64,000 nt of DNA from Mycolicibacterium fallax (GTDB taxonomy: Bacteria > Actinomycetota > Actinomycetes > Mycobacteriales > Mycobacteriaceae): contig NZ_AP022603.1 in assembly GCF_010726955.1 (NCBI RefSeq), positions 2,790,001-2,854,000 on the forward strand, written 5' to 3'. The notes below the pieces were generated by a model. It was not told where the DNA came from. It did no database searches and saw nothing but the letters and a program-made list of their open reading frames with translations. This document shows positions 1 through 64,000 of this stretch, piece after piece. The position numbers were made by a program, and so were the translations under genes. Position 1 is the stretch's first letter, and every line of letters starts with the position of its first letter.

Positions 1-112
1 GCCGTCGCGGAGCCCGCGCGGGCCTCCGCGTCGGCCAATTTCTTTCCGGCGTCCCGGCTCCCGCGGCGCGCCCGGCGCCACCGCATTCCGGGCGGGGTCT
101 ACCGTCGGCACG
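1..112. other. Leading non-coding stretch, nothing recognised
   Basis: Very GC-rich sequence before the first gene. I see no clear promoter, repeat or end of an upstream gene. It probably holds the promoter of the serine hydrolase gene that begins at 113. Confidence 0.4.
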
Positions 113-1663
113 GTGACGGTGTCGGCGCTGCGGATCGCCCGGTGCTGCGCGGCGGGCGCGCTGGCCGTTGCGCTGGCCGCGACCTCGGCGTGTTCGCCGG
201 CCGGCCAGCCGCCGCCGGGCTCCGACGCCGCGGGCAGCGCCGCCCCGAACTCCCCAGCCGCGGTCCCGCGCACCCCACACCCGATCCCGGCGGCCCCCGC
301 GCCGGCCCTGCCCGCCGTCGGCGACATCCCCGCGATCACCCAACTGGTCAACCAGGCGATCGCCGCGCCGCGGTTGCCGGGCGCGGTCGTCCAGGTCGGG
401 CACGCCGGGGAGGTCGTGCTGCGCCGGGGGTTCGGTGAGCGCAAGCTGGCCGGCGAGCCCGGGCTCGACGGGCGGCCCGCACCGCCGGAGCCGATGACGG
501 TGGACACCGTCTTCGATCTGGCCTCGCTGACCAAGATTCTGGCCACCACGACCGCCGTGCTGCAGCTCTACGAACGGGGCCTGGTGCACCTCGACGACCT
601 CGTGCAGGACTACCTGCCGGAATTCAACGCGGCCGACGACCCGGTACGCGCCCGGGTGACGCTCCGGATGCTGCTCACCCACACCTCCGGCATCGGCGGC
701 GACCTGAGCCACCAGGGTCCGTGGGGGCTGACGGCACCCGACAAGGCCGACGGGATCCGGCGTGCGCTCACCGCGCCGCTGGAACTCCCACCCGGCGAGG
801 TGTTCCACTACTCGGACATCGGCTTCATCATTCTCGGCACCCTGGTCGAGCAGATCACCGGCCAGCCCTTGGACGAGTACGTCCAGGCCAAGGTGTTCGA
901 CCCGCTGCAGATGACCGACACCCGCTATCTGCCCGCGGCCAAGGTGTGCGGTCCGCATCAGATCCGTGGCACGGCAGTGGCTTTCGACAAGGACGCCTCC
1001 GATGTCGCCGCCTGCCCGCCGGATTCCTGGAGCACCGACCTGTTGGCCCGGATCGCCCCGACCGCCCTGGACGAGGACACCCCCGGGTTGAACCCGGACT
1101 TCGGCCGGCCGCTGCGCGGCACCGTGCACGACCCGACCGCGCGCCGCATGGGCGGGGTGGCCGGCAGCGCCGGGGTGTTCTCCACCGCCGACGACGCCGG
1201 CCGGTACGCCCAGGCGCTGCTGGACCGGCTGGCCGGTCGACCCAGCGCGTTCCCGCTCCAACGATCGACGCTGGAGTTGATGACCACGCCGCAGCAGCCC
1301 GGCCACCACCCCGGCCAGCTCGAGGCCGCCAACGCCGCGGATCGCCGCGCGGTGGCGCTGACCCCCAATCGGGCCGATCCGCTGGCCGCGCCCCGCTACC
1401 CGGCGATCCCCGGGCAGAACCTGCGCGGCCTCGGCTGGGACATCGACACCCCGCACTCCCGGCCGCGCGGCGTGGTGTTTCCGATCGGCAGCTTTGGTCA
1501 CACCGGGTTCACCGGCGTGACGATGTGGATCGACCCCGGATCGGACACCTACGTGATCGTGCTGGCCAACGTCATCCACCAGCGCGGCGGCCCGCCCATC
1601 ACCACCCTCAGCGGCGACGTGGCCAGCGCCGCCGCCCAGGCCCTGGGGTTGTACGGCAGTTAA
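113..1663 (+). CDS. Beta-lactamase-fold serine hydrolase, probable lipoprotein
   Basis: A 516-residue member of the serine beta-lactamase/DD-peptidase-like family (PF00144 type). The N-terminus is hydrophobic and ends in ATSAC with Cys27, a lipobox-like site that lacks the usual Leu at -3, so export is likely and lipidation is possible. A proline/alanine-rich linker (about 28-70) follows. The catalytic signature is visible: S138-L-T-K141 (SxxK), Y233-S-D (the YxN equivalent) and H463-T-G (the KTG-box equivalent). Proteins of this kind may be peptidases, esterases or cell-wall modifiers, and the substrate cannot be read from sequence. The GTG start was chosen because it directly precedes the signal peptide. 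The stop overlaps that of the convergent IclR gene by 4 bp. Confidence 0.85.
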   Translation: MTVSALRIARCCAAGALAVALAATSACSPAGQPPPGSDAAGSAAPNSPAAVPRTPHPIPAAPAPALPAVGDIPAITQLVNQAIAAPRLPGAVVQVGHAGEVVLRRGFGERKLAGEPGLDGRPAPPEPMTVDTVFDLASLTKILATTTAVLQLYERGLVHLDDLVQDYLPEFNAADDPVRARVTLRMLLTHTSGIGGDLSHQGPWGLTAPDKADGIRRALTAPLELPPGEVFHYSDIGFIILGTLVEQITGQPLDEYVQAKVFDPLQMTDTRYLPAAKVCGPHQIRGTAVAFDKDASDVAACPPDSWSTDLLARIAPTALDEDTPGLNPDFGRPLRGTVHDPTARRMGGVAGSAGVFSTADDAGRYAQALLDRLAGRPSAFPLQRSTLELMTTPQQPGHHPGQLEAANAADRRAVALTPNRADPLAAPRYPAIPGQNLRGLGWDIDTPHSRPRGVVFPIGSFGHTGFTGVTMWIDPGSDTYVIVLANVIHQRGGPPITTLSGDVASAAAQALGLYGS

Positions 1664-2373
1664 CCGGCGGACAACTCCTCGGCGGCGCGGCACACCAGCG
1701 CGGCCAGCCGCGGATGCTCGTGGGGCGTCATCCGCTCGGCGGGGCCGCTGATCGCCACCGCGCCGATCGGGTGCCCGGTCGGTCCGAGCACCGCGGCGGC
1801 GATGGTCATGCTGGGGGCGTCCACCTCGCCGCTGGCGGCATAACCGCGCTCGCGGGCCTGCTCCAGCAGGGCGCGCAGCCGGTCGTCGGGTTGACCGCCA
1901 AGCAGTTCGGCGCGCCGCTCGGCGGTGAGCAACGGCAGCAGCACCCGGCCGGTGGCGCTGGCCCCGGCCGGGATCCGCGCGCCGATCCGCGGCACCATGC
2001 GCAGCGGCCGGCGACTCTCGGCGACCTGGGAAACCACCAGGTGCGGGCCGTCGGGCTCGTTGAAGATCGCGGTCTCGCCGGTGTCGACGGCCAGCCGCTC
2101 CAGCACCTGCTGCGTCCGGCGACGCTGTTCGGCCCTGGCGTGTGAGCCGCCGAGGACCGCGAGGATCCGCGGGGCGGTCTCCCACCGGGTCGCCGGGTCG
2201 TCGCGCGCCTGGATCCAGCCCTGCTCGGCGAGGGTGACCAGGGCGCGCTGCACCGCACTCTTGTCGAGTTCCAGGGTCCGGGCCAGCGCGGCCACGCCGA
2301 TCGGCTGGTGCGCGGCGACCGCCTCGAAGACGGTGAGCACGCGGGCCGCCGTGGAGCTGCCCTTGACGGCCAT
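1660..2373 (-). CDS. IclR-family transcriptional regulator
   Basis: A 237-residue IclR-type regulator. An N-terminal winged helix-turn-helix (about 6-70, including the recognition-helix region LDKSAVQRALVTL) is followed by the C-terminal IclR effector domain (about 80-235). The ATG is preceded by a strong Shine-Dalgarno (AGGAGGTGGG). It is transcribed divergently from a TauD-like dioxygenase gene. The 95-bp gap between them has an AT-rich dyad (2397-2424) of the size IclR proteins bind, so it most likely controls that dioxygenase and itself. The effector is unknown. Confidence 0.88.
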   Translation of the reverse strand: MAVKGSSTAARVLTVFEAVAAHQPIGVAALARTLELDKSAVQRALVTLAEQGWIQARDDPATRWETAPRILAVLGGSHARAEQRRRTQQVLERLAVDTGETAIFNEPDGPHLVVSQVAESRRPLRMVPRIGARIPAGASATGRVLLPLLTAERRAELLGGQPDDRLRALLEQARERGYAASGEVDAPSMTIAAAVLGPTGHPIGAVAISGPAERMTPHEHPRLAALVCRAAEELSAG

Positions 2374-2396
2374 CCCACCTCCTCGCTATGTTGAAT

Positions 2397-2424
2397 ATTG
2401 ATATATGCGTATCAATTATTGATA
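2397..2424. promoter_or_regulatory. Candidate IclR operator, three half-sites
   Basis: The heptamer ATTGATA occurs at 2397-2403 and 2418-2424, with its inverse TATCAAT at 2410-2416. The last two form a perfect 15-bp palindrome (TATCAATTATTGATA, 2410-2424). The first two form an inverted repeat with a 6-bp spacer. The site is AT-rich in a GC-rich genome and lies between the divergent IclR and dioxygenase genes. Fifteen-base palindromes are typical IclR-family operators; assignment to this regulator is inference. Confidence 0.6.
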
Positions 2425-2468
2425 TAGCAGTCAAGTTGTGCGGCCGGATCATCCGGGAGGAATCAGCC

Positions 2469-3428
2469 ATGTCAGCCATTCACGTCGCGCCGCTTCGCGC
2501 CGACCTCACCTTCGGCGCCCGGGTCACCGGCGTCACGCTGGACACCCTGGCGGACCCGGAGGTCCGCTCGCTGCTCCGCGACACCTTCGAAGAGCGCGGG
2601 ATGATTCTGTTCGAGGACGTGGAACCCGACGGCGGGCTACAGGTCGCGATCAGCACGGTGTTCGGCCCGCTCAAGGACCACCCGATCCCGACGGTGCCCC
2701 GGGCCGGCGGCGCGCTGCACCCCGGCGTCATCGAGATCGGGCAGGAACCGCGCGAGGGCAACATCGTGATTGTCGACGGCAAGGAGGTCACCTCCTGGCT
2801 GCCCTGGCACTTCGACCACTGCTACAACAACAAGCTGAACCGGGCCGGCGTGCTGCGGTGCATCACCGGGGTGCGCGAGGGCGGGCAGACCGGCTTCGCC
2901 GACGGCATCGATCTCCACCGCGCACTGTCCCCCGAACTGCGCCGGCAGATCGAGGACCGCAACGTCCTGTACAGCCTGAACCTGCGCTTCCGGGACATGC
3001 GCTTCGGTCTGGCCGAGGGGTTCCGCGAGATCCAACCGCACAAGCGGCTGCAGGAGACCATCGACTACGGCAAGAACAACCTGCCCCGCGCCGTGCACCC
3101 CGCGGTGTGGACCCGCGACGACGGCGCCAAGGTGCTGCACATCTCACCGTGGATGGCCGAGGGCATCGAGGACGCCGAGACACCGGCCGGCGACGCGCTG
3201 CTGGAGGCCGTCTGCCGGGAGATGCTGGCCACCATCACCCCGTACTTCCACACCTGGCGGCCCACCGACATGGTGATCTGGGACAACGTCCGGATGCTGC
3301 ACGCCGTGAACGGGCACGATCCCGACGAGCGTCGCGTCATGCACCGCACCACCATCGAGGGCGACTACGGCCTGGGTTACTTCGAGAACAACGCCGAGGG
3401 CCACCGGCTGCTGGAAATGACCGTCTGA
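2469..3428 (+). CDS. TauD/TfdA-family Fe(II)/2-oxoglutarate dioxygenase
   Basis: A 319-residue member of the TauD/TfdA family of Fe(II)- and 2-oxoglutarate-dependent dioxygenases. The facial-triad motif is visible as W-H114-F-D116 and the distal histidine is probably H292 (MHRTTIEG). Members attack taurine, alkyl sulfates, aryloxyacids and related small acids, and the substrate here is unknown. The ATG at 2469 was chosen because GGGAGG lies just upstream and it gives the usual family N-terminus; the frame is open further upstream. The gene is divergent from an IclR regulator, which suggests substrate-induced expression. Its 3' end abuts a truncated methyltransferase on the other strand. Confidence 0.88.
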   Translation: MSAIHVAPLRADLTFGARVTGVTLDTLADPEVRSLLRDTFEERGMILFEDVEPDGGLQVAISTVFGPLKDHPIPTVPRAGGALHPGVIEIGQEPREGNIVIVDGKEVTSWLPWHFDHCYNNKLNRAGVLRCITGVREGGQTGFADGIDLHRALSPELRRQIEDRNVLYSLNLRFRDMRFGLAEGFREIQPHKRLQETIDYGKNNLPRAVHPAVWTRDDGAKVLHISPWMAEGIEDAETPAGDALLEAVCREMLATITPYFHTWRPTDMVIWDNVRMLHAVNGHDPDERRVMHRTTIEGDYGLGYFENNAEGHRLLEMTV

Positions 3429-3429
3429 G

Positions 3430-3597
3430 CGCCGCGAGCCCCAGCTCGGCGTGCCCGCAGCCGGCGTCGAGGACCTCCCCGACGACCGCGCCGTCGTTGT
3501 CGATCAACGCGGCGTACTCCGGTTGCGGGGCACCGATGTTCCAGGCCGGCGCGGTCTTCGCCCGGTAGGCCTGGTCCCAGTCAATGCGGTGCGTCAT
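3430..3597 (-). pseudogene. N-terminal remnant of a class I SAM methyltransferase
   Basis: Beginning at an ATG (3597), about 55 codons encode a typical mycobacterial class I methyltransferase start: DWDQAYRAKTAPAWNIG, then LDAGCGHAELGLA, which is SAM-binding motif I (DxGCG). Similarity stops at about 3430, where the dioxygenase gene on the other strand ends; the frame then runs on antisense to that gene without methyltransferase features. Roughly the last two thirds of the enzyme (families of about 200-220 residues) are missing. It lies 79 bp downstream of an intact rhodanese lipoprotein gene, the order also seen in the decayed module at 7597-8074. Confidence 0.7.
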
Positions 3598-3676
3598 GAC
3601 GATTCCGTCTCCCTGCCCTGGTGTCTGCTGCCTTGGTGTCTGCTGCCTCCGGTGTCTGCCGGCTCCACCGATCCGC

Positions 3677-4114
3677 TCAGCCGCCGAGCATGTCGCGGCC
3701 CTCGGCCCGCCACGCCTTCATCCCGCCGCGCAGCTCCACCACATCGGTGTAGCCCAGCGCGGTGAGCGCCGCAGCGGCGGTCGTGCTCATCGGTCCGGTC
3801 CGGCAGTAGATCGCCAGCGGGGTGTTGCGATCGGCGGGCAGTTCCGCGCGCCGCTGCTCGATCTGGTCGAACGGCACCGACAGGTCGGTGCCGGGAATGT
3901 CCCCGTCGAACGGCACGTGCACGTTGACGGTCACCCGATCGGGTTCGGCGATGACCGCGGCGAACTCCTCGGGATCCACCAGCCGGTGCGCATCGGCGAC
4001 GGCCGTGCCGGCGCTGGCCGCGGCCTGCGGGTCCGGCTCGGCGGCCCCGCAGCCGGACAGCCCGATCATCGCCGCACCGGCCGCCGCCACCACCATCAAC
4101 GCCCAGTGCCTCAT
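3677..4114 (-). CDS. Rhodanese-like lipoprotein
   Basis: A 145-residue exported single-domain rhodanese. It starts with a signal peptide and a clear lipobox (L19-S-G-C22), so it should be anchored on the outer face of the membrane. The rhodanese active-site loop is intact: C104-R-T-G-P-M. The C-terminal GGMKAW motif is standard for the family. A role in periplasmic sulfane-sulfur transfer or thiol handling is likely from the family, with no substrate evident. A second, damaged copy lies at 7831-8074 in the same orientation. A divergent DUF2237 gene starts 69 bp away. Confidence 0.85.
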   Translation of the reverse strand: MRHWALMVVAAAGAAMIGLSGCGAAEPDPQAAASAGTAVADAHRLVDPEEFAAVIAEPDRVTVNVHVPFDGDIPGTDLSVPFDQIEQRRAELPADRNTPLAIYCRTGPMSTTAAAALTALGYTDVVELRGGMKAWRAEGRDMLGG

Positions 4115-4183
4115 TCCTCCATGCTAGCCAGCTCGCCGCGCGGTAACCCGGTGCGCGGACGCCGGCTCGGCAATACTGGGACG

Positions 4184-4579
4184 ATGCCCGACCGCCTCGA
4201 CCGCAATGTCCTCGGCGGCCGACTGGAACCGTGCGGCACCGACCCGCTGACCGGGTTCCACCGCGACGGCTGCTGCTCGACCGGCCCGGAGGACCTCGGC
4301 CTGCACACCATCTGCGCGGTGGTCAGCACCGAGTTTCTGGCCCATCAACGGTCCATCGGCAACGACCTGTCGACCCCGATGCCGGCCTACCGATTTCCCG
4401 GGCTCAAGCCCGGTGACCGCTGGTGCGTCACCGCGCGAAACTGGTTGCGCGCCCACCACGCCGGATGTGCCGCGCCGGTGGTGCTGGCCTGCACACACGA
4501 GCGGACACTGGAGGTTGTCCCGTGGGAGACGCTGCGGCAGTACGCCGTTGACGTTCCCGATGACCCCGGCGAGCTGTGA
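4184..4579 (+). CDS. DUF2237 family protein
   Basis: A 131-residue soluble protein matching DUF2237 (PF09996) over its whole length. Characteristic blocks are NVLGG, CGTDPLTGF, DGCCSTGPEDLGLHT, GNDLSTP, FPGLKPGDRWC and the C-terminal HERTLEVVP. Several conserved cysteines and histidines suggest metal or redox chemistry, but no function is established. The ATG start fits the family N-terminus. It is divergent from the rhodanese lipoprotein gene, which may share its promoter region. Confidence 0.85.
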   Translation: MPDRLDRNVLGGRLEPCGTDPLTGFHRDGCCSTGPEDLGLHTICAVVSTEFLAHQRSIGNDLSTPMPAYRFPGLKPGDRWCVTARNWLRAHHAGCAAPVVLACTHERTLEVVPWETLRQYAVDVPDDPGEL

Positions 4580-4609
4580 CCGGCTCGGCGGGGCCGGGCC
4601 ACGGATCGG

Positions 4610-5584
4610 TCAGTTCACCGTGACGTGAACGTGGTCGAAGTGCGCGGCCACCCGCCACATCGTGTAGCTGATGCCGAAGCGGCCCGCCTGCTGCTGCAGG
4701 TCGGCGTTGATGGCGTCGCCCAGCCCCATGTTCGAGCCGATCATGATGTCCAGCGCGCGCCCGCTCGGGTGATCGGGCAGCGCATCCCCGCGCACGCCAC
4801 CGATCGACTGCACCCCGGGATAGGTGAGCTGGATGTAGTCCAGCAGGATCCTGGCGCTTGGGACCAGGCCGCCGGTGCCGACCGTCGGGATCGGGCCGGC
4901 CGGACCGAGGGCCGCCAGCGCGGCATCCGTCGGGAGCGTCACGCCGGCCTGCTGATCGGGCGGCAGCAGGGCGTAGCTCCGGTTCAGTTCGGCCATCCGC
5001 TCCCGCAGCTCGTCCCGCTTGGCCTGCAGGTTCGACCGCACGGCAACCGCGGCGTCGACCGCCGCCTTGGCCTCGAGCGCGGATTTCGCCGAGGCCGCCT
5101 CGACGTTCTGCGCCTCCAGGTTCGCTCCGCGCAGACCCTTGAGCTGTTCGTTGAGTTCGGCGCCGATCACCCGGGCGGTGGCCAGGCTGTCGATCAGGTT
5201 CGACGGCGACGTGGCGGTCAGCACCGCGCTCAGGCTGTCGGTCCGCCCGCCCATGTAGACCGCGACCGCGTACTCGTCGACGACCTGCTGGTAGCCGGCC
5301 AGCGCCGCCCTGGTCTCCTCGAGGAGGGCCAGGTCCGCGGAATGCTGCTGGTCCGCCGCGCCGAGCAGCTTCATCTTGTTGTCGAGATCCGGTTGCGCGT
5401 TGACGATGGTCTGCGAGAGCTCTTCGACCTGGCGGGACAGTTCGGTGATCTGCGCCAGGTTGTCCTGGTTCGGGTCGGCGACGGCGACTCCGCCCCAGAC
5501 CAGGCCCAGCATCGCGAGCCCGGCGATCACCCCGACCATCGGCCTGCGGGCGGCGAACCTCGCCACCACCGGGTGAACCTTCAC
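4610..5584 (-). CDS. Secreted coiled-coil protein with M15-like C-terminal domain
   Basis: An exported protein of about 324 residues. The GTG at 5584 was chosen because GAAGGA lies upstream and it gives a good signal peptide ending AVA-DP; the frame stays open up to 5725. A long alpha-helical region rich in Gln, Glu and Ala follows, as in the N-terminal coiled coils of RipA/PcsB-type envelope proteins. The C-terminal 80 or so residues contain H-P-S-G-R-A-L-D and a terminal HFDHVHV. These match the zinc-ligand pattern of M15-like DD-carboxypeptidase folds (ARB_07466-like C-terminal domain). It is therefore probably a cell-wall-associated protein, perhaps a peptidoglycan peptidase. Activity is not proven by sequence. 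Confidence 0.7.
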   Translation of the reverse strand: MKVHPVVARFAARRPMVGVIAGLAMLGLVWGGVAVADPNQDNLAQITELSRQVEELSQTIVNAQPDLDNKMKLLGAADQQHSADLALLEETRAALAGYQQVVDEYAVAVYMGGRTDSLSAVLTATSPSNLIDSLATARVIGAELNEQLKGLRGANLEAQNVEAASAKSALEAKAAVDAAVAVRSNLQAKRDELRERMAELNRSYALLPPDQQAGVTLPTDAALAALGPAGPIPTVGTGGLVPSARILLDYIQLTYPGVQSIGGVRGDALPDHPSGRALDIMIGSNMGLGDAINADLQQQAGRFGISYTMWRVAAHFDHVHVTVN

Positions 5585-5693
5585 GACCACGCATCCTTCA
5601 ACGACAACGCACCCCCGCCCCCGGGCTGTCCTGAGGTTACGGAAGCGGCCTCGACCCTGTCCAACCACCCGGGCCTCGCCCCGGCCGGGCCGG

Positions 5694-6443
5694 TCAGCCG
5701 AACGGAATCGAGGCGATCGTCGCACCGTCCGCGGTGACCAGGCTGTTCTTGGTCAGTGTGGTACCGAAGTAGCGCGCCTGCGGATCGATCGCCACCCGCC
5801 GATGGTCGCGCTGTTTGGCCAGCACCTCCCGGGCCAGCGCCGCGAACGCCATCTTCTCCGGCCCGCCGATGTTGACGACGTGGTTGCGCGGCGGGGACAC
5901 CGCGACCTCGGCCACGAAGGCCGCCACCTCGTCGGCCGCGATCGGCTGAATCAGTGCGTCCGGCACCCGCACATCGTGCTCGTCGTCCACGTCCAGGTCG
6001 GTCTCGCGGACCATCGACTCGACGATCGCCGGCGCGAACTCGTGGAACTGGGTGGCCCGGACGATGGTGTACGGCAGACCGGAGGAAGCCACGATCCGTT
6101 CCTGGGCGACCTTGGCCCGCATGTAGCCGCTGTCGGGCAGCCCGTCGACGCCGACGATCGACAGCGCGACGTAGTGGCCCACGCCCGCCGCCCGCGCGGC
6201 GGCCACCAGGTTGGTGCTCGTGCTGGAGAAGAAATCCAGCACCTCGTCATCCTCGAACGACGGCGCGTTCAGGACGTCGACGAGCACATCGGCCCCCGCC
6301 AGCGCGGTGGCCAGGCCCGCGCCGGAGCAGGCGTCCACGCCGGTGCGCCGGGACGCGGCCACCACCTGCTCGCCGGTGCGGGTGAAGATGTCGACGAGCA
6401 GGGTTCCGATCAGGCCGCCGGCCCCCAATACCGTTACTTTCAC
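5694..6443 (-). CDS. NmrA-like NAD(P)-binding SDR-family oxidoreductase
   Basis: An atypical short-chain dehydrogenase of about 249 residues. The N-terminal Rossmann motif GAGGLIG sits only a few residues from the chosen GTG start (6443). An in-frame ATG at 6464 would add seven residues. The protein resembles NmrA/YwnB-like NAD(P)H-binding proteins that act on quinones or sense redox state. No Tyr-xxx-Lys catalytic pair of classical SDRs is obvious. It stands alone between the M15-like gene and the ICL/PEP-mutase gene, all on the minus strand. Confidence 0.78.
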   Translation of the reverse strand: MKVTVLGAGGLIGTLLVDIFTRTGEQVVAASRRTGVDACSGAGLATALAGADVLVDVLNAPSFEDDEVLDFFSSTSTNLVAAARAAGVGHYVALSIVGVDGLPDSGYMRAKVAQERIVASSGLPYTIVRATQFHEFAPAIVESMVRETDLDVDDEHDVRVPDALIQPIAADEVAAFVAEVAVSPPRNHVVNIGGPEKMAFAALAREVLAKQRDHRRVAIDPQARYFGTTLTKNSLVTADGATIASIPFG

Positions 6444-6537
6444 TGTGCCAACGCCTTTCGCCACCGTCGCCGCTGAACTCCGAGGCTGAGCGTCAGACTA
6501 CGCCCGATGCGGGTGCGGGACGGCGGTTCGCGGCGGC

Positions 6538-7290
6538 TCAGTGCCAGCGCGCGAGCAGCTCGTTTGATCGCTCGGTGAGCGCGCCCTGCCACGTCGGTCC
6601 GAAGCTGATCCGGCCCGCTCCCGCGGCGGCCAGCGCCGCCAGCTCGCCGGTCGCCGGATGCGCGATCGCGTTGACCGGCAGCGGCAGCTCACCGGTCAGC
6701 CGCCGCAGCGTCGCGTCGTCGTGGAACCCGACCGGGTACAGCGCGTCCGCGCCGAATTCCGCGCAGAGCCGCAGTCGCGCGATGGCCCGGTCGACCCGAT
6801 CGGCCTCGTCGCCGATCTTCTTGAGGATGACGTCGGTGCGGGCGTTGATCACCACCGGCACCCCGGCGGCGTCGGCCGCGGCCCGCAGCGCCGCGACGAA
6901 GTCGGCGTGCTCCTGCGGTTCGCGCAGCCGCCCGCCCTCGGAGTGCACGGTGTCCTCAATGTTCAGTCCCACCGCCCCGGCCCCGAGCAGACCCTCGATC
7001 AGCCGCTCGGCGGGCAGCCCGTAGCCGGCCTCGATGTCGACCGACACCGGCACGCCCGCGGCGGCGGTGATCTGCGCGACCCGGGCCATCGCCTCGTCGT
7101 AGGTCATCCCCTCGCCGTCGGTCCGGCCGAGCGAATTGGCCATCGGATGCGAACCGACGGTCAGCGCGGCGAACCCGGCGGCAACCGCGGTGCCCGCGGA
7201 CCAGGCGTCCCAAGCGGTGGGCAGCACGACGGGGTCGCCCTTACGGTGCAGAGCTTTGAGGGTGGCGGCGAGATCGGCGAGGGAGGTCAT
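6538..7290 (-). CDS. Isocitrate lyase/PEP phosphonomutase superfamily enzyme
   Basis: A 250-residue TIM-barrel protein of the ICL/PEPM superfamily. Conserved blocks are PTAWDAWSA, VSVDIEAGYG with the metal-binding Asp/Glu cluster, GLNIEDT and NARTD. It lacks the KKCGH loop of true isocitrate lyase, so it belongs to the carboxyvinyl-phosphonate mutase/oxaloacetate-decarboxylase-like branch that makes or breaks C-C or C-P bonds of 2-oxo acids. The substrate is unknown. It follows a truncated PPOX-type gene on the same strand after 82 bp. Confidence 0.82.
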   Translation of the reverse strand: MTSLADLAATLKALHRKGDPVVLPTAWDAWSAGTAVAAGFAALTVGSHPMANSLGRTDGEGMTYDEAMARVAQITAAAGVPVSVDIEAGYGLPAERLIEGLLGAGAVGLNIEDTVHSEGGRLREPQEHADFVAALRAAADAAGVPVVINARTDVILKKIGDEADRVDRAIARLRLCAEFGADALYPVGFHDDATLRRLTGELPLPVNAIAHPATGELAALAAAGAGRISFGPTWQGALTERSNELLARWH

Positions 7291-7372
7291 GCCCCATTGT
7301 GGACCGGCGGGCGCCGGCGAACGTCGCTATCGCCATCTTGGCGCGAGCCGCGGCGCGACGCACGCCGCCGGC

Positions 7373-7600
7373 TCAGCGGGGGTCGACGATGAAGGCAACC
7401 TGCGGTTCGCGAATCACGTTGCGCCACTTCTGCGTGTCGGCCAGGACGTGGCCGACCACATCGATGGTGACGCCATCCGGCCCCAGATGCACCCCGACCG
7501 GGCGGATCTGCGGTTCGCCGGCCGGCCCGATCGTGCACAGCCGCCCGATCGGTTCGGCGCTCAGGTAGTCCAGTTCCGCGGCGGTGAACGTCGGGCTCAT
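7373..7600 (-). pseudogene. Truncated PPOX/F420-type flavin reductase
   Basis: The 75 encoded residues match the first half of the PPOX-class F420-dependent oxidoreductase family (split beta-barrel): FTAAELDYLS, GRLCTIGPAGEPQIRPVG, VGHVLADTQKWRNV, PQVAFIVD. Family members run to about 130-140 residues, and this frame ends right after VAFIVDPR. No second half is visible in the 82 bp before the next gene. The ATG overlaps the stop of the methyltransferase remnant (ATGA), so the two were once co-translated. It is probably non-functional. Confidence 0.65.
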
Positions 7601-7833
7601 TTGTGCGCGATGACCAGGTAGGCGGGCAGTTCGACGCGCCCCTGCGCGTCCGGTTCGACGGCGGTCACCACGGTGCCGTCCGGCAGTTTCGCCGCGGCCG
7701 AGAACAGCGACGCCGGCCGGACCTCGTCGACGTGCCAGTGCCGGGAAACCTCGTCGCGCAGTTGCTCCGCGGTGAACTGGGTCGGGCCGGGGCCCTCGTG
7801 GTCGATGAAGGATCCGGTGCCGAACGCCAGCGG
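7597..7833 (-). pseudogene. C-terminal remnant of a class I SAM methyltransferase
   Basis: The roughly 75 residues before the stop match the C-terminus of the same mycobacterial methyltransferase type whose N-terminus survives at 3430-3597: FTAAELRD-like FTAEQLRDEV, HWHVDEVRPASLF, then GRVELPAYLVIAHK. The SAM-binding N-terminal part is absent. Upstream the frame runs straight into the end of a rhodanese domain, so this is a deletion fusion. The identification rests on recalled family C-termini and is less certain than for the N-terminal piece. Confidence 0.55.
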
Positions 7834-8074
7834 GCGCCCGTCGGCTTTCCACGCCTTCATGCCGCCCTGCAGTTCCACCACATCGGCGTAGCGTGCCGGG
7901 GATATCGCCCTCGAAGGGCACGTGCACGTTGATCGTCACCCGGGCCGGTTCGTCGACCGCCGCGGCGAACTCGGCCGGGCCGGTGAGCCGGGCCGCGGCG
8001 GGTGCGCCCTGCTGGTCGTCCGCCGGGGCGCAGGCCGCAAGAGCCAACCCGCATATCACGACCAGAGTCCGCAT
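7831..8074 (-). pseudogene. Rhodanese-like lipoprotein with internal deletion and frameshift
   Basis: A damaged paralogue of the rhodanese lipoprotein at 3677-4114. From the ATG (8074) it has a signal peptide with lipobox L-A-A-C15, then VTINVHVPFEGDIPGT, matching copy 1. At about 7889-7894 the sequence jumps to YADVVELQGGMKAWK in another frame. About 46 codons are missing, including the whole active-site loop with its cysteine. In-frame translation past the junction gives nonsense. The end of the rhodanese is fused to a methyltransferase tail. Confidence 0.75.
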
Positions 8075-8113
8075 CGTCGCTGAGAGTTTTACGCGCCCCA
8101 GGATAGGGCCAAA

Positions 8114-8128
8114 TACCCCTGGGGTATC
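8114..8128. promoter_or_regulatory. CsoR/CstR/RicR-like palindromic operator
   Basis: ATACCCC-T-GGGGTAT is a perfect 15-bp palindrome. It lies almost midway between the divergent rhodanese remnant (40 bp away) and the YVTN-propeller gene (48 bp away). An A/T flank with G/C tracts facing each other is the known operator form of the CsoR family, which includes copper-sensing CsoR/RicR and persulfide-sensing CstR. No gene for such a regulator is in the window, so it would act in trans. Confidence 0.6.
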
Positions 8129-8176
8129 TGCCGCAAGCGCCCCTTGGGAACCTGCCGGCGAAGCTATGATTGGGCC

Positions 8177-9391
8177 ATGTCAGCGGTAACACCTGCCACC
8201 TCGGTGCGCTCCCAGCTTGTTGGGGTTCTGTCGGCGGTGCTGCTGACGGCGGTGTCGGCAGGTTGCTCAGGCGGTGACACCGAGACCGCCGGGCAGTCCT
8301 CCACCGGTCCCCTCCCGCCGGTATCGACCGCGGTGGCCGGGTCGGTGTGGGTGGCAGACGAGACCGGCAACAGCCTGACCGTCCTCGACGCCGCGGGCAA
8401 CACGGTGGCAACCACCCTGACCGGCATCCACGGGCCGCACAATGTCCAGGTCGGCCGGGACGGCGCCACGGTCTACGCGACCAGCGTCGGCGCCGACGCG
8501 GTGGTGGCCATCGACGCCGCTACCTACCAGGTCGCGGCGACCGCACCGACCGGGTCGCACCCCGCGCATGTGATCGAGGCACCCAACGGCAAGGTCTATG
8601 TGGCCGATTCCGGGGACGGTACCGTGTCGATCTTCCAGAGCAGAACCCTGCAGTCGCTGGGACGAATCGAGGTCGGCGGGATGCCGCACGGCCTGCGCGC
8701 GGCCGCCGACGGCTCGGTGATCGTCGTCGCCAACCACATGACCGGCGCCGTGGACGTGATCGACGCCCACACCGATCAGATGCGGTTCTCGGTGCCGGTG
8801 GGCACCGGGCCGGCCCAGGTGGCGGTCAGCGCGGACGGACGCTACGCATATACCGGAATCACCGAGCCGGCCGCGGTGGTGAAGGTCGACCTCGATTCGC
8901 GCGGCGTGGTCGGCAGCGTCGCGGTATCGGCCCCACCGGTGCAGGTGTACCTCACCCCCGACGACACCACGGTGATCTCGGCCGACCAGGGCACCCCGGA
9001 TGCGCCCGGGCATGCGGCGTCGCTGATCGACACCGCGGCGATGACGGTGAGCGCCACCGTGCCGACTGGGGCGGGGCCGCACGGTGTGGTGATCGATCCC
9101 ACCGGCGCGCTGGCGTGGGTCACCAACAGATACGACGACAGTGTCTCGGTCATCGACGTGGCGAGCCGGGGAGTGTCGGCCACGATCCCGGTCGGGACCG
9201 GCCCCAACGGCATCAGCTACTCACCGCGACCCCCCGCCGAAGGCCCGGCCAGCATTGCGCTGAACCTTCCCGCACCGACCACCGTCGATGACGGGGACCA
9301 CGGCGGCCAACCGCCGGCGCATCATCCGGGCGGCCACGCTCCGGCGCCGACTCACCACCCCGAAGCGCCGCATCCGTCAGGACATCCGTGA
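8177..9391 (+). CDS. YVTN-type beta-propeller lipoprotein with His-rich tail
   Basis: A 404-residue exported protein. The N-terminus is a signal peptide ending VSAGC (Cys30, lipobox-like). From about 50 to 360 it contains YVTN/NHL-like beta-propeller repeats, seen as recurring units of the type VWVAD..GNSLTVLDA, VYVADSGDGTVSIF, AWVTNRYDDSVSVIDV and ATIPVGTGPNGI. The last 30 or so residues are rich in His, Pro and Gly, which suggests metal binding. It starts 48 bp after a CsoR/CstR-like palindrome, consistent with metal or sulfide control. The ATG at 8177 was preferred over an upstream GTG because it immediately precedes the signal peptide. The molecular role is unknown. Confidence 0.8.
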   Translation: MSAVTPATSVRSQLVGVLSAVLLTAVSAGCSGGDTETAGQSSTGPLPPVSTAVAGSVWVADETGNSLTVLDAAGNTVATTLTGIHGPHNVQVGRDGATVYATSVGADAVVAIDAATYQVAATAPTGSHPAHVIEAPNGKVYVADSGDGTVSIFQSRTLQSLGRIEVGGMPHGLRAAADGSVIVVANHMTGAVDVIDAHTDQMRFSVPVGTGPAQVAVSADGRYAYTGITEPAAVVKVDLDSRGVVGSVAVSAPPVQVYLTPDDTTVISADQGTPDAPGHAASLIDTAAMTVSATVPTGAGPHGVVIDPTGALAWVTNRYDDSVSVIDVASRGVSATIPVGTGPNGISYSPRPPAEGPASIALNLPAPTTVDDGDHGGQPPAHHPGGHAPAPTHHPEAPHPSGHP

Positions 9392-9403
9392 CCTAGTGGA
9401 GTC

Positions 9404-9895
9404 ATGAACGTCCTGCAACGGTATGCCCGCGCGGTCGGCATGAACACGGATGCGTGGCGCCGCCACGCCAATCCGTGGAGCGTCTGGACCCGGTTCGCTA
9501 CGCTCCCGTTGCTCATCGTGGCGATCTGGAGTCGCGCCTGGATCGGTTGGTGGGCGCTGGTGCCGCTGGCCGTGCTCGTGATCTGGCTGTGGCTCAATCC
9601 CCGGGCGTTCGGCCCGGTCGACACGCCGACCGCATGGTCATCGAAAGGCATTTTCGGCGAACATCTTTGGGTGCAGGACCGATCGCAGATGCCAGCCGGT
9701 TTCGCCGTTGTCCAGCGGTTCTGGATGGTCGGCGGTTTCGCGGGCGCCGGGATGTTGGTGTGGGGACTGATCACCTTTGCGATCTGGCCCACCGTGTTCG
9801 GCGCGACGCTCATCGTCTACGGCCAGCTGTGGCGCATCGACCGGCTCGGCATCTTCTTCGACCAGCACGTGACACGCGGGGATGTGGCGCGATAG
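9404..9895 (+). CDS. DUF6653 family membrane protein
   Basis: A 163-residue integral membrane protein of the DUF6653 type, recognised from HANPWSVWTR, NPRAF and SSKGIFGEHLW. Three to four hydrophobic segments are visible (about 30-45, 47-63, 108-128 and 129-146). It starts 12 bp after the propeller gene and is probably co-transcribed. No function is known for the family. Confidence 0.75.
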   Translation: MNVLQRYARAVGMNTDAWRRHANPWSVWTRFATLPLLIVAIWSRAWIGWWALVPLAVLVIWLWLNPRAFGPVDTPTAWSSKGIFGEHLWVQDRSQMPAGFAVVQRFWMVGGFAGAGMLVWGLITFAIWPTVFGATLIVYGQLWRIDRLGIFFDQHVTRGDVAR

Positions 9896-9901
9896 CTCAG
9901 C

Positions 9902-10912
9902 TCATTCCTTCTGCTTACTGCGCCACGCGCGGGGGCTGACGCCGAAGTGGCCGCGGAACCAGCGCGAGAAGTTGCTGGGCGAGGAGAACATCAGCATCTC
10001 GGTGACATCGGTCAGCGAGTTGTCTCGATTGCCGACGAGGTGTTGCGCGAGGTCCACCCGGGTGGCGTCGAGCAGTTCGGTGAAGGTGGTGCCGGCCCGC
10101 TGGAGTTGGCGGTGCAGGGTTCGTCGGCTGACTCCCAGACTCCGGGCGACGTGTTCGATTGAGCAGCGGCCCGCCGGCAGCAGCATCTCGATGATTTCCC
10201 GGGTGTCGTCGACGACGGTGGCCGTGTCGGCGCGGGTCGGCGCGGCGAGCAGACGCTGCGCATAGGGCAGCAGCAACGGATCCGCCATGGTGTTGCCGGC
10301 GTCGAGATCCGCGGTGCGCATGAGGATCCCGTCAAGATCCTGATCGAAGGTCACCGCGGCGCCGAAGACCCGATGGTGCACGGAGAGGTCCGACGGCGGC
10401 GCGTTGCTGAAGCACACCGCGAGCGGGCGCCAGCGATGACCGGCCAGATTGGCGAGCACACCAAAGAGGGTGCCGACGGCGAGATCAATGGCCTGCCGCG
10501 CCCGCCGGCCGTCTCCGACACTCAGTTCGACCCGAATGGTCGCGGTTTCGTCGATCTCGATCAGTCGGGTTTGGACGGCCTCGTTGTACATGTGGTTGTA
10601 GCGCATGAGGGTGTGCAGGGCGCCGCGCAGGCTGGGCTCTTCGCGGATCACCATGCTCAGCGGCCCCAGGTTGGCCAGCCGCCGGTTCTCCGCCAGTTGC
10701 AGACCGAAGTTGTCCTGCCCCGACAGCCTCGCCGCCTCCTCCAACAGCTCGGCGACCGCGTCTGCGGCGATCCACCGGTCCTGCTGGCTCGCCCCGGTCA
10801 GGTCGAGCCCCGACCGCCGGAACAGCTCGTCGACGTCGAGGCCGAACTTGTCGCTGAGCTCGACGAACCCGCTGAGTGCGGCGTATCGGGCCAGGGGCCG
10901 CCGATCGGACAT
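9902..10912 (-). CDS. AraC-family transcriptional regulator
   Basis: A 336-residue regulator. The N-terminal two thirds match the arabinose-binding-like domain of OruR/ArgR-type AraC proteins (PF12625). The C-terminal 85 or so residues form the double helix-turn-helix DNA-binding domain (SIEHVARSLGVSRRTLHRQL, FSSPSNFSRWFRGHFGVSPRAWR). The ATG at 10912 has GGGGA upstream and gives the usual family N-terminus. It is divergent from the DyP-peroxidase operon starting at 11056 and is its likely regulator, perhaps activated by an aromatic or fatty compound, although the ligand is unknown. Confidence 0.85.
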   Translation of the reverse strand: MSDRRPLARYAALSGFVELSDKFGLDVDELFRRSGLDLTGASQQDRWIAADAVAELLEEAARLSGQDNFGLQLAENRRLANLGPLSMVIREEPSLRGALHTLMRYNHMYNEAVQTRLIEIDETATIRVELSVGDGRRARQAIDLAVGTLFGVLANLAGHRWRPLAVCFSNAPPSDLSVHHRVFGAAVTFDQDLDGILMRTADLDAGNTMADPLLLPYAQRLLAAPTRADTATVVDDTREIIEMLLPAGRCSIEHVARSLGVSRRTLHRQLQRAGTTFTELLDATRVDLAQHLVGNRDNSLTDVTEMLMFSSPSNFSRWFRGHFGVSPRAWRSKQKE

Positions 10913-10962
10913 GAGTGTCCCCAAATGACTAGAAAGTTGTCTCCTGAGGATAAGTATTGCAG

Positions 10963-10984
10963 CTCGACCGGGTCTATCGTCGAG
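10963..10984. promoter_or_regulatory. Inverted repeat between araC-type gene and DyP operon
   Basis: CTCGAC (10963-10968) and GTCGAG (10979-10984) form a 6-bp inverted repeat with a 10-bp spacer in the 143-bp divergent intergenic region. It may be an AraC-type or other operator. The arms are short enough to occur by chance. Confidence 0.3.
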
Positions 10985-11055
10985 ATTGCCGCCGACCTGC
11001 GCGCGGGCGTCTCCCACCACCGGTCGGGCCCTCAACGTCGATTAGGAGAAGACTC

Positions 11056-11604
11056 ATGACCGATCCGATCACGCCGGCCGCAATGGCCATCCCGAAGGAG
11101 GGCTACTTCGAACTGACGCGTGGGCGCTACGGGCCGACCTTCCCCCGCACCCCCGCCTGCTACGGGTTCAACATCATCGCCAAGGTGCTCGACGGCCATG
11201 AGCAGGCGATCCGGGACTACGGCAAGCAGTTGGAGGCAGCCGTCACCGCCCAGCCCGATGTCCTCGCCCCGCTGAAGCTGCACTACCTGCGCTGGCAGCT
11301 CTTCGATGTCGGGTCCGGCCTGCACTTCCAGTACCAGGGCATCTTCGACACCGACTTCGACAAGTACACCGAGGACGCCGTCAAACTGTTCAGCTCGACC
11401 GGCATCACCACGGCATTCACCCACCTGGTGGGCTTCCCGGAGGATTGGAAGACCAATCCGGAGGCGTTCATCATGTTCGTCCGCGAGCACCAGGTGCCCA
11501 GCTTCCTGGAGTACGGCGAGTACCCGTACGTGACCTCGGAGGAGGTCAAGAAGGCGCTCCGCCTGAAGGCCGCCTTCTCCGAGATGCTGGACCAAATGCA
11601 ATGA
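11056..11604 (+). CDS. DyP-associated protein, possible dimeric alpha/beta-barrel half
   Basis: A 182-residue soluble protein with no named family that I can assign. The segment LHYLRWQLFDVGSGLHFQYQ followed by DTDFDKYTEDAV resembles the ferredoxin-like fold motif seen in DyP-peroxidase relatives, where a conserved Arg precedes a beta-strand pair. It could be a structural relative or subunit of the peroxidase. A good Shine-Dalgarno (TAGGAG) precedes the ATG. Its stop overlaps the start of the DyP gene (ATGA), which implies coupled translation and probably joint function. Confidence 0.65.
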   Translation: MTDPITPAAMAIPKEGYFELTRGRYGPTFPRTPACYGFNIIAKVLDGHEQAIRDYGKQLEAAVTAQPDVLAPLKLHYLRWQLFDVGSGLHFQYQGIFDTDFDKYTEDAVKLFSSTGITTAFTHLVGFPEDWKTNPEAFIMFVREHQVPSFLEYGEYPYVTSEEVKKALRLKAAFSEMLDQMQ

Positions 11605-12932
11605 CAGCACTGGAATTCGACGACATCCAACACATCATGCTGACCGGGACGCCACACCTGACCGGCCGGTATGAGTTCCTGTCCTTTGACACCCCCGAGG
11701 CCGGCCAGGCCTGGCTGACCGAGATGGTTCCGCTGGTGCAGTCGGCCACCGACGTCCGCGAGACGGTCAACGTGTTCAAGCGTTGGGTCAACCTGGCCTT
11801 CACCTGGAATGGGTTGCGCGCCTTGGGGGTTGACGAGGAAACCCTGGCGAGTTTCCCGGACGAGTTCCGCGAGGGCATGGCCTCGCGCGCCGACATCCTC
11901 GGGGACACCGGCGCGGCCGCACCCGAGCACTGGCTGGGCGGGCTCGCCGGTGACGATCTGCACGCGATCGTCATCCTGTTCGCCCGGGACGAGCCGGAGC
12001 GGGTGCGGTGCGTCGGTGAACACGACGCCCTGCTGGCTCGCTGCCCGGGGGTGCGGGCACTGTCGCATCTGGACCTCGCCGCCACCGCGCCGTTCGAGTA
12101 CGACCACGACCACTTCGGCTACCGCGATCCGGTGTCCCAGCCGCAGATCGCGGGTTCGGGTGAGGTACTGATTCCCGGCGCGGGTGGCTACCTTGCCCCC
12201 GGCGAGTTCCTCCTCGGCTATCCGGACGAGGAGGGCCTGGTTTCGAACGAGCCGATCCCCGGGGCACTTTCGCGCAACGGCAGCTACCTCGCCTACCGCC
12301 GGCTGGAGGAACACGTCGGGGCCTTCCGCGACTACCTCAAGCAGAACGCCGAGGATGCCGTAGGCCAGGAACTGCTGGCCGCGAAATTCATGGGCCGCTG
12401 GCGCAGCGGGGCTCCGCTGGTCCTGGCGCCCACCCACGACGATCCGGAACTGGGCGCAGATCCGATGCGTAACAACGACTTCGACTACGGCGAGATGGAC
12501 CCGATCGGCTATGCCTGCCCGCTCGGTTCCCACGCCCGCCGGCTGAACCCGCGCGACACGGAGCCGAATCCGAATCGCCGCAGGCTGATCCGACGCAGCG
12601 GCACCTACGGCCCGGCGCTGCCCGAGGGCGCCGCCGACGACGGGGTGGAGCGCGGCGTCGGGATGTTTCTGATCTGCGCCAGCCTGGTCCGCCAGTTCGA
12701 GTTCGCCCAGAACGTCTGGATCAACGACGCGATGTTCAAGGAACTCGGAAATGAACACGACCCGATCTGCGGCACCCAGGACGGCACGCTGGACTTCACC
12801 ATTCCGAAGCGGCCGATCCGCAAGGTGCTCAAGGGATTACCGGCATTCACCACGCTGCGCGGCGGGGCCTACTTCTTTCTGCCCGGCCTGAGCGCGCTGC
12901 GTTACCTCAACACGCCAAAGGAGACGGCATGA
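11601..12932 (+). CDS. DyP-type heme peroxidase
   Basis: A 443-residue dye-decolourising peroxidase family protein. The GxxDG-type motif is present as G173-Y-R-D176-P, with the distal catalytic Asp. The proximal heme ligand is probably H311 in CPLGSHARRLNPRD, and an Arg pair follows (R331/R332 in RRSGTYG). DyPs oxidise phenolics and dyes with H2O2. There is no signal peptide and no encapsulin gene nearby, so it acts in the cytoplasm. It is the middle gene of three joined by ATGA overlaps, controlled presumably by the divergent AraC regulator. Length and motifs fit the larger actinobacterial DyPs. Confidence 0.85.
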   Translation: MTALEFDDIQHIMLTGTPHLTGRYEFLSFDTPEAGQAWLTEMVPLVQSATDVRETVNVFKRWVNLAFTWNGLRALGVDEETLASFPDEFREGMASRADILGDTGAAAPEHWLGGLAGDDLHAIVILFARDEPERVRCVGEHDALLARCPGVRALSHLDLAATAPFEYDHDHFGYRDPVSQPQIAGSGEVLIPGAGGYLAPGEFLLGYPDEEGLVSNEPIPGALSRNGSYLAYRRLEEHVGAFRDYLKQNAEDAVGQELLAAKFMGRWRSGAPLVLAPTHDDPELGADPMRNNDFDYGEMDPIGYACPLGSHARRLNPRDTEPNPNRRRLIRRSGTYGPALPEGAADDGVERGVGMFLICASLVRQFEFAQNVWINDAMFKELGNEHDPICGTQDGTLDFTIPKRPIRKVLKGLPAFTTLRGGAYFFLPGLSALRYLNTPKETA

Positions 12933-13936
12933 CCACCCCAGCCCGCACCTACAACCAGGCTCACATCGCCCGCCCGGACAACGGCAAGCGACGCGTCTCG
13001 ATCTACTGGTCGTGGAGCTATCCGTGGGAGGTGCAGCGCGACCCGGCGCTGCTGTACAACCGGTTCTCCACCATGACCGAGGTTCGCCTGGCGACCTGGC
13101 CCGCCTATGCCGGACCCGAGTACGACGCGCACGAATTCCTGCAGGGCATCGACGGCACGCTGGAGCTGTTTCACCGGTCGGCGTTGACGTTTCAGGAAGT
13201 GGCCGCGGCGACGACCGGGCATCCCGTTGCGGTGTTCCAGCGCGTCGATCAGGCCGGCTACCGGCTGCCGATCGATGAACGCGTCCTGGACGACACCGAC
13301 ACCCTGATGATCTTCGGCCTGGACCACCTGCTCGGCGAGGAGGAGGCCGCCCCGGCGGAAATCGAGGCGCTGCAGCAGTGGTTGGGGCAGGAAGGCAAGT
13401 GCCTGGTGCTGGCGCCGCACCACGATGTCGGGTTCACCGATGACAAAGCCCAGCAGCAGATGGAGTACCTGCACCACGGCGACCCGCTTACGCCGCGGGT
13501 CCAGCGCTTCAGCGGCTTCGCGCGTTCGCTGCTGACCGGACTGAGTATCCCGGTGCACAACACCTGGGGCCTGCGGCCGGCCACCATCGAGGGCACCAGA
13601 GAGGTGGTGCCGCTGACCCGGTTCCAGGATCTGGATTCCGCCGGCCTGCTGCGCGACGTCACGTCCCTGTCCCTGCATCCACACCTGCCGCACTATGAGC
13701 TGACCGCGCCGGAGGGACCGGACCTGCGGGTGCTGGGCCGGCAGTTGATCGACCAGACCCGGCCGCATCCGTTCACCTTGGCCGGCAACACCGAGTTCAA
13801 CGCTCTGGTCCACCTGCCGCCCGCCGCTGGCCGCGCCGGTGACATCGTGGTCGTCGACTCAACCCACTTCACCACCCTGTTCGGCGCGAGCGACAGCCTG
13901 AAGTCGTTCTGGCGCAACCTGGTGACGATGGCGTAG
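12929..13936 (+). CDS. Uncharacterised protein of the DyP operon, Rossmann-like
   Basis: A 335-residue soluble protein of unknown family. The segment DTLMIFGLDHLLGEEEAA, then a helix and KCLVLAPHHDVGF, resembles the alternating strand-helix core of ThuA/DUF4350-like glutamine-amidotransferase folds, but I see no Cys-His-Glu triad. It begins with an ATGA overlap on the DyP stop and ends 10 bp before the transporter gene, so it belongs to the same transcript. A role with the peroxidase is inferred only from this coupling. Confidence 0.6.
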   Translation: MTTPARTYNQAHIARPDNGKRRVSIYWSWSYPWEVQRDPALLYNRFSTMTEVRLATWPAYAGPEYDAHEFLQGIDGTLELFHRSALTFQEVAAATTGHPVAVFQRVDQAGYRLPIDERVLDDTDTLMIFGLDHLLGEEEAAPAEIEALQQWLGQEGKCLVLAPHHDVGFTDDKAQQQMEYLHHGDPLTPRVQRFSGFARSLLTGLSIPVHNTWGLRPATIEGTREVVPLTRFQDLDSAGLLRDVTSLSLHPHLPHYELTAPEGPDLRVLGRQLIDQTRPHPFTLAGNTEFNALVHLPPAAGRAGDIVVVDSTHFTTLFGASDSLKSFWRNLVTMA

Positions 13937-13946
13937 CGGGTTGCCG

Positions 13947-14798
13947 ATGACGGAGATTCTGGTCCGCGGGGCCGATATCGCAGTCGTATTCTTCGTGGTC
14001 TCGAGCACGCTGGGTGTCGGCCTGAGCCTGACCGTCGGTCAGATCCTGGCGCCACTGAAGAATCCGCGATTGGTCGCGGTGGCCCTGGCGGCGAATTTCG
14101 TGCTGGCACCGTTGACCGCGTTGGCGCTGTGGCGGCTGTTCGACCTCGAAGAGCCACTCGGAATCGGGTTGCTGCTGGCGGGTTTGGCGGCCGGCGCACC
14201 GTTTTTGATCAAACTCGCCGAGTTCGCCAAGGCCAATGTGGCGCAGGCCGTGGGCCTGATGGTGCTGCTGATGGTCGTGACCGTGGGCTACCTGCCCGTC
14301 GCACTGCCCCTGTTCGTCCGGGGAACGGCGGTCAATCCCGGGCAGATCGCGGCCTCGCTGGTCGTGCTGATGCTCATTCCGCTGGCCGCCGGACTGCTGC
14401 TCCGCGCTCGCCTGGCGGGCCTGGCGGGGCGCATCCGGCCCGCCGTCGGCTGGATATCGAACATCAGCATGATCCTGGTGGTGGTGTTGACCATTGGCGG
14501 CCACTTCAACAGTGTGGCTTCGATTTTCGGCACGTTCGGCTTCCTGACTGCCATCATCTTCACCGCGACCTGCATCGGGATCGGTTGGCTGGTCGCCGGA
14601 TCGGAGGCACGCGTTGCGCTGTCCCTCGGTACGGCACAGCGCAACGCGGCCGCGGCCTTTGTGGTGGCCGGCCAGAACTTCACCGACCCGAAGGTCGTAG
14701 TGATGATCACCGTGGTGTTGATCGTCAATTTCGTGATGTTGCTGCCGTACTCACGATTCCTCGCCAGGGGTCGCTCGAAGGTTCCGATGCTGCGTTGA
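13947..14798 (+). CDS. Bile acid:sodium symporter-like (BASS/SBF) membrane protein
   Basis: A 283-residue protein with about nine hydrophobic segments. Features of the SBF/BASS fold are a GxP/A-rich core, LSLGTAQRNAAAAFVVAGQNF near the C-terminus (the crossover region of these transporters) and LAAGLAAGAPFLIKLAEFA near the middle. It probably moves an organic anion across the membrane. It is the fourth gene of the DyP operon, which suggests uptake or export of the compound the operon handles. The ATG at 13947 was chosen; a TTG six bases upstream is in frame. Confidence 0.75.
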   Translation: MTEILVRGADIAVVFFVVSSTLGVGLSLTVGQILAPLKNPRLVAVALAANFVLAPLTALALWRLFDLEEPLGIGLLLAGLAAGAPFLIKLAEFAKANVAQAVGLMVLLMVVTVGYLPVALPLFVRGTAVNPGQIAASLVVLMLIPLAAGLLLRARLAGLAGRIRPAVGWISNISMILVVVLTIGGHFNSVASIFGTFGFLTAIIFTATCIGIGWLVAGSEARVALSLGTAQRNAAAAFVVAGQNFTDPKVVVMITVVLIVNFVMLLPYSRFLARGRSKVPMLR

Positions 14799-14830
14799 GG
14801 TAGCACCACGGTGGCCAGGGGACGGCGGGG

Positions 14831-15738
14831 TCATTGCCGCGGTATGCCTTGGCGCAGCAGTTCGTGGGCGGCGGGGGTCGGTGCGGTCAGCCAGAGTCGG
14901 AGCAGGTGTCGGCGACGGTCGGGCTCGGGGTGGTCGGTGTACTGCTCGCGGGAATGCAACACGGTGGTGTTGTTGAGGATCTGTACGTCGCCGGGATCGA
15001 AGGTCATCCGGATGTGGAATTCCGGGTCGTTGGCGATGTCTTCGAAGAGTGCGAGGGCGGCGCGTTGCTCCTCGGTCAGGCGCGGGGCGTCCGGGTGGCG
15101 TTGGGAATCGCGGATGTACCAGGCGATGAAGAAGACCCGCGGGGTGGCGTCGATATCGATGATCGGTGGCAGTTCGAAGTAGGGCGGTTGGCCGGCGGGT
15201 TGTTCGTCGTTGCGGTCTCAGGGCATCGAGTTGTACATGACATCGACGAGGTGCGGTGCCCGGCGCAGAGCTTCGTTGTAGACGGCGTGCGCGCTGACAA
15301 TTTTGGATTCGCCGCCGCTGCGCGCGGGGTGTAGGCAGAGCAGGCTGACGAGGTCGGAGCCGTCGCTGTGGAAGTCCTGGCGTTGGTTGGTGCGGTATTT
15401 ACGCACCCCCGGCGTTGATTCGATGTGTTCGTCGCGGATGTGGGTGAGCAGGTTGGCGTCGCGGTCTTGCCCGACCGGCGTGCCGAGCAGGGTGCCCAGC
15501 GCGAGGTAGGCCCGTTCGGTCTGCTCGGGGGTGAGTCCATCTCGGGGGAAGCCGCGCAGGCGCAGGAACCCGGCGCCGCGGTGCGGAAGTGTTCGGCGAG
15601 GGTCTCGGGGGGTCCGCTCCCGGCGGCGATGATGGCGGCCCGGTCGGCTGGGCCGAGGTCGAAGGACCAGGCGTGTTCCCGGGGGAAGTCGGCGGGAGTC
15701 CAGACGCTTGCGGCGGTGGCCGGTACCGGTGATCGCAT
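14831..15738 (-). pseudogene. TauD/TfdA-like dioxygenase, frameshifted and interrupted
   Basis: Translation from the ATG at 15738 gives WTPADFPREHAWSFDLG then a 1-nt deletion near 15575. The next frame gives GFLRLRGFPRDGLTPEQTE through DFHSDGSD (the HxD iron motif) to a TGA at 15218-15220. After that stop the same frame continues with DRNDEQPAGQPPYFELP, LNNTTVLHSREQYTDHP and RRHLLRLWLTAP, the expected C-terminus. The TGA replaces what is probably a Trp codon. Repaired length is about 302 residues. It follows an ArsR gene by 18 bp on the same strand. Two separate lesions argue for real decay rather than a sequencing slip. Confidence 0.8.
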
Positions 15739-15756
15739 CGATCGCTCCAACGTGGG

Positions 15757-16110
15757 CTAGCAGCAGGTGGCCAGGACGGCGCGCAGGGCTTCGATGGCGA
15801 CCGTGTCGGCGCGGTAGAAGATGTTGACGCCGCGGCGTTCGGAGGTGGCCAGGCCGGCCTTCTTCAACCGCGCGAGGTGGTGGCTGACGGTGCCGGGCGA
15901 CAGTCCCACGGCATCGGCCAGGTCGCACGCGCAGACGGCGTCCGGACGCGCGCCCATCAGGATGGCGATCAGTTGGATCCGGGCCGGGTCGGCGAGGGCC
16001 TTGAGCCGCAGGGCCAGTGCGAGGGCGACGGCGGGTTCCACCGGTCCCGCCCCCAGCGGTGCGCAGCACACCGGCGCACTGATGTCGACGACGGGCAGTG
16101 CCTTCGGCAT
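15757..16110 (-). CDS. arsR: ArsR/SmtB-family metalloregulator
   Basis: A 117-residue winged-helix repressor. The metal-binding motif in helix 3 is visible as C-A-C-D-L, as in arsenic-sensing ArsR. The recognition region LSPGTVSHHLARLKKAGL and the wing RRGVNIFYRA are standard. Extra cysteine pairs lie at the N-terminus (VCCAP) and the very C-terminus (ATCC) and may add ligands. It is divergent from the arsI-arsR-acr3 operon, and overlapping dyads lie between them. Arsenite or cadmium/lead sensing is likely. The decayed dioxygenase lies directly downstream. Confidence 0.85.
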   Translation of the reverse strand: MPKALPVVDISAPVCCAPLGAGPVEPAVALALALRLKALADPARIQLIAILMGARPDAVCACDLADAVGLSPGTVSHHLARLKKAGLATSERRGVNIFYRADTVAIEALRAVLATCC

Positions 16111-16128
16111 GGCTCCACGCTACCTATC

Positions 16129-16156
16129 CTTTGACATATATCAAAGTATTGATCAA
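16129..16156. promoter_or_regulatory. Candidate ArsR operators, overlapping dyads
   Basis: CTTTGA-N6-TCAAAG (16129-16146) is a perfect 6-bp inverted repeat. It overlaps ATCAA-N4-TTGAT (16140-16153) and the palindrome TTGATCAA (16149-16156). TCAA/TTGA half-sites are typical of ArsR/SmtB operators. The AT-rich patch is in the 93-bp gap between the divergent arsR and arsI genes. Confidence 0.55.
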
Positions 16157-16203
16157 CATTGAGTTGCCGAAGACGCCGCCCCGTCTCCCCCATGGAGGTT
16201 CCC

Positions 16204-16707
16204 GTGTCCCGCGTGCAACTCGCCCTCAACGTCGACGACCTGGAGGCCTCGATCGCCTTCTACACCAAGCTCTTCGGCGTGGGGCCGGCGAAGGTGAGGC
16301 CCGGCTACGCCAACTTCGTCGTGGCCGACCCGGCGCTGAAGCTGGTGCTGCTGGCAAATCCCGGCGCGGGCGGGACACTCAACCATCTGGGCGTGGAGGT
16401 CGAGTCCAGCTCGGCGGTGCACGCCGAGATCGCCCGGCTGTCCGGCGCGGGGATGTTCACCGAGGAAGAGATCGGTGCCACCTGCTGCTTCGCGACCCAG
16501 GACAAGGTCTGGGTCACCGCACCCGATGCCGAACGCTGGGAGGTCTACACGGTGCTCGCCGACTCCGAGACCTTCGGCGCCGAACCCCCAGCCGCTTCCG
16601 GCCTCGACGTCGGTGCCGTCGGTGACGGTGGCGCATGCTGCGGCTCGGCGGGCCCAGGCGGGGAACCGCAAGGCACCGGCGAGAATATCGGGTTGCCGCC
16701 CAAATAG
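16204..16707 (+). CDS. arsI: ArsI/CadI-family metalloenzyme (C-As lyase-like)
   Basis: A 167-residue vicinal-oxygen-chelate (glyoxalase-fold) protein of the ArsI/CadI family. The adjacent cysteines C94-C95 (GATCCFATQ) correspond to the trivalent-arsenic-binding pair of ArsI. Candidate iron ligands are Q5, H61 (LNHLGVEV) and E113 (RWEVY). ArsI cleaves the carbon-arsenic bond of methylarsenite or aromatic arsenicals; CadI is the cadmium-induced homologue. The GTG at 16204 was chosen because GGAGG lies 5 nt upstream. It heads an arsI-arsR-acr3 unit. A Cys pair also occurs near the C-terminus (GACCG). Confidence 0.85.
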   Translation: MSRVQLALNVDDLEASIAFYTKLFGVGPAKVRPGYANFVVADPALKLVLLANPGAGGTLNHLGVEVESSSAVHAEIARLSGAGMFTEEEIGATCCFATQDKVWVTAPDAERWEVYTVLADSETFGAEPPAASGLDVGAVGDGGACCGSAGPGGEPQGTGENIGLPPK

Positions 16708-16710
16708 ATG

Positions 16711-16744
16711 CCTGTCAATATCGACGGATGTCGATATTGACAGG
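16711..16744. promoter_or_regulatory. Perfect 34-bp operator over the arsR start codon
   Basis: CCTGTCAATATCGAC (16711-16725) and its exact inverse (16730-16744) are separated by GGAT. The ATG of the second arsR gene (16728-16730) spans the last two spacer bases and the first base of the right arm. The first codons of the protein are thus written in operator sequence. It lies 4 bp after the arsI stop. It is a strong candidate for the binding site of the ArsR encoded here. Confidence 0.75.
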
Positions 16745-17096
16745 CTCGGTCGATCCGGGCTGCTGCCCGCCGGGCGCGCTGCTGCGTGAGCCCCTGACCG
16801 CCGCGGCCGCTGCGCAGTTGGCGGTCGCACTCAAGGCGCTGGCCGACCCGGTGCGGCTGCAGCTGTTCTCCGCCGTCGCCAGCCGCGCCGGAGGCGAGGC
16901 CTGCGTCTGTGACATCGCGGCCGGAGTGGAGGTTTCTCAGCCCACCGTCAGCCATCACCTCAAGGTGCTGCGCGAAGCAGGATTGCTGACCTCCCAGCGC
17001 CGCGGCTCCTGGGTGTACTACGCGGTGGTCCCCGGCGCGCTGACCAGACTCGCCGCGCTGCTCGGCGTCGACGCGGCGGCCGGGGCGCCGGCATGA
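16728..17096 (+). CDS. arsR: ArsR-family arsenic regulator
   Basis: A 122-residue ArsR repressor. The arsenic-binding C-V-C-D sits in helix 3 (EACVCDIAAGVEV), followed by SQPTVSHHLKVLREAGL and the wing RRGSWVYYAV. An extra CC pair is near the N-terminus (PGCCPP). No Shine-Dalgarno precedes the ATG, which lies in the centre of a perfect 34-bp inverted repeat; either the transcript is leaderless or translation depends on arsI read-through. The 3' end overlaps the acr3 start (ATGA). Confidence 0.88.
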   Translation: MSILTGSVDPGCCPPGALLREPLTAAAAAQLAVALKALADPVRLQLFSAVASRAGGEACVCDIAAGVEVSQPTVSHHLKVLREAGLLTSQRRGSWVYYAVVPGALTRLAALLGVDAAAGAPA

Positions 17097-18169
17097 CCGA
17101 CACCGCCGCACCACCGGCCGCGGGCAGGTTGTCGACCCTGGACCGATTGCTGCCGGTGTGGATCGGCATCGCGATGGCGGCCGGGCTGCTGCTGGGCCGG
17201 CTGGTCCCGGGGCTGAACACCGCACTGGGCGCCGTGCAGGTCGACGGGATCTCGCTGCCCATCGCCGCGGGTCTGCTGATCATGATGTACCCGGTGCTGG
17301 CGAAGGTGCGCTATGACCGCCTCGACACCGTCACCTCCGATCGCGCGTTGCTGTTCGCGTCGCTGGTGCTGAACTGGGTGGTGGGCCCGGCGCTGATGTT
17401 CACGCTGGCCTGGGTGATGCTGCCGGATCTGCCCGAGTACCGCACCGGCCTGATCATCGTCGGTCTGGCCAGATGCATTGCCATGGTGATCATCTGGAAC
17501 GACTTGGCCTGCGGGGACCGCGAGGCCGCCGCGGTCCTGGTGGCGCTGAACTCGATGTTCCAGGTGGTGATGTTCGCCGCGCTGGGCTGGTTCTACCTGT
17601 CGGTGCTGCCCGGCTGGCTCGGCCTGCCGCAGACCAGCATCGACACCTCGCCGTGGCAGATCGCCAAATCGGTGCTCATCTTCCTCGGCGTCCCACTGCT
17701 CGCTGGCTATCTGACCCGCCGCTGGGGCGAGCGGGCCAAGGGCCGGGATTGGTACGAGCAGCGGTTCCTGCCGCGGATCGGGCCGTGGGCGCTGTACGGG
17801 TTGCTGTTCACCATCGTCATTCTGTTCGCGCTGCAGGGCGAGCAGATCACCGGCCGGCCGTGGGATGTCGCCCGCATCGCACTGCCGCTGCTGGCCTACT
17901 TCGCCATCATGTGGGGCGGCGGATACGCCCTCGGGGCCGCGCTCGGCCTCGGCTACCCCCGCACCACCACCCTGGCGTTCACCGCCGCCGGCAACAACTT
18001 CGAACTCGCCATCGCCGTCGCGATCGCCACCTACGGCGCCACCTCCGGGCAAGCGCTCGCCGGCGTCGTCGGCCCGCTCATCGAAGTGCCGGTGCTGGTC
18101 GCGCTGGTGTACGTCTCCCTGGCGCTGCGCCGGCGATTCTCATCAGGCACCGCCGACGGAGGCCACTAG
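17093..18169 (+). CDS. acr3: Arsenite efflux transporter Acr3
   Basis: A 358-residue integral membrane protein with ten hydrophobic segments, of the ACR3 branch of the BART superfamily. The essential cysteine in the fourth segment is present (GLAR-C128-IAMVIIWN). The crossover segment AFTAAGNNFELAIAVAI is typical. It exports arsenite or antimonite. It is translationally coupled to arsR by a 4-bp overlap. No arsenate reductase gene lies nearby, so the unit handles trivalent arsenic, including any freed by ArsI. Confidence 0.92.
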   Translation: MTDTAAPPAAGRLSTLDRLLPVWIGIAMAAGLLLGRLVPGLNTALGAVQVDGISLPIAAGLLIMMYPVLAKVRYDRLDTVTSDRALLFASLVLNWVVGPALMFTLAWVMLPDLPEYRTGLIIVGLARCIAMVIIWNDLACGDREAAAVLVALNSMFQVVMFAALGWFYLSVLPGWLGLPQTSIDTSPWQIAKSVLIFLGVPLLAGYLTRRWGERAKGRDWYEQRFLPRIGPWALYGLLFTIVILFALQGEQITGRPWDVARIALPLLAYFAIMWGGGYALGAALGLGYPRTTTLAFTAAGNNFELAIAVAIATYGATSGQALAGVVGPLIEVPVLVALVYVSLALRRRFSSGTADGGH

Positions 18170-18296
18170 CCGCGGCGTTGCAGGACCGCACGCGTGCTGG
18201 CCTCGGGGCTGAGGTTGTAGCCGGCCGCCCACCAGACAAGTTCCAGCGCCGCATTGTTCGCAGCCTGGCAACTCTGCGAGGTCTAGCGTGGGCGGA

Positions 18297-18653
18297 ATGG
18301 GTTTGTTCAGTCATGAGGAGTTCCCGGATCCGGCCGGCGGCGCCAGCGGTGGGGCCGTTGAGCGGGTTCGGCGTGCCGAGCTGGGCGAGTACGGGGTGGA
18401 TGAACCTGCGGTGGTGGGCCCGGGGTTGCCGCCCGAGGATGGTTCCTGCGGCCAGTTCGCGGTGCAGTTTCACGTGTCCACGTCAATGCTGGTCGGGCTG
18501 AAACGCATTGCGGACCTGCGTGGGGTGAGCGTGCCGGAGGTGTGCCGGCAGGTGATCGGAGTGTTCGTTGCCCAGCAGGAGGGTGAGCTGGCCGCATTGC
18601 TTGCCGCCGAGGCCGAGGCGGCCGATTACCGGCCGAGTTTGGACCAGGCGTAG
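18297..18653 (+). CDS. Small protein with possible ribbon-helix-helix segment
   Basis: A 118-residue protein of unknown family. The first half is Gly/Pro-rich with acidic stretches and looks disordered. Residues about 55-95 (HVSTSMLVGLKRIADLRGVS, then PEVCRQVIGVFVAQQ) have the strand-helix-helix spacing of CopG/Arc-type DNA-binding domains. The C-terminus is acidic and alanine-rich. It lies alone between the arsenic operon and dnaB, convergent with dnaB. The assignment is tentative. Confidence 0.5.
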   Translation: MGLFSHEEFPDPAGGASGGAVERVRRAELGEYGVDEPAVVGPGLPPEDGSCGQFAVQFHVSTSMLVGLKRIADLRGVSVPEVCRQVIGVFVAQQEGELAALLAAEAEAADYRPSLDQA

Positions 18654-18657
18654 CCGT

Positions 18658-18671
18658 CCGGCCTAGGCCGG
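18658..18671. repeat. 14-bp perfect palindrome between convergent genes
   Basis: CCGGCCTAGGCCGG lies 5 bp after the stop of the small protein gene and 31 bp after that of dnaB. It may serve as a bidirectional stop signal, but with no loop and no U-tract this is weak. Confidence 0.3.
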
Positions 18672-18701
18672 GGACGCGGTGCGCACACGAACCTCGGCGG
18701 T

Positions 18702-20084
18702 CTACCGCGCCATGTTGGTGAAGCGCGACAAATGCAGCTGGTGCGCCACCGTGATGGTGGCGGTGGGGCCGTTTCGGTGCTTGCCGAGAATGATGTCAGC
18801 CTCACCACCGCGCGGGTCGTCCCGGTCGAAGGCGTCCGGGCGGTGCAGCAGCATCACCATGTCGGCGTCCTGCTCCAGGGATCCCGACTCGCGAAGGTCG
18901 GAGACCTGCGGCCGCTTGTCGGTGCGCTGCTCGGGCCCGCGGTTGAGCTGACTGATCGCCACCACCGGGACGTCGAGTTCCTTGGCCATCAGCTTCAGGC
19001 TTCGGGAGAAGTCCGACACCTCCTGCTGGCGGGATTCGTACTTCTTGCCCGAGGTCATCAGCTGCATGTAGTCCACGACGATGAGCCGCAGCTCCGCCTT
19101 CTGCGCCAACCGCCGGGCCTTGGCCCGGATCTCCATCATGGTCAGGTTCGGTGAGTCGTCGATGTACAGCGGCGCCTCGCTGATCTGGCTCATCCGCCGG
19201 GCCAGCCGGGCCCAGTCGTCGTCGCTCATCTTGCCCGAGCGCATGTCGCCGAGCTTGATCTTCGCCTCCGCCGACAGCAGCCGCATGACGATCTCGGACT
19301 TGCTCATTTCCAGCGAGAAGATGACGCTGGCCATCCCGTGCTTGATCGAGCAGGACCGCATGAAGTCCAGGCCCAGCGTGGACTTCCCCACGCCCGGACG
19401 GGCGGCGATGATGACCATCTGGCCGGCGTGCAGGCCGTTGGTGATGTCGTCGAGCTCGGTGAACCCGGTCGGCACGCCGCGGGCGATGCCGCCGTTGGAG
19501 GCGATGGCGTCCATCTCGTCCATCGTCGGCTGCAGCAGCTCCTCCAGCGGCAGGAAGTCCTCGGAGGTCCGCCGGTCGCTGGTGACCTCGTAGATCTCCG
19601 CCTGGGCGCGGTCCACCACGTCGTAGACGTCGGCGCCGTCGGCACCGGCGTAGCCGTACTGGACCACCCGGGTGCCGGCCTCCACCAGCCGCCGCAGCAG
19701 AGCCTTCTCCGCCACGATCTCGGCGTAGTAGCCGGCGTTGGCGGCGGTCGGCACGGTGGAGATCAGGGTGTGCAGGTAGGGCGCCCCGCCAATTCGCCGC
19801 AGCTGGCCGCGGCGCTCCAGCTCGGCCGCGACGGTGACCGCGTCGGCGGGCTCACCGGCCCCGTAGAGGTCCAGAATCGCGTCGTAGACGTTCTGGTGCG
19901 CGGGCCGGTAGAAATCGCCCGGGCGCAGCTTCTCCAGCACGTCGGCGATGACGTCCTTGCTCAGCAGCATGCCGCCGAGCACCGACTGCTCGGCCGCCAT
20001 GTCCTGCGGGGGTTGCCGGCCGAATTCCTCGCTGGGCGGGGGAACATCCACGTCGGGCTGGCCCAACTCGTCCATGATGGACAT
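18702..20084 (-). CDS. dnaB: Replicative DNA helicase DnaB
   Basis: A 460-residue hexameric replicative helicase. The N-terminal DnaB domain (about 25-130, DMAAEQSVLGGMLL) is followed by the RecA-like ATPase with Walker A at 228-236 (ARPGVGKST), then VVDYMQLM (Walker B region) and SQLNR. It unwinds DNA at the fork with DnaG and the polymerase. Unlike M. tuberculosis DnaB, no intein interrupts the coding sequence. The ATG at 20084 has AGGAGG upstream. The long intergenic region behind it carries DnaA-box-like sequences. Confidence 0.97.
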   Translation of the reverse strand: MSIMDELGQPDVDVPPPSEEFGRQPPQDMAAEQSVLGGMLLSKDVIADVLEKLRPGDFYRPAHQNVYDAILDLYGAGEPADAVTVAAELERRGQLRRIGGAPYLHTLISTVPTAANAGYYAEIVAEKALLRRLVEAGTRVVQYGYAGADGADVYDVVDRAQAEIYEVTSDRRTSEDFLPLEELLQPTMDEMDAIASNGGIARGVPTGFTELDDITNGLHAGQMVIIAARPGVGKSTLGLDFMRSCSIKHGMASVIFSLEMSKSEIVMRLLSAEAKIKLGDMRSGKMSDDDWARLARRMSQISEAPLYIDDSPNLTMMEIRAKARRLAQKAELRLIVVDYMQLMTSGKKYESRQQEVSDFSRSLKLMAKELDVPVVAISQLNRGPEQRTDKRPQVSDLRESGSLEQDADMVMLLHRPDAFDRDDPRGGEADIILGKHRNGPTATITVAHQLHLSRFTNMAR

Positions 20085-20261
20085 TCCGCCTCCTCCTACC
20101 GAACCTGCGTTCGATCCAGTCCCCGGTGACGTTACGTCCGGCCACCGACAGAGCCCGCTCGCGACTGCCGTCGGGCCCGGCACGCACCGCGCGCCCGCTA
20201 GACCGTAGGACGTTGCTGGCGGCCACGCCAGTGGGCCCTGTTAGCAAGCCTGTGAGCGCAA

Positions 20262-20379
20262 TGTGGATAGTTCAGGTCAGCCGTGTTGAGCCCTTGGGGA
20301 GAACTTGTGGACGAAGCACCGAAATCTTGATGAATACGCAGGTCAAACGGCAATAGACGGACTTAGGTGCTGTGGACAA
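20262..20379. promoter_or_regulatory. Cluster of DnaA-box-like sequences upstream of dnaB
   Basis: TGTGGATAG (20262-20270), TGTGGACGA (20306-20314) and TGTGGACAA (20371-20379) all lie in the same orientation. The last is the exact complement of the mycobacterial consensus TTGTCCACA; the others differ at one position from TTATCCACA or TTGTCCACA. They sit in the leader region of dnaB. DnaA binding is inference. Confidence 0.5.
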
Positions 20380-20512
20380 TCATCGCGTCGGCGTGTCGGG
20401 AAACCTTACATTCTCGGGCGTGTTGGGCAGATTTGTGCTGTCCTGCGGGTTAACGGCGCGTGCGGTTGCCCGCTTAACCTACTCGCGAGTCACTTCGCCA
20501 GCGCGGACAGCA

Positions 20513-20552
20513 AACGCCCCGGCGGAGCCGCTATGGCTCCCACCGGGGCGTT
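20513..20552 (-). terminator. Terminator hairpin of the rpsF-ssb-rpsR-rplI operon
   Basis: AACGCCCCGG (20513-20522) pairs with CCGGGGCGTT (20543-20552), and inside them GGAGCC pairs with GGCTCC around GCTAT. It begins 30 bp after the rplI stop. On the minus strand a short T run follows. This is a clear intrinsic-type hairpin. Confidence 0.75.
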
Positions 20553-20582
20553 GTGTGCTGTGCGCCGGACTCCGGCGACGAT

Positions 20583-21041
20583 TTAGCCTTCGGCGACGAC
20601 GTTCAGGACGACGGTCGCGTTCAGGTCGGGGTGCAGCGCGACGGCGATCTTGTGCTCGCCGACGGCCTTGATGTGCGCCTTGGGCAGGTGCACCGAACGC
20701 TTGTCCAGGTTCGGGCCACCGGCCTTCTTCACCGCGTTGACGATGTTCGCGGCGGTGACGGAACCGAAGAGCTTGCCGGAGTCACCGGCGGTGCGCACCG
20801 GCAGGGACACCGTGCCCAGGCCCTCGATCGCGGCCTTGATCTCACGGGCGTGATCGAGGTCGCGGACGGCCTTGGTCTCGCGGGACCGACGGATCTCGTC
20901 GGCCTGACGCTGGGCGCCCCGGGTGGCCAAGATGGCCAGCCCGCGCGGGAGCAGATAGTTGCGGCCGTAACCGTCCTTCACCTCGACGGTGTCACCGGCC
21001 GCGCCGAGGTGGTCGACCTCGGTGGTCAGGATGAGCTTCAT
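20583..21041 (-). CDS. rplI: 50S ribosomal protein L9
   Basis: A 152-residue L9. The N-terminal signature [34 protein letters not shown] is nearly canonical, followed by the long connecting helix and the C-terminal 23S-binding domain. It is the last gene of the rpsF-ssb-rpsR-rplI operon, 36 bp after rpsR, and is followed by a strong hairpin. Confidence 0.97.
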
Positions 21042-21077
21042 GTTCGTACTTTCGTTGTGTGCCGAGCCCGCGACGGG

Positions 21078-21332
21078 CTAGCGGGTGGCGGACGTGAACG
21101 GCAGCAGGGCAACCTCGCGGGCGTTCTTCACGGCCACCGCGATGTCGCGCTGGTGCTGGACGCAGTTGCCGGTGACCCGACGGGCCCGGATCTTGCCGCG
21201 ATCGCTGATGTAGGTGCGCAGCAGCGAGGTGTCCTTGTAGTCGATCTCCTGCCCCTTCTTGGAGCAGAACACGCACTTGCGAGTCTTGACCGGCTTCTCG
21301 GGAGCCGGGCGCCTCTTGTTGGCCTTGGCCAT
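21078..21332 (-). CDS. rpsR: 30S ribosomal protein S18 (cysteine-containing form)
   Basis: An 84-residue S18. The C-V-F-C motif with another Cys downstream marks the zinc-binding (C+) paralogue, matching rpsR1 of M. tuberculosis. A zinc-free paralogue normally replaces it under zinc starvation and is not in this window. The family core [21 protein letters not shown] is intact. It lies 33 bp after ssb in the rpsF operon. Confidence 0.96.
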
Positions 21333-21365
21333 GGATCTATCTCTTTCTCAAAAATGTTTTGGTTG

Positions 21366-21875
21366 TCAGAACGGCGGTTCGTCGTCGCCGCCACCACCGA
21401 ACGAGCCCGAGGCCGGGGCGTTGCCCCACGGGTCGTCGGCCGGTGCCGACGCCGGGGCGGACGCCGGCCGGGGCGAGCCCCCACCGAAGCCGCCACCGCC
21501 GGAACCGCGGCTGGCCTTGTTGACCTTGGCCGTCGCGTACCGCAGCGACGGCCCGATCTCGTCAACCTCGACCTCGACGACGGTGCGCTTCTCGCCCTCA
21601 CGGGTTTCGAAGGACCGCTGCTTGAGCCGGCCGGTCACGATCACGCGGGCACCGCGGGTCAGGCTCTCGGCGACGTTCTCGGCCGCCTCACGCCAGATGT
21701 TGCAGCGCAGGAACAGCGCCTCGCCGTCCTTCCACTCCCCGCTTTGGCGATCGTAGATCCGGGGGGTGGAGGCAACCGTGAAATTGGCGACCGCGGCACC
21801 GGACGGCGTGAATCGCAGTTCCGGGTCGGCGGTCAGATTTCCGACGACGGTAATGGTGGTATCACCAGCAGCCAC
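21366..21875 (-). CDS. ssb: Single-stranded DNA-binding protein
   Basis: A 169-residue SSB. The OB fold occupies residues 1-115 ([21 protein letters not shown]). A Gly/Pro/Ala-rich disordered linker follows, and the tail ends in DDEPPF, the acidic tip that binds partner proteins. It coats single-stranded DNA at forks and repair sites. It lies between rpsF and rpsR as in other actinobacteria. Confidence 0.97.
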
Positions 21876-21949
21876 GGGATCCTCCTGGGAATTGGGATGC
21901 TTTGCAGGTCAGCCTACGGAAGGCCGCCGACAGGCAACCCGCCTTTGGC

Positions 21950-22240
21950 TCAGTGCTTGTCGGTCCGCATCACCTTGGTGCGCAGAACGGACTCATTCAG
22001 ACCCAGCTGACGGTCCAGTTCGGCCACCGAGGCGGGCTCGGCCTTGACATCGACGACGGCGTAGATGCCCTCGGCGTGCTTGGCGATCTCGTACGCCAGC
22101 CGGCGACGGCCCCAGATGTCGACCTTGTCGACCGAACCGCCGTCCTTGCGGATGACGTTCAGGAACGTCTCCAACGACGGGGCTACGGTGCGCTCGTCAA
22201 GAGTGGGGTCAAGGATGACCATGATTTCGTATGGACGCAT
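21950..22240 (-). CDS. rpsF: 30S ribosomal protein S6
   Basis: A 96-residue S6 with the ferredoxin-like fold signature [15 protein letters not shown] and [10 protein letters not shown]. The ATG at 22240 was chosen because AGGAGGTGATGAGG lies upstream and the family begins at MRPYE; the frame is open further up. It heads the rpsF-ssb-rpsR-rplI operon. Confidence 0.97.
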
Positions 22241-22372
22241 GGGAACCTCATCACCTCCTATGGTCGTAGTGCGGCCGCGGAGGATTCCGCGACAGGAGGG
22301 TCGCCTGCGTCGGCAACCGCCCCAGGCTACAGGTAGGTCCGCCAACCGGCGAAATCCTCCCGGCCGGGTCCG

Positions 22373-22378
22373 TAGGGT
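22373..22378 (+). promoter_or_regulatory. -10-like box TAGGGT, possible leaderless promoter
   Basis: TAGGGT fits the mycobacterial TANNNT -10 element and ends 8 nt before the ATG of the hydrolase gene at 22387. No Shine-Dalgarno is present. A leaderless transcript is inferred. Confidence 0.4.
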
Positions 22379-22386
22379 TGGCCGTC

Positions 22387-23277
22387 ATGACCGAACGCAT
22401 CGATGTGGAGTTCCCCAGCGGCTCGCAGACCTGCCGCGGCTGGCTGTATCGGCCCGACGGGCCCGGACCCGCCCCGGTGCTGGTGATGGCGCACGGGCTC
22501 GGCGCGATCAAGGAGATGCGCCTGGACGCGTTCGCGCAGCGCTTCGCCGACGCCGGCTACGCCGCCCTGGTCTTCGACTACCGGCACTTCGGGGACAGCA
22601 CCGGCGAGCCCCGCCAACTGCTCGATATCACCCTGCAGCGCCAGGATTGGAGCGCCGCGGTCGACTTCGCCCGGACGCTGCCCGGGGTCGACGGGTCTCG
22701 GATCGTGCTGTGGGGCACCTCGTTCTCCGGCGGCCACGTGATCGCGACGGCCGCCGGGCGCACCGACATCGCCGCGGTGATCGCCCAGTGTCCATTCACC
22801 GACGGCCTGGCCTCCGTGCTGGCGATGAACCCGGTCACGCTGGCCAAGCTGGTACCGCGAAGCCTCGCCGATCTGCTCGCCGCCCGGCGGCAGCGCCCCC
22901 GCATCCTGGTGCCGCTAGCCGGGTCACCGGGGTCCCTGGGCCTGATGACGGCCCCGGACGTACTGCCCGGCTACCTCGGCCTGCTGCCCGACGGGGTGCC
23001 GTTCCGCAATGAGGTCACCGCAGGCGTCGGGCTGATGATCGCCGCCGCGTTCCCCGGCCGTTCGGCCCGCCGGGTGAACTCCCCCATCCTGTTCTGCATC
23101 TGCGACACCGACAGCGTCGCGCCCGCCAAGGCCACCGTCCGGCATGCCCGCACCGCCCCGCGCGGCGAGCTCAAGCACTACCCCGTCGGGCACTTCGACA
23201 TCTATGTCGGCGACGCCTTCGAGCGGGCCGTCACCGACCAGCTGGATTTCCTGCGCCGACACGTTCCGCTGCCATAG
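22387..23277 (+). CDS. Alpha/beta hydrolase (dienelactone-hydrolase-like)
   Basis: A 296-residue alpha/beta hydrolase. The oxyanion region MAHGLG and nucleophile elbow W-G-T-S112-F-S-G-G are visible, followed by the acid in CDTDSVAP and the histidine in PVGHFDIY. The family includes esterases and acyl peptidases, and the substrate is unknown. The ATG at 22387 follows a TAGGGT box by 8 nt. Its last 47 bp overlap the 3' end of the convergent GT87-like gene. Confidence 0.82.
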   Translation: MTERIDVEFPSGSQTCRGWLYRPDGPGPAPVLVMAHGLGAIKEMRLDAFAQRFADAGYAALVFDYRHFGDSTGEPRQLLDITLQRQDWSAAVDFARTLPGVDGSRIVLWGTSFSGGHVIATAAGRTDIAAVIAQCPFTDGLASVLAMNPVTLAKLVPRSLADLLAARRQRPRILVPLAGSPGSLGLMTAPDVLPGYLGLLPDGVPFRNEVTAGVGLMIAAAFPGRSARRVNSPILFCICDTDSVAPAKATVRHARTAPRGELKHYPVGHFDIYVGDAFERAVTDQLDFLRRHVPLP

Positions 23278-24997
23278 CCAGCGCCTCGTAGTCCTCGTCG
23301 GTCGGCGGCCCGGGGCGCGCCGGCACCGGTCGCGGCCGCAGCCAGCCGGGCAGCCAGGACGGCGGATCGTCGGGCGCCCGGTCGAACACGCCCCCGGCCG
23401 GGTCGTCGACCCGGCCACCCCAGCGCACCAGGTCCTGGCCCGGCCGGTAGATCTGGCGGACCACCAGCACACACAGCCCGAGGACGGCGATGTCACGCAG
23501 CAGCACGGTGGCGGTGAACCACTGCTCGGGCAGCCCCTTGTTCTGCTCGCCGTAGAGGTAGAGCATTCGCGGCACCCACACCAGGGCGTCGATCGTCATC
23601 CAGGCCAGCAGGATCCGCCGATGCGGCAGCGCGAGCACCGCCAGCGGCACCAGCCACAGCGAGAACTGCGGGCTCCACACCTTGTTGGTCAGCAGGAACG
23701 CCGCGACGACGAGAAATGCCAGCTGGGCGACCCGGGGCCGCTGCGGCGCGGTCAGCGCGAGGTAGCCGATGCCGGCGCAGGCCAGCACGAACGCCGCAGC
23801 GACCACCGCGTTGAGCACCGTCGGCGGTTCCCAGAACCCGAGCTGCGGGTCGAAGCCGGACCACCCGGTGAAGGACTTGTACACGTTGTACAGCGAGTCC
23901 ATATCGTCGCCGCGCCGGGCGTTGAGCCGGAAGAACTCCGACCAGCCGCGCGGAAAAAGCAGCGCGATCGGCAGGTTCACCGCGACCCAGGTGGCCAGCG
24001 CCGAGCCGGCGGTCAGCAGCGCGGGGCGCAACCGGCCGCTGCGCAGCGCCAACAGCAGCAGCGGCACCAGCAGCAGCGCCGGGTACAGCTTGGCGGCGGT
24101 GCCCAGCCCGATCAGCACCCCGGCCCAGCCGGGCCGGCGCCGCGCCCAGGCCAGCAGCCCGCCCATCGCGAACGCCGTGGCCAACGCGTCGAAGTTGGTG
24201 AAGATCTGGAAGATCAGGATCGGTGAGGCGGCCACCAACACCGCGTCCCAGGGCCGCCGCCCGGACAGCCCGGCGGTCGCCCACACGGTGACCAGCCAGG
24301 CCAGCGCCAGCCCGAACGCCGCGATGTTGAAGAACATCACCACCTCGGCGGGCACCGGCAGCGCCGGGACCGCCTTTGTCATGGCGGTGTAGGTCTTGGC
24401 CAGCGCCATCGACACGTACTGGTACAGCCCGGTGAGCACCGGGTACTCCATGTACCGGATGGCGGGTTGGCCGTCGTACTGCAGCCGCGGCTCACCGGCA
24501 CTGTCGGTCTCGACCCAGCTGGACTTATACGGGAACTTGCCCTCGCTGAGCAGTTCGGCGCCGTAGAGCGGGACGGTGTCGGAGTAGCAGAGCTGGAAGT
24601 AGGCGCGCTGGCCCGACCAGTTGGCCACCTTCTGTTCGGCGCTGCCGGTGCCCACGGTCTGCAGGCAGGCGGCCTTGGTGCTCGCGCCCAGCGCCAGGAA
24701 GACCAGCGCGATCAGAAACATCACCCGCAGCGGGGTGAGGAACCGCTGCCGCCCGATCAGCGCATGCCGCCCGACCGGCCCGCCGATCGTCCCGGACAGC
24801 GCGTTGCCGAGGACGTCGGTGCGGCTGGGCAGGTCCCGGTCGGTGACACTGCGCCGGTCATCGGCCAGCGGCAGCGGTGCGACGGCCGGGGCGGCCGCAG
24901 TGATCTCCGGCTTGGTGCTCTCTGCCTCGGTGATCTCCTCCCCGGCGGCGGCCTCGGTGATCTCCTCGGGCTGCGAGTCGCGGTCCTCGTCGGTCAC
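23231..24997 (-). CDS. GT87-like (DUF2029) polytopic glycosyltransferase
   Basis: A 588-residue membrane protein, homologue of Rv0051. The N-terminal 80 or so residues are acidic and cytoplasmic. About 11-12 hydrophobic segments follow, from RVMFLIALVFLALG on. The family belongs to the GT-C superfamily that uses polyprenyl-phosphate sugars to build mannose- or arabinose-containing envelope glycans; an acidic pair after the first segment would be the catalytic site. It starts with a 4-bp overlap on the ponA1 stop, so it is translated with the penicillin-binding protein. The 3' end overlaps the convergent hydrolase gene. Confidence 0.8.
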   Translation of the reverse strand: MTDEDRDSQPEEITEAAAGEEITEAESTKPEITAAAPAVAPLPLADDRRSVTDRDLPSRTDVLGNALSGTIGGPVGRHALIGRQRFLTPLRVMFLIALVFLALGASTKAACLQTVGTGSAEQKVANWSGQRAYFQLCYSDTVPLYGAELLSEGKFPYKSSWVETDSAGEPRLQYDGQPAIRYMEYPVLTGLYQYVSMALAKTYTAMTKAVPALPVPAEVVMFFNIAAFGLALAWLVTVWATAGLSGRRPWDAVLVAASPILIFQIFTNFDALATAFAMGGLLAWARRRPGWAGVLIGLGTAAKLYPALLLVPLLLLALRSGRLRPALLTAGSALATWVAVNLPIALLFPRGWSEFFRLNARRGDDMDSLYNVYKSFTGWSGFDPQLGFWEPPTVLNAVVAAAFVLACAGIGYLALTAPQRPRVAQLAFLVVAAFLLTNKVWSPQFSLWLVPLAVLALPHRRILLAWMTIDALVWVPRMLYLYGEQNKGLPEQWFTATVLLRDIAVLGLCVLVVRQIYRPGQDLVRWGGRVDDPAGGVFDRAPDDPPSWLPGWLRPRPVPARPGPPTDEDYEALAMAAERVGAGNPAGR

Positions 24998-27630
24998 GGG
25001 GGCGGCGGTGGCAGGCCCGGGTCACCCGGCGGCGGCGGAGGGGGCGGAGGCGGCGGCGGGGGCGCGTTGGGATCCGGCGGCGGTGGTGGCGGCGGCAGGC
25101 CGATGGTCGTCGGCGGGCCCCACGGGATGCTGACCCCCGGCGCGATCTCGATGGTCGGCTGGATGACCTCGACGCCCGGCGGAAGGCCCGGGGCGGCCGG
25201 CGGCGGCGCCTCGACCGGCCGCGGCGGCGGCGCGTACACCGGGACGCCGGCGTAACCGCCGATCTCCGGCGGCTTGGGGAAGGACTCGTTGTCGGTGCCC
25301 GACAGGGCGCCGTCCATGGTGGCCTTCCAGATGTCCGACGGCAGGCCGGACCCGTAGACCGGGCCGCCCCACTTATTCACCAGCGGTTTGTCCCCGCCGG
25401 TGGTGCCGACCCACACCGCGGTCGACAACGACGGGGTGTAACCGACCATCCAGGCGTCCCGGTTGGCGTCGGTGTCGCCGAGCTGGTTGGTGCCGGTCTT
25501 GGCCGCCGACGCGCGGCCGCCGGCCAGGTTGTGGCCGCGGGACCAGCCGGCGATCGGCTGCATCGCGGAGGTGACGTTGTCGGCGACGGCTGCCTCGATC
25601 CGCTGCTCCCCCGGGTTGTCCTCGCCGCCGGCGTCGAACAGCACCTCGCCGTCGGCGTTGACGACCTTGGCGATGAAGTGCGGCTTGCGGTACACCCCGG
25701 AGGCGGCCAGCGTCGCGTACGCCGAGGCCATGTCGATCACCCGGGACTGGTACTGACCCAGCACGATGCCGTTGTTGGGCGGACCGCCCTCGCCGTCCTC
25801 GCTGAGGGTGTGCGCAACGCCCGGGAAGCTGGTCGCGACACCGGCCCGGTGCGCGGCGTCGGCGACGTCCTCCGGACCGTTCTTGAGCTTCAGCATCAGC
25901 CGGTAGTAGCTGGTGTTCAGCGAGCGCTTGAGCGCCTCGGCAATGTTGCAGACGCCGCAGCCCTCGCCCTCGACGTTGCTGATCTTGATGCCGTCGACGG
26001 TCAGCGGCGAGCTGTCGATCTGGTAGCCCAGCCCCATCCCCTGCTCCAGGGCTGCGACCAGGCCGAAGACCTTGAACGACGACCCGGTCGGCAGGCCGGC
26101 CTGGGCGAAGTCGAAGCCGTTGGCGTCGGAGCCGCCGTAGTAGGCCTTGACCCCACCGGTCCGCGGGTCGATGGCCACCGCCGCGGCGCGCATGTCGGCG
26201 TCCTGGCCCGACAGCGCCTCGGTGACGGCGTCGACGGCCGCGGCCTGCGCCTGCGGATCGATGGTGGTGGTCACCTGCAGGCCCTCGGTGTTGAGCAACT
26301 GCTCACTGATGTTGAAGATCCCCATCAGTTCCTTGATGACCTGGCGCTCGATCAGCCCGTTGGGGCCGGTGGTCTGGTTCGCCTGGCTGGCTCGCTCGGG
26401 GGCGATGGTCTCCGGGAACACCTGCGCGGCACGGTCCTGCTCGGACAACGCGCCGATGGTGACCATGCCGTCAAGCACCCAGTTCCAGCGCTCCTGGGCA
26501 CCCTCCAGGTCGACCGCCGGATCCAGGGTGGACGGGCGCTGGATCAACGCCGCCAGCAGCGCGCCCTCGGACACCGTGAGGTCCTCGACGGGCTTGTCGA
26601 AGTAGGCCCTCGACGCCGCCGAGATCCCGTAGGCGCCGCGGCCGAAGTAGATGATGTTGAGGTAGGCCTCCAGCACTTCGTCCTTGGACCATTCTCGCGA
26701 CATCTTGGTGGAGATGACCAGTTCCTTGGCCTTGCGCACCAGGCCGCCGAACCCGCTGCGGGCGTCACCGACCAGCGCGTTCTTGACGTACTGCTGGGTG
26801 ATGGTCGACCCGCCCTGGGTGTCCCCGCCGACGATGTTGTTCTTGATCGCGCGGGCGAACCCGGTGAAGGAGAAGCCGGGGTTGCTGTAGAAGTCGCGGT
26901 CCTCGGCGGCCATCACCGCGTCGCGGACGTGCTCGGGGATCTGGTCGATGCCGACGTCGATCCGGTTGCCCTCCGGCGGCACGATCTTGGCGATCTCCGA
27001 GCCGTCGGAGGCCAGGATCGTCGAGACCTGCGCGGTCCGGATGTCGCCGGGCTTGGGCACGTCGACGATCGAGTAGGCCATCGCGAATGTGACGAACGGC
27101 AGCAACAGCAGCAGCACCGCGGCGACCACGGCGCCGCGGCGCACCCAGCGCCAGTTGATGCTGAGCCCGGCCAGCGGGCGCCGCGGCGGCCCGTCGCCGC
27201 CGGCGGCCGGCGGCTCAGCGGGTTTCTTGGGGGCCGGGACGCCGTCCAGCGCGGCCTTGACCACGTCGATCGGGTCCCGCAGCGACGGGTCCAGCTCGTC
27301 GCGGACCGGCGGGATGACGGCGGTCGGGCGGGGATCGGGGCGGGTCGGCGGGGCCGGCCGCGGCGGGCCGGGGCGATTCGGGCCGCCGGTACCGGGGCCG
27401 GTGCTGCCCGGGCCATTACTTCCCGGGCCGTTGCCCCCGGGGCCAGTGCTGCCCGGGCCGGTGCGGTCTGGTTCGGGGCGCTCGGTCCGGGCCCGGTCCG
27501 GTCCGGGACGGTCCGTTCCCGGACGGACCGGCTCGGCCGGCTTCTGGGCATGACGCGGCGCGCCACCCGTGGGTGGCGTGTTGGCAGCGTCGCTCGGGGT
27601 CGGCTCCGGGCCGTTGACGGGGTTATTCAC
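24994..27630 (-). CDS. ponA1: Bifunctional penicillin-binding protein PonA1
   Basis: An 878-residue class A PBP. A long cytoplasmic region of about 160 residues is rich in Pro, Gly and Arg (repeated GPGS/NGPG units). One membrane segment spans about 165-187. The glycosyltransferase domain has catalytic E243 in EDRDFY and GGSTITQQYVKN. The transpeptidase motifs are S517-S-F-K520, S570-L-N and K711-T-G. The C-terminus is a proline-rich tail of about 60 residues. It polymerises and cross-links peptidoglycan. It overlaps the DUF5318 gene by 8 bp upstream and the GT87-like gene by 4 bp downstream. Confidence 0.96.
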   Translation of the reverse strand: MNNPVNGPEPTPSDAANTPPTGGAPRHAQKPAEPVRPGTDRPGPDRARTERPEPDRTGPGSTGPGGNGPGSNGPGSTGPGTGGPNRPGPPRPAPPTRPDPRPTAVIPPVRDELDPSLRDPIDVVKAALDGVPAPKKPAEPPAAGGDGPPRRPLAGLSINWRWVRRGAVVAAVLLLLLPFVTFAMAYSIVDVPKPGDIRTAQVSTILASDGSEIAKIVPPEGNRIDVGIDQIPEHVRDAVMAAEDRDFYSNPGFSFTGFARAIKNNIVGGDTQGGSTITQQYVKNALVGDARSGFGGLVRKAKELVISTKMSREWSKDEVLEAYLNIIYFGRGAYGISAASRAYFDKPVEDLTVSEGALLAALIQRPSTLDPAVDLEGAQERWNWVLDGMVTIGALSEQDRAAQVFPETIAPERASQANQTTGPNGLIERQVIKELMGIFNISEQLLNTEGLQVTTTIDPQAQAAAVDAVTEALSGQDADMRAAAVAIDPRTGGVKAYYGGSDANGFDFAQAGLPTGSSFKVFGLVAALEQGMGLGYQIDSSPLTVDGIKISNVEGEGCGVCNIAEALKRSLNTSYYRLMLKLKNGPEDVADAAHRAGVATSFPGVAHTLSEDGEGGPPNNGIVLGQYQSRVIDMASAYATLAASGVYRKPHFIAKVVNADGEVLFDAGGEDNPGEQRIEAAVADNVTSAMQPIAGWSRGHNLAGGRASAAKTGTNQLGDTDANRDAWMVGYTPSLSTAVWVGTTGGDKPLVNKWGGPVYGSGLPSDIWKATMDGALSGTDNESFPKPPEIGGYAGVPVYAPPPRPVEAPPPAAPGLPPGVEVIQPTIEIAPGVSIPWGPPTTIGLPPPPPPPDPNAPPPPPPPPPPPPGDPGLPPPPP

Positions 27631-28051
27631 TGGCGGTCCGCGCGCCCTTCCGCGCGGTCCGGGTACGCGGCGACTTGGGCTTCTTGGGCAGCCCCAGCAC
27701 GTACGACTTCACCAGGTGGTTCCAACTGCAGGTCCGGCACACCTCGACGACATGAACGGCAAACTCCTCGTAACGGGTGGCCAGCAGGACCAGCTCCTCG
27801 GCGGTGCGCGCCGACCCCGAGACCGGACCCAGCTGATCACCGAAAACCCAGGAAACCAGCGTCAGTGGTTCCTTGCGGCAAATCGGGCACATCACCGAGC
27901 TTTGTTTCCCGTGAAACTTCGCGGCACGCAACAGATACGGATTCGCGTCGCACACCTCGGTGACCCCGGTTCGCCCGGAATACACCTCGGCCAGCAGGGA
28001 CCGGCGCCGGAGCGCGTAGTCCACCACCTGTCGCTGCAATCGCACGGTCAC
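27623..28051 (-). CDS. DUF5318 family zinc-ribbon-like protein (Rv0049 homologue)
   Basis: A 142-residue cytoplasmic protein conserved beside ponA1 in mycobacteria. It holds two CxxC pairs (CPIC and CRTC), suggesting a zinc ribbon. The C-terminus is strongly basic (KKPKSPRTRTARKG). The start is a GTG with no obvious alternative. The gene overlaps ponA1 by 8 bp, so the pair is probably co-translated. No biochemical role is known. The coding sequence contains a degenerate parS-like element. Confidence 0.78.
   Translation of the reverse strand: MTVRLQRQVVDYALRRRSLLAEVYSGRTGVTEVCDANPYLLRAAKFHGKQSSVMCPICRKEPLTLVSWVFGDQLGPVSGSARTAEELVLLATRYEEFAVHVVEVCRTCSWNHLVKSYVLGLPKKPKSPRTRTARKGARTASE
27903..27918. 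promoter_or_regulatory. Degenerate parS-like sequence
   Basis: TGTTTCCCGTGAAACT differs at two positions from the perfect parS sites near parA. It lies inside the DUF5318 gene, about 30 kb from those sites. It may be a weak ParB site or chance. Confidence 0.3.
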
Positions 28052-28094
28052 CAGAGTACGTCGCCATCACCGGCCGGGCGGCGGGACGGCCCCC

Positions 28095-28100
28095 TACCAT
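28095..28100 (+). promoter_or_regulatory. -10-like box TACCAT, possible leaderless promoter
   Basis: TACCAT fits TANNNT and ends 6 nt before the GTG of the DUF1707 gene. No Shine-Dalgarno precedes that GTG. Confidence 0.45.
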
Positions 28101-28106
28101 CTAGCT

Positions 28107-28955
28107 GTGGCGACCCGCCGAACCGCGCGAACCCGCGCCAAGGACAGCGATCGCAATGACGCTTGCGCGGTGCTCGACGGCGCACTGGCCGACGGTCAGC
28201 TCTCCGGCGAGGAGCACCGGCAGCGGGTTGCCACCGCCACCGCGGCGACCACCCTCGGCGAGTTGCAGACGCTCGTCGCGGACCTGCAGACCGACGGCGC
28301 CCCAGTGCGACTGCCCGACCTCAACCAGGGGCCACCACGGCCGGCACCGGGCTGGGGCCTGCGCGCGGCGATCGCCGGCGCGCTGGTGCTGCTCGGCATC
28401 GGGATCGGCTGGGGCCTGTACGGCACGTCCTCCTCGCCGCTGAGCCGCGCCCCCGATCCGGGCGCCGCGCCCGACGGCGTCGCACCGGTGGTGCTGACCC
28501 CGCCGCGGCAGCTGCATTCACTCGGCGGGCTGACCGGCTTGTTCACCCAGATGCGCGAGCGCTTCGGCGACACCACCGGCTATCGGCTGGTGGTCTATCC
28601 CGACTACGCCTCGCTGGACTTCCCGGACCGCGCCGACGAGCGCCGCAAGTTCAGCTCCGTCTACCGCGGCGGCTGGGACGATCCGCGGCCGAGCGCCCGC
28701 AGCTCGGGGGACCGAGTGGTGGATCTCACCAAATTCGACACCGCGGCGATCGTCGGGGTGCTGCGGGGCGCGCCGGAAACGCTGGGCATCGCCCCCGCCG
28801 AGGTCAACAACAGGTATCTGATCATCGAGCCGTCCGGTGACCCGCAGACCCCCGAGGCGGTCCTGATCTCGGTGTATGTCTCCGCAGAGTTCGGCAGCGG
28901 CTCTCTCACGCTGCATCCCGACGGCACCCTCACGCGGATCAACTACCCGGGCTGA
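28107..28955 (+). CDS. DUF1707 domain membrane protein (Rv0048c homologue)
   Basis: A 282-residue protein. The N-terminal 60 or so residues match DUF1707 (DRNDACAVLDGALADGQLSGEEHRQRVATA), a short cytoplasmic domain common in actinobacterial membrane proteins. One membrane segment follows (about 91-110, LRAAIAGALVLLGIGIGWGL). The rest is extracytoplasmic and has no recognised fold. It is divergent from DUF5318-ponA1 and precedes the PadR gene on the same strand. A GTG start 6 nt after a TACCAT box suggests a leaderless mRNA. Confidence 0.78.
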   Translation: MATRRTARTRAKDSDRNDACAVLDGALADGQLSGEEHRQRVATATAATTLGELQTLVADLQTDGAPVRLPDLNQGPPRPAPGWGLRAAIAGALVLLGIGIGWGLYGTSSSPLSRAPDPGAAPDGVAPVVLTPPRQLHSLGGLTGLFTQMRERFGDTTGYRLVVYPDYASLDFPDRADERRKFSSVYRGGWDDPRPSARSSGDRVVDLTKFDTAAIVGVLRGAPETLGIAPAEVNNRYLIIEPSGDPQTPEAVLISVYVSAEFGSGSLTLHPDGTLTRINYPG

Positions 28956-29034
28956 CGCCCCCGGCGCGCCGGCGCCGGGGTTCGCCGGCCGCCGGGTCGC
29001 ACTGGCCTGCCGTTTTGCGGCCGAATATATCGGC

Positions 29035-29088
29035 GCGATACAATTCTGCGACGTGTCGGTCCGCCGTAACGGTGCGACAAAATTCTGC
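29035..29088 (+). promoter_or_regulatory. Direct repeats upstream of the padR-type gene
   Basis: GCGATACAATTCTGC (29035-29049) and GCGACAAAATTCTGC (29074-29088) are a direct repeat with two mismatches, 39 bp apart start to start. The second ends just before the Shine-Dalgarno of the PadR gene. They may be regulator sites, possibly autoregulatory. Confidence 0.4.
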
Positions 29089-29102
29089 AGGAGGTGAATC
29101 GA

Positions 29103-29648
29103 GTGCTGGAACTGGCCATCCTCGGCCTGCTGCTCGAATCCCCGATGCACGGCTATGAGCTGCGTAAACGGCTCACCGGTCTGCTCGGCGCCTTCCGGGC
29201 GTTCTCCTACGGTTCGCTGTACCCGGCGCTGCGCCGGATGCAGGCCGACGGGCTGATCGTCGAGGACGCCGCACCCACCGGGACGACCAAGGTGCGTCGC
29301 GCTCGGCGGGTGTATCAGCTGACCGACGCCGGGCGGGAACGGTTCAGCGAACTCGTCGCCGACACCGGCCCGCAGAACTACACCGACGACGGCTTCGGGG
29401 TACACCTGGCCTTCTTCAACCGCACCCCTGCCGAGGCCCGGATGCGGATTCTGGAGGGCCGTCGTCGTCAGGTCGAAGAACGCCGGGAGGGGTTGCGTGA
29501 GGCCATCGCGCGCGCCAGCGGCTCGATCGACCGCTACACCAAGCAGTTGCACCAGCTTGGTCTGGAGTCCAGCGAACGCGAAGTGAACTGGCTCAACGAG
29601 TTGATCGCCGCCGAGCGCGGCGCACAGGGCCAACCCGAAACACCCTGA
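29103..29648 (+). CDS. PadR-family transcriptional regulator (Rv0047c homologue)
   Basis: A 181-residue PadR regulator. The winged helix covers [23 protein letters not shown] through [20 protein letters not shown], and a C-terminal helical dimerisation region follows (about 95-170). The GTG at 29103 was chosen because AGGAGG sits 8 nt upstream and it matches the family start MLELAILG. It lies 49 bp before ino1, as in other mycobacteria, and may control inositol synthesis. Confidence 0.88.
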
Positions 29649-29697
29649 AACACCCACGGCCCACAGACAAACAGCAGTACCGATCGGAGGAGAACCC

Positions 29698-30807
29698 ATG
29701 AGTGAGAACAACGTGACCGCGTCGACGGATGTGCGGGTCGCCATTGTCGGCGTCGGGAACTGCGCGTCCTCGCTTGTGCAGGGCGTGCAGTACTACAAGG
29801 ACGCGGACGAGAACTCGAACGTGCCCGGCCTGATGCACGTCAAGTTCGGTCCGTACCACGTGCGCGACGTGAAGTTCGTCGCCGCGTTCGACGTCGACGC
29901 CAAGAAGGTCGGCTTCGATCTGTCCGAGGCCATCTACGCCTCGGAGAACAACACCATCAAGATCGCCGACGTCCCGCCGACCGACATCACCGTGCAGCGC
30001 GGCCCCACCCTTGACGGCATCGGCAAGTACTACGCCGACACCATCGAGGTCTCCGACGCCGAGCCGGTCGACGTCGTCAAGGCGCTGCGCGACGCCCGGG
30101 TCGACGTGCTGGTCTCCTACCTGCCGGTGGGCTCCGATGAGGCCGACAAGTTCTACGCCCAGTGCGCGATCGACGCCGGGGTGGCCTTCGTCAACGCGCT
30201 GCCGGTGTTCATCGCCTCCGACCCGGTGTGGGCCAAGAAGTTCGCCGACGCCGGCGTGCCGATCGTCGGCGACGACATCAAGAGCCAGGTCGGCGCGACC
30301 ATCACCCACCGCGTGATGGCCAAGCTGTTCGAGGACCGCGGCGTCACCCTGGACCGCACCTACCAGCTCAACGTCGGCGGCAACATGGACTTCAAGAACA
30401 TGCTGGAGCGCGAGCGGCTGGAGTCCAAGAAGATCTCCAAGACCCAGGCCGTGACCTCCAACCTGACCGGCTCGCTGGCCGGCAAGGTCGAGGACAAGAA
30501 CGTGCACATCGGCCCGTCCGACCACGTCGCCTGGCTCGACGATCGCAAGTGGGCCTACGTCCGGCTGGAGGGCCGCGCCTTCGGTGACGTGCCGCTGAAC
30601 CTGGAGTACAAGCTCGAGGTGTGGGACTCGCCGAACTCGGCCGGCATCATCATCGACGCGGTGCGCGCCGCCAAGATCGCCAAGGACCGCGGCATCGGTG
30701 GCCCGATCATCCCGGCCTCGGCCTACCTGATGAAGAGCCCGCCCGAGCAGCTCGCCGACGACGTCGCCCGTCAGCAGCTCGAAGAGTTCATCATCGGCGC
30801 CGACTAG
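29698..30807 (+). CDS. ino1: Inositol-3-phosphate synthase
   Basis: A 369-residue myo-inositol-1-phosphate synthase. It converts glucose-6-phosphate to inositol-3-phosphate using NAD, which supplies mycothiol and phosphatidylinositol mannosides. The Rossmann motif [13 protein letters not shown] and the conserved active-site stretches [15 protein letters not shown] and [13 protein letters not shown] are intact. A Shine-Dalgarno (GGAGGAG) precedes the ATG. A PadR regulator gene lies directly upstream. A large hairpin follows the stop. Confidence 0.97.
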
Positions 30808-30825
30808 CACCGCCGCTCTACCGCC

Positions 30826-30886
30826 GACGAAGGTGCGGCGGGAACGCAGATCCGGACCGGATCTGGGCTCCCGCCGCACCTTCGTC
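30826..30886 (+). terminator. Large hairpin after ino1
   Basis: An 18-bp outer stem (GACGAAGGTGCGGCGGGA at 30826-30843 with its exact inverse at 30869-30886) encloses a second perfect 9-bp stem (CAGATCCGG/CCGGATCTG). It begins 18 bp after the ino1 stop and ends 12 bp before the next start. It probably ends ino1 transcription. Confidence 0.75.
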
Positions 30887-30898
30887 GTATAAAGAGAT

Positions 30899-31789
30899 GT
30901 GCTCACCGACGACGAACTGCTGCGCCTCGACGAGTTCGCGCTGCTGCCCGAGAACGCCACCGCGGCCGGGGTCCGCTCGCCGCTGCCGCCGGTCGGCCGG
31001 ATCGAGCTCGGTACCGTCAGCGCGCTGACCTGGGGCGCGGGCCCCGCCGAGGTGGTGTTCCTGCACGGCGGCGGCCAGAACGCCCACACCTGGGACACCG
31101 TGGTGCTGGGCCTGGGACTGCCGGCGCTGGCCGTCGACCTGCCCGGACACGGCCGCTCGGCCTGGCGCGAGGACGGCGACTACGGGCCCAAGCTCAACGC
31201 CGAGACGCTGCGGCCGGTGCTGCGCGAGCTCGCGCCATCGCCGCGGCTGGTGGTCGGGATGTCCCTCGGCGGACTGACCGCGCTGCGGGTGGCGGCCACC
31301 GAACCGGCGCTGGTGCCCGAGCTGGTGCTCGTCGACGTCACCCCGTCGGCCCCGGCCCGGCACAACGAGATGACCAAGGCCCAGCTCGGCGCGGTGGCCC
31401 TGGTCCAGGGCGAACGCACCTTCGACAGCTTCGCCGCGATGCTGGACGAAGCGGTCACCGCCGCGCCGCACCGCAGCCGGGAATCGCTGCGCCGCGGCGT
31501 GTTCCACAATGCCAAGCAGCTCGACGACGGCCGCTGGGCCTGGCGCTACGACGCCTTCCGCAAGGGCGACGGCTTCGACGGACTCTGGGACGATGTTCCG
31601 GCGATCACCATGCCGACCACCCTGGTCCGCGGCGCCAACTCCTACTTCGTCAACGACGACGACGCCCAGCAGTTCGCCCGGGAGGCGCCCGGGTTCCGCG
31701 AGACCATCGTCGTCGCCGACGCCGGCCATTCGGTTCAGGGCGACCAACCGCTCGAGCTGATCCGGATCCTGCGGCAACTGCTGGGGTGA
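30899..31789 (+). CDS. Alpha/beta hydrolase, Rv0045c-type esterase
   Basis: A 296-residue serine esterase. The oxyanion loop HGGGQNAHTW, the DLPGHGRS turn, the nucleophile elbow G-M-S-L-G-G and the histidine in DAGHSVQGD are all present. Its M. tuberculosis homologue cleaves short-chain esters; the natural substrate is unknown. The GTG start lies 12 bp after the ino1 terminator with no Shine-Dalgarno. A TATAAA stretch 5 nt upstream may be a -10 box. Confidence 0.88.
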   Translation: MLTDDELLRLDEFALLPENATAAGVRSPLPPVGRIELGTVSALTWGAGPAEVVFLHGGGQNAHTWDTVVLGLGLPALAVDLPGHGRSAWREDGDYGPKLNAETLRPVLRELAPSPRLVVGMSLGGLTALRVAATEPALVPELVLVDVTPSAPARHNEMTKAQLGAVALVQGERTFDSFAAMLDEAVTAAPHRSRESLRRGVFHNAKQLDDGRWAWRYDAFRKGDGFDGLWDDVPAITMPTTLVRGANSYFVNDDDAQQFAREAPGFRETIVVADAGHSVQGDQPLELIRILRQLLG

Positions 31790-31845
31790 GCCGCGACCCG
31801 TTCAGGGTTTTCTCAGCACCCGCAGGCTGGGGCGAGCAGACAGGT

Positions 31846-31851
31846 TAGACT
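31846..31851 (+). promoter_or_regulatory. -10-like box TAGACT, possible leaderless promoter
   Basis: TAGACT fits TANNNT and ends 8 nt before the ATG of the MarR gene, which has no Shine-Dalgarno. Confidence 0.45.
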
Positions 31852-31859
31852 GGCAAACT

Positions 31860-32348
31860 ATGGCGGAAGGCGAAGCCGGCACGGCCGTTGAGCCGCACCT
31901 GGCGCGGATTGCAGAGGACCTGCAGCGCACGCTGGGCAAGTTGTTCTCGGTGCTGCGTCGTGGCGATACGCCACGCGCCGCCTCAACCGCCGGTGAGCTC
32001 ACCCTGGCCCAACTCTCGATCCTGGTGACGCTGCTGGAGGTCGGACCGATCCGGATGACCGAACTGGCCGCGCGCGAGCGGGTCCGGACCCCGACCACCA
32101 CCGTCGCGATTCGCCGGCTGGAAAAACTCGGCCTGGTCAAGCGGACCCGGGATCCCTCGGATCTGCGGGCCGTGCTGGTCGAGATCACCCCGAAGGGGCA
32201 CGCCGAGCACCGTGAATCGTTGGCGCACCGGCACGCCGCGCTCGTCGAGTTGCTCAACAACCTCACCCCAGAGGAGATCGACGCCCTCGATCGGGCGATC
32301 GGTCCGCTGCAGCGGTTGGCCACCGGGGAGCCCGAGAAGGCCGGCTGA
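31860..32348 (+). CDS. MarR-family transcriptional regulator (Rv0042c homologue)
   Basis: A 162-residue MarR protein. The winged helix covers LAQLSILVTLLEVGPIRMTELAARE with recognition helix TPTTTVAIRRLEKLGLV and wing RTRDPSDLRAVLVEIT. Flanking helices would form the dimer. The ATG lies 8 nt after TAGACT without a Shine-Dalgarno. The stop is 6 bp from that of the convergent GH63-like gene. The ligand and targets are unknown. Confidence 0.88.
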   Translation: MAEGEAGTAVEPHLARIAEDLQRTLGKLFSVLRRGDTPRAASTAGELTLAQLSILVTLLEVGPIRMTELAARERVRTPTTTVAIRRLEKLGLVKRTRDPSDLRAVLVEITPKGHAEHRESLAHRHAALVELLNNLTPEEIDALDRAIGPLQRLATGEPEKAG

Positions 32349-32354
32349 GCCGGC

Positions 32355-33716
32355 TCAGCCCAGCCAGTCCAGCACCGCCGCCGCCGTCCAGGACTGCTGC
32401 ATGCTGCCCAGCGGCCGACCGGTGAACGGCTCGTAGTACTCGGCGAAGCTGCCCTCGCTGACCTGACGTAAACCCTCCTGCCGCAACACCTGTGACCGCT
32501 CGGCCCAGCCCCGTCGGGCAAAGGCCCAGGCGAACAGCCAGGTCATCACCGGCCACACCGGACCGCGCCAGTACTGGGTGGCCCGGAACTCCCGGGACAC
32601 CGGCGAGGTGGACGGGATCAGGGCGTAGCGCAGGTCCGGGTGCCCGGCGAACCGCGGCCCCTCCAGTCGGCGCAGCAGGGCCCGCTCGGTGTCGTGCGGC
32701 AACCCCCCGCACAGCAGCGGGGCGAACTGCGCGATCGTCTCGGCGGTGATCCAGCGCTGCGCCTTGAGGTCGTAATCGCGTGCCACCCCGGTTCTTTCGA
32801 CGGTGGTCGCCAACACCCCGGCCCGGAACCGCTCTGCCCAGCCGTACAGATCGCGGATGTCGGAGTTCGGCCGGTTGTGCTCCTCACCGATCTCGGCCAG
32901 CACCGTGCAGGCCACCGAGAAGATCGCCGAGACGAACACGTCCTCGACCGCCAGGCTCATCGTCGCCGGCAGCAGCTCGTCCTGGTAGCGAACCGATTTC
33001 ATCTCCTCCAGCAGCCACAGGTAGCGGTCGTACTCGCCGTCGGACGGGCGCTGCGCCGGGTCGGTGACGATGTGATTGTCGGCGCGCTGGTAGGCGGGCA
33101 GCGGGCCGGGAACAACGTTGGCGTAGGCGCCATCCCAGCGCGGTGAGTTGTCCATTCCGGATTCCCACCCGTGATAGAGGGTGATCCGGCCGCGCTCGTC
33201 GGGGTCACGCGCCTCGGCCAGCCAACGATGCCACCGGACCAGGTCATTCCACCGGCGGTCCAGAAACGCGTTGGCCACCGCCCGGGTGCTGCGACCCCGC
33301 GAATGGGCACGCTCCAGGATCCGTTGCACCGCAATGGCATGCACCGGCGGCTGGGTGATCCCCGAGGTGTGCCGGCCCGGTGGAGCGTTGTCGGCCAGCG
33401 CCGCGCAGGCCCAGCGCGCCGGGCCGGGAAAGTAACCGTCCACGCCGTTGGCGAAGACGATGTGCGGGATCATCCCGTTGCGCCACTGCGCCGAGAGCAG
33501 CGTGTCGAGTTCGACGACCGCGCGTTCCACCGACAGCGGCGCCAGCCCGATCGCCACGAACGCCGCGTCCCAACTCCACATGTGCGGATACAGCAGCGGG
33601 GCCGCCGTCGTCATCTCACCGAGGTCGTTGCCGCGCAACAGATAGGCCGCCCGGGCCGCCAGCGCGGTGGGCGAAAAGTTGGGGTCGCGGGCCACCCGTA
33701 CATTCTGCGGGGCCAA
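32355..33716 (-). CDS. ggh: GH63-like glycosidase, glucosylglycerate hydrolase type
   Basis: A 453-residue (alpha/alpha)6-barrel glycosidase. It carries YPHMWSWDAAF, then GWESGMDNSPRWD with candidate catalytic acid D189, and AEYYEPFTG near the end with candidate base E426. Spacing agrees with my memory of the glucosylglycerate hydrolase of rapidly growing mycobacteria (GH63). That enzyme frees glucose from the compatible solute made under nitrogen limitation. Mannosylglycerate hydrolase is the near alternative. There is no signal peptide. It is convergent with the MarR gene and divergent from an SDR. Confidence 0.75.
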   Translation of the reverse strand: MAPQNVRVARDPNFSPTALAARAAYLLRGNDLGEMTTAAPLLYPHMWSWDAAFVAIGLAPLSVERAVVELDTLLSAQWRNGMIPHIVFANGVDGYFPGPARWACAALADNAPPGRHTSGITQPPVHAIAVQRILERAHSRGRSTRAVANAFLDRRWNDLVRWHRWLAEARDPDERGRITLYHGWESGMDNSPRWDGAYANVVPGPLPAYQRADNHIVTDPAQRPSDGEYDRYLWLLEEMKSVRYQDELLPATMSLAVEDVFVSAIFSVACTVLAEIGEEHNRPNSDIRDLYGWAERFRAGVLATTVERTGVARDYDLKAQRWITAETIAQFAPLLCGGLPHDTERALLRRLEGPRFAGHPDLRYALIPSTSPVSREFRATQYWRGPVWPVMTWLFAWAFARRGWAERSQVLRQEGLRQVSEGSFAEYYEPFTGRPLGSMQQSWTAAAVLDWLG

Positions 33717-33745
33717 GACCGGATCCGCGACCGGACGACACGCTC

Positions 33746-33751
33746 TAGGGT
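33746..33751 (+). promoter_or_regulatory. -10-like box TAGGGT, possible leaderless promoter
   Basis: TAGGGT ends 6 nt before the ATG of the SDR gene, which has no Shine-Dalgarno. Confidence 0.45.
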
Positions 33752-33757
33752 GACACC

Positions 33758-34423
33758 ATGCCCACCGCCCTGATCACCGGCGCGTCCCGCGGACTCGGCG
33801 CGGCGATCGCCGCCGCGCTGGAACCCAGCCACACCCTGCTGCTGGCCGGCCGGCCGTCACCGGAGTTGGACGAGGTGGCCGCCCGGCACGGGGCCACCAC
33901 CTGGCCGATGGAGCTGACCGACCCCGACGGCATCGCCGCAACCACCGAGGTGCTCACCGAACTCGATGTGCTGGTGCACTGCGCCGGGGTGGCCTACCCG
34001 GGCCGGGTCGCGGAATCCACCGTCGAGGAGTGGCGGGCCACCCTGGCGGTGAACACCCTCGGGCCGGTGGCGCTGACCCTGGCGGTGCTGCCCGCGCTGC
34101 GGGCCGCCCGCGGGCAGGTGGTGTTCATCAACTCCGGGGCCGGGCGCAACCCCTCCCCCGGGCTGGCGTCCTATGCGGCAAGCAAGTTCGCGTTGCGCGC
34201 GTTCGCCGATTCCCTGCGCGTCGACGAACCCGAGCTCCGGGTGACCACCGTCTACCCGGGCCGGATCGACACCGACATGCAGTACAACCTGGTGGCCTAC
34301 GAGGGCGGCGAGTACCGGCCCGAGCGGTTTCTGCGCCCCGCCACGGTGGCCGCGGCCGTCGCCGATGTGGTCGCCACCCCGGCCGACGCCGTCGTGCACG
34401 AGGTGGTCATCCGACCGCGCTGA
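33758..34423 (+). CDS. Short-chain dehydrogenase/reductase
   Basis: A 221-residue classical SDR. It shows TGASRGLG (NAD(P) binding), NTLGP, the catalytic serine region INSGAG and the catalytic Y-A-A-S-K. The C-terminal half has VYPGRIDTDM, standard for the family. The substrate is unknown. The ATG lies 6 nt after a TAGGGT box. The stop is 8 bp from the convergent leuS. Confidence 0.88.
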   Translation: MPTALITGASRGLGAAIAAALEPSHTLLLAGRPSPELDEVAARHGATTWPMELTDPDGIAATTEVLTELDVLVHCAGVAYPGRVAESTVEEWRATLAVNTLGPVALTLAVLPALRAARGQVVFINSGAGRNPSPGLASYAASKFALRAFADSLRVDEPELRVTTVYPGRIDTDMQYNLVAYEGGEYRPERFLRPATVAAAVADVVATPADAVVHEVVIRPR

Positions 34424-34431
34424 CGCCGGCC

Positions 34432-37302
34432 TCAGGCGACGATGTTGACCAGCTTGCCGGGCACCACGATGACCTTCTTCGGCGTCGCCCCGGCCAGGAA
34501 GTCGCTCACCTTCTCGTCGGCCAGCGCCGCGGCCTCCATCGCCGCCCGGTCGGCGTCGGCGGCGACCGTGATCCGGCCGCGGACCTTGCCGTTGACCTGA
34601 ACCGGGTACTCGACGGTGTCCTCGGCCAGGTAGTTCTGGTCGGCCTGCGGCCACGGGCCGTGCGCCAGCGAGCCGGTGTGTCCAAGCCGGCGCCAGAGTT
34701 CCTCGGCCAGATGCGGGGCCAGCGGCGCGGCCATCAGCACCAGCGGCGCCACCGCCGCCGCCGGCGGTCCGTCCGGGAACGCCTTGGTCAGGTGGTTGGT
34801 GTACTCGATCAGCTTGGCCGCGGCGGTGTTGTTGCGCAGCCCGGCGTAGTCGTCGGACACCCCGGCAATGCAGCGGTGCAGCGCCCGAAGCGTCGATACA
34901 TCGAGATCGCCTGCGCTGCAACGCAGTTCGCCGCTCTCCTCGTCGACGACGAGCCGCCACAACCGCTGCAGGAAACGCTGCGCGCCGACCACGTCCTTGG
35001 TGGACCAGGGCCGCGAGGCCTCCAGCGGGCCCATCGACATCTCGTAGACCCGCAGCGTGTCGGCGCCGTAGCCGTCGCAGATCTCATCCGGTGAGATCGA
35101 GTTCTTCAGGCTCTTGCCGATCTTGCCGAACTCCTGGGTGACCTCGATTTCGCCGTCGGGCCCCGGGTGGTAAAAACGGCCGTCGCGCTCGATCACCTCG
35201 GCGGCCGGCACGTAGGCACCGCGCGCGTCGGTGTAGGCGAACGCCTGGATGTAGCCCTGGTTCACCAGCCGGCGGTAGGGCTCCCGCGAGCTCACGTGAC
35301 CGAGGTCATAGAGCACCTTGTGCCAGAACCGGGAGTACAGCAGGTGCAGCACGGCGTGCTCGACACCGCCCACGTAGAGATCCACCCCGCCGGGATCGTC
35401 GGCGCCGTGCTGCGCCGGCCGCGGTCCCATCCAGTAGGCCTCATTCTCCAAGGCGCAGAACGCATCCGGGTTGTGCGGATCGGTGTAGCGCAGCTCGTAC
35501 CAGGAGCTGCCGGCCCACTGCGGCATCACGTTGGTGTCGCGGGTGTAGGTCTGCGGCCCGTCGCCGAGGTCGAGTTCGACGTGCAGCCAGTCGGTGGCCT
35601 TGCCCAGCGGCGGGGCCGGTTCGCTGTCGGCGTCCTCCGGGTCGAACATCACCGGCGAATAGTCGGCGATGTCGGGCAGTTCCACCGGCAGCAGTTCCTC
35701 GGGCAGCGCGTGCGCGCGGCCGTCGGCGTCGTAGACGATCGGGAACGGCTCGCCCCAGTACCGCTGCCGAGCGAACAGCCAGTCGCGCAGCTTGTATTCC
35801 ACCCGGGCCCGACCCCGGCCGTCGGCATCGAGGCGCTCGGTCATCGCCGCCTTGGCCTCCACGACGGTCATCCCGTCCAGGAAGCCGGAGTTCACCAGGA
35901 CGCCGTCGCCGGTGTAGGCGGCCTGCGAAACATCGCCGCCGGCAACCACTTCCACGATCGGGAGGCCGAATTCGGTGGCGAAGTCCCAGTCCCGCTGGTC
36001 ACCACCGGGCACCGCCATGATCGCGCCGGTGCCGTAGCCGGCCAGCACGTAGTCGGCGATGAACACCGGCACCCGGCGCCCGTCGGCCGGGTTGATCGCG
36101 TAGCCGCCGAGGAACACCCCGGTCTTGGTCTTGTTCTCCTGACGTTCCAGGTCCGACTTGGCCGCTATCGCCTGCCGGTAGGCGGCCACCGCCGCGGCCG
36201 GGGTCGACGCGCCGTAGCTCCAGCGCGGGTCGGTGCCAGCCGGCCACGTCTCGGCGGTCAGCGCGTCGACCAGCTCGTGCTCGGGGGCCAGCACCAAATA
36301 GCTGGCGCCGAACAGGGTGTCGGGCCGGGTGGTGAACACCTCGATGTCACCGGCCCCGGGGAGGTCGGCGGCGAAGTACACGGTGGCCCCGGTGGAGCGC
36401 CCAATCCAGTTGCGCTGCATGGCCTTGACCTTGTCCGGCCAGTCCAGCACATCCAGGTCGTCGAGCAGCCGGTCGGAGTAGGCGGTGATACGCATCATCC
36501 ACTGCCGCAGCCGCTTTCGGAACACCGGGAAGTTTCCGCGTTCACTGCGCCCGTCGGAGGTGACCTCCTCGTTGGCCAGCACGGTGCCCAGCCCCGGGCA
36601 CCAGTTGACCACCGAGTCGGCGTGGTAGACCAGCCGGTATCCGTCGACGACGTCGGCCTTCTCGCCGGCGCTCAGCGCCGCCCAGTCCCCGCCGTCGTCG
36701 AGGGTCCGCGCGCCGGAATCGAATTCGGCGATCAGCTCGGCGATCGGCCGGGCGCGGTTGAGGTCCGGATCGAACCAGGCGTTGAAGATCTGCAGGAAGA
36801 TCCACTGCGTCCAGCGGTAGTAGTCGACGTCGGTGGTGGAGAAGCTGCGCCGGCTGTCGTGGCCCAGGCCCAGCCGGCCGAGCTGCCGGCGGAAGTTGAC
36901 GATGTTGGCCTCGGTCCGAATCCGCGGATGGGTTCCGGTCGAGATGGCGTACTGCTCGGCAGGCAGCCCGAACGCGTCGAAGCCCAGGGCGTGCAGCACG
37001 TTGCGGCCGGCCATCCGGTGATACCGGGCGTACACGTCGGTGGCGATGTAGCCCAGCGGGTGCCCGACGTGCAGTCCGTCGCCGGACGGGTACGGGAACA
37101 TGTCCTGGACGAACATCTTGTCCGCGGGCACCGCGGTGCCGTCCGCCGGCGCCAGCGCACCGACCGGGTTGTCCACGTTGAAGGTGCCCGCCCGCGCCCA
37201 CTCGGCCTGCCAGGCGGCCTCGATCGACCCGGCCAGTTCGGCGGTGTACCGGAACGGCGGGGTATCGGAGTCCGGTGCGGCGGAGGAAGCGGAGTCGGTC
37301 AC
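34432..37302 (-). CDS. leuS: Leucyl-tRNA synthetase
   Basis: A 956-residue class Ia synthetase charging tRNA-Leu. The HIGH-type motif is H78-V-G-H81. The KMSKS-type motif reads K-I-G-K-S in [12 protein letters not shown]. The CP1 editing domain lies between. The GTG at 37302 was chosen because the family begins shortly before [14 protein letters not shown]; no Shine-Dalgarno precedes it, so the mRNA may be leaderless. mtc28 is divergent. Confidence 0.96.
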
Positions 37303-37544
37303 CCAAACAGGGTATAAGGGCACGTGACGGCGCCGAACACGCAGTTGGGCCGGAGCCGGCCGCCGGCCGCCTTGATCTCGGCCGCGCTGTCGGCGTTGGT
37401 ATCGATAGCGTCGCATCCCGGTCAGAGCTTGGTCCCAGCTCGGCCGCGAGCTGCCTCGGAGCTGGAGCCGGGCCCGGCAATCGCGATAAAGTCGCAGGAC
37501 CGGCGCGGGCTCACCGCCCCGCCGACCGTGCGGAAGGACAGCTG

Positions 37545-38594
37545 GTGCGTAACGACAACACCCGAAGGTGGCGGGTTCTGGGCGGCCTGGCGGCAGGTGT
37601 CGCGGGCGCGCTGAGCCTGGCCTCGCTGGGATCGACGACCGCCTCGGCCGATCCGATCACCCCCGAACCCGCCCCGGTCACCGTGACCCAGACCGTCACC
37701 GTCGCGCCAGGTGCAACCGCCGCCCCCGGTGCGCCCGCCGCCCAGCCGGTCGGCACACCCGCGACCCCCGGCACCCCGGGATTGCCCGGACAGCCGATGA
37801 TCGCCGCCCCGGTGCAACCGGTCGCCCCGGCACTGCAGCCCGCCACCTCCGGCACCATCGCCGAGTACCTCGCCTCGCACGGGGTCAAGATGGAGCCGCA
37901 GCGGGCCGCCGACTTCAAGGCGCTCAGCATCACCCTGCCGATGCCGGCCGGCTGGTCGCAGGTGCCGGATCCGAACGTGCCCGACGCGTTCGCGGTGCTG
38001 GCCGACCGCACCGGCGGTGACGGCCTCTACACCTCGAACGCGCAGCTGACCGTCTACAAGCTGGTCGGCGACTTCGATCCGAACGAGGCCATCACGCACG
38101 GCTTCATCGATGCCCAGCAGCTGCCGAGCTGGCAGACCACCGACGCGTCGCTGGCGCCGGTGGGCACGTTCCCGTCCTCGCGCGTGGAGGGCACCTTCCG
38201 CGAGAACGACAACGTCGTCAACACCTCTCGTCGGCATGTCATCGCCACCAGCGGCAGCGACCGGTACCTGGTGTCGCTGTCGGTGAACACCGCCGTCAAC
38301 CAGGTGGTGGCCAGCGCCACCGCCACCGACGCCATCATCAACGGCTTCCAGGTCATCGACCCGGCGGCGGTGCCCACGGCGCCGCTGCAGTTGCCCGGCC
38401 AGCCCACCGCCCCCGGCGCGGCCCCCGCACCCGGAACGCTGCCCGGCCAGCCGGGCGCGGCCACGGTGCCCGGTGCGACCGCGCCGGGTGTCACCACCCC
38501 GGGTATCACCACCCCGGGTGCCGCGGCGACCGCGCCGATCGGCACCGCGCCGGTGCCGCAACTGGTACCGGTGGCGCAGACGCCCGCCCGCTGA
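37545..38594 (+). CDS. mtc28: Proline-rich 28 kDa antigen homologue, LpqN/Mtc28 family
   Basis: A 349-residue secreted protein homologous to Rv0040c. The signal peptide ends TASA-DP. A Pro/Ala/Thr-rich segment follows (about 40-100). A globular LpqN/LpqT-type domain (about 105-275) begins near [18 protein letters not shown]. The C-terminal 75 or so residues are again Pro/Gly/Ala-rich with repeated PG-containing units. The GTG at 37545 has GGAAGGA upstream. The function is unknown. It is larger than its M. tuberculosis counterpart. Confidence 0.88.
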
Positions 38595-38623
38595 CCGATT
38601 GGCCTGCACGGCACGTCTGCTCG

Positions 38624-38629
38624 TAATGT
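38624..38629 (+). promoter_or_regulatory. -10-like box TAATGT, possible leaderless promoter
   Basis: TAATGT ends 7 nt before the ATG of the small membrane protein gene at 38637. AGG occurs between them, so a short leader cannot be excluded. Confidence 0.4.
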
Positions 38630-38636
38630 GCAGGTC

Positions 38637-38981
38637 ATGCAGATCGCCGGTGTGGTCCTCCTACTCGCCGCCCTCTCGGCCGCAGTCGCGGGGCTGCGCA
38701 ACCGTCGGGTCACCGCCGGCCACGACGCCCCGATCCGCCAGGCGGTGGCCCCCAGCCAGCTCGTCGCGGCGGTGCTGCTGGCGGCCGGTGGCATCGCCGC
38801 ACTGATCAGCCCGCCCGGGACGGCACTTCTGCTGCTCATCGTGTGCGTGGTCGGCGCGCTCGCCACCATCGGCGCGGGTTCCTGGCGCGGCGCCCGGCTC
38901 GCGGTGACCGAACCGCAGTCCGACGGCCAGGGCTGCGGCGGGGGTGGCTGCGGCGGCTGCGGTCAGGTCTGCGGGAGTTAG
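38637..38981 (+). CDS. Small membrane protein with Cys-rich tail (Rv0039c homologue)
   Basis: A 114-residue protein with three predicted membrane segments (about 2-20, 40-58 and 62-80). The C-terminal tail reads GCGGGGCGGCGQVCG, four cysteines in a glycine-rich stretch that could bind a metal. The function is unknown. The last 4 bp overlap the end of the convergent yqgE-like gene. Confidence 0.7.
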   Translation: MQIAGVVLLLAALSAAVAGLRNRRVTAGHDAPIRQAVAPSQLVAAVLLAAGGIAALISPPGTALLLLIVCVVGALATIGAGSWRGARLAVTEPQSDGQGCGGGGCGGCGQVCGS

Positions 38982-39583
38982 TTGCGGCTGACGTCGATCG
39001 GGTGGGTGGCCAGCATCGACAGCGGCAGCGGCTGACGACGCAGCACCCGCGACCACAGATCGACCCCCGGTTCCACCAGCACATCCGACGGCAGCGCCGA
39101 CAGCACGATCCAGTCGTCGCGCTCGATCTCGCCCTCCAGCTGACCGGTGGTCCAGCCCGAGTAGCCGGCGAACACCCGCGCGGCCTCGACATGCGGTGCC
39201 ACCGACTCCGGGTCGGCATCCAGGTCCACCATCGCGATGCGGCCCTGGACGTGCCGAAGCCCGGGCGCCCCCGCGGTGTCGTCACCGGCCCGCAGGATCG
39301 CCAGGCACAGCGCCGAATCCCGCTTGACCGGCCCGCCGACGAACATCGTCCTCGGCTTGGACACCACCTCGGCCCACCGCGGCAGCACGTTGTAGACGGC
39401 CGTTTCGCTGGGCCGGTTCAGCACCACTCCCAGCGTCCCGCCGTCGTTGTGCTCGACGACGTAGATGACGCTGCGCCGGAAGGTCGGTTCCAGCAGCTCG
39501 GTGTTGGCCAGCAGTAGGGTTCCGGCGCGCACCCGCTGCGCCGCGGGTGCGACGAAGTCCTCGGGGTCTTCCGGGTGCGCCAC
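38978..39583 (-). CDS. YqgE/AlgH family protein (DUF179)
   Basis: A 201-residue YqgE/AlgH protein, homologue of Rv0038. The family blocks [49 protein letters not shown] and [17 protein letters not shown] are intact. The fold is known but the function is not. It is divergent from the MFS gene and overlaps the small membrane protein gene at the 3' end. Confidence 0.92.
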
Positions 39584-39708
39584 CGTCCCATCATCGCATC
39601 AGCGGGTCCCGGCCGTGCCGATCGGCGTCAGGCCGACCGGAATTCTTTGTAGGCTGCAAGGCGCGGCGCGGAGCGCACGTCGCGCTGTCCCGACGAGGAA
39701 GTGGTCCC

Positions 39709-40983
39709 TTGGCCGACGCACGGGCCGCCGCCTGGCGGCGGTCGGTGCACGAGCTGCCCGATTTCCGCCGGCTGCTGCAGCTGCGGATCGCCAGCCAGTT
39801 CGGTGAGGGGCTGTTCCAGGCCGGGCTGGCCGGGGCGCTGCTGTTCAACCCCGAGCGCGCCGCCACCCCGTGGGCGATCGCCGGGGCGTTCGCGGTGCTG
39901 TTCCTGCCGTATTCGCTGCTCGGCCCGTTCGCCGGCGCGCTGCTGGACCGGTGGGACCGCCGGCTGGTGCTGGTCGGCGCGAACGTCGGCCGGCTGCTGC
40001 TGATTCTCGGCATCGGCGTGCTGCTGGCGGTGCGGACCAGCGACATCGCGGTGCTGTGCGCGGCGCTGGTGGTCAACGGGCTGAGCCGGTTCGTGGCCTC
40101 GGGCCTGTCCGCGGCGATCCCGCACGTGGTGCCGCGGGTGCAGGTGGTGTCGCTGAACTCGCTGGCCACCGCGACCGGCGCGCTGTCGACGTTCCTGGGC
40201 GCCAACTTCATGCTGCTGCCGCGCTGGCTGTTCGGCGCCGGCGACACCGGCGCCGCGGCGATCATCTTCCTGGTCACGGTGCCGATCGCGGTGGCGCTGC
40301 TGCTGGCGCTGCGGTTCGCGCCGCGGGTGCTGGGCCCCGAGCACACCGCCCGGGCCATCACCGGCTCGGTGTTCTACCTGGTGGCCAGCGGCTGGCTGCA
40401 CGGCGCCCGCACCGCGCTGACGGTGCCCAGCGTCGCCGCGACACTGGCCGGGCTGGCCGCCCACCGGATGGTGTTCGGGATCAACACGCTGCTGGTGCTG
40501 GTGATCATCCGGCACACCGACACCCCGTCGATGGCGGTGGCCGGGCTGGGCACCGCGGTGCTGTTCGTCGCGGCGACGGGCACCGGCTCGTTCCTGGCGA
40601 CGATCTGCACCCCGGCGGCGATCCGGCGTTGGGGGCGGTACGCCACCGGCAACGGCGCGCTGGCGCTGGCCGCGGTGATTCAGCTCGGCGCGGTGGGGCT
40701 GGCGCTGCCGGTACTGATGCTGTGCGGGCTCTTCCTCGGCGCCGCCGGTCAGGTGGTCAAACTCTGCGTCGACGTGTCGATCCAGCTCGACGTCGACGAC
40801 GCGCTGCGCGGCCACGTCTTCGCGGTGCAGGATTCGCTGTTCTGGCTGTCGTTCGTCGCGGCGGCGACCGCCGCGGCCGCGGTGGTGCCCGCCGACGGGC
40901 ACTCCCCCGCCCTGGTGCTGGCCGGCGCCGCGGTCTATCTGATCGGGCTGGCCTGCCACGCCTGGACCGCGCGCCGCGTTTAG
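39709..40983 (+). CDS. Major facilitator superfamily transporter (Rv0037c homologue)
   Basis: A 424-residue MFS protein with about 12 membrane segments. The motif-A-like loop [16 protein letters not shown] lies between the second and third segments. The start is taken as TTG at 39709, which follows GAGGAAG and matches the homologue's N-terminus; the open frame extends upstream but looks non-coding. The substrate is unknown. The stop codon is part of a TAGGGT box before the next gene. Confidence 0.82.
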
Positions 40984-40986
40984 GGT
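40981..40986 (+). promoter_or_regulatory. -10-like box TAGGGT overlapping the MFS stop
   Basis: TAGGGT ends 6 nt before the ATG at 40993. A GCGGG directly before the ATG could act as a weak ribosome site instead. Confidence 0.35.
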
Positions 40987-40992
40987 TGCGGG

Positions 40993-41772
40993 ATGGCCGA
41001 TACCGCCGCCGTCGCCGTCGTCGCCGACCTGCGGGCCGAAAGCGACGAGCTTGACGCCCTGGTCGCACCGCTGCCCCCGGACCGTTGGGCTGATGCCACC
41101 CCGGCCCCGGGTTGGTCGATCGCGCATCAGATCGCGCATCTGTGCTGGACCGACCGGGTGTCGCTGATCGCGGTCACCGACCCGGACGGATTCGCCGCGA
41201 TCGTCGCCGAGGCGATGCTCGATCCGCTGGGGTTCGTCGATGCGGCGGCCGAGGAGCTGGCCGAGACTCCGCCGGCGGAGCTGCTGGCCGCCTGGCGCGA
41301 TGCCCGCCACCGGTTGCACGCGGCGTTGCCCGCGGTGCCCGACGGGCAGAAGATCCCCTGGTTCGGGCCGCCGATGCGGGCCGCGTCGATGGCAACGGCT
41401 CGGCTGATGGAGACCTGGGCGCACGGCCTCGACATCGCCGACGCGCTGGGCGCCGACCGGCCCGCGACGGTTCGGTTGCGCTCGATCGCGCACCTGGGGG
41501 TCCGCACCCGCGACTACGCCTACGTCATGAACGGCCTCACGCCGCCGACCGAGCCGTTCTACGTCGCGCTGTCCGGCCCCGGCGGTGAGCCCTGGACCTG
41601 GGGTGACCCCGACGCTCCGCAGCGGGTGACCGGCTCGGCCGCGGACTTCTGCGCGCTGGTCACCCGGCGCCGGGCGCCCGCCGAGCTGGATCTGGTGGCC
41701 GTCGGGCCCGACGCGCAGCACTGGCTGACCATCGCCCAGGCCTTCGCGGGCCCGCCCGGCGAGGGGCGTTGA
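40993..41772 (+). CDS. DinB-like maleylpyruvate isomerase family protein (Rv0036c homologue)
   Basis: A 259-residue protein of the TIGR03084 family. The N-terminal DinB/MDMPI four-helix bundle ([14 protein letters not shown], then [14 protein letters not shown]) carries histidines spaced as in zinc-binding mycothiol-dependent enzymes. The C-terminal 90 or so residues match the associated wHTH-like domain. It may use mycothiol. The substrate is unknown. It follows the MFS gene after 9 bp. Confidence 0.82.
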
Positions 41773-41839
41773 GCGCGAAGCGCGGAGACGCCTCCTCGCC
41801 GTAGAGACAGAGCGCGGGCCGTTGAGCGCGGGGCGCGGC
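41769..41839. repeat. Pair of 18-bp near-identical direct repeats
   Basis: GTTGAGCGCGAAGCGCGG (41769-41786) recurs as GTTGAGCGCGGGGCGCGG (41822-41839) between two convergent genes. Each can fold into a small GCGC hairpin, which may help end transcription. Confidence 0.4.
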
Positions 41840-42363
41840 TAATCCAACTCGGCCGCGGAGTCGGCGGACCCGTCCCCGTCGGCGTCGACGAGCCGGACAT
41901 CCCAGCCGCCGTCACCGTCGGTGTCGACGAACGCCGCCCGGTAGCCGCCGGCCGGGTCGGCGCCGGCGCACATCACCCGGTCGGCGATGCCGTCGCCGTT
42001 GTCGTCGTACAGCGCGTCGGCGGCCACCCCGTCGCCGTCGAAATCGACCACCGTCCCGGTGTGTTCGGCGCCGTCGAGGCCGAACCAGCGCAGCGGCTCG
42101 CCGCGGATGACCGGGTCGGCGGCCAGCGCCCAGGTGCCTGCGCCGTCGTCGGTGAACCAGTGCGGTGCCGGCGACCCGACGTCGAGCACCGCGTGGTCGG
42201 CGTGACCGTCGCCGTCGAAGTCGGCCAGCGCGTCGTCGCGCAACCCGTCGCCGTCGAGGTCCAGGCCGACGGCGTCAAGCACCCCGTCCCCGTCGGCGTC
42301 GAGGTCGAACGGGGCGTCGAAGATCGAGGCGGTCCCGTCGCCGGGGCCCAGGCAGTACTGCAT
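41839..42363 (-). CDS. Protein with seven DxDGDG calcium-type motifs (Rv3906c homologue)
   Basis: A 174-residue acidic protein. Seven calcium-loop-like motifs are spread along it: DADGDGVLD, DLDGDGLRD, DFDGDGHAD, DFDGDGVAAD, DDNGDGIAD, DTDGDGGWD and DADGDGSAD. These resemble dockerin or thrombospondin type 3 loops. There is no signal peptide. Its M. tuberculosis counterpart is also placed just before the CCA-adding enzyme gene. It starts 7 bp after the cca stop on the same strand. The function is unknown. Confidence 0.75.
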   Translation of the reverse strand: MQYCLGPGDGTASIFDAPFDLDADGDGVLDAVGLDLDGDGLRDDALADFDGDGHADHAVLDVGSPAPHWFTDDGAGTWALAADPVIRGEPLRWFGLDGAEHTGTVVDFDGDGVAADALYDDNGDGIADRVMCAGADPAGGYRAAFVDTDGDGGWDVRLVDADGDGSADSAAELD

Positions 42364-42370
42364 ACCCCGG

Positions 42371-43840
42371 TCAGACGCCGGCGGAGCCCTCCCGGTTCCA
42401 CCAGGCCAGCAGCTCGGCGCGGGCCTGCTCGGGCTCCAGCGGCCCGCGCTCCATCCGCAGATCCTTGAGGTAGTTCCAGGCCTTCCCGACCTGCGGACCG
42501 GCCGGGATGCCGAGCAGTTCCATGATCGCGTTGCCGTCCAGGTCGGGGCGCACCCGCGCGAGATCCTCGCGTTCGGCCAGCTCGGCGATCCGCGCCTCGA
42601 GATCGTCGTAGGTGGCCTGCAGCCGGGCGGCCCGGCGCTTGTTGCGGGTGGTGCAGTCAGCCCGGACCAGCCGGTGCAGCCGGTCCAGCAGCGGGCCGGC
42701 GTCGGTCACGTAGCGGCGCACCGCCGAATCGGTCCACCGGCCGTCGCCGTAGCCGTGGAACCGCAGGTGCAGGTACACCAGCGCCGACACGTCGTCGACC
42801 ATCTGCTTGGAGTACTTCAGCGTCCGCATCCGCTTGCGAGTCATCTTCGCCCCGACCACCTCGTGGTGGTGGAAGCTCACCCCGCCGGCCGGCTCGTGGC
42901 GGCGGGTGGCGGGCTTGCCGATGTCGTGCAGCAGCGCCGCCCAGCGCAGCACCAGGTCCGGGCCGTCGTCGCCCTCCAGGTCGATGGCCTGGCGCAGCAC
43001 GGTCAGCGAGTGCTGGTAGACGTCCTTGTGTTGGTGGTGCTCGTCGATGGCCATCCGCATGGCCCCGACCTCCGGCAGGATCTGCTCGCCGAGCCCGGTG
43101 GCCACCATCACGTCGATCCCGGCGACCGGATCCGCGCCGAGCAGCAGCTTGTCGAGTTCGGCGGCGATGCGTTCGGCGGTGATCCGGGTGATCTGCGGCG
43201 CCATCTCCTCGATCGCGGTGCGGACCCGCGGCGCCAGCCCGAAGCCCAGCTGCGAGACGAACCGGGCCGCCCGCAGCATCCGCAGCGGGTCGTCGCCGAA
43301 GGACACCTCCGGCTCCGACGGGGTGTCCAGGATCCGGGCGCGCAGCGCGGCCAGCCCGCCGAGCGGGTCGACGAACTCGCCCGGCCCGGCGGCGGTGATC
43401 CGCACCGCCATCGCGTTGACGGTGAAGTCGCGGCGGATCAGGTCCCCGGCCAGGGTGTCGCCGAACGCGATCTGCGGGTTGCGGGAGACCTGGTCGTAGC
43501 TGTCGGCGCGGTAGGTGGTGATCTCCACCTGCTGCCCGGCCCGGGCGGCGCCGACGGTGCCGAACGCGATCCCGGTGTCCCACATGGCGTCGGCCCACGG
43601 CCGCAGCAGCCGCTGGACGGCATCCGGGCGCGCGTCGGTGGTGAAGTCCAGATCCGTGCCCAGTCGGCCCAGCAGGGCGTCGCGGACGCTGCCGCCGACC
43701 AGGTGGAGTTGGTGCCCGGCCTCGTCGAACAGCCGGCCGAGATCCCCGAGCAATTCGCCGTGGGCGTTGAGCGCGACCAGCGCGCGCGCCAGCAGCGGTG
43801 CATCGGCATCGGCGGGGGCGCTGGATTCGGCGTCGGACAC
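42371..43840 (-). CDS. cca: CCA tRNA nucleotidyltransferase
   Basis: A 489-residue class II nucleotidyltransferase, homologue of Rv3907c (pcnA). The head has GGSVRDALLGR with the catalytic pair in DLDFTTDA, followed by RRDFTVNAMA. A C-terminal HD domain is present (HDIGKPATR). It adds or repairs the 3' CCA of tRNAs. The GTG start fits the family N-terminus. mutT4 is divergent, 228 bp away. Confidence 0.95.
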   Translation of the reverse strand: MSDAESSAPADADAPLLARALVALNAHGELLGDLGRLFDEAGHQLHLVGGSVRDALLGRLGTDLDFTTDARPDAVQRLLRPWADAMWDTGIAFGTVGAARAGQQVEITTYRADSYDQVSRNPQIAFGDTLAGDLIRRDFTVNAMAVRITAAGPGEFVDPLGGLAALRARILDTPSEPEVSFGDDPLRMLRAARFVSQLGFGLAPRVRTAIEEMAPQITRITAERIAAELDKLLLGADPVAGIDVMVATGLGEQILPEVGAMRMAIDEHHQHKDVYQHSLTVLRQAIDLEGDDGPDLVLRWAALLHDIGKPATRRHEPAGGVSFHHHEVVGAKMTRKRMRTLKYSKQMVDDVSALVYLHLRFHGYGDGRWTDSAVRRYVTDAGPLLDRLHRLVRADCTTRNKRRAARLQATYDDLEARIAELAEREDLARVRPDLDGNAIMELLGIPAGPQVGKAWNYLKDLRMERGPLEPEQARAELLAWWNREGSAGV

Positions 43841-44055
43841 GGACGATCAGCCTAGTTGCCCGGGCCGGCTAACCCCACCTCCGCGGGGCGCAATCGGCTG
43901 GCGTCGGGCCCGCAACGCAACTGGGTGCGGGGGCGTGGAATACCCATTGCTCGAGGTCGTGCTGCTGATCACCGCTGCGATATCGGGTTGAGCGCGACCC
44001 GGTAACGGCCGCCTCACACCGGCGAGTGCCGGCCGGGCACCGCGCCGTCGGCCGC

Positions 44056-44061
44056 TACTAT
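44056..44061 (+). promoter_or_regulatory. -10 box TACTAT, leaderless promoter of mutT4
   Basis: TACTAT is a good TANNNT element and ends 7 nt before the GTG at 44069. There is no Shine-Dalgarno. Transcription would start at or next to the start codon. Confidence 0.55.
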
Positions 44062-44068
44062 CGCATGG

Positions 44069-44848
44069 GTGTCGGACGGTGAACTGGGCAAACCGCGGCG
44101 TCGCCGCGGTAGGCGGCGCGGCCGCCGACCCGTCGGCCCGCCGCGCGCCGATCAGTCACCGGCAGGTTCGGCCGGCGCCGAGCCCGCACCCGCCGAATCT
44201 GCGCCGCCGGCGCCGCGCCCCACCGACCGGCCCCGACCGACACGGTCCCGCCGCCGCAGCGTCGATCGATTGCGCACCGTGCATGAGACCTCGGCCGGCG
44301 GTTTGGTCATCGACGGCATCGACGGCCCCCTGGAGGACGCGCTTGCCGCGTTGATCGGACGGCTGGACCGGCGCGGGCGGATGCTGTGGTCACTGCCCAA
44401 GGGGCACATCGAACAGGGCGAGACCGCCGAGCAGACCGCGGCCCGGGAGGTCGCCGAGGAGACCGGCATCCAGGGCAAGGTGCTCGCAGCGCTGGGCAGC
44501 ATCGACTACTGGTTCGTCACCGAGGGCCGTCGGGTGCACAAGACCGTGCACCATTACCTGCTGCGGTTCTCCGGCGGCGAGTTGAGCGACGAGGACCGCG
44601 AAGTCGCCGAGGTCGCCTGGGTGCCGCTTTCCGAACTGTCGTCTCGGCTGGCCTACGCCGACGAGCGCCGGCTGGCCGAGGTGGCCGGCGAGCTGATCAC
44701 CCTGCTGCAGACCGACGGCCCGAGCGCGCTGCCGGCACTGCCGCGCAGCACCCCCCGGCGGCGCCCGCAGACCCATTCCCGCAGCCGTAACCACCGACCC
44801 GAGGACCCCGAGCGGGGCCGGGCGAGCGGCTACGGTCCCCAGCCGTGA
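44069..44848 (+). CDS. mutT4: Nudix hydrolase MutT4
   Basis: A 259-residue Nudix protein, homologue of Rv3908. The N-terminal 65 or so residues are Arg/Pro-rich and probably disordered. The Nudix box is complete: G-H-I-E-Q-G-E, then REVAEETGI. It probably hydrolyses a nucleoside diphosphate derivative in the cytoplasm. The gene heads a tightly overlapping unit mutT4-DUF6049-murJ (GTGA overlap with the next gene). The GTG is 7 nt after TACTAT. Confidence 0.9.
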
Positions 44849-47202
44849 CCCGCGCCCGCCGCGGTGCCCCGTGGGCGCTGCTGGCCACGCTGCTCCTGGC
44901 CCTGGTCCCCGCCCTGTTCCCGATCGCCGCCAACGGCGAACCCGACCGCACCGCGTTCCTGGTGGTCGAGATCGACCGGGTCACCCCCGACATCGTCGCC
45001 ACCGCCAGCGAGCCGTTCGTCACCGTCGACGCCGCCGTCACCAACGTCAGCGACCGTCCGGTGCGCGAGGTGGTGGCCCGGCTGGAACGGGCCGATCCGC
45101 TGGTCGCCACCAGCGGGCTGCGCACCACCCACACCGAGGCCGCCACCTCCGGCTACCAGCCCGTCGGGCCGTTCCTGAACGTCACCAGCGAGCTGCGGCC
45201 CGGCCAGCGCGCCGCGGTGAGTTTTCGGTACCCGATCCGGCCGAGCGACGATCCCGGCCTCGGCATCGAGCATCCGGGGATCTATCCGCTGCTGATCAAT
45301 GTCAACGGCACCCCCGACTACGGCTCGCCGGCCCGGCTCGCCGACGCCCGCTTCCTGCTGCCCGTCCTCGGGGTGCCCCCACCGCCCGAACCCGACACGG
45401 ACGCCGCCCCGCCGGCACCGGGGGACGTCGTCGCCCCCGACACCGCCCGGCCGGTGCGGCTGACCATGCTCTGGCCGCTGGCCGATCGGCCCCGGCTGGT
45501 GCCGGGCATCGCCGGCGGCACCACCCCGGTGCGGTTGCTCGACGACGACCTGGCCGGCGAGCTCGGTCCCGGCGGCCGGCTCGACGGCCTGCTCGGCGCC
45601 GTCGAGTTCGCCACCGGCGCGAACCTCGACCCCGGCGGTGAGCTGGCCCGCACGCTGTGCCTGGCCGTCGACCCGGACCTGCTGGTCACGGTGAACGCGA
45701 TGACCACCGGGTATGTGGTCGGCGACGCCCCCGGCACCGGGCAAACCGTCGCCGCGGCCTGGCTGGAGCGGCTGCGCGCGCTGGCCGCCCGAATGTGCGT
45801 CACGGCGCTGCCCTACGCGCAGGCCGACCTGGACGCGGTCGCCCGGGTCGGCAACGCGCCGCTGTTCAGCTTCGCCACCGTCGGCGCCCAGAATCTGGTC
45901 GACCAGTTGCTCGGGGTGACCTCGGTGCGCGGGGTGACGCTGTTCGGCGACCGGCCACTGACCAAGGAGGTCCTGCCGCTGCTCGACGGGAACGGGCAGA
46001 CCGTGGCGATCGCCCCGGCCGCGGCCGCGACCGACCCGGCGACCGGTGCCCCGAGCACCGCCGACGTGACCGCGCACCGGGTCAGTGACCGGGTGGCCGT
46101 CGCCCCGTTCGACCCGGCGGTGACCGCCACGCTGGGCGCCCTCGGCGGCGCGAAGAATCCGCCGTCGTACCTGGATCCCTCGCTGCGGGTGCCCCCCGCC
46201 GCCGGCTCACCGACCGCCCTGCGCCAGGACGCCCTGGGGGCCCTGCTGTGGCGCGGACTGCATCCGGACACCGAGCCGCGCACCCAGACGGTGCTGCCGC
46301 CGCCCAACTGGCAGGTCGGCGCCGAGGACGCCGGCGCGCTGCTGACCGCGCTGACCACGCTGCTGCATTCGGGGCTGGCGCAACCGTTGCCGCTGCCGGA
46401 GCTGATCGGCCAGACCGTGGTGGTGCCCCCACCGCCGGTGCCGCTGGCCGCCGCGCCCGACACCGGCCGGTTCGACACCGAGGTGATCGGCACCATCGCC
46501 GACGAGGATGCCCGGCTGTCGGGGCTGACCGGATCGCTGGGCACCAACATGCAGACCGGCCTGACCGGGACCGCCTACACCGCCCCGCTGCGGGAGGACA
46601 TGCTGCGGGCGCTGAGCACCGCCATCCCGGCCGATCAGCGTGCCGACCGGGCCCGGGCTGATCTCGCGCTGGTCGGTCGGACCATCGATGACCTGTTCGG
46701 GGCGGTGACGATCGTGAACCCGGGCGGCTCCTACACCCTGGCCACCGAGCGCAGCCCGCTGCCGCTGGCGCTGCGCAACGACCTGGCGGTGCCGATTCGG
46801 GTGCGGCTGCAGGTCGACGGCCCGCCCGGAATGACGGTCACCGACCCCGGGGTGCTGGAGTTGCCGCCGGGCTATCTGCCGATCCGGGTGCCGATCGAGG
46901 TGCACTTCACCCAGCGGTTTGCCGTCGACGTCGCGTTGCACACCGCCGACGGGCTGACGCTGGGCGAGCCGGTCCGGCTGTCGCTGCATTCCAACGCCTA
47001 CGGCAAGGTGCTGTTCTTCATCACCCTGATCGCTGGGGCCACCCTGGCCGTCCTCACCGGGCGGCGGCTGTGGCACCGTTTCCGCGGCCAGCCCGACCGG
47101 GCCGATCTGGAGCCACCCGAACCCGACCATCTGCATCGCCGGCCCCCGCCGCCGAACCCCGATCCCGAAGTCCCCCCGTCCCGGCCGGAGTCCGCACCAT
47201 GA
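44845..47202 (+). CDS. DUF6049 envelope protein (Rv3909 homologue)
   Basis: A 785-residue exported membrane-anchored protein. A signal peptide ([20 protein letters not shown]) is followed by a large extracytoplasmic part. One C-terminal membrane segment (about 715-735, [15 protein letters not shown]) and a proline-rich cytoplasmic tail end the protein. It is conserved next to murJ in actinobacteria, which suggests a role in cell-wall growth. It overlaps both neighbours by 4 bp (GTGA and ATGA). Confidence 0.85.
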
Positions 47203-50200
47203 GCAGCACCGAGCAGTCCGCCGCGGTGCCCGGCGGGCCGGTCCGCAAGGAACTCACCGACGCCGCGGTGGTACGGCGGTCCTGGGGGATGGCGTTTGCG
47301 ACGCTGATCAGCCGGATCACCGGCTTCATCCGGATCGTGCTGTTGGCCGCGATCCTGGGCGCCGCACTGTCCAGCGCGTTCACCATCGCCAACCAGCTGC
47401 CCAACCTGGTCGCGGCCCTGGTGCTGGAGGCGACCTTCACCGCCATCTTCGTGCCGGTGCTGGCCCGCGCCGAACGCGACGATCCCGACGGCGGCGCGGC
47501 CTTCATTCGCCGGTTGGTCACCATCACCACGGCGCTGCTTGCGGTGGTGACCATCGCCTCGGTGGCCTCGGCGCCCCTGCTGGTGCGCCTGATGCTCGGC
47601 AGCCATCCGCAGGTGAACGAGGCGCTGACGACGGCGTTCGCGTATCTGCTTCTCCCGCAGGTGATCTTCTACGGGTTGACCTCGGTCTACATGGCGATCC
47701 TGAACAACCGCAACATCTTTGGCCCGCCGGCGTGGGCGCCGGTGGTCAACAATGTGGTCGCCATCGCCACCCTCGGCCTGTACCTGCTTGTTCCGGGCGA
47801 ACTTTCGCTCGACCCGGTTGAGATGGGCAACGCCAAGCTGCTGGTGCTGGGCATCGGCACCACCCTCGGCGTGGCGGCTCAGGCCGCGGTGCTGCTGGTC
47901 GCGATCCGCCGCCAGCGGATCAGCCTGCGTCCGCTGTGGGGCATCGACGAGCGGCTCAAACGCTTCGGGGCAATGGCCGCGGCGATGGTGCTGTACGTGC
48001 TGATCAGCCAGATCGGTCTGGTCGTCGGCAACCAGATCGCAAGCACCGCAGCGGCATCCGGTCCGGCCATCTACAACTACGCCTGGCTGGTGCTGCAGCT
48101 GCCGTTCGGCATGATCGGCGTGACGGTGCTGACCGTGGTGATGCCGCGGCTCAGCCGCAACGCCGCCGCCGACAACACCACCGGAGTGCTGGCCGACCTG
48201 TCCCTGGCCACCCGGCTGACCATGATCACCCTGATCCCGATCGTGGCGTTCATGACCGTCGGCGGCCCGGCGATCGGCACCGCGCTGTTCGCCTACGGCA
48301 ACTTCGGCCAGGTCGACGCCAACTACCTCGGCATCGCGATCGCCTTGTCCGCGTTCACGCTGATCCCCTATTCGATGATGCTGCTGCAACTTCGGGTCTT
48401 CTACGCTCGCGAGCAGCCGTGGATCCCGATCGCCATCATCATTGCCACCACCGTGGTCAAGATCGCCGGGTCGCTGGCCGCCCCGCACCTGACCGACAAC
48501 CCCGAACTGGTCGCCGGCTACCTCGGCGCCGCCAACGGCCTGGGCTTCGTTGCCGGCGCCCTGCTCGGCCACCTGCTGCTGCGCCGAGAGCTGCGTCCCG
48601 GCGGCGGCGGGCTGTACGGGTCGGTGGAGATCCGCACCGTCGCGCTGACGGCGCTGGCCGCGACGGCGGCGGGCCTGTCCGGGTACCTGGTGGACCGGGT
48701 CTTCGGGCTGTCCGGCCTGACCGAACACGGCGGCGGGATGGGTTCGCTGCTCCGGCTGATGATCATCGGCGTGGTGATGTTGCCGATCGTCATCGCGATC
48801 CTGGTGGCCACCAAAGTGCCCGAGGCGCAGGCCGCCCGTGCCGTGCTGAGCCGCCGACTGCAACGCGGCCAGCCGGCTGCCGGCCCGGCCGTCGTGCCTG
48901 CGCCCGCAGGCGATTCCCTACCGTATTCTGACCAACAAAGTTTGCCCGCGCCGGAATTGCCGGTGGCCCCGGCAGCCGTTGCCGGGCCGTGGACAGCGAA
49001 AGGATCCGCGGTGACCGACACTCGCTCAGCTGGCTCGGAGGGCGACCCCACCGCCCGGGTTCCGCTCCCCGGCCCCCGCCCGACCGACCCAGCATCCACC
49101 GCCGAGGACGGCGCATTGGTGGCCGGGGCGTTGATCGCCGACGGGCGCTACCGGCTGCTGGCGTTTCACGGCGGCGCGGCCCAGTTGCAGTTCTGGCAGG
49201 CCCTCGACACCGCGCTGGATCGGCCGGTGGCGCTGACCTTCATCGACCCCGAGCATCGGTTGCCGGCCGCCGAGGTGGCCGAAGTCCTCTCCCGCACTTC
49301 GCGACTGAGTCAGGTCGGCGGTCCCGGGATCGCCCGGATCCTGGATGTCTCCGATGTCGTCGGCGGGCTGGTGGTCTCGGAGTGGATTCGCGGCGGGTCG
49401 CTGCGGGAGGTCGCCGCGACGGCGCCGTCGCCGATCGGCAGCGCCCGCGCCATCCAATCGCTGGCCGCCGCCGCGGGCGCCGCACACAAGGCCGGTGTCG
49501 CGATGGGCGTCGACGATCCGGCGCGGCTGCGGGTCAGCATCGAAGGCGATGTGGCGCTGGCCTTCCCGGCCACGCTCGCCGACGCCACCCCCGAGGGTGA
49601 CATCCGTGGCGTCGGGGCCGCGCTGTACGCGCTGCTGGTGAACCGCTGGCCGCTGCGCGAAACGGGCGTCCCCAGCGGGTTCGAGCCGGCCGAGCTGGAC
49701 GCCGACGGCCAGCCGCTGGAGCCGCGGGTGCTCGACCGCGGCATCCCGTTCCAGATTTCGGCGGCAGCGCTGCGGTCGGTTCAGGACAACGCCGGGATCC
49801 GTACCGCACCGACCATGCTGAACCTGCTGCAGCAGGCGACCGCGGTCGCCGACCGCACCGCGCTGCTCGACTCGGTGGAGACTCCGCCGGAACCGGAGCC
49901 GCGCAAGTCCGACGCGGAGTCCGCCACCGACGCCGCGACCAAGCGCAAGCGCGCGCTGATGATCGGTATCGCCGCGGGCGTGGCGATTCTGCTGGTGGCC
50001 CTGCTGGTCTTGGCGTCGATCCTGAACAAGATGTTCGGCGATGTCGGCGGCGGCAGCATCGGCGACCAGCTCGGGCTGAACGCACCGTCGCTGTCGCAGT
50101 CCGCCGAGCCCACCGCGGAGGTCGGCGGCGCGGTGAAACCGGTTCGCGCGACGGTGTTCTCCCCCGACGGCGGCGCGGACAATCCCGCCGACGCCGACAA

Positions 50201-50576
50201 GGCGATCGACGGGAACCCGAACTCGGCGTGGTCGACCGACATCTACACCGACAACGTGCCGTTCCCGAACTTCAAGAGCGGCGTCGGCCTGATGCTCGAG
50301 CTGCCCGAGCCGACCACCGTCGGCACGGTGACGGTGACGGTGCCGAGCACCGGCACGGTGGTGCAGGTGCGCTCGGCGTCCAGCCCGGATCCCGCCGCAC
50401 TGGCCGACACCACCGAACTGACCCAGCCGACCACGCTGCAGCCCGGGAAGAACACCATCACGGTCGACGCGAGCGCGCCGACGTCGAACCTGCTGCTGTG
50501 GATCAGCACCATGGGCACGACGGCGGGCAAGAACAAGACCGAGTTCTCCGAGATCGTCGTCAACGCGGTCAAATAG
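47199..50576 (+). CDS. murJ: MurJ lipid II flippase with pseudokinase and sugar-binding-like domain
   Basis: A 1125-residue protein, homologue of Rv3910 (MviN). Residues about 25-545 form the MurJ flippase with some 14 membrane segments. An intracellular pseudokinase follows (about 640-895); the usual VAIK lysine is Thr (RPVALTFID) and no HRD or DFG is visible. A membrane segment lies at about 919-945. A discoidin-like extracellular domain (about 985-1125, DNPADADKAIDGNPNSAW) ends the protein. In mycobacteria the phosphorylated pseudokinase recruits FhaA to control peptidoglycan synthesis. CwlM, another partner of this pathway, is encoded nearby. Confidence 0.95.
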   Translation: MSSTEQSAAVPGGPVRKELTDAAVVRRSWGMAFATLISRITGFIRIVLLAAILGAALSSAFTIANQLPNLVAALVLEATFTAIFVPVLARAERDDPDGGAAFIRRLVTITTALLAVVTIASVASAPLLVRLMLGSHPQVNEALTTAFAYLLLPQVIFYGLTSVYMAILNNRNIFGPPAWAPVVNNVVAIATLGLYLLVPGELSLDPVEMGNAKLLVLGIGTTLGVAAQAAVLLVAIRRQRISLRPLWGIDERLKRFGAMAAAMVLYVLISQIGLVVGNQIASTAAASGPAIYNYAWLVLQLPFGMIGVTVLTVVMPRLSRNAAADNTTGVLADLSLATRLTMITLIPIVAFMTVGGPAIGTALFAYGNFGQVDANYLGIAIALSAFTLIPYSMMLLQLRVFYAREQPWIPIAIIIATTVVKIAGSLAAPHLTDNPELVAGYLGAANGLGFVAGALLGHLLLRRELRPGGGGLYGSVEIRTVALTALAATAAGLSGYLVDRVFGLSGLTEHGGGMGSLLRLMIIGVVMLPIVIAILVATKVPEAQAARAVLSRRLQRGQPAAGPAVVPAPAGDSLPYSDQQSLPAPELPVAPAAVAGPWTAKGSAVTDTRSAGSEGDPTARVPLPGPRPTDPASTAEDGALVAGALIADGRYRLLAFHGGAAQLQFWQALDTALDRPVALTFIDPEHRLPAAEVAEVLSRTSRLSQVGGPGIARILDVSDVVGGLVVSEWIRGGSLREVAATAPSPIGSARAIQSLAAAAGAAHKAGVAMGVDDPARLRVSIEGDVALAFPATLADATPEGDIRGVGAALYALLVNRWPLRETGVPSGFEPAELDADGQPLEPRVLDRGIPFQISAAALRSVQDNAGIRTAPTMLNLLQQATAVADRTALLDSVETPPEPEPRKSDAESATDAATKRKRALMIGIAAGVAILLVALLVLASILNKMFGDVGGGSIGDQLGLNAPSLSQSAEPTAEVGGAVKPVRATVFSPDGGADNPADADKAIDGNPNSAWSTDIYTDNVPFPNFKSGVGLMLELPEPTTVGTVTVTVPSTGTVVQVRSASSPDPAALADTTELTQPTTLQPGKNTITVDASAPTSNLLLWISTMGTTAGKNKTEFSEIVVNAVK

Positions 50577-50606
50577 CCCACGCAGCACGGCGGCCGAAAA
50601 GCCCGC

Positions 50607-50636
50607 CATCCACAGCCGCCGTTCATCCACAGCCGC
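50607..50636. repeat. Two 13-bp direct repeats upstream of sigM
   Basis: CATCCACAGCCGC occurs at 50607-50619 and 50624-50636, a 17-bp period. The ATCCACA core resembles a DnaA box (TTATCCACA) with mismatches. It may be a regulatory site of sigM or a simple duplication. Confidence 0.35.
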
Positions 50637-50672
50637 GGTGCCGACTGAAGTGCCCGGGGAGGCCGCGCTGGA

Positions 50673-50678
50673 TACGTT
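50673..50678 (+). promoter_or_regulatory. -10-like box TACGTT, possible leaderless promoter of sigM
   Basis: TACGTT fits TANNNT and ends 6 nt before the GTG at 50685. No GGAAC-type ECF -35 element was seen at the expected distance. Confidence 0.4.
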
Positions 50679-50684
50679 GCGGCC

Positions 50685-51344
50685 GTGGATGCGCTACCCG
50701 ACCAACGAACCGACGCCGACCAACGAACCGACGCCGACCAACGAACCGACGCCGACCAACGAACCGACGCCGACCAACGCAGCGATGCCGGCCAACCAGC
50801 CGACGCCGACCGACGCAGCGATGCCGAACTGCTGGCGGCCCACGTGGCCGGAGACCCGCGGGCATTTTCGGCGCTCTACGCCCGGCACCGGCCGCGGCTG
50901 AACCGGCTGGCCACCGCGCACACCCGCAGCCGGGAGGACGCCGCGGAGGTGCTGCAGGAGGCGATGCTGGCCGCCCACCGCGGCGCGCCGAGGTTCCGTC
51001 AGCAGGCCGCCGTCGGCAGTTGGCTGTACCGGATCGTGCTCAACGCCTGTCGGGACCGGCTGCGTCAGCGCCGCCACCAACCGGCCGACCCGCTCGATGA
51101 GACGCTCCTCGCGGTGCCCGACCGCAGCGCCGAGATCACCACCGCGCTGACCGTTCGCCGGGCACTGATGCAACTGCCCGTCGAGCAGCGCGCCGCAGTG
51201 CTGGCGGTGGACATGCACGGGTTGTCGGTCGCCCGCACCGCCCGCCTGCTGGGGGTCGCCGAGGGCACCGTCAAGAGTCGCTGTGCACGTGGGCGCCGCC
51301 GGCTCGCGGTGGTGCTCGGCCCCGGCCGGGCCGAGCTCGGCTGA
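50685..51344 (+). CDS. sigM: ECF sigma factor SigM with repeat-expanded N-terminus
   Basis: A 219-residue ECF sigma factor. Region sigma-2 (about 45-115) starts at RSDAELLAAHVAGDPRAFSALY and includes SREDAAEVLQEAMLAAH. Region sigma-4 (about 150-215) includes LPVEQRAAVLAVDMHGLSVARTARLLGVAEGTVKSR. Before them lie about 40 residues made almost only of TDADQR repeats, written by an 18-bp minisatellite. The homologue Rv3911 has an unrelated short N-terminus as I recall. SigM directs late-growth and envelope-related genes. The putative anti-sigma gene follows after 86 bp. Confidence 0.9.
   Translation: MDALPDQRTDADQRTDADQRTDADQRTDADQRSDAGQPADADRRSDAELLAAHVAGDPRAFSALYARHRPRLNRLATAHTRSREDAAEVLQEAMLAAHRGAPRFRQQAAVGSWLYRIVLNACRDRLRQRRHQPADPLDETLLAVPDRSAEITTALTVRRALMQLPVEQRAAVLAVDMHGLSVARTARLLGVAEGTVKSRCARGRRRLAVVLGPGRAELG
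50701..50826 (+). repeat. 18-bp minisatellite, seven tandem copies
   Basis: The unit ACCAACGAACCGACGCCG occurs four times without a mismatch (50701-50772), then three diverged copies follow (50773-50826). Because 18 is a multiple of three, copy-number change keeps the sigM frame. Four identical copies suggest recent expansion. Confidence 0.95.
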
Positions 51345-51353
51345 CCGCCGCCG

Positions 51354-51422
51354 CACCACGGATGAGAGACACCTCCGCCACCACGGATGAGAGACACCTC
51401 CGCCACCACGGATGAGAGACAC
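51354..51422. repeat. Three 25-bp direct repeats between sigM and its anti-sigma gene
   Basis: A 25-bp unit beginning CACCACGGATGAGAGACAC occurs at 51354-51378 and 51379-51403 without change; the third copy (from 51404) is identical for 19 bp. It fills nearly all of the 86-bp gap. Each unit contains ATG and TGA, so no long frame passes through it. Confidence 0.9.
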
Positions 51423-51430
51423 TGTCCGGC

Positions 51431-51904
51431 ATGGCCGACGTCCACGAGCCCGGGCACGCCGCCCGCCCGCCCGGGTGGCCGCGCCGGTGGGTCGCCGCTG
51501 CGGGTCTGGCGGCCATCGTCGTCGCCGCGCTGGTGGCGGTTCCCGCGTTGCTGCGGCCACCGCCCGACCGGGCGCCCCGCGCGCTGACCACCATCGAGCA
51601 GATCACCGTCGACCCGCTGGCGATCCCGCTGTCGGCCACCGAGATCCTGGCGCTGCTGGACCGCCCCGCCGACCTCGGCCCGCTGTCGGATCCCCGGCGC
51701 CGGTCGGCCTGCTTGGCCGCCCTCGGCTATCCCGGCGGCAGCGCGATCCGAGGCGCCCGTGAACTCACCATCGCCGGCCGACCCGCGGTACTGCTGCTGC
51801 TCGACGGCGAGGAGCCCGGCCGGTACGCGGCGATCGCGGTGGCACCGTCGTGCAACGCCGCCGATTCCGGGCAGCTGACCCAGACCGCGCTGCGGCGGCC
51901 GTAG
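51431..51904 (+). CDS. Putative anti-sigma-M factor, N-terminally short (Rv3912 homologue)
   Basis: A 157-residue single-pass membrane protein. Only about 20 residues precede the membrane segment (about 21-40, AAGLAAIVVAALVAVPALL). The extracytoplasmic part keeps the Rv3912-like features ITVDPLAIPLS, LDRPADLGPLSDPRRRSACLAALGYPGG and APSCNAADSGQL. From memory, Rv3912 has about 254 residues with a cytoplasmic sigma-binding part before the membrane segment; that part is absent here. An in-frame TGA at 51413 rules out a longer ATG/GTG start. No Shine-Dalgarno is seen. Confidence 0.75.
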   Translation: MADVHEPGHAARPPGWPRRWVAAAGLAAIVVAALVAVPALLRPPPDRAPRALTTIEQITVDPLAIPLSATEILALLDRPADLGPLSDPRRRSACLAALGYPGGSAIRGARELTIAGRPAVLLLLDGEEPGRYAAIAVAPSCNAADSGQLTQTALRRP

Positions 51905-51987
51905 CGCAGCGGGAACAACCACGGCCTACCCTTGGTTTGACATCATGACCGCACCGGCGCCACGCCGGCCCCGCCAGAAAGGTCCGC

Positions 51988-52980
51988 ATGAGCTCCGCCA
52001 CATCGTCCGGCTCGGACACCGTTCACGACGTCATCGTCATCGGCTCCGGCCCCGCCGGTTACACCGCAGCGATCTACACCGCCCGCGCGGAGCTGAACCC
52101 GATGGTGTTCGAGGGCACCTCGTTCGGCGGCGCGCTGATGACCACCACCGAGGTGGAGAACTTCCCCGGCTTCCGCAACGGCATCATGGGCCCCGACCTG
52201 ATGGACGAGATGCGCGAGCAGGCACTGCGCTTCGGCGCCGATCTGCAGATGGAGGACATCGAGGCGGTGTCCCTGGAGGGGCCGATCAAGACGGTCACCA
52301 CCGGCTCCGGCGACACCTTCTCCGCGCGCGCGATCATCCTGGCGATGGGCGCGGCTGCCCGATACCTCGGCGTCCCCGGCGAGCAGGAACTGCTCGGCCG
52401 CGGCGTGAGCGCCTGCGCGACCTGCGACGGCTTCTTCTTCAAGGACCAGGACATCGCGGTGATCGGCGGCGGTGATTCGGCGATGGAGGAGGCCACCTTC
52501 CTCACCCGCTTCGCCCGCAGCGTCACCCTGGTGCACCGGCGCGAGGAATTCCGCGCCTCCCGGATCATGCTCGACCGGGCCCGCGCCAACGAGAAGATCA
52601 CCTTCCTGACTAACACCACCGTGCTGGGCGTCGAGGGCACCGACACGGTGACCGGGCTGCGCGTGCACAACACCGTCACCGGCGAGGACTCCACCCTGCC
52701 GGTCACCGGCGTCTTCGTGGCGATCGGCCACGATCCGCGCTCGGAGCTGGTTGCCGGCGTACTGGACCGCGACGACGACGGCTACGTGCTGACCCGCGAA
52801 GGCAGCACCGAGACCTCGCTGCCGGGCGTGTTCGCCGCCGGCGACCTCGTCGACCGCAGCTACCGGCAGGCGATCACCGCCGCCGGCAGCGGCTGCGCGG
52901 CCGCGATCGACGCCGAGCGCTGGCTGGCCGACGCCGCCGAATCCTCCCCCAACACCGACCTGATGGGAGCCACCCAGTGA
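51988..52980 (+). CDS. trxB: Thioredoxin reductase
   Basis: A 330-residue FAD/NADPH enzyme that reduces thioredoxin. The FAD motif [12 protein letters not shown], the redox-active C-A-T-C-D, the NADPH motif [10 protein letters not shown] and the C-terminal FAAGDLVD are all intact. AGAAAGG precedes the ATG. It overlaps trxC by 4 bp (GTGA), so the redox pair is made together. Confidence 0.97.
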
Positions 52981-53300
52981 GTGCCACCGTGACCGTGACC
53001 GACGCCTCGTTCGCCGACGACGTGCTGGCCAGCAGCAGCCCGGTCCTCGTCGACTTCTGGGCCAGCTGGTGCGGCCCGTGCAAGATGATCGCCCCGGTGC
53101 TCGAGGAGCTCGCCGCCGAGAAGGCCGGTGAACTGACCGTCGCCAAGCTCGACGTGGACGCCAATCCGAGCACCGCGGAGGCCTTCCAGGTGGTGTCGAT
53201 CCCCACCCTGCTGCTGTTTCGTGACGGCAAGCCGGTGCGGCGCATCGTCGGCGCCAAGGGCAAGGCCGCGCTGCTGCGCGAACTCGCCGACGAATTGTGA
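52977..53300 (+). CDS. trxC: Thioredoxin
   Basis: A 107-residue thioredoxin with the active site W-C-G-P-C and the cis-proline loop [10 protein letters not shown]. It reduces protein disulfides with electrons from TrxB. The GTG start overlaps the trxB stop. A hairpin terminator begins 6 bp after the stop. Confidence 0.97.
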
Positions 53301-53306
53301 GGCGCT

Positions 53307-53340
53307 CGGCGCCCCGTGGTGAACACACCCCGGGGCGCCG
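53307..53340 (+). terminator. Terminator hairpin after trxC
   Basis: CGGCGCCCCG (53307-53316) pairs with CGGGGCGCCG (53331-53340) around a 14-nt loop, followed by CGGTTTCCTTAATT. It begins 6 bp after the trxC stop. Confidence 0.75.
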
Positions 53341-53386
53341 CGGTTTCCTTAATTCCGGCGCGGAGTGCGACAATTGTGCCCAGCCA

Positions 53387-53404
53387 GCCTCCCGCACGGG
53401 AGGC
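53387..53404 (+). promoter_or_regulatory. 18-bp inverted repeat in the cwlM leader
   Basis: GCCTCCCG-CA-CGGGAGGC is a perfect inverted repeat ending 39 bp before the cwlM ATG. ACAATTGT, an 8-bp palindrome, lies just upstream (53370-53377). These may be operators or an RNA hairpin in the leader. Confidence 0.4.
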
Positions 53405-53443
53405 AACGCCGGCCGCTGACCGTACGTGACCGAAGGGCGTGAG

Positions 53444-54667
53444 ATGCCAGACCAGCCTCGCGGAGATGCCGAACAGCTGGTGCGGGTGGGTACCCGCGGG
53501 GTGGCCGTACTGCGGATCCGTGAGGCGCTCATCGGCCTGGGCCTGATGAACAACCCCGAGGTGCAGCCGGTCACCGGTCAGCACCTCGCGCTGGACATCT
53601 TCGACGCCGAGCTTGACCACGCGGTCCGTGATTTCCAGCAGCGCCGCGGTCTGCTCGTCGACGGGATCGTCGGCCCGGCCACCTTCCGCGCGCTGAAGGA
53701 AGCCTCCTACCGTCTCGGAGCCCGGATCCTGGCGCATCAGTTCGGCAGCCCGATGTACGGCGACGACGTCGGCACCCTGCAGAGCCGACTGCAGGATCTC
53801 GGTTTCTATTCCGGCGTGCTGGACGGCTATTTCGGTCTGCAGACCCACAATTCGCTGATGTCGTATCAGCGCGAGTACGGCCTGTCACCGGACGGCGTCT
53901 GCGGTCCAGAAACCCTGCGCTCGCTGTATTTCCTGGCGTCGCGGGTGTCCGGCGGCTCGCTGCACGGCATTCACTCCGAGGAGATGGTCCGGCGCTCCGG
54001 CCCGCAGCTCTCCGGCAAGCGGATCATCATCGATCCGGGCCGCGGCGGTAGCGATCACGGCCTCATCTCCCAAGGCCCGGCCGGTCCGATCAGCGAGGCG
54101 GACCTGCTGTGGGATCTGGCCAGCCGGCTGGAGGGCCGGATGACGGCGATCGGGATGGACACCTTCCTGTCCCGCCCGAGCAACCGCTGTCCGGCCGATC
54201 CGCAGCGCGCCGCCTTCGCCAACGACATCGGCGCGGACCTGATGATCAGCCTGCGCTGCGAGACCCAGGCCAGCCCGGCGCCCAACGGTGTGGCGTCGTT
54301 TTACTTCGGCAACTCGCGAGGCTCGGTGTCCACGATCGGGCAGAATCTCGCCGACTTCATCCAGCGGGAAGTGGTGGCGCGTACCGGTTTACGCGATTGC
54401 CGCAGTCACGGCCGGACCTGGGATCTGCTCCGGCTGACCCGAATGCCCACCGTCCAGGTCGACATCGGCTACATCACCAATCCCCGGGACCGGTCGCTGC
54501 TGGTCACCCCGCAGACCCGCGACGCGATCGCGGAGGGCATCCTGGCGGCGGTCAAGCGGTTGTACCTGCTCGGCAAAAACGACCGGCCCACCGGAACCTT
54601 CACCTTTGCCGAACTGCTGGCCCACGAGATGTCGGTGGACCAGGCCGGCCGGATCAGCGGATCCTGA
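53444..54667 (+). CDS. cwlM: CwlM, peptidoglycan-synthesis regulator
   Basis: A 407-residue protein with two N-terminal peptidoglycan-binding-like repeats (about 15-75 and 95-155; AVRDFQQRRGLLVDGIVGPAT and SLMSYQREYGLSPDGVCGPET). A C-terminal N-acetylmuramoyl-L-alanine amidase-3 fold follows (IIIDPGRGG onward). There is no signal peptide. In mycobacteria CwlM is a PknB substrate that activates MurA and binds FhaA. Its C-terminal threonines are conserved here as T383, T385 and T387 (PTGTFTF). The ATG at 53444 was preferred over the GTG at 53426 because AAGGG precedes it. Confidence 0.93.
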   Translation: MPDQPRGDAEQLVRVGTRGVAVLRIREALIGLGLMNNPEVQPVTGQHLALDIFDAELDHAVRDFQQRRGLLVDGIVGPATFRALKEASYRLGARILAHQFGSPMYGDDVGTLQSRLQDLGFYSGVLDGYFGLQTHNSLMSYQREYGLSPDGVCGPETLRSLYFLASRVSGGSLHGIHSEEMVRRSGPQLSGKRIIIDPGRGGSDHGLISQGPAGPISEADLLWDLASRLEGRMTAIGMDTFLSRPSNRCPADPQRAAFANDIGADLMISLRCETQASPAPNGVASFYFGNSRGSVSTIGQNLADFIQREVVARTGLRDCRSHGRTWDLLRLTRMPTVQVDIGYITNPRDRSLLVTPQTRDAIAEGILAAVKRLYLLGKNDRPTGTFTFAELLAHEMSVDQAGRISGS

Positions 54668-54698
54668 AGGCCGTTTCGCAGTTGAGCTGACGTGCGAG

Positions 54699-55448
54699 TC
54701 AGCTGACCTGCGAGTCTTCCCGCGCGCCAACGCCTTCCACCAATCCCGCGCCGACCGTCTCGAGACGGTCACGCTCCAGCAACATTTCGAGCGCGGCCTC
54801 GACCTCGGCCTTCCAGCCCAGCCCCTTGTCGAGCTCCAACCGCAGCCGGGGGAAGTACTGGTGCGGGGAAACCACCTCGAACCCGACGTCTTGCAGGAAC
54901 TCAGCCTCGATCATGCACCGGTCGAATCGGCAGTCCCCCAACGACTTCACCGCGTCGGCCGACTCGCCGGACAGCCCGGCGACGCCGAGTTCCGTTGCGG
55001 CGGCGGTGCGCCCAAACGCCTCCAGTGCGCGTACGCCGCGCCGCATCAGCCCGGTCACCACGGCCGACACCAGATCCTCGGCCAGTCCGTCACGCTGACC
55101 GGGTTCCACGCCGAACGAAGTCAGCAGCACCGCGTCGGCGCTCACCGGTCCGGTCGAAAAACGCTGCGCGCGGGGTACCGCGTGCGGCGGGGAGTAGAGC
55201 GCGAACCCACTGCAGGCCGGTGACTCGATCCGGCCCGGTTGCCCGGCGGCGGGCACGGCGACCTGGCCGCAGGATCCCCACTCCAGCATCACCATCGAGA
55301 GCCAGGCTTCCTTCTCGAACTCCGGATCGCTCAACCGATCCTCGGCGCCGAGGGTGTCCGGATCGACCTCCCAGAACACGCACCGCCGGGCATGCTTGGG
55401 GAGTCGCTCGAACGCCTCGAGTGCCAGGGGCACAATGCGAGCCGACAC
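54699..55448 (-). CDS. GNAT-like protein, Rv3916c homologue
   Basis: A protein of about 249 residues conserved beside parB-parA. The first half (ARIVPLALEAFERLPKHARRCVFWEVDP) and the middle (SSG-free but GNAT-like VSAVVTGLMRRGVRALEAFG) suggest an acetyltransferase-type fold. No catalytic residue can be assigned. The GTG at 55448 gives the family start VSARIVPL; an ATG at 55469 is also possible. It is convergent with cwlM, 31 bp apart. Confidence 0.72.
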   Translation of the reverse strand: MSARIVPLALEAFERLPKHARRCVFWEVDPDTLGAEDRLSDPEFEKEAWLSMVMLEWGSCGQVAVPAAGQPGRIESPACSGFALYSPPHAVPRAQRFSTGPVSADAVLLTSFGVEPGQRDGLAEDLVSAVVTGLMRRGVRALEAFGRTAAATELGVAGLSGESADAVKSLGDCRFDRCMIEAEFLQDVGFEVVSPHQYFPRLRLELDKGLGWKAEVEAALEMLLERDRLETVGAGLVEGVGAREDSQVS

Positions 55449-55563
55449 TTGGAATCCGGGCCTTTCCATCACGTTCTCGGGCGACGGCGCGACCGCGCCC
55501 GCGCACGACAACTCCTCCAGGATAGGAGAGCGCACCGGGGTCCTGCCAGCGGAACGGCGCCCC

Positions 55564-55588
55564 GAATCGGTGAGATGTGTCCCGATTC
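55564..55588 (-). terminator. Hairpin downstream of parB
   Basis: GAATCGG (55564-55570) pairs with CCGATTC (55582-55588) around an 11-nt loop, 89 bp after the parB stop. There is no clear U-tract. It could end the rsmG-parA-parB transcript. Confidence 0.35.
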
Positions 55589-55676
55589 AGGGGCCGTCAC
55601 AGTGACGTAACCGCCCCGGGTGACCGGATCGGGGTTCGCACGGCGTAAAAATGCCGAAATCGCCCCCCGCATCCGG

Positions 55677-56707
55677 TCATTGGCCGGCTTGATCCATCAA
55701 CTCGACGATCCGCTGGAGGTCGTCGACCGAGCCGAACTCGACGACGATCTTGCCCTTGCGCTTGCCCAGGCTGACCGTCACCCGGGTGTCGAACGCACCC
55801 GACAGCCGCTCGGCGACGTCCTGCAGGCCGGGCATGTGAATCGGGTTGCGGCGCTTGGGCGTCGGCGCGGCCGGACCGGACTGATTCGCCACGGTCACCG
55901 CCTCCTCGGTCGCCCGCACCGAGAGCCCCTCGGCGACGATCCGCGCGGCCAGTTCCTCCTGCGCCTCTGGGCCGGCCTCCAGGGCGAGCAGCGCGCGGGC
56001 GTGGCCCGCGGACAGCACACCCGCGGCCACCCGGCGCTGCACCGGGATGGGCAGCCGAAGCAACCGGATCATGTTGGTGATCAGCGGCCGGGACCGTCCG
56101 ATTCGGGTGGCGAGTTCCTCGTGGGTGACCCCGAACTCGTCCAGCAGCTGCTGGTAGGCCGCCGCCTCTTCCAGCGGATTGAGCTGTACCCGGTGAATGT
56201 TCTCCAGCAGGGCGTCGCGCAGCATGTTGTCATCGGCGGTTTCCCGCACGATGGCGGGGATGATGGTCAGCTCGGCGACCTGCGAGGCCCGCCACCGCCG
56301 CTCCCCCATCACGATCTCGTAGCGCACCGGGTCGGCGCCGTCGATCGGCGCCGGGCGCTCGGCCTCCGGAATCTCCCGGACCACGATGGGCTGCATCAGC
56401 CCGAACTCGCGAATCGAGTGCACCAGCTCGGCGAGCGCCTCGTCGTCGAAGACCTGGCGGGGCTGGCGCGGGTTCGGCCGAATCTCCGCCGGTCCGAGCT
56501 CGCGGTACACCGCCCCGACCAGCTCCTCGGCCGGGACGGTCTGCGCGGCGCGCGCGGCCTCGGCCGCCGGCCCGCCAATCACCACGTCGGCGGCGGCCGC
56601 GCCCAACCGGGGCCCGGTGGTCGCGGCATCCCCCGGATCGGCCGGCCCGGTCGGAATCAGCGAGGCCAGGCCTCGGCCCAGGCCACCCTTGCGGCGTGAC
56701 GGACTGC

Positions 56708-56711
<4 letters not shown>
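55677..56711 (-). CDS. parB: Chromosome-partitioning protein ParB
   Basis: A 344-residue ParB. The N-terminal CTP-binding domain carries [34 protein letters not shown] and a following [14 protein letters not shown]. The helix-turn-helix that reads parS is [19 protein letters not shown]-terminal dimer domain ends the protein. It loads on parS and spreads as a clamp to organise the origin. It overlaps parA by 4 bp. Confidence 0.96.
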
Positions 56712-58371
<1,660 letters not shown>

Positions 58372-58392
58372 CTACAGCTATGTAATTCTGCG

Positions 58393-58974
58393 TCAGTCGA
58401 CGAGGATGACGACCCGTCGTGCCGGCTCAACGCCCTCGCTCTCGCTGTGCACCCCGTCAACGACGGCGACCGCGTCGTGAACGATCTTCCGCTCGAACGG
58501 CGTCATCGGAGCGAGCCGCTCACGCTCGCCGGTTTCCAGCACCCGACGCGCCAGCTTATCGCCCAGCGCCGCCAGCTCCTCACGCCGACGACGGCGCCAC
58601 CCGGCGATGTCGAGCATCAGCCGACTGCGCTCACCGGTCTTCTGATGCACCGCCAGCCGGGTGAGCTCCTGCAGGGCGTCGAGCACCTCACCCTTGCGGC
58701 CCACCAGCTTGCCCAAGTCCTCGCCGCCGTCGATGCTGACGACGGCGCGGCTGCCCTCGACGTCCAGATCGATGTCGCCGTCGAAGTCCAGCAGGTCCAG
58801 CAGCTCCTCCAGGTAGTCCCCGGCGATCTCACCCTCGGCGACCAGACGATCCTCGGGATCGCTCCCGGAATCCTCGGCCGTCTCCGCGGCGTCGTCCACC
58901 CCGCCGTCTTCCATCCCGGCGTCTTCCGCCGCGGATTCCTCGATCTCGAGTTCGCTCTGCTCGGTATCCATCAC
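58393..58974 (-). CDS. jag: Jag/KhpB RNA-binding protein
   Basis: A 193-residue protein. An acidic N-terminal region of about 75 residues (Glu/Asp-rich) precedes a KH domain (about 85-135, DLGKLVGRKGEVLDALQELTRL) and an R3H domain (about 140-190, RRREELAALGDKLARRV). It binds RNA and is usually encoded after yidC. It lies 32 bp after yidC on the same strand. Confidence 0.93.
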   Translation of the reverse strand: MMDTEQSELEIEESAAEDAGMEDGGVDDAAETAEDSGSDPEDRLVAEGEIAGDYLEELLDLLDFDGDIDLDVEGSRAVVSIDGGEDLGKLVGRKGEVLDALQELTRLAVHQKTGERSRLMLDIAGWRRRRREELAALGDKLARRVLETGERERLAPMTPFERKIVHDAVAVVDGVHSESEGVEPARRVVILVD

Positions 58975-59006
58975 GATCAGCTCCTCATCTTCCGATACAT
59001 CTGTGG

Positions 59007-61079
59007 TCAGCCCCTCTTCTTGGTGCCCTTGGCGGGCCCGCCGCGGCGGCCTCCGGCCCGTTTTCCACCCCGCTGGCCCTGCGGGCCGCGGGCGTTCGCA
59101 GCACCCTTACCCGCAGCACCTTTGCCCGCGGTGCCCTTTCCGGCACTGCTCGGTTCGGTCGCGGCGGCAGCCTCGATCGCAGCGACCGGCTCCGGCGCGG
59201 CCTCCAGCGCCGGGACGTCGTCCTCGGCGAACAGGTTCGTCGACGCCTCGGCGGACGCCCGGATCCCGGCGTCGCGAACCTGCGCGGACACCTCCTCGGT
59301 GCTGTCGCCGAGGTACAGGTTGGCGACCTGCTGCAGCGCGGCCTCGTACAGCCGGCGCAGCGTCTTGGCGGCCTCGCTGTCCTCACCGAGTTCGCGGGCC
59401 GCCTCGGCGGCCAGCTCACGCAGCTTCGACACCCCGCGGCCGGCCTCCTCGGCCCGCTGACGGCTGGCGGCGCGGTCACGCATCCGGCCCTTGCCCCGGC
59501 CGGCCGCCGCGATCATCAGCAACCGGGCATGTACCAGCGCACCGCCCGGCCGGTATCCACCGGGCAGCACAATGCCGCCCGGGGCGTCCTCATCCGGCCA
59601 GCCGCCGACGGCGTCCCAGACCTCCAGCGCGCGGCGGGCCTGCGCGGCCGCCGCATCGTTGCGGCCCATCCGGTGCAGCGCGGCCGCGGCCTGCAGGTGG
59701 ATCCGGAACCGCAGATCCTGATCGAGATCGGCGTAGTTCCGATCCCACAGCGCCAACAGGGCCTCGTCGTCGGTGACCCGCTGGGAGACCTTTTCCCACT
59801 CCCCCAGTCGGTAGGCGGCGTCGATCTCCACCGCGCGCATCTCGACGAAGCCGGCCAGATCTTCCCGGCCCGGGTCCTGGTCGAGGACTTCCTTGATCAT
59901 CGGGGTGGCGCGCTCGGAGGCGTAGAGCCGGCGCTGATTGACCTCGACGCGGCCGGTGTCGGCCAGTTCCGGCCGCTCACAGAGCCAGTCGGCGACCTCC
60001 GCGGCCAACCCGCCGGGACGCTGATCGCCGCCGGCGGTGCGCAGGCGGTTCTTGTCCAGATAGGTGATGACCCGCTCCGCAGTATCCAGCCCCTGCTTCT
60101 TCTGGCCGCTGTCGTACTGACTGACCGCCTTGCGGAACTCCGCGAGCGGATCCATCTTCGCCGGCACAGTGATCGGCTTCTGCCCCGGCCGCGGCGCGTT
60201 GGCCTTGGTGGCGGCCTTCTTCCGCTCCAGCGCCTCGGCCTCTTCGTGCTCGATCTTGCCGAAGACGTAGTGCTGCTGGCCGAACGTCCAGATGTTGTTG
60301 GAGAACCAGTACAGAATGATGGCCAGCGGCAGGAACGGCCCGCCGACGACGACGCCGAGCGGGAACACGTACAGCGCGAGCTTGTTCATCATCGCGGTCT
60401 GCGGGTTCGCCGCCGCCTCCGGGCTCTGGCGCTCCACCGACGCTCGGCTGTTGAAGTAGGTCGCGATGCCCGCGGCGATCATGATCGGCACACCGACGGC
60501 GATCACCGCGCCGCGGCTGAAGACCTCGAAGGCCTCCAAGCCGGAGGTCTGGATCATCGTGCCGCCCAGCGGTGCGCCGAACAGATTCGCGCTGAGGAAG
60601 TTGCGGACATCCTCGGCGGAGAAGAAGTAGTTCGCCGTGTTGGCGTTGTCCTCGACGGTCAACTTGGTCAGACCAAAACCACCGACAGTCCGGTTGAAGG
60701 ACCGCAGCACGTGGAACAGACCGATGAACACCGGCACCTGCGCCAGCATCGGCAGACAGCCCAGCAGCGGGTTGAAGTTGTGTTCGCGCTGGAGCTTCTG
60801 CATCTCCTGCGCCATCTTCTGGCGGTCCTTGCCGTACTTCTTCTGCAGCGCCTTGATCTGCGGTTGCAGCTCCTGCATCTGCCGGGTCGTCCGGATCTGC
60901 TTGACGAACGGCTTGTAGAGCAGCGCGCGCAGGGTGAACACCAGGAACATCACCGACAATGCCCAGGCGAAGAAGTTCGTCGGCCCGAGCAGGAAGCCGA
61001 ACAACTTGTACCAGAGCCACATGATCCCCGACACCGGGTAATACACGTAGTCCAGGCTGAACCAGTTGAAATTAGACAT
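59007..61079 (-). CDS. yidC: Membrane insertase YidC with a long C-terminal extension
   Basis: A 690-residue protein, nearly twice the length of M. tuberculosis YidC (366). Residues 1-300 are the normal insertase: an N-terminal segment, the first membrane helix (about 36-54), the coiled cytoplasmic loop (60-100), and the segments near 104-125, 190-210 and 235-265. The usual end [23 protein letters not shown] is present. It then continues with about 340 residues of soluble, mostly helical sequence, partly TPR-like ([27 protein letters not shown]). The last 45 residues are a Gly/Lys/Arg-rich tail that could touch ribosomes. The ATG at 61079 matches the family start. Confidence 0.95.
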
Positions 61080-61392
61080 GGAACTCGTTCCTGTCGTCGA
61101 GACCCCGACGACTCTCTGGGACCGCAACCGCGGGCTCAGGGATCGGATCCCATCCGCCGCGATGCCATGGACCGCACTTGGCCAGACGGATCGCCGTCAA
61201 CCAGGTGCCGCGAAACAATCCGTGCGCAACCAACGCCTCCACCGCGTAGCTGCTACAGGTCGGGGTGAACCGACAGGTCGGCAGCCGCATCGGAGAGATC
61301 ATGTGCCGATACAGTTCGATCAGATAGACCAGCACGCACACCGCCAGGCCCGGTCGGGCCGGCGCCGCATCCTCGTCCTGCCGATTCGTCAT
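61072..61392 (-). CDS. yidD: Membrane protein insertion efficiency factor YidD
   Basis: A 106-residue YidD. The family core is intact: [28 protein letters not shown], with the conserved cysteines, and [22 protein letters not shown]. It helps YidC insert proteins at the membrane. It overlaps rnpA by 4 bp upstream and yidC by 8 bp downstream. Confidence 0.95.
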
Positions 61393-61745
61393 GTCCGAAT
61401 CCGGCGGCGAAGTCCGACGCGAAGCTGGCGTTCCAGATCCGCAGATGAGCTGTCCCGACTGCCCGGGAGTGCCCGGATCACCAGTCGATCGTCGGGCTCA
61501 AGTTCGGTCAGCAACCCGGCCATCACATGGCGGAGCCGGCGCGACACCCGGTGTCGAACGACCGCATTCCCGACGGACTTGCCGACGACGAGCCCCACGC
61601 GTGGACCCGGCGCGTCGTTCGCGTCGGAAGAAACCGCACCGCGATACAGATGCAGCACCACATCGGGTTGCCCGGCCCGAACACCGTTCTTGACGGTGTG
61701 GCCAAACTCGGTGGACCGCGTCATCCGGTGCTGAGCTGGGAGCAC
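61389..61745 (-). CDS. rnpA: Ribonuclease P protein component
   Basis: A 118-residue basic protein. The RNR signature region reads [21 protein letters not shown]. It assists the RNase P RNA in maturing tRNA 5' ends. The GTG at 61745 was chosen because the family starts [14 protein letters not shown]. It lies 23 bp after rpmH. Confidence 0.94.
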
Positions 61746-61768
61746 AGTCCCCGCCTGCCCGGCTGCGA

Positions 61769-61912
61769 TCAGGCGGTCAGCGAGCGACGGCCCTTGCCGC
61801 GCCGAGCGGACACGATGGCGCGTCCGGCACGAGTGCGCATCCGCAGCCGGAATCCGTGCACCCGCGCACGACGCCGGTTGTTCGGCTGGAAGGTCCGCTT
61901 GCCCTTGGCCAC
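61769..61912 (-). CDS. rpmH: 50S ribosomal protein L34
   Basis: A 47-residue L34, read directly from the sequence: it begins [20 protein letters not shown] after a GTG start and ends [15 protein letters not shown] lies upstream of the start. It heads the rpmH-rnpA-yidD-yidC operon, divergent from dnaA, as is usual next to bacterial origins. Confidence 0.96.
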
Positions 61913-62080
61913 GGCTGTGTCTCCTCGTCAACATTCTGGCGACCAGTCCCCCAGCGGCACATCACCGCTGAGCAACCAGGCCGCCGCTTTCCAAGCTTCG
62001 CGCGTCCCGCTCGCTAACCGGCGCGGTCCCCGAGAAGTCTCGGGTCGCAGCCGTATCGCCCATGGGCGGGCGACTGTTCG

Positions 62081-62109
62081 AGGGTACTTAGGCCTGTTCG
62101 CCCGGTCAA
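62081..62109 (-). promoter_or_regulatory. Promoter of rpmH operon
   Basis: On the minus strand TTGACC (62104-62109) and TACCCT (62081-62086) are spaced 17 bp apart, a good sigma-A-type promoter. It gives a leader of about 160 nt before rpmH. Confidence 0.6.
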
Positions 62110-62157
62110 ACCACGCCGCGACGACCTCGGGGAACACCGGCAATTGTTACCGATCGG

Positions 62158-62186
62158 TTGGCAGCCCGAGACAAACCTGTTAGCTT
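62158..62186 (+). promoter_or_regulatory. Promoter of dnaA
   Basis: TTGGCA (62158-62163) and TAGCTT (62181-62186) are 17 bp apart. Transcription would start near 62193 and read through the DnaA boxes into dnaA, leaving a leader of about 220 nt. Confidence 0.6.
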
Positions 62187-62321
62187 CTGCCAGATCGCTT
62201 TTCAACGAAGCGTCCACACAACTCCATGACGATGCCAGCCCACCGGCCGATATCCGTGTCACCGCAGGTCACAGCGTGTGTCGCATGAAATCGCCCGGCT
62301 CCTCCGATACCGGTGGCACAA

Positions 62322-62353
62322 CTGTCCACACCTGTGGATAACCTTGTGGACGA
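62322..62353. promoter_or_regulatory. DnaA boxes in the dnaA leader
   Basis: CTGTCCACA (62322-62330), TGTGGATAA (62333-62341, exact complement of TTATCCACA) and TGTGGACGA (62345-62353) lie within 32 bp, about 60-90 bp before the dnaA ATG. They suggest autoregulation by DnaA. Confidence 0.75.
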
Positions 62354-62413
62354 ATGTTCGTCTCGGACCGCGATCGGACCGGCCGAAACCACTTTGACCT
62401 AGGGGGATCACGT

Positions 62414-63874
62414 ATGACCGATGATCCCGCCATCTCATTCGCCGTCCTGTGGACCGACGTGGTCGCCGAACTCAACGGCGACGACGGCACCGCCCCGGTC
62501 CTGACCCCGCAACAGCGCGCCTGGCTCAAGCTCGTCCGACCGTTGAACTTCGTCGAGGGCTTCGCGCTGCTTTCGGTGCCGAGCGGATTCGTGCAGAACG
62601 AAATCGAACGGCACCTGCGCAGCCACATCGTCGACGCACTCAGCCGCCGGCTCGGACAGCCCGTGGAACTCGGTGTGCGAATCGCCCCGCCGGACGCCGA
62701 CGACGAGGATCCCGCGGCCTCCCCCGCCTCCGAGGACCTCGAGGAGGAGGTCCGCGACGACGACGAAGTCGACAACGCGCATGACAACTGGCCGAATCAT
62801 TTCGCGCCGGATCGCAGCCAGATCGGCTCCGACGCTTCGGAGGCCAACAGCCTCAACCGTCGCTACACCTTCGACACCTTCGTCATCGGCGCGTCCAACC
62901 GGTTCGCGCACGCCGCCGCGCTGGCCATTGCCGAGGCACCGGCTCGGGCCTACAACCCGTTGTTCATCTGGGGTGAATCCGGTCTCGGCAAGACCCACCT
63001 GCTGCACGCCGCCGGCAACTACGCCCAGCGGCTCTTCCCCGAGATGCGGGTCAAGTACGTCAGCACCGAAGAATTCACCAACGACTTCATCAACTCGCTG
63101 CGCGATGACCGCAAGGTGGCGTTCAAGCGCAGCTACCGCGACATCGACATCCTGCTGATCGACGACATCCAGTTCATCGAGGGCAAGGAAGGTATCCAGG
63201 AAGAGTTCTTCCACACCTTCAACACCCTGCACAACGCCAACAAGCAGATCGTCATCTCCTCGGACCGTCCGCCCAAGAAGCTGGCCACCCTGGAGGACCG
63301 GCTGCGGACCCGCTTCGAATGGGGTCTGATCACCGACGTTCAGCCGCCCGACATCGAAACCCGCATAGCCATCCTGCGGAAGAAGGCGCAGATGGAGCGC
63401 CTGGACGTGCCCGACGACGTGCTCGAACTCATCGCCACCAGCATCGAGCGCAATATCCGTGAGCTCGAGGGCGCGTTGATCCGGGTGACCGCGTTCGCCT
63501 CGCTGAACCGCACCCAGATCGACACCGCGCTGGCCGAGATCGTGTTGCGCGACCTGATCGCCGACGCCGGCACCATCCAGATCAGCATCGCCACGATCAT
63601 GGCGGCCACCGCGGAGTACTTCGACACCACCGTGGAGGAACTGCGCGGACCGGGTAAGACCCGCTCGCTAGCCCAGTCCCGGCAGATCGCGATGTACCTG
63701 TGCCGTGAGCTCACCGACCTGTCGCTGCCGAAGATCGGCCAGGCATTCGGCCGCGACCACACCACGGTGATGTACGCGCAGAAGAAGATCCTCAAGGAGA
63801 TGGCGGTTCGCCAGGAGATCTTCGATCACGTCAAGGAACTCACCACCCGGATCCGGCAGCGTTCCAAGCACTGA
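62414..63874 (+). CDS. dnaA: Chromosomal replication initiator DnaA
   Basis: A 486-residue initiator. Domain I is at the N-terminus. An acidic linker (about 95-130) follows. The AAA+ ATPase has Walker [10 protein letters not shown] and the Walker B-type DDIQFIEGK. Domain IV has the DNA-binding signature [10 protein letters not shown]. The ATG at 62414 follows AGGGGGA and gives the family start. It opens oriC, which normally lies just downstream, beyond this window. Confidence 0.97.
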
Positions 63875-63930
63875 ATCGCTCCAAGCCCTGAATCGCTGCA
63901 CGCCCTCAGTGGCTCCACGCCCGGAATCGG
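63871..63930. repeat. 17-bp tandem repeats at the end of dnaA
   Basis: Units CTGAATCGCTCCAAGCC (63871-63887), CTGAATCGCTGCACGCC (63888-63904) and CTCAGTGGCTCCACGCC (63905-63921) are followed by a partial unit. The first contains the dnaA stop. The rest of the window to 64000 is non-coding and would be the beginning of the oriC region; no DnaA box was seen in it. Confidence 0.7.
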
Positions 63931-64000
63931 CCGCAATTCCGCGACACACCCCCACGACACGCCCAACCGTGGACGCCGCACCGGTCGCCGCGGTCAAGAA

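Follow-up and report, generated by a model that had tools for sequence, protein, structure and literature searches.

The window analysed here, a stretch of 64,000 nucleotides of the Mycolicibacterium fallax genome, carries a yidC gene in which the coding frame continues, beyond an ordinary mycobacterial insertase core, through an additional soluble segment before reaching a basic C-terminal tail. The features of the locus are as follows.

58393..58974, minus strand: jag (KhpB-like), directly downstream of yidC, named by recognition
59007..61079, minus strand: yidC, complete frame, 690 residues, 75.4 kDa, ATG start, stop included
59010..59159, minus strand: basic C-terminal tail, residues 641-690
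59160..60173, minus strand: soluble extension, restricted to this species in the samples searched, residues 303-640, predicted mostly helical
59610..59705, minus strand: best TPR-like stretch, residues 459-490, sub-cutoff Pfam TPR_12
60054..60143, minus strand: predicted helical hairpin, residues 313-342, in two single-sequence models
60153..60155, minus strand: internal ATG at codon 309 (MDPLAEF), perhaps a former or an additional start
60174..61079, minus strand: insertase core, residues 1-302, from Pfam and NCBIfam matches and a hydropathy scan
61072..61392, minus strand: yidD, directly upstream and overlapping the yidC start, named by recognition

Read from its ATG (MSNFNWF), the frame at 59007-61079 runs for 690 residues without a stop; a mechanical list of frames places an alternative start at an upstream TTG, giving 706 residues, while the ATG agrees with the start of YidC in G199, the genome nearest to that of M. 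fallax by RsmG (see below). Downstream of yidC, beyond jag, lie genes that we take to be rsmG, parA and parB, the last two by recognition alone, and the resulting order yidD, yidC, jag, rsmG, parA, parB is presumably the usual one in mycobacteria. The window copies of yidD, jag, rsmG and rnpA align with loci of relatives, and a single YidC was detected in the M. fallax genome.

By its sequence matches the protein is a YidC-family member with a mycobacterial core. The NCBIfam YidC model PRK03449.1 aligns to residues 7-325 with 552.8 bits (cutoff 276) and Pfam 60KD_IMP (PF02096) to residues 38-271 with 160.4 bits (cutoff 35), the first Met being uncounted in both cases. The core closes with NAPRPGQKP at residue 302 (Met counted), essentially where the sequence-only reading had placed its end (around residue 301). 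A simple hydropathy scan identifies four TM-like stretches in this core; the M. tuberculosis YidC, Rv3921c, is described in PMC4863248 as a protein of 366 residues with five TM segments.

Residues 1-287 of the window protein are 84% identical to the G199 core, and the core of G080 is closer still (87% versus 84%). In a YidC core tree of 108 rows, which contains no Oxa2 sequence and from which L105 and L106 were dropped for want of the end motif, the window core falls inside the mycobacterial rows. Because its row there ends in a long branch (1.13; the median is 0.073) and belongs to no starred group, relatedness was judged by RsmG, by which G199 is the nearest genome (70% identity; at most 67% for the others among the matches listed). 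The length of the branch raises the possibility that the core changed faster along with the gain of the extension. The 16 residues preceding NAPxPGxKP (window 60201-60248), KEEEAKKQEALERRAA-like in most relatives among the matches listed, are also rewritten, so that the change starts upstream of the insertion itself. We note in passing that the matched RsmG stretches of G087, G089, G111, G157 and others contain one or two TGA stops although their frames are long, which probably reflects alignment across start regions, and that one assembly, G079, yields two equal-score RsmG matches and three YidC-core matches, possibly through overlap at contig ends.

Several observations show that the additional DNA is coding. 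Third-position GC content remains at 0.81-0.97 along yidC in 80-codon windows. Codon preference, computed against the neighbouring genes, has a mean log value of -0.80 for the extension (residues 302-640) in the yidC frame, compared with -0.67 for the core, -1.60 and -1.73 for the extension in the other forward frames and -1.11, -1.15 and -1.90 in the antisense frames, random codons averaging -1.86. It is thus well supported that the DNA of the extension codes in the yidC frame, and a Pfam search of four other frames across the insert returned no match at E 1. The sequence-only reading had the frame running on through about 340 soluble helical residues, and both this description and the position it gave them agree with residues 303-640, which are coding and predicted mostly helical.

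That same reading had allowed for an assembly artefact. An assembly or frameshift error would be in keeping with the absence of the extension from the relatives examined, but we consider it highly improbable: the M. fallax genome is assembled as one contig of 4,156,821 bases, the codon preference is specific to the yidC frame, and a second database protein, P0001 (690 residues; cluster of 6 members), carries the same extension. P0001 differs from the window YidC only at residues 33 and 35, and since the two are not identical we infer a second assembly; the comparison is at the protein level and has no bearing on selection.

We next consider how far the extension reaches among relatives. All 198 genus genomes matched when the core served as query, whereas the extension matched only two, one of them its own. 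The second match, in G183 (E 8e-4), is a chance alignment to a frame of a different kind of protein, which we judge from a motif in its letters to be haloacid-dehalogenase-like. YidC frames elsewhere in the genus span 359-464 codons (median 401; 149 other rows among the matches listed), and those of nine more genus genomes 354-460 codons, save G007, in which the frame is split between contigs. From the NN[IV]W motif up to the stop codon, the YidC tails of relatives comprise 89-210 residues (median 110) against 430 in the window; these figures cover 107 of 112 fetched loci, some of which repeat species, after leaving out two own loci, one chance match and two without the motif. An apparent match of L035 to residue 390 was set aside, its YidC having 384 residues and an ordinary tail.

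G199 is informative here. Its YidC has 368 residues and an ordinary tail, and the DNA separating the conserved block of YidC from that of Jag measures 392 nt, 977 nt less than the 1369 nt of the window. The sequence-only reading took clade-wide conservation of the domain as support; this is not borne out, since only one genus genome other than that of M. fallax gave any match, by chance, and the nearest genome lacks the extension. On these comparisons the extension is species-restricted in the samples searched. Gain on the window lineage is the simplest history; loss in all others would need many events.

We sought the origin of the extension in broader collections. Searches of the protein collection returned P0001 or nothing; such a search scores only the approximately 8000 candidates with the largest number of shared 5-residue words and could overlook a diverged relative. 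No match came from plasmids or phages, and 21 pattern matches among viral contigs included no relative. The M. fallax genome holds no paralogue of the extension (next match E 5.5). At the DNA level 190 of the 198 genus genomes, the own one included, match the extension, but among the matches listed those outside its own locus are shorter than 80 bases and none is a plausible donor. No solved structure matched by sequence at E 10, and NCBIfam produced a single chance-level row (E 0.71). At the order level 6 of 200 genomes, again counting its own, match at E 0.01; the five others, with alignments of 29-83 residues, are about what chance predicts over 200 genomes. The order-level match at L149 (G360), through a VLPxGY...QRA stretch, is likewise at chance level for a search of that size and was set aside, and its frame is presumably sucrase/ferredoxin-like; the order and spacing of its two blocks do agree with GGIVLPGGY...RQRA in the extension. 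Across the phylum, 2 of 246 genomes match at E 0.001, its own and G520, where the matched frame is a TPR protein (E 5e-4 for one genome) and the BLASTP score was reached by none of 500 shuffles.

The composition of the extension is that of a soluble domain. It is acidic (pI 5.0, computed for residues 302-640), and no TM-like stretch occurs beyond residue 301, where the highest 19-residue Kyte-Doolittle mean is 0.93. Residues 626-690 are basic, with a pI of 11.4 and 13 K/R against 4 D/E, and this basic tail is without the PGA[RK]P[KR][KR]RK[RS]-like end listed for most relatives. Two single-sequence models, both of low confidence (mean pLDDT 51-55), fold the extension as helical hairpins, with residues 313-342 alone having 10-residue blocks of mean pLDDT at least 70 in both.

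The sequence-only reading held that part of the extension looks TPR-like, a suggestion of which a weak resemblance survives but no profile match. The best profile, TPR_12, reaches 15.7 bits on the isolated extension (residues 459-490, E 0.018) and 12.3 bits within the full-length protein, both below the curated cutoff of 30.1, so that no TPR profile is found above its cutoff. A scan for a 34-residue TPR signature was no better than chance, as 177 of 2000 shuffles reached the top-five sum of the extension (51, versus 44 for the reversed extension), and a BLASTP self-comparison found no internal repeat. In Foldseek, about 38 of the best 50 of 180 rows for a 205-residue model are TPR proteins, 22 of them chains of one protein, MamA, with no significant E or Z; a 331-residue model gave a mixed list. 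TPR-like repeats are thus only suggested, by the sub-cutoff TPR_12 match, by the low-confidence models and by the TPR protein of G520.

The C terminus of YidC is cytosolic, which would place the extension on the cytosolic side of the membrane. We tentatively favour, while holding it somewhat short of an even chance, the interpretation that YidC of M. fallax is a genuine lineage-specific fusion in which a cytosolic helical domain of about 37 kDa serves as a tethered docking platform at the insertase. Once the species had separated from the closest relative sampled, about 1 kb of coding DNA would have entered in frame behind NAPxPGxKP, where it lies between the YidC core and the basic C terminus and displaces the usual low-complexity tail. 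The fusion, its coding nature and its absence from the relatives examined are established by the comparisons above; the remainder of this account is conjectural. The product would be an insertase joined to an acidic domain, helical for the most part and perhaps folded as a TPR-like alpha-solenoid, adjacent to both the insertion groove and the exit of the ribosome. There, on the cytosolic face, it might keep a partner, be it a nascent client, a chaperone or a ribosome factor, close to the site of insertion, while the basic end would preserve the electrostatic contact with the ribosome that characterises YidC/Oxa1/Alb3 tails. We favour this interpretation because the domain would lie near the groove and ribosome exit, and because basic C-terminal tails of YidC, Oxa1 and Alb3 are described as binding ribosomes (PMC8733628) and the end here is basic.

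Other accounts of the same fusion need to be weighed. The extension may be a passenger without function: an ORFan, or a stretch that has newly become open, would have been joined to YidC by accident and would be tolerated for its position, cytosolic and remote from the groove of the insertase. It occurs in one species, no convincing homologue came from the protein collection, from plasmids and phages, from viral contigs or from the genus genomes, its own genome holds no paralogue, and the structure models are of low confidence. All this suits the account, which we regard as a serious although less probable competitor: the extension is open and codon-adapted over its full length, the window protein and P0001 are identical throughout it yet differ twice in the core, and an ordered hairpin is predicted at residues 313-342.

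It is considerably less likely that initiation at ATG-309, or proteolysis, gives rise to a soluble protein of about 382 residues in its own right, in addition to the fusion or in its place, and that the extension descends from a separate gene inserted between yidC and jag. The ATG at the junction (MDPLAEF) could be the start of such an inserted gene, and the yidC and jag frames of G199 lie about 60 nt apart, so that no gene stands between them there and an inserted one would fit the site. However, inspection by eye of the 30 bases before ATG-309 revealed no Shine-Dalgarno sequence with good spacing, and the extension alone as query found no standalone homologue among the approximately 8000 candidates scored. 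A little less probable again is that the extension serves chiefly as a long spacer, by which the basic tail reaches the ribosome or the membrane, with no specific protein partner. The basic residues of 626-690 and the ribosome binding ascribed to the basic C termini of this family in PMC8733628 speak for this account, but a helical domain of 338 residues exceeds the needs of a spacer and the tail itself is unlike the usual end of relatives.

Compared with known systems, the window protein shares with mycobacterial YidC the core (PRK03449.1), the NAPxPGxKP core end and the yidD-yidC-jag-rsmG neighbourhood, but has 338 extra residues in place of the usual low-complexity tail and its terminal PGA[RK]P..RKR-like sequence. 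With the ribosome-binding tails of Alb3, Oxa1 and YidC (PMC8733628) it has in common a basic C-terminal end; those tails are short and largely unstructured or coiled-coil, whereas here an acidic helical domain intervenes. The sequence-only reading knew of no described YidC with this architecture, a statement too strong for the family as a whole: mitochondrial Oxa2 of plants and green algae (Oxa2a/Oxa2b) is reported to have a C-terminal TPR domain (PMC2706819, PMC5855863). For bacteria, we found no report of a YidC with such a domain in the portions of the open-access literature available to us, PMC10502375 included.

In Oxa2, as in the window protein, the YidC/Oxa1/Alb3 core leads into a C-terminal domain that is soluble, putatively built of helical repeats and situated on the matrix or cytosolic side. 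A 2018 review presents the plant Oxa2 proteins as the only family members known with a TPR domain, treats its role as open and speculates that it binds chaperones or substrates (PMC5855863). The window protein, by contrast, is bacterial, is the product of a single detected YidC gene and has no significant TPR profile match; its extension has 338 residues, against a predicted TPR span of residues 361-508 in rice Oxa2, and the likeness is one of layout. Judged by its core, 84% identical to G199 and best matched in NCBIfam by PRK03449.1, the protein is not an Oxa2. The likeness, if real, is convergence, and the window YidC may work like Oxa2.

We entertain, as a rather doubtful proposal, that a bacterium independently evolved an Oxa2-like insertase equipped with a cytosolic receptor domain of helical repeats, a gain recent enough for the nearest sampled genome to retain the ancestral form. 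If so, an essential insertase would itself select or hold clients, chaperones or ribosomes. YidC is reported as essential in M. tuberculosis (PMC4863248) and only one was detected in M. fallax, so that in this lineage a central machine of membrane biogenesis has acquired a whole soluble domain. With the state before the gain represented by G199 and the state after it by the window genome, in related species, the effect of a receptor domain on an insertase would be directly testable, and a convergent bacterial case would help with the role of the TPR domain of plant Oxa2, which PMC5855863 describes as open.
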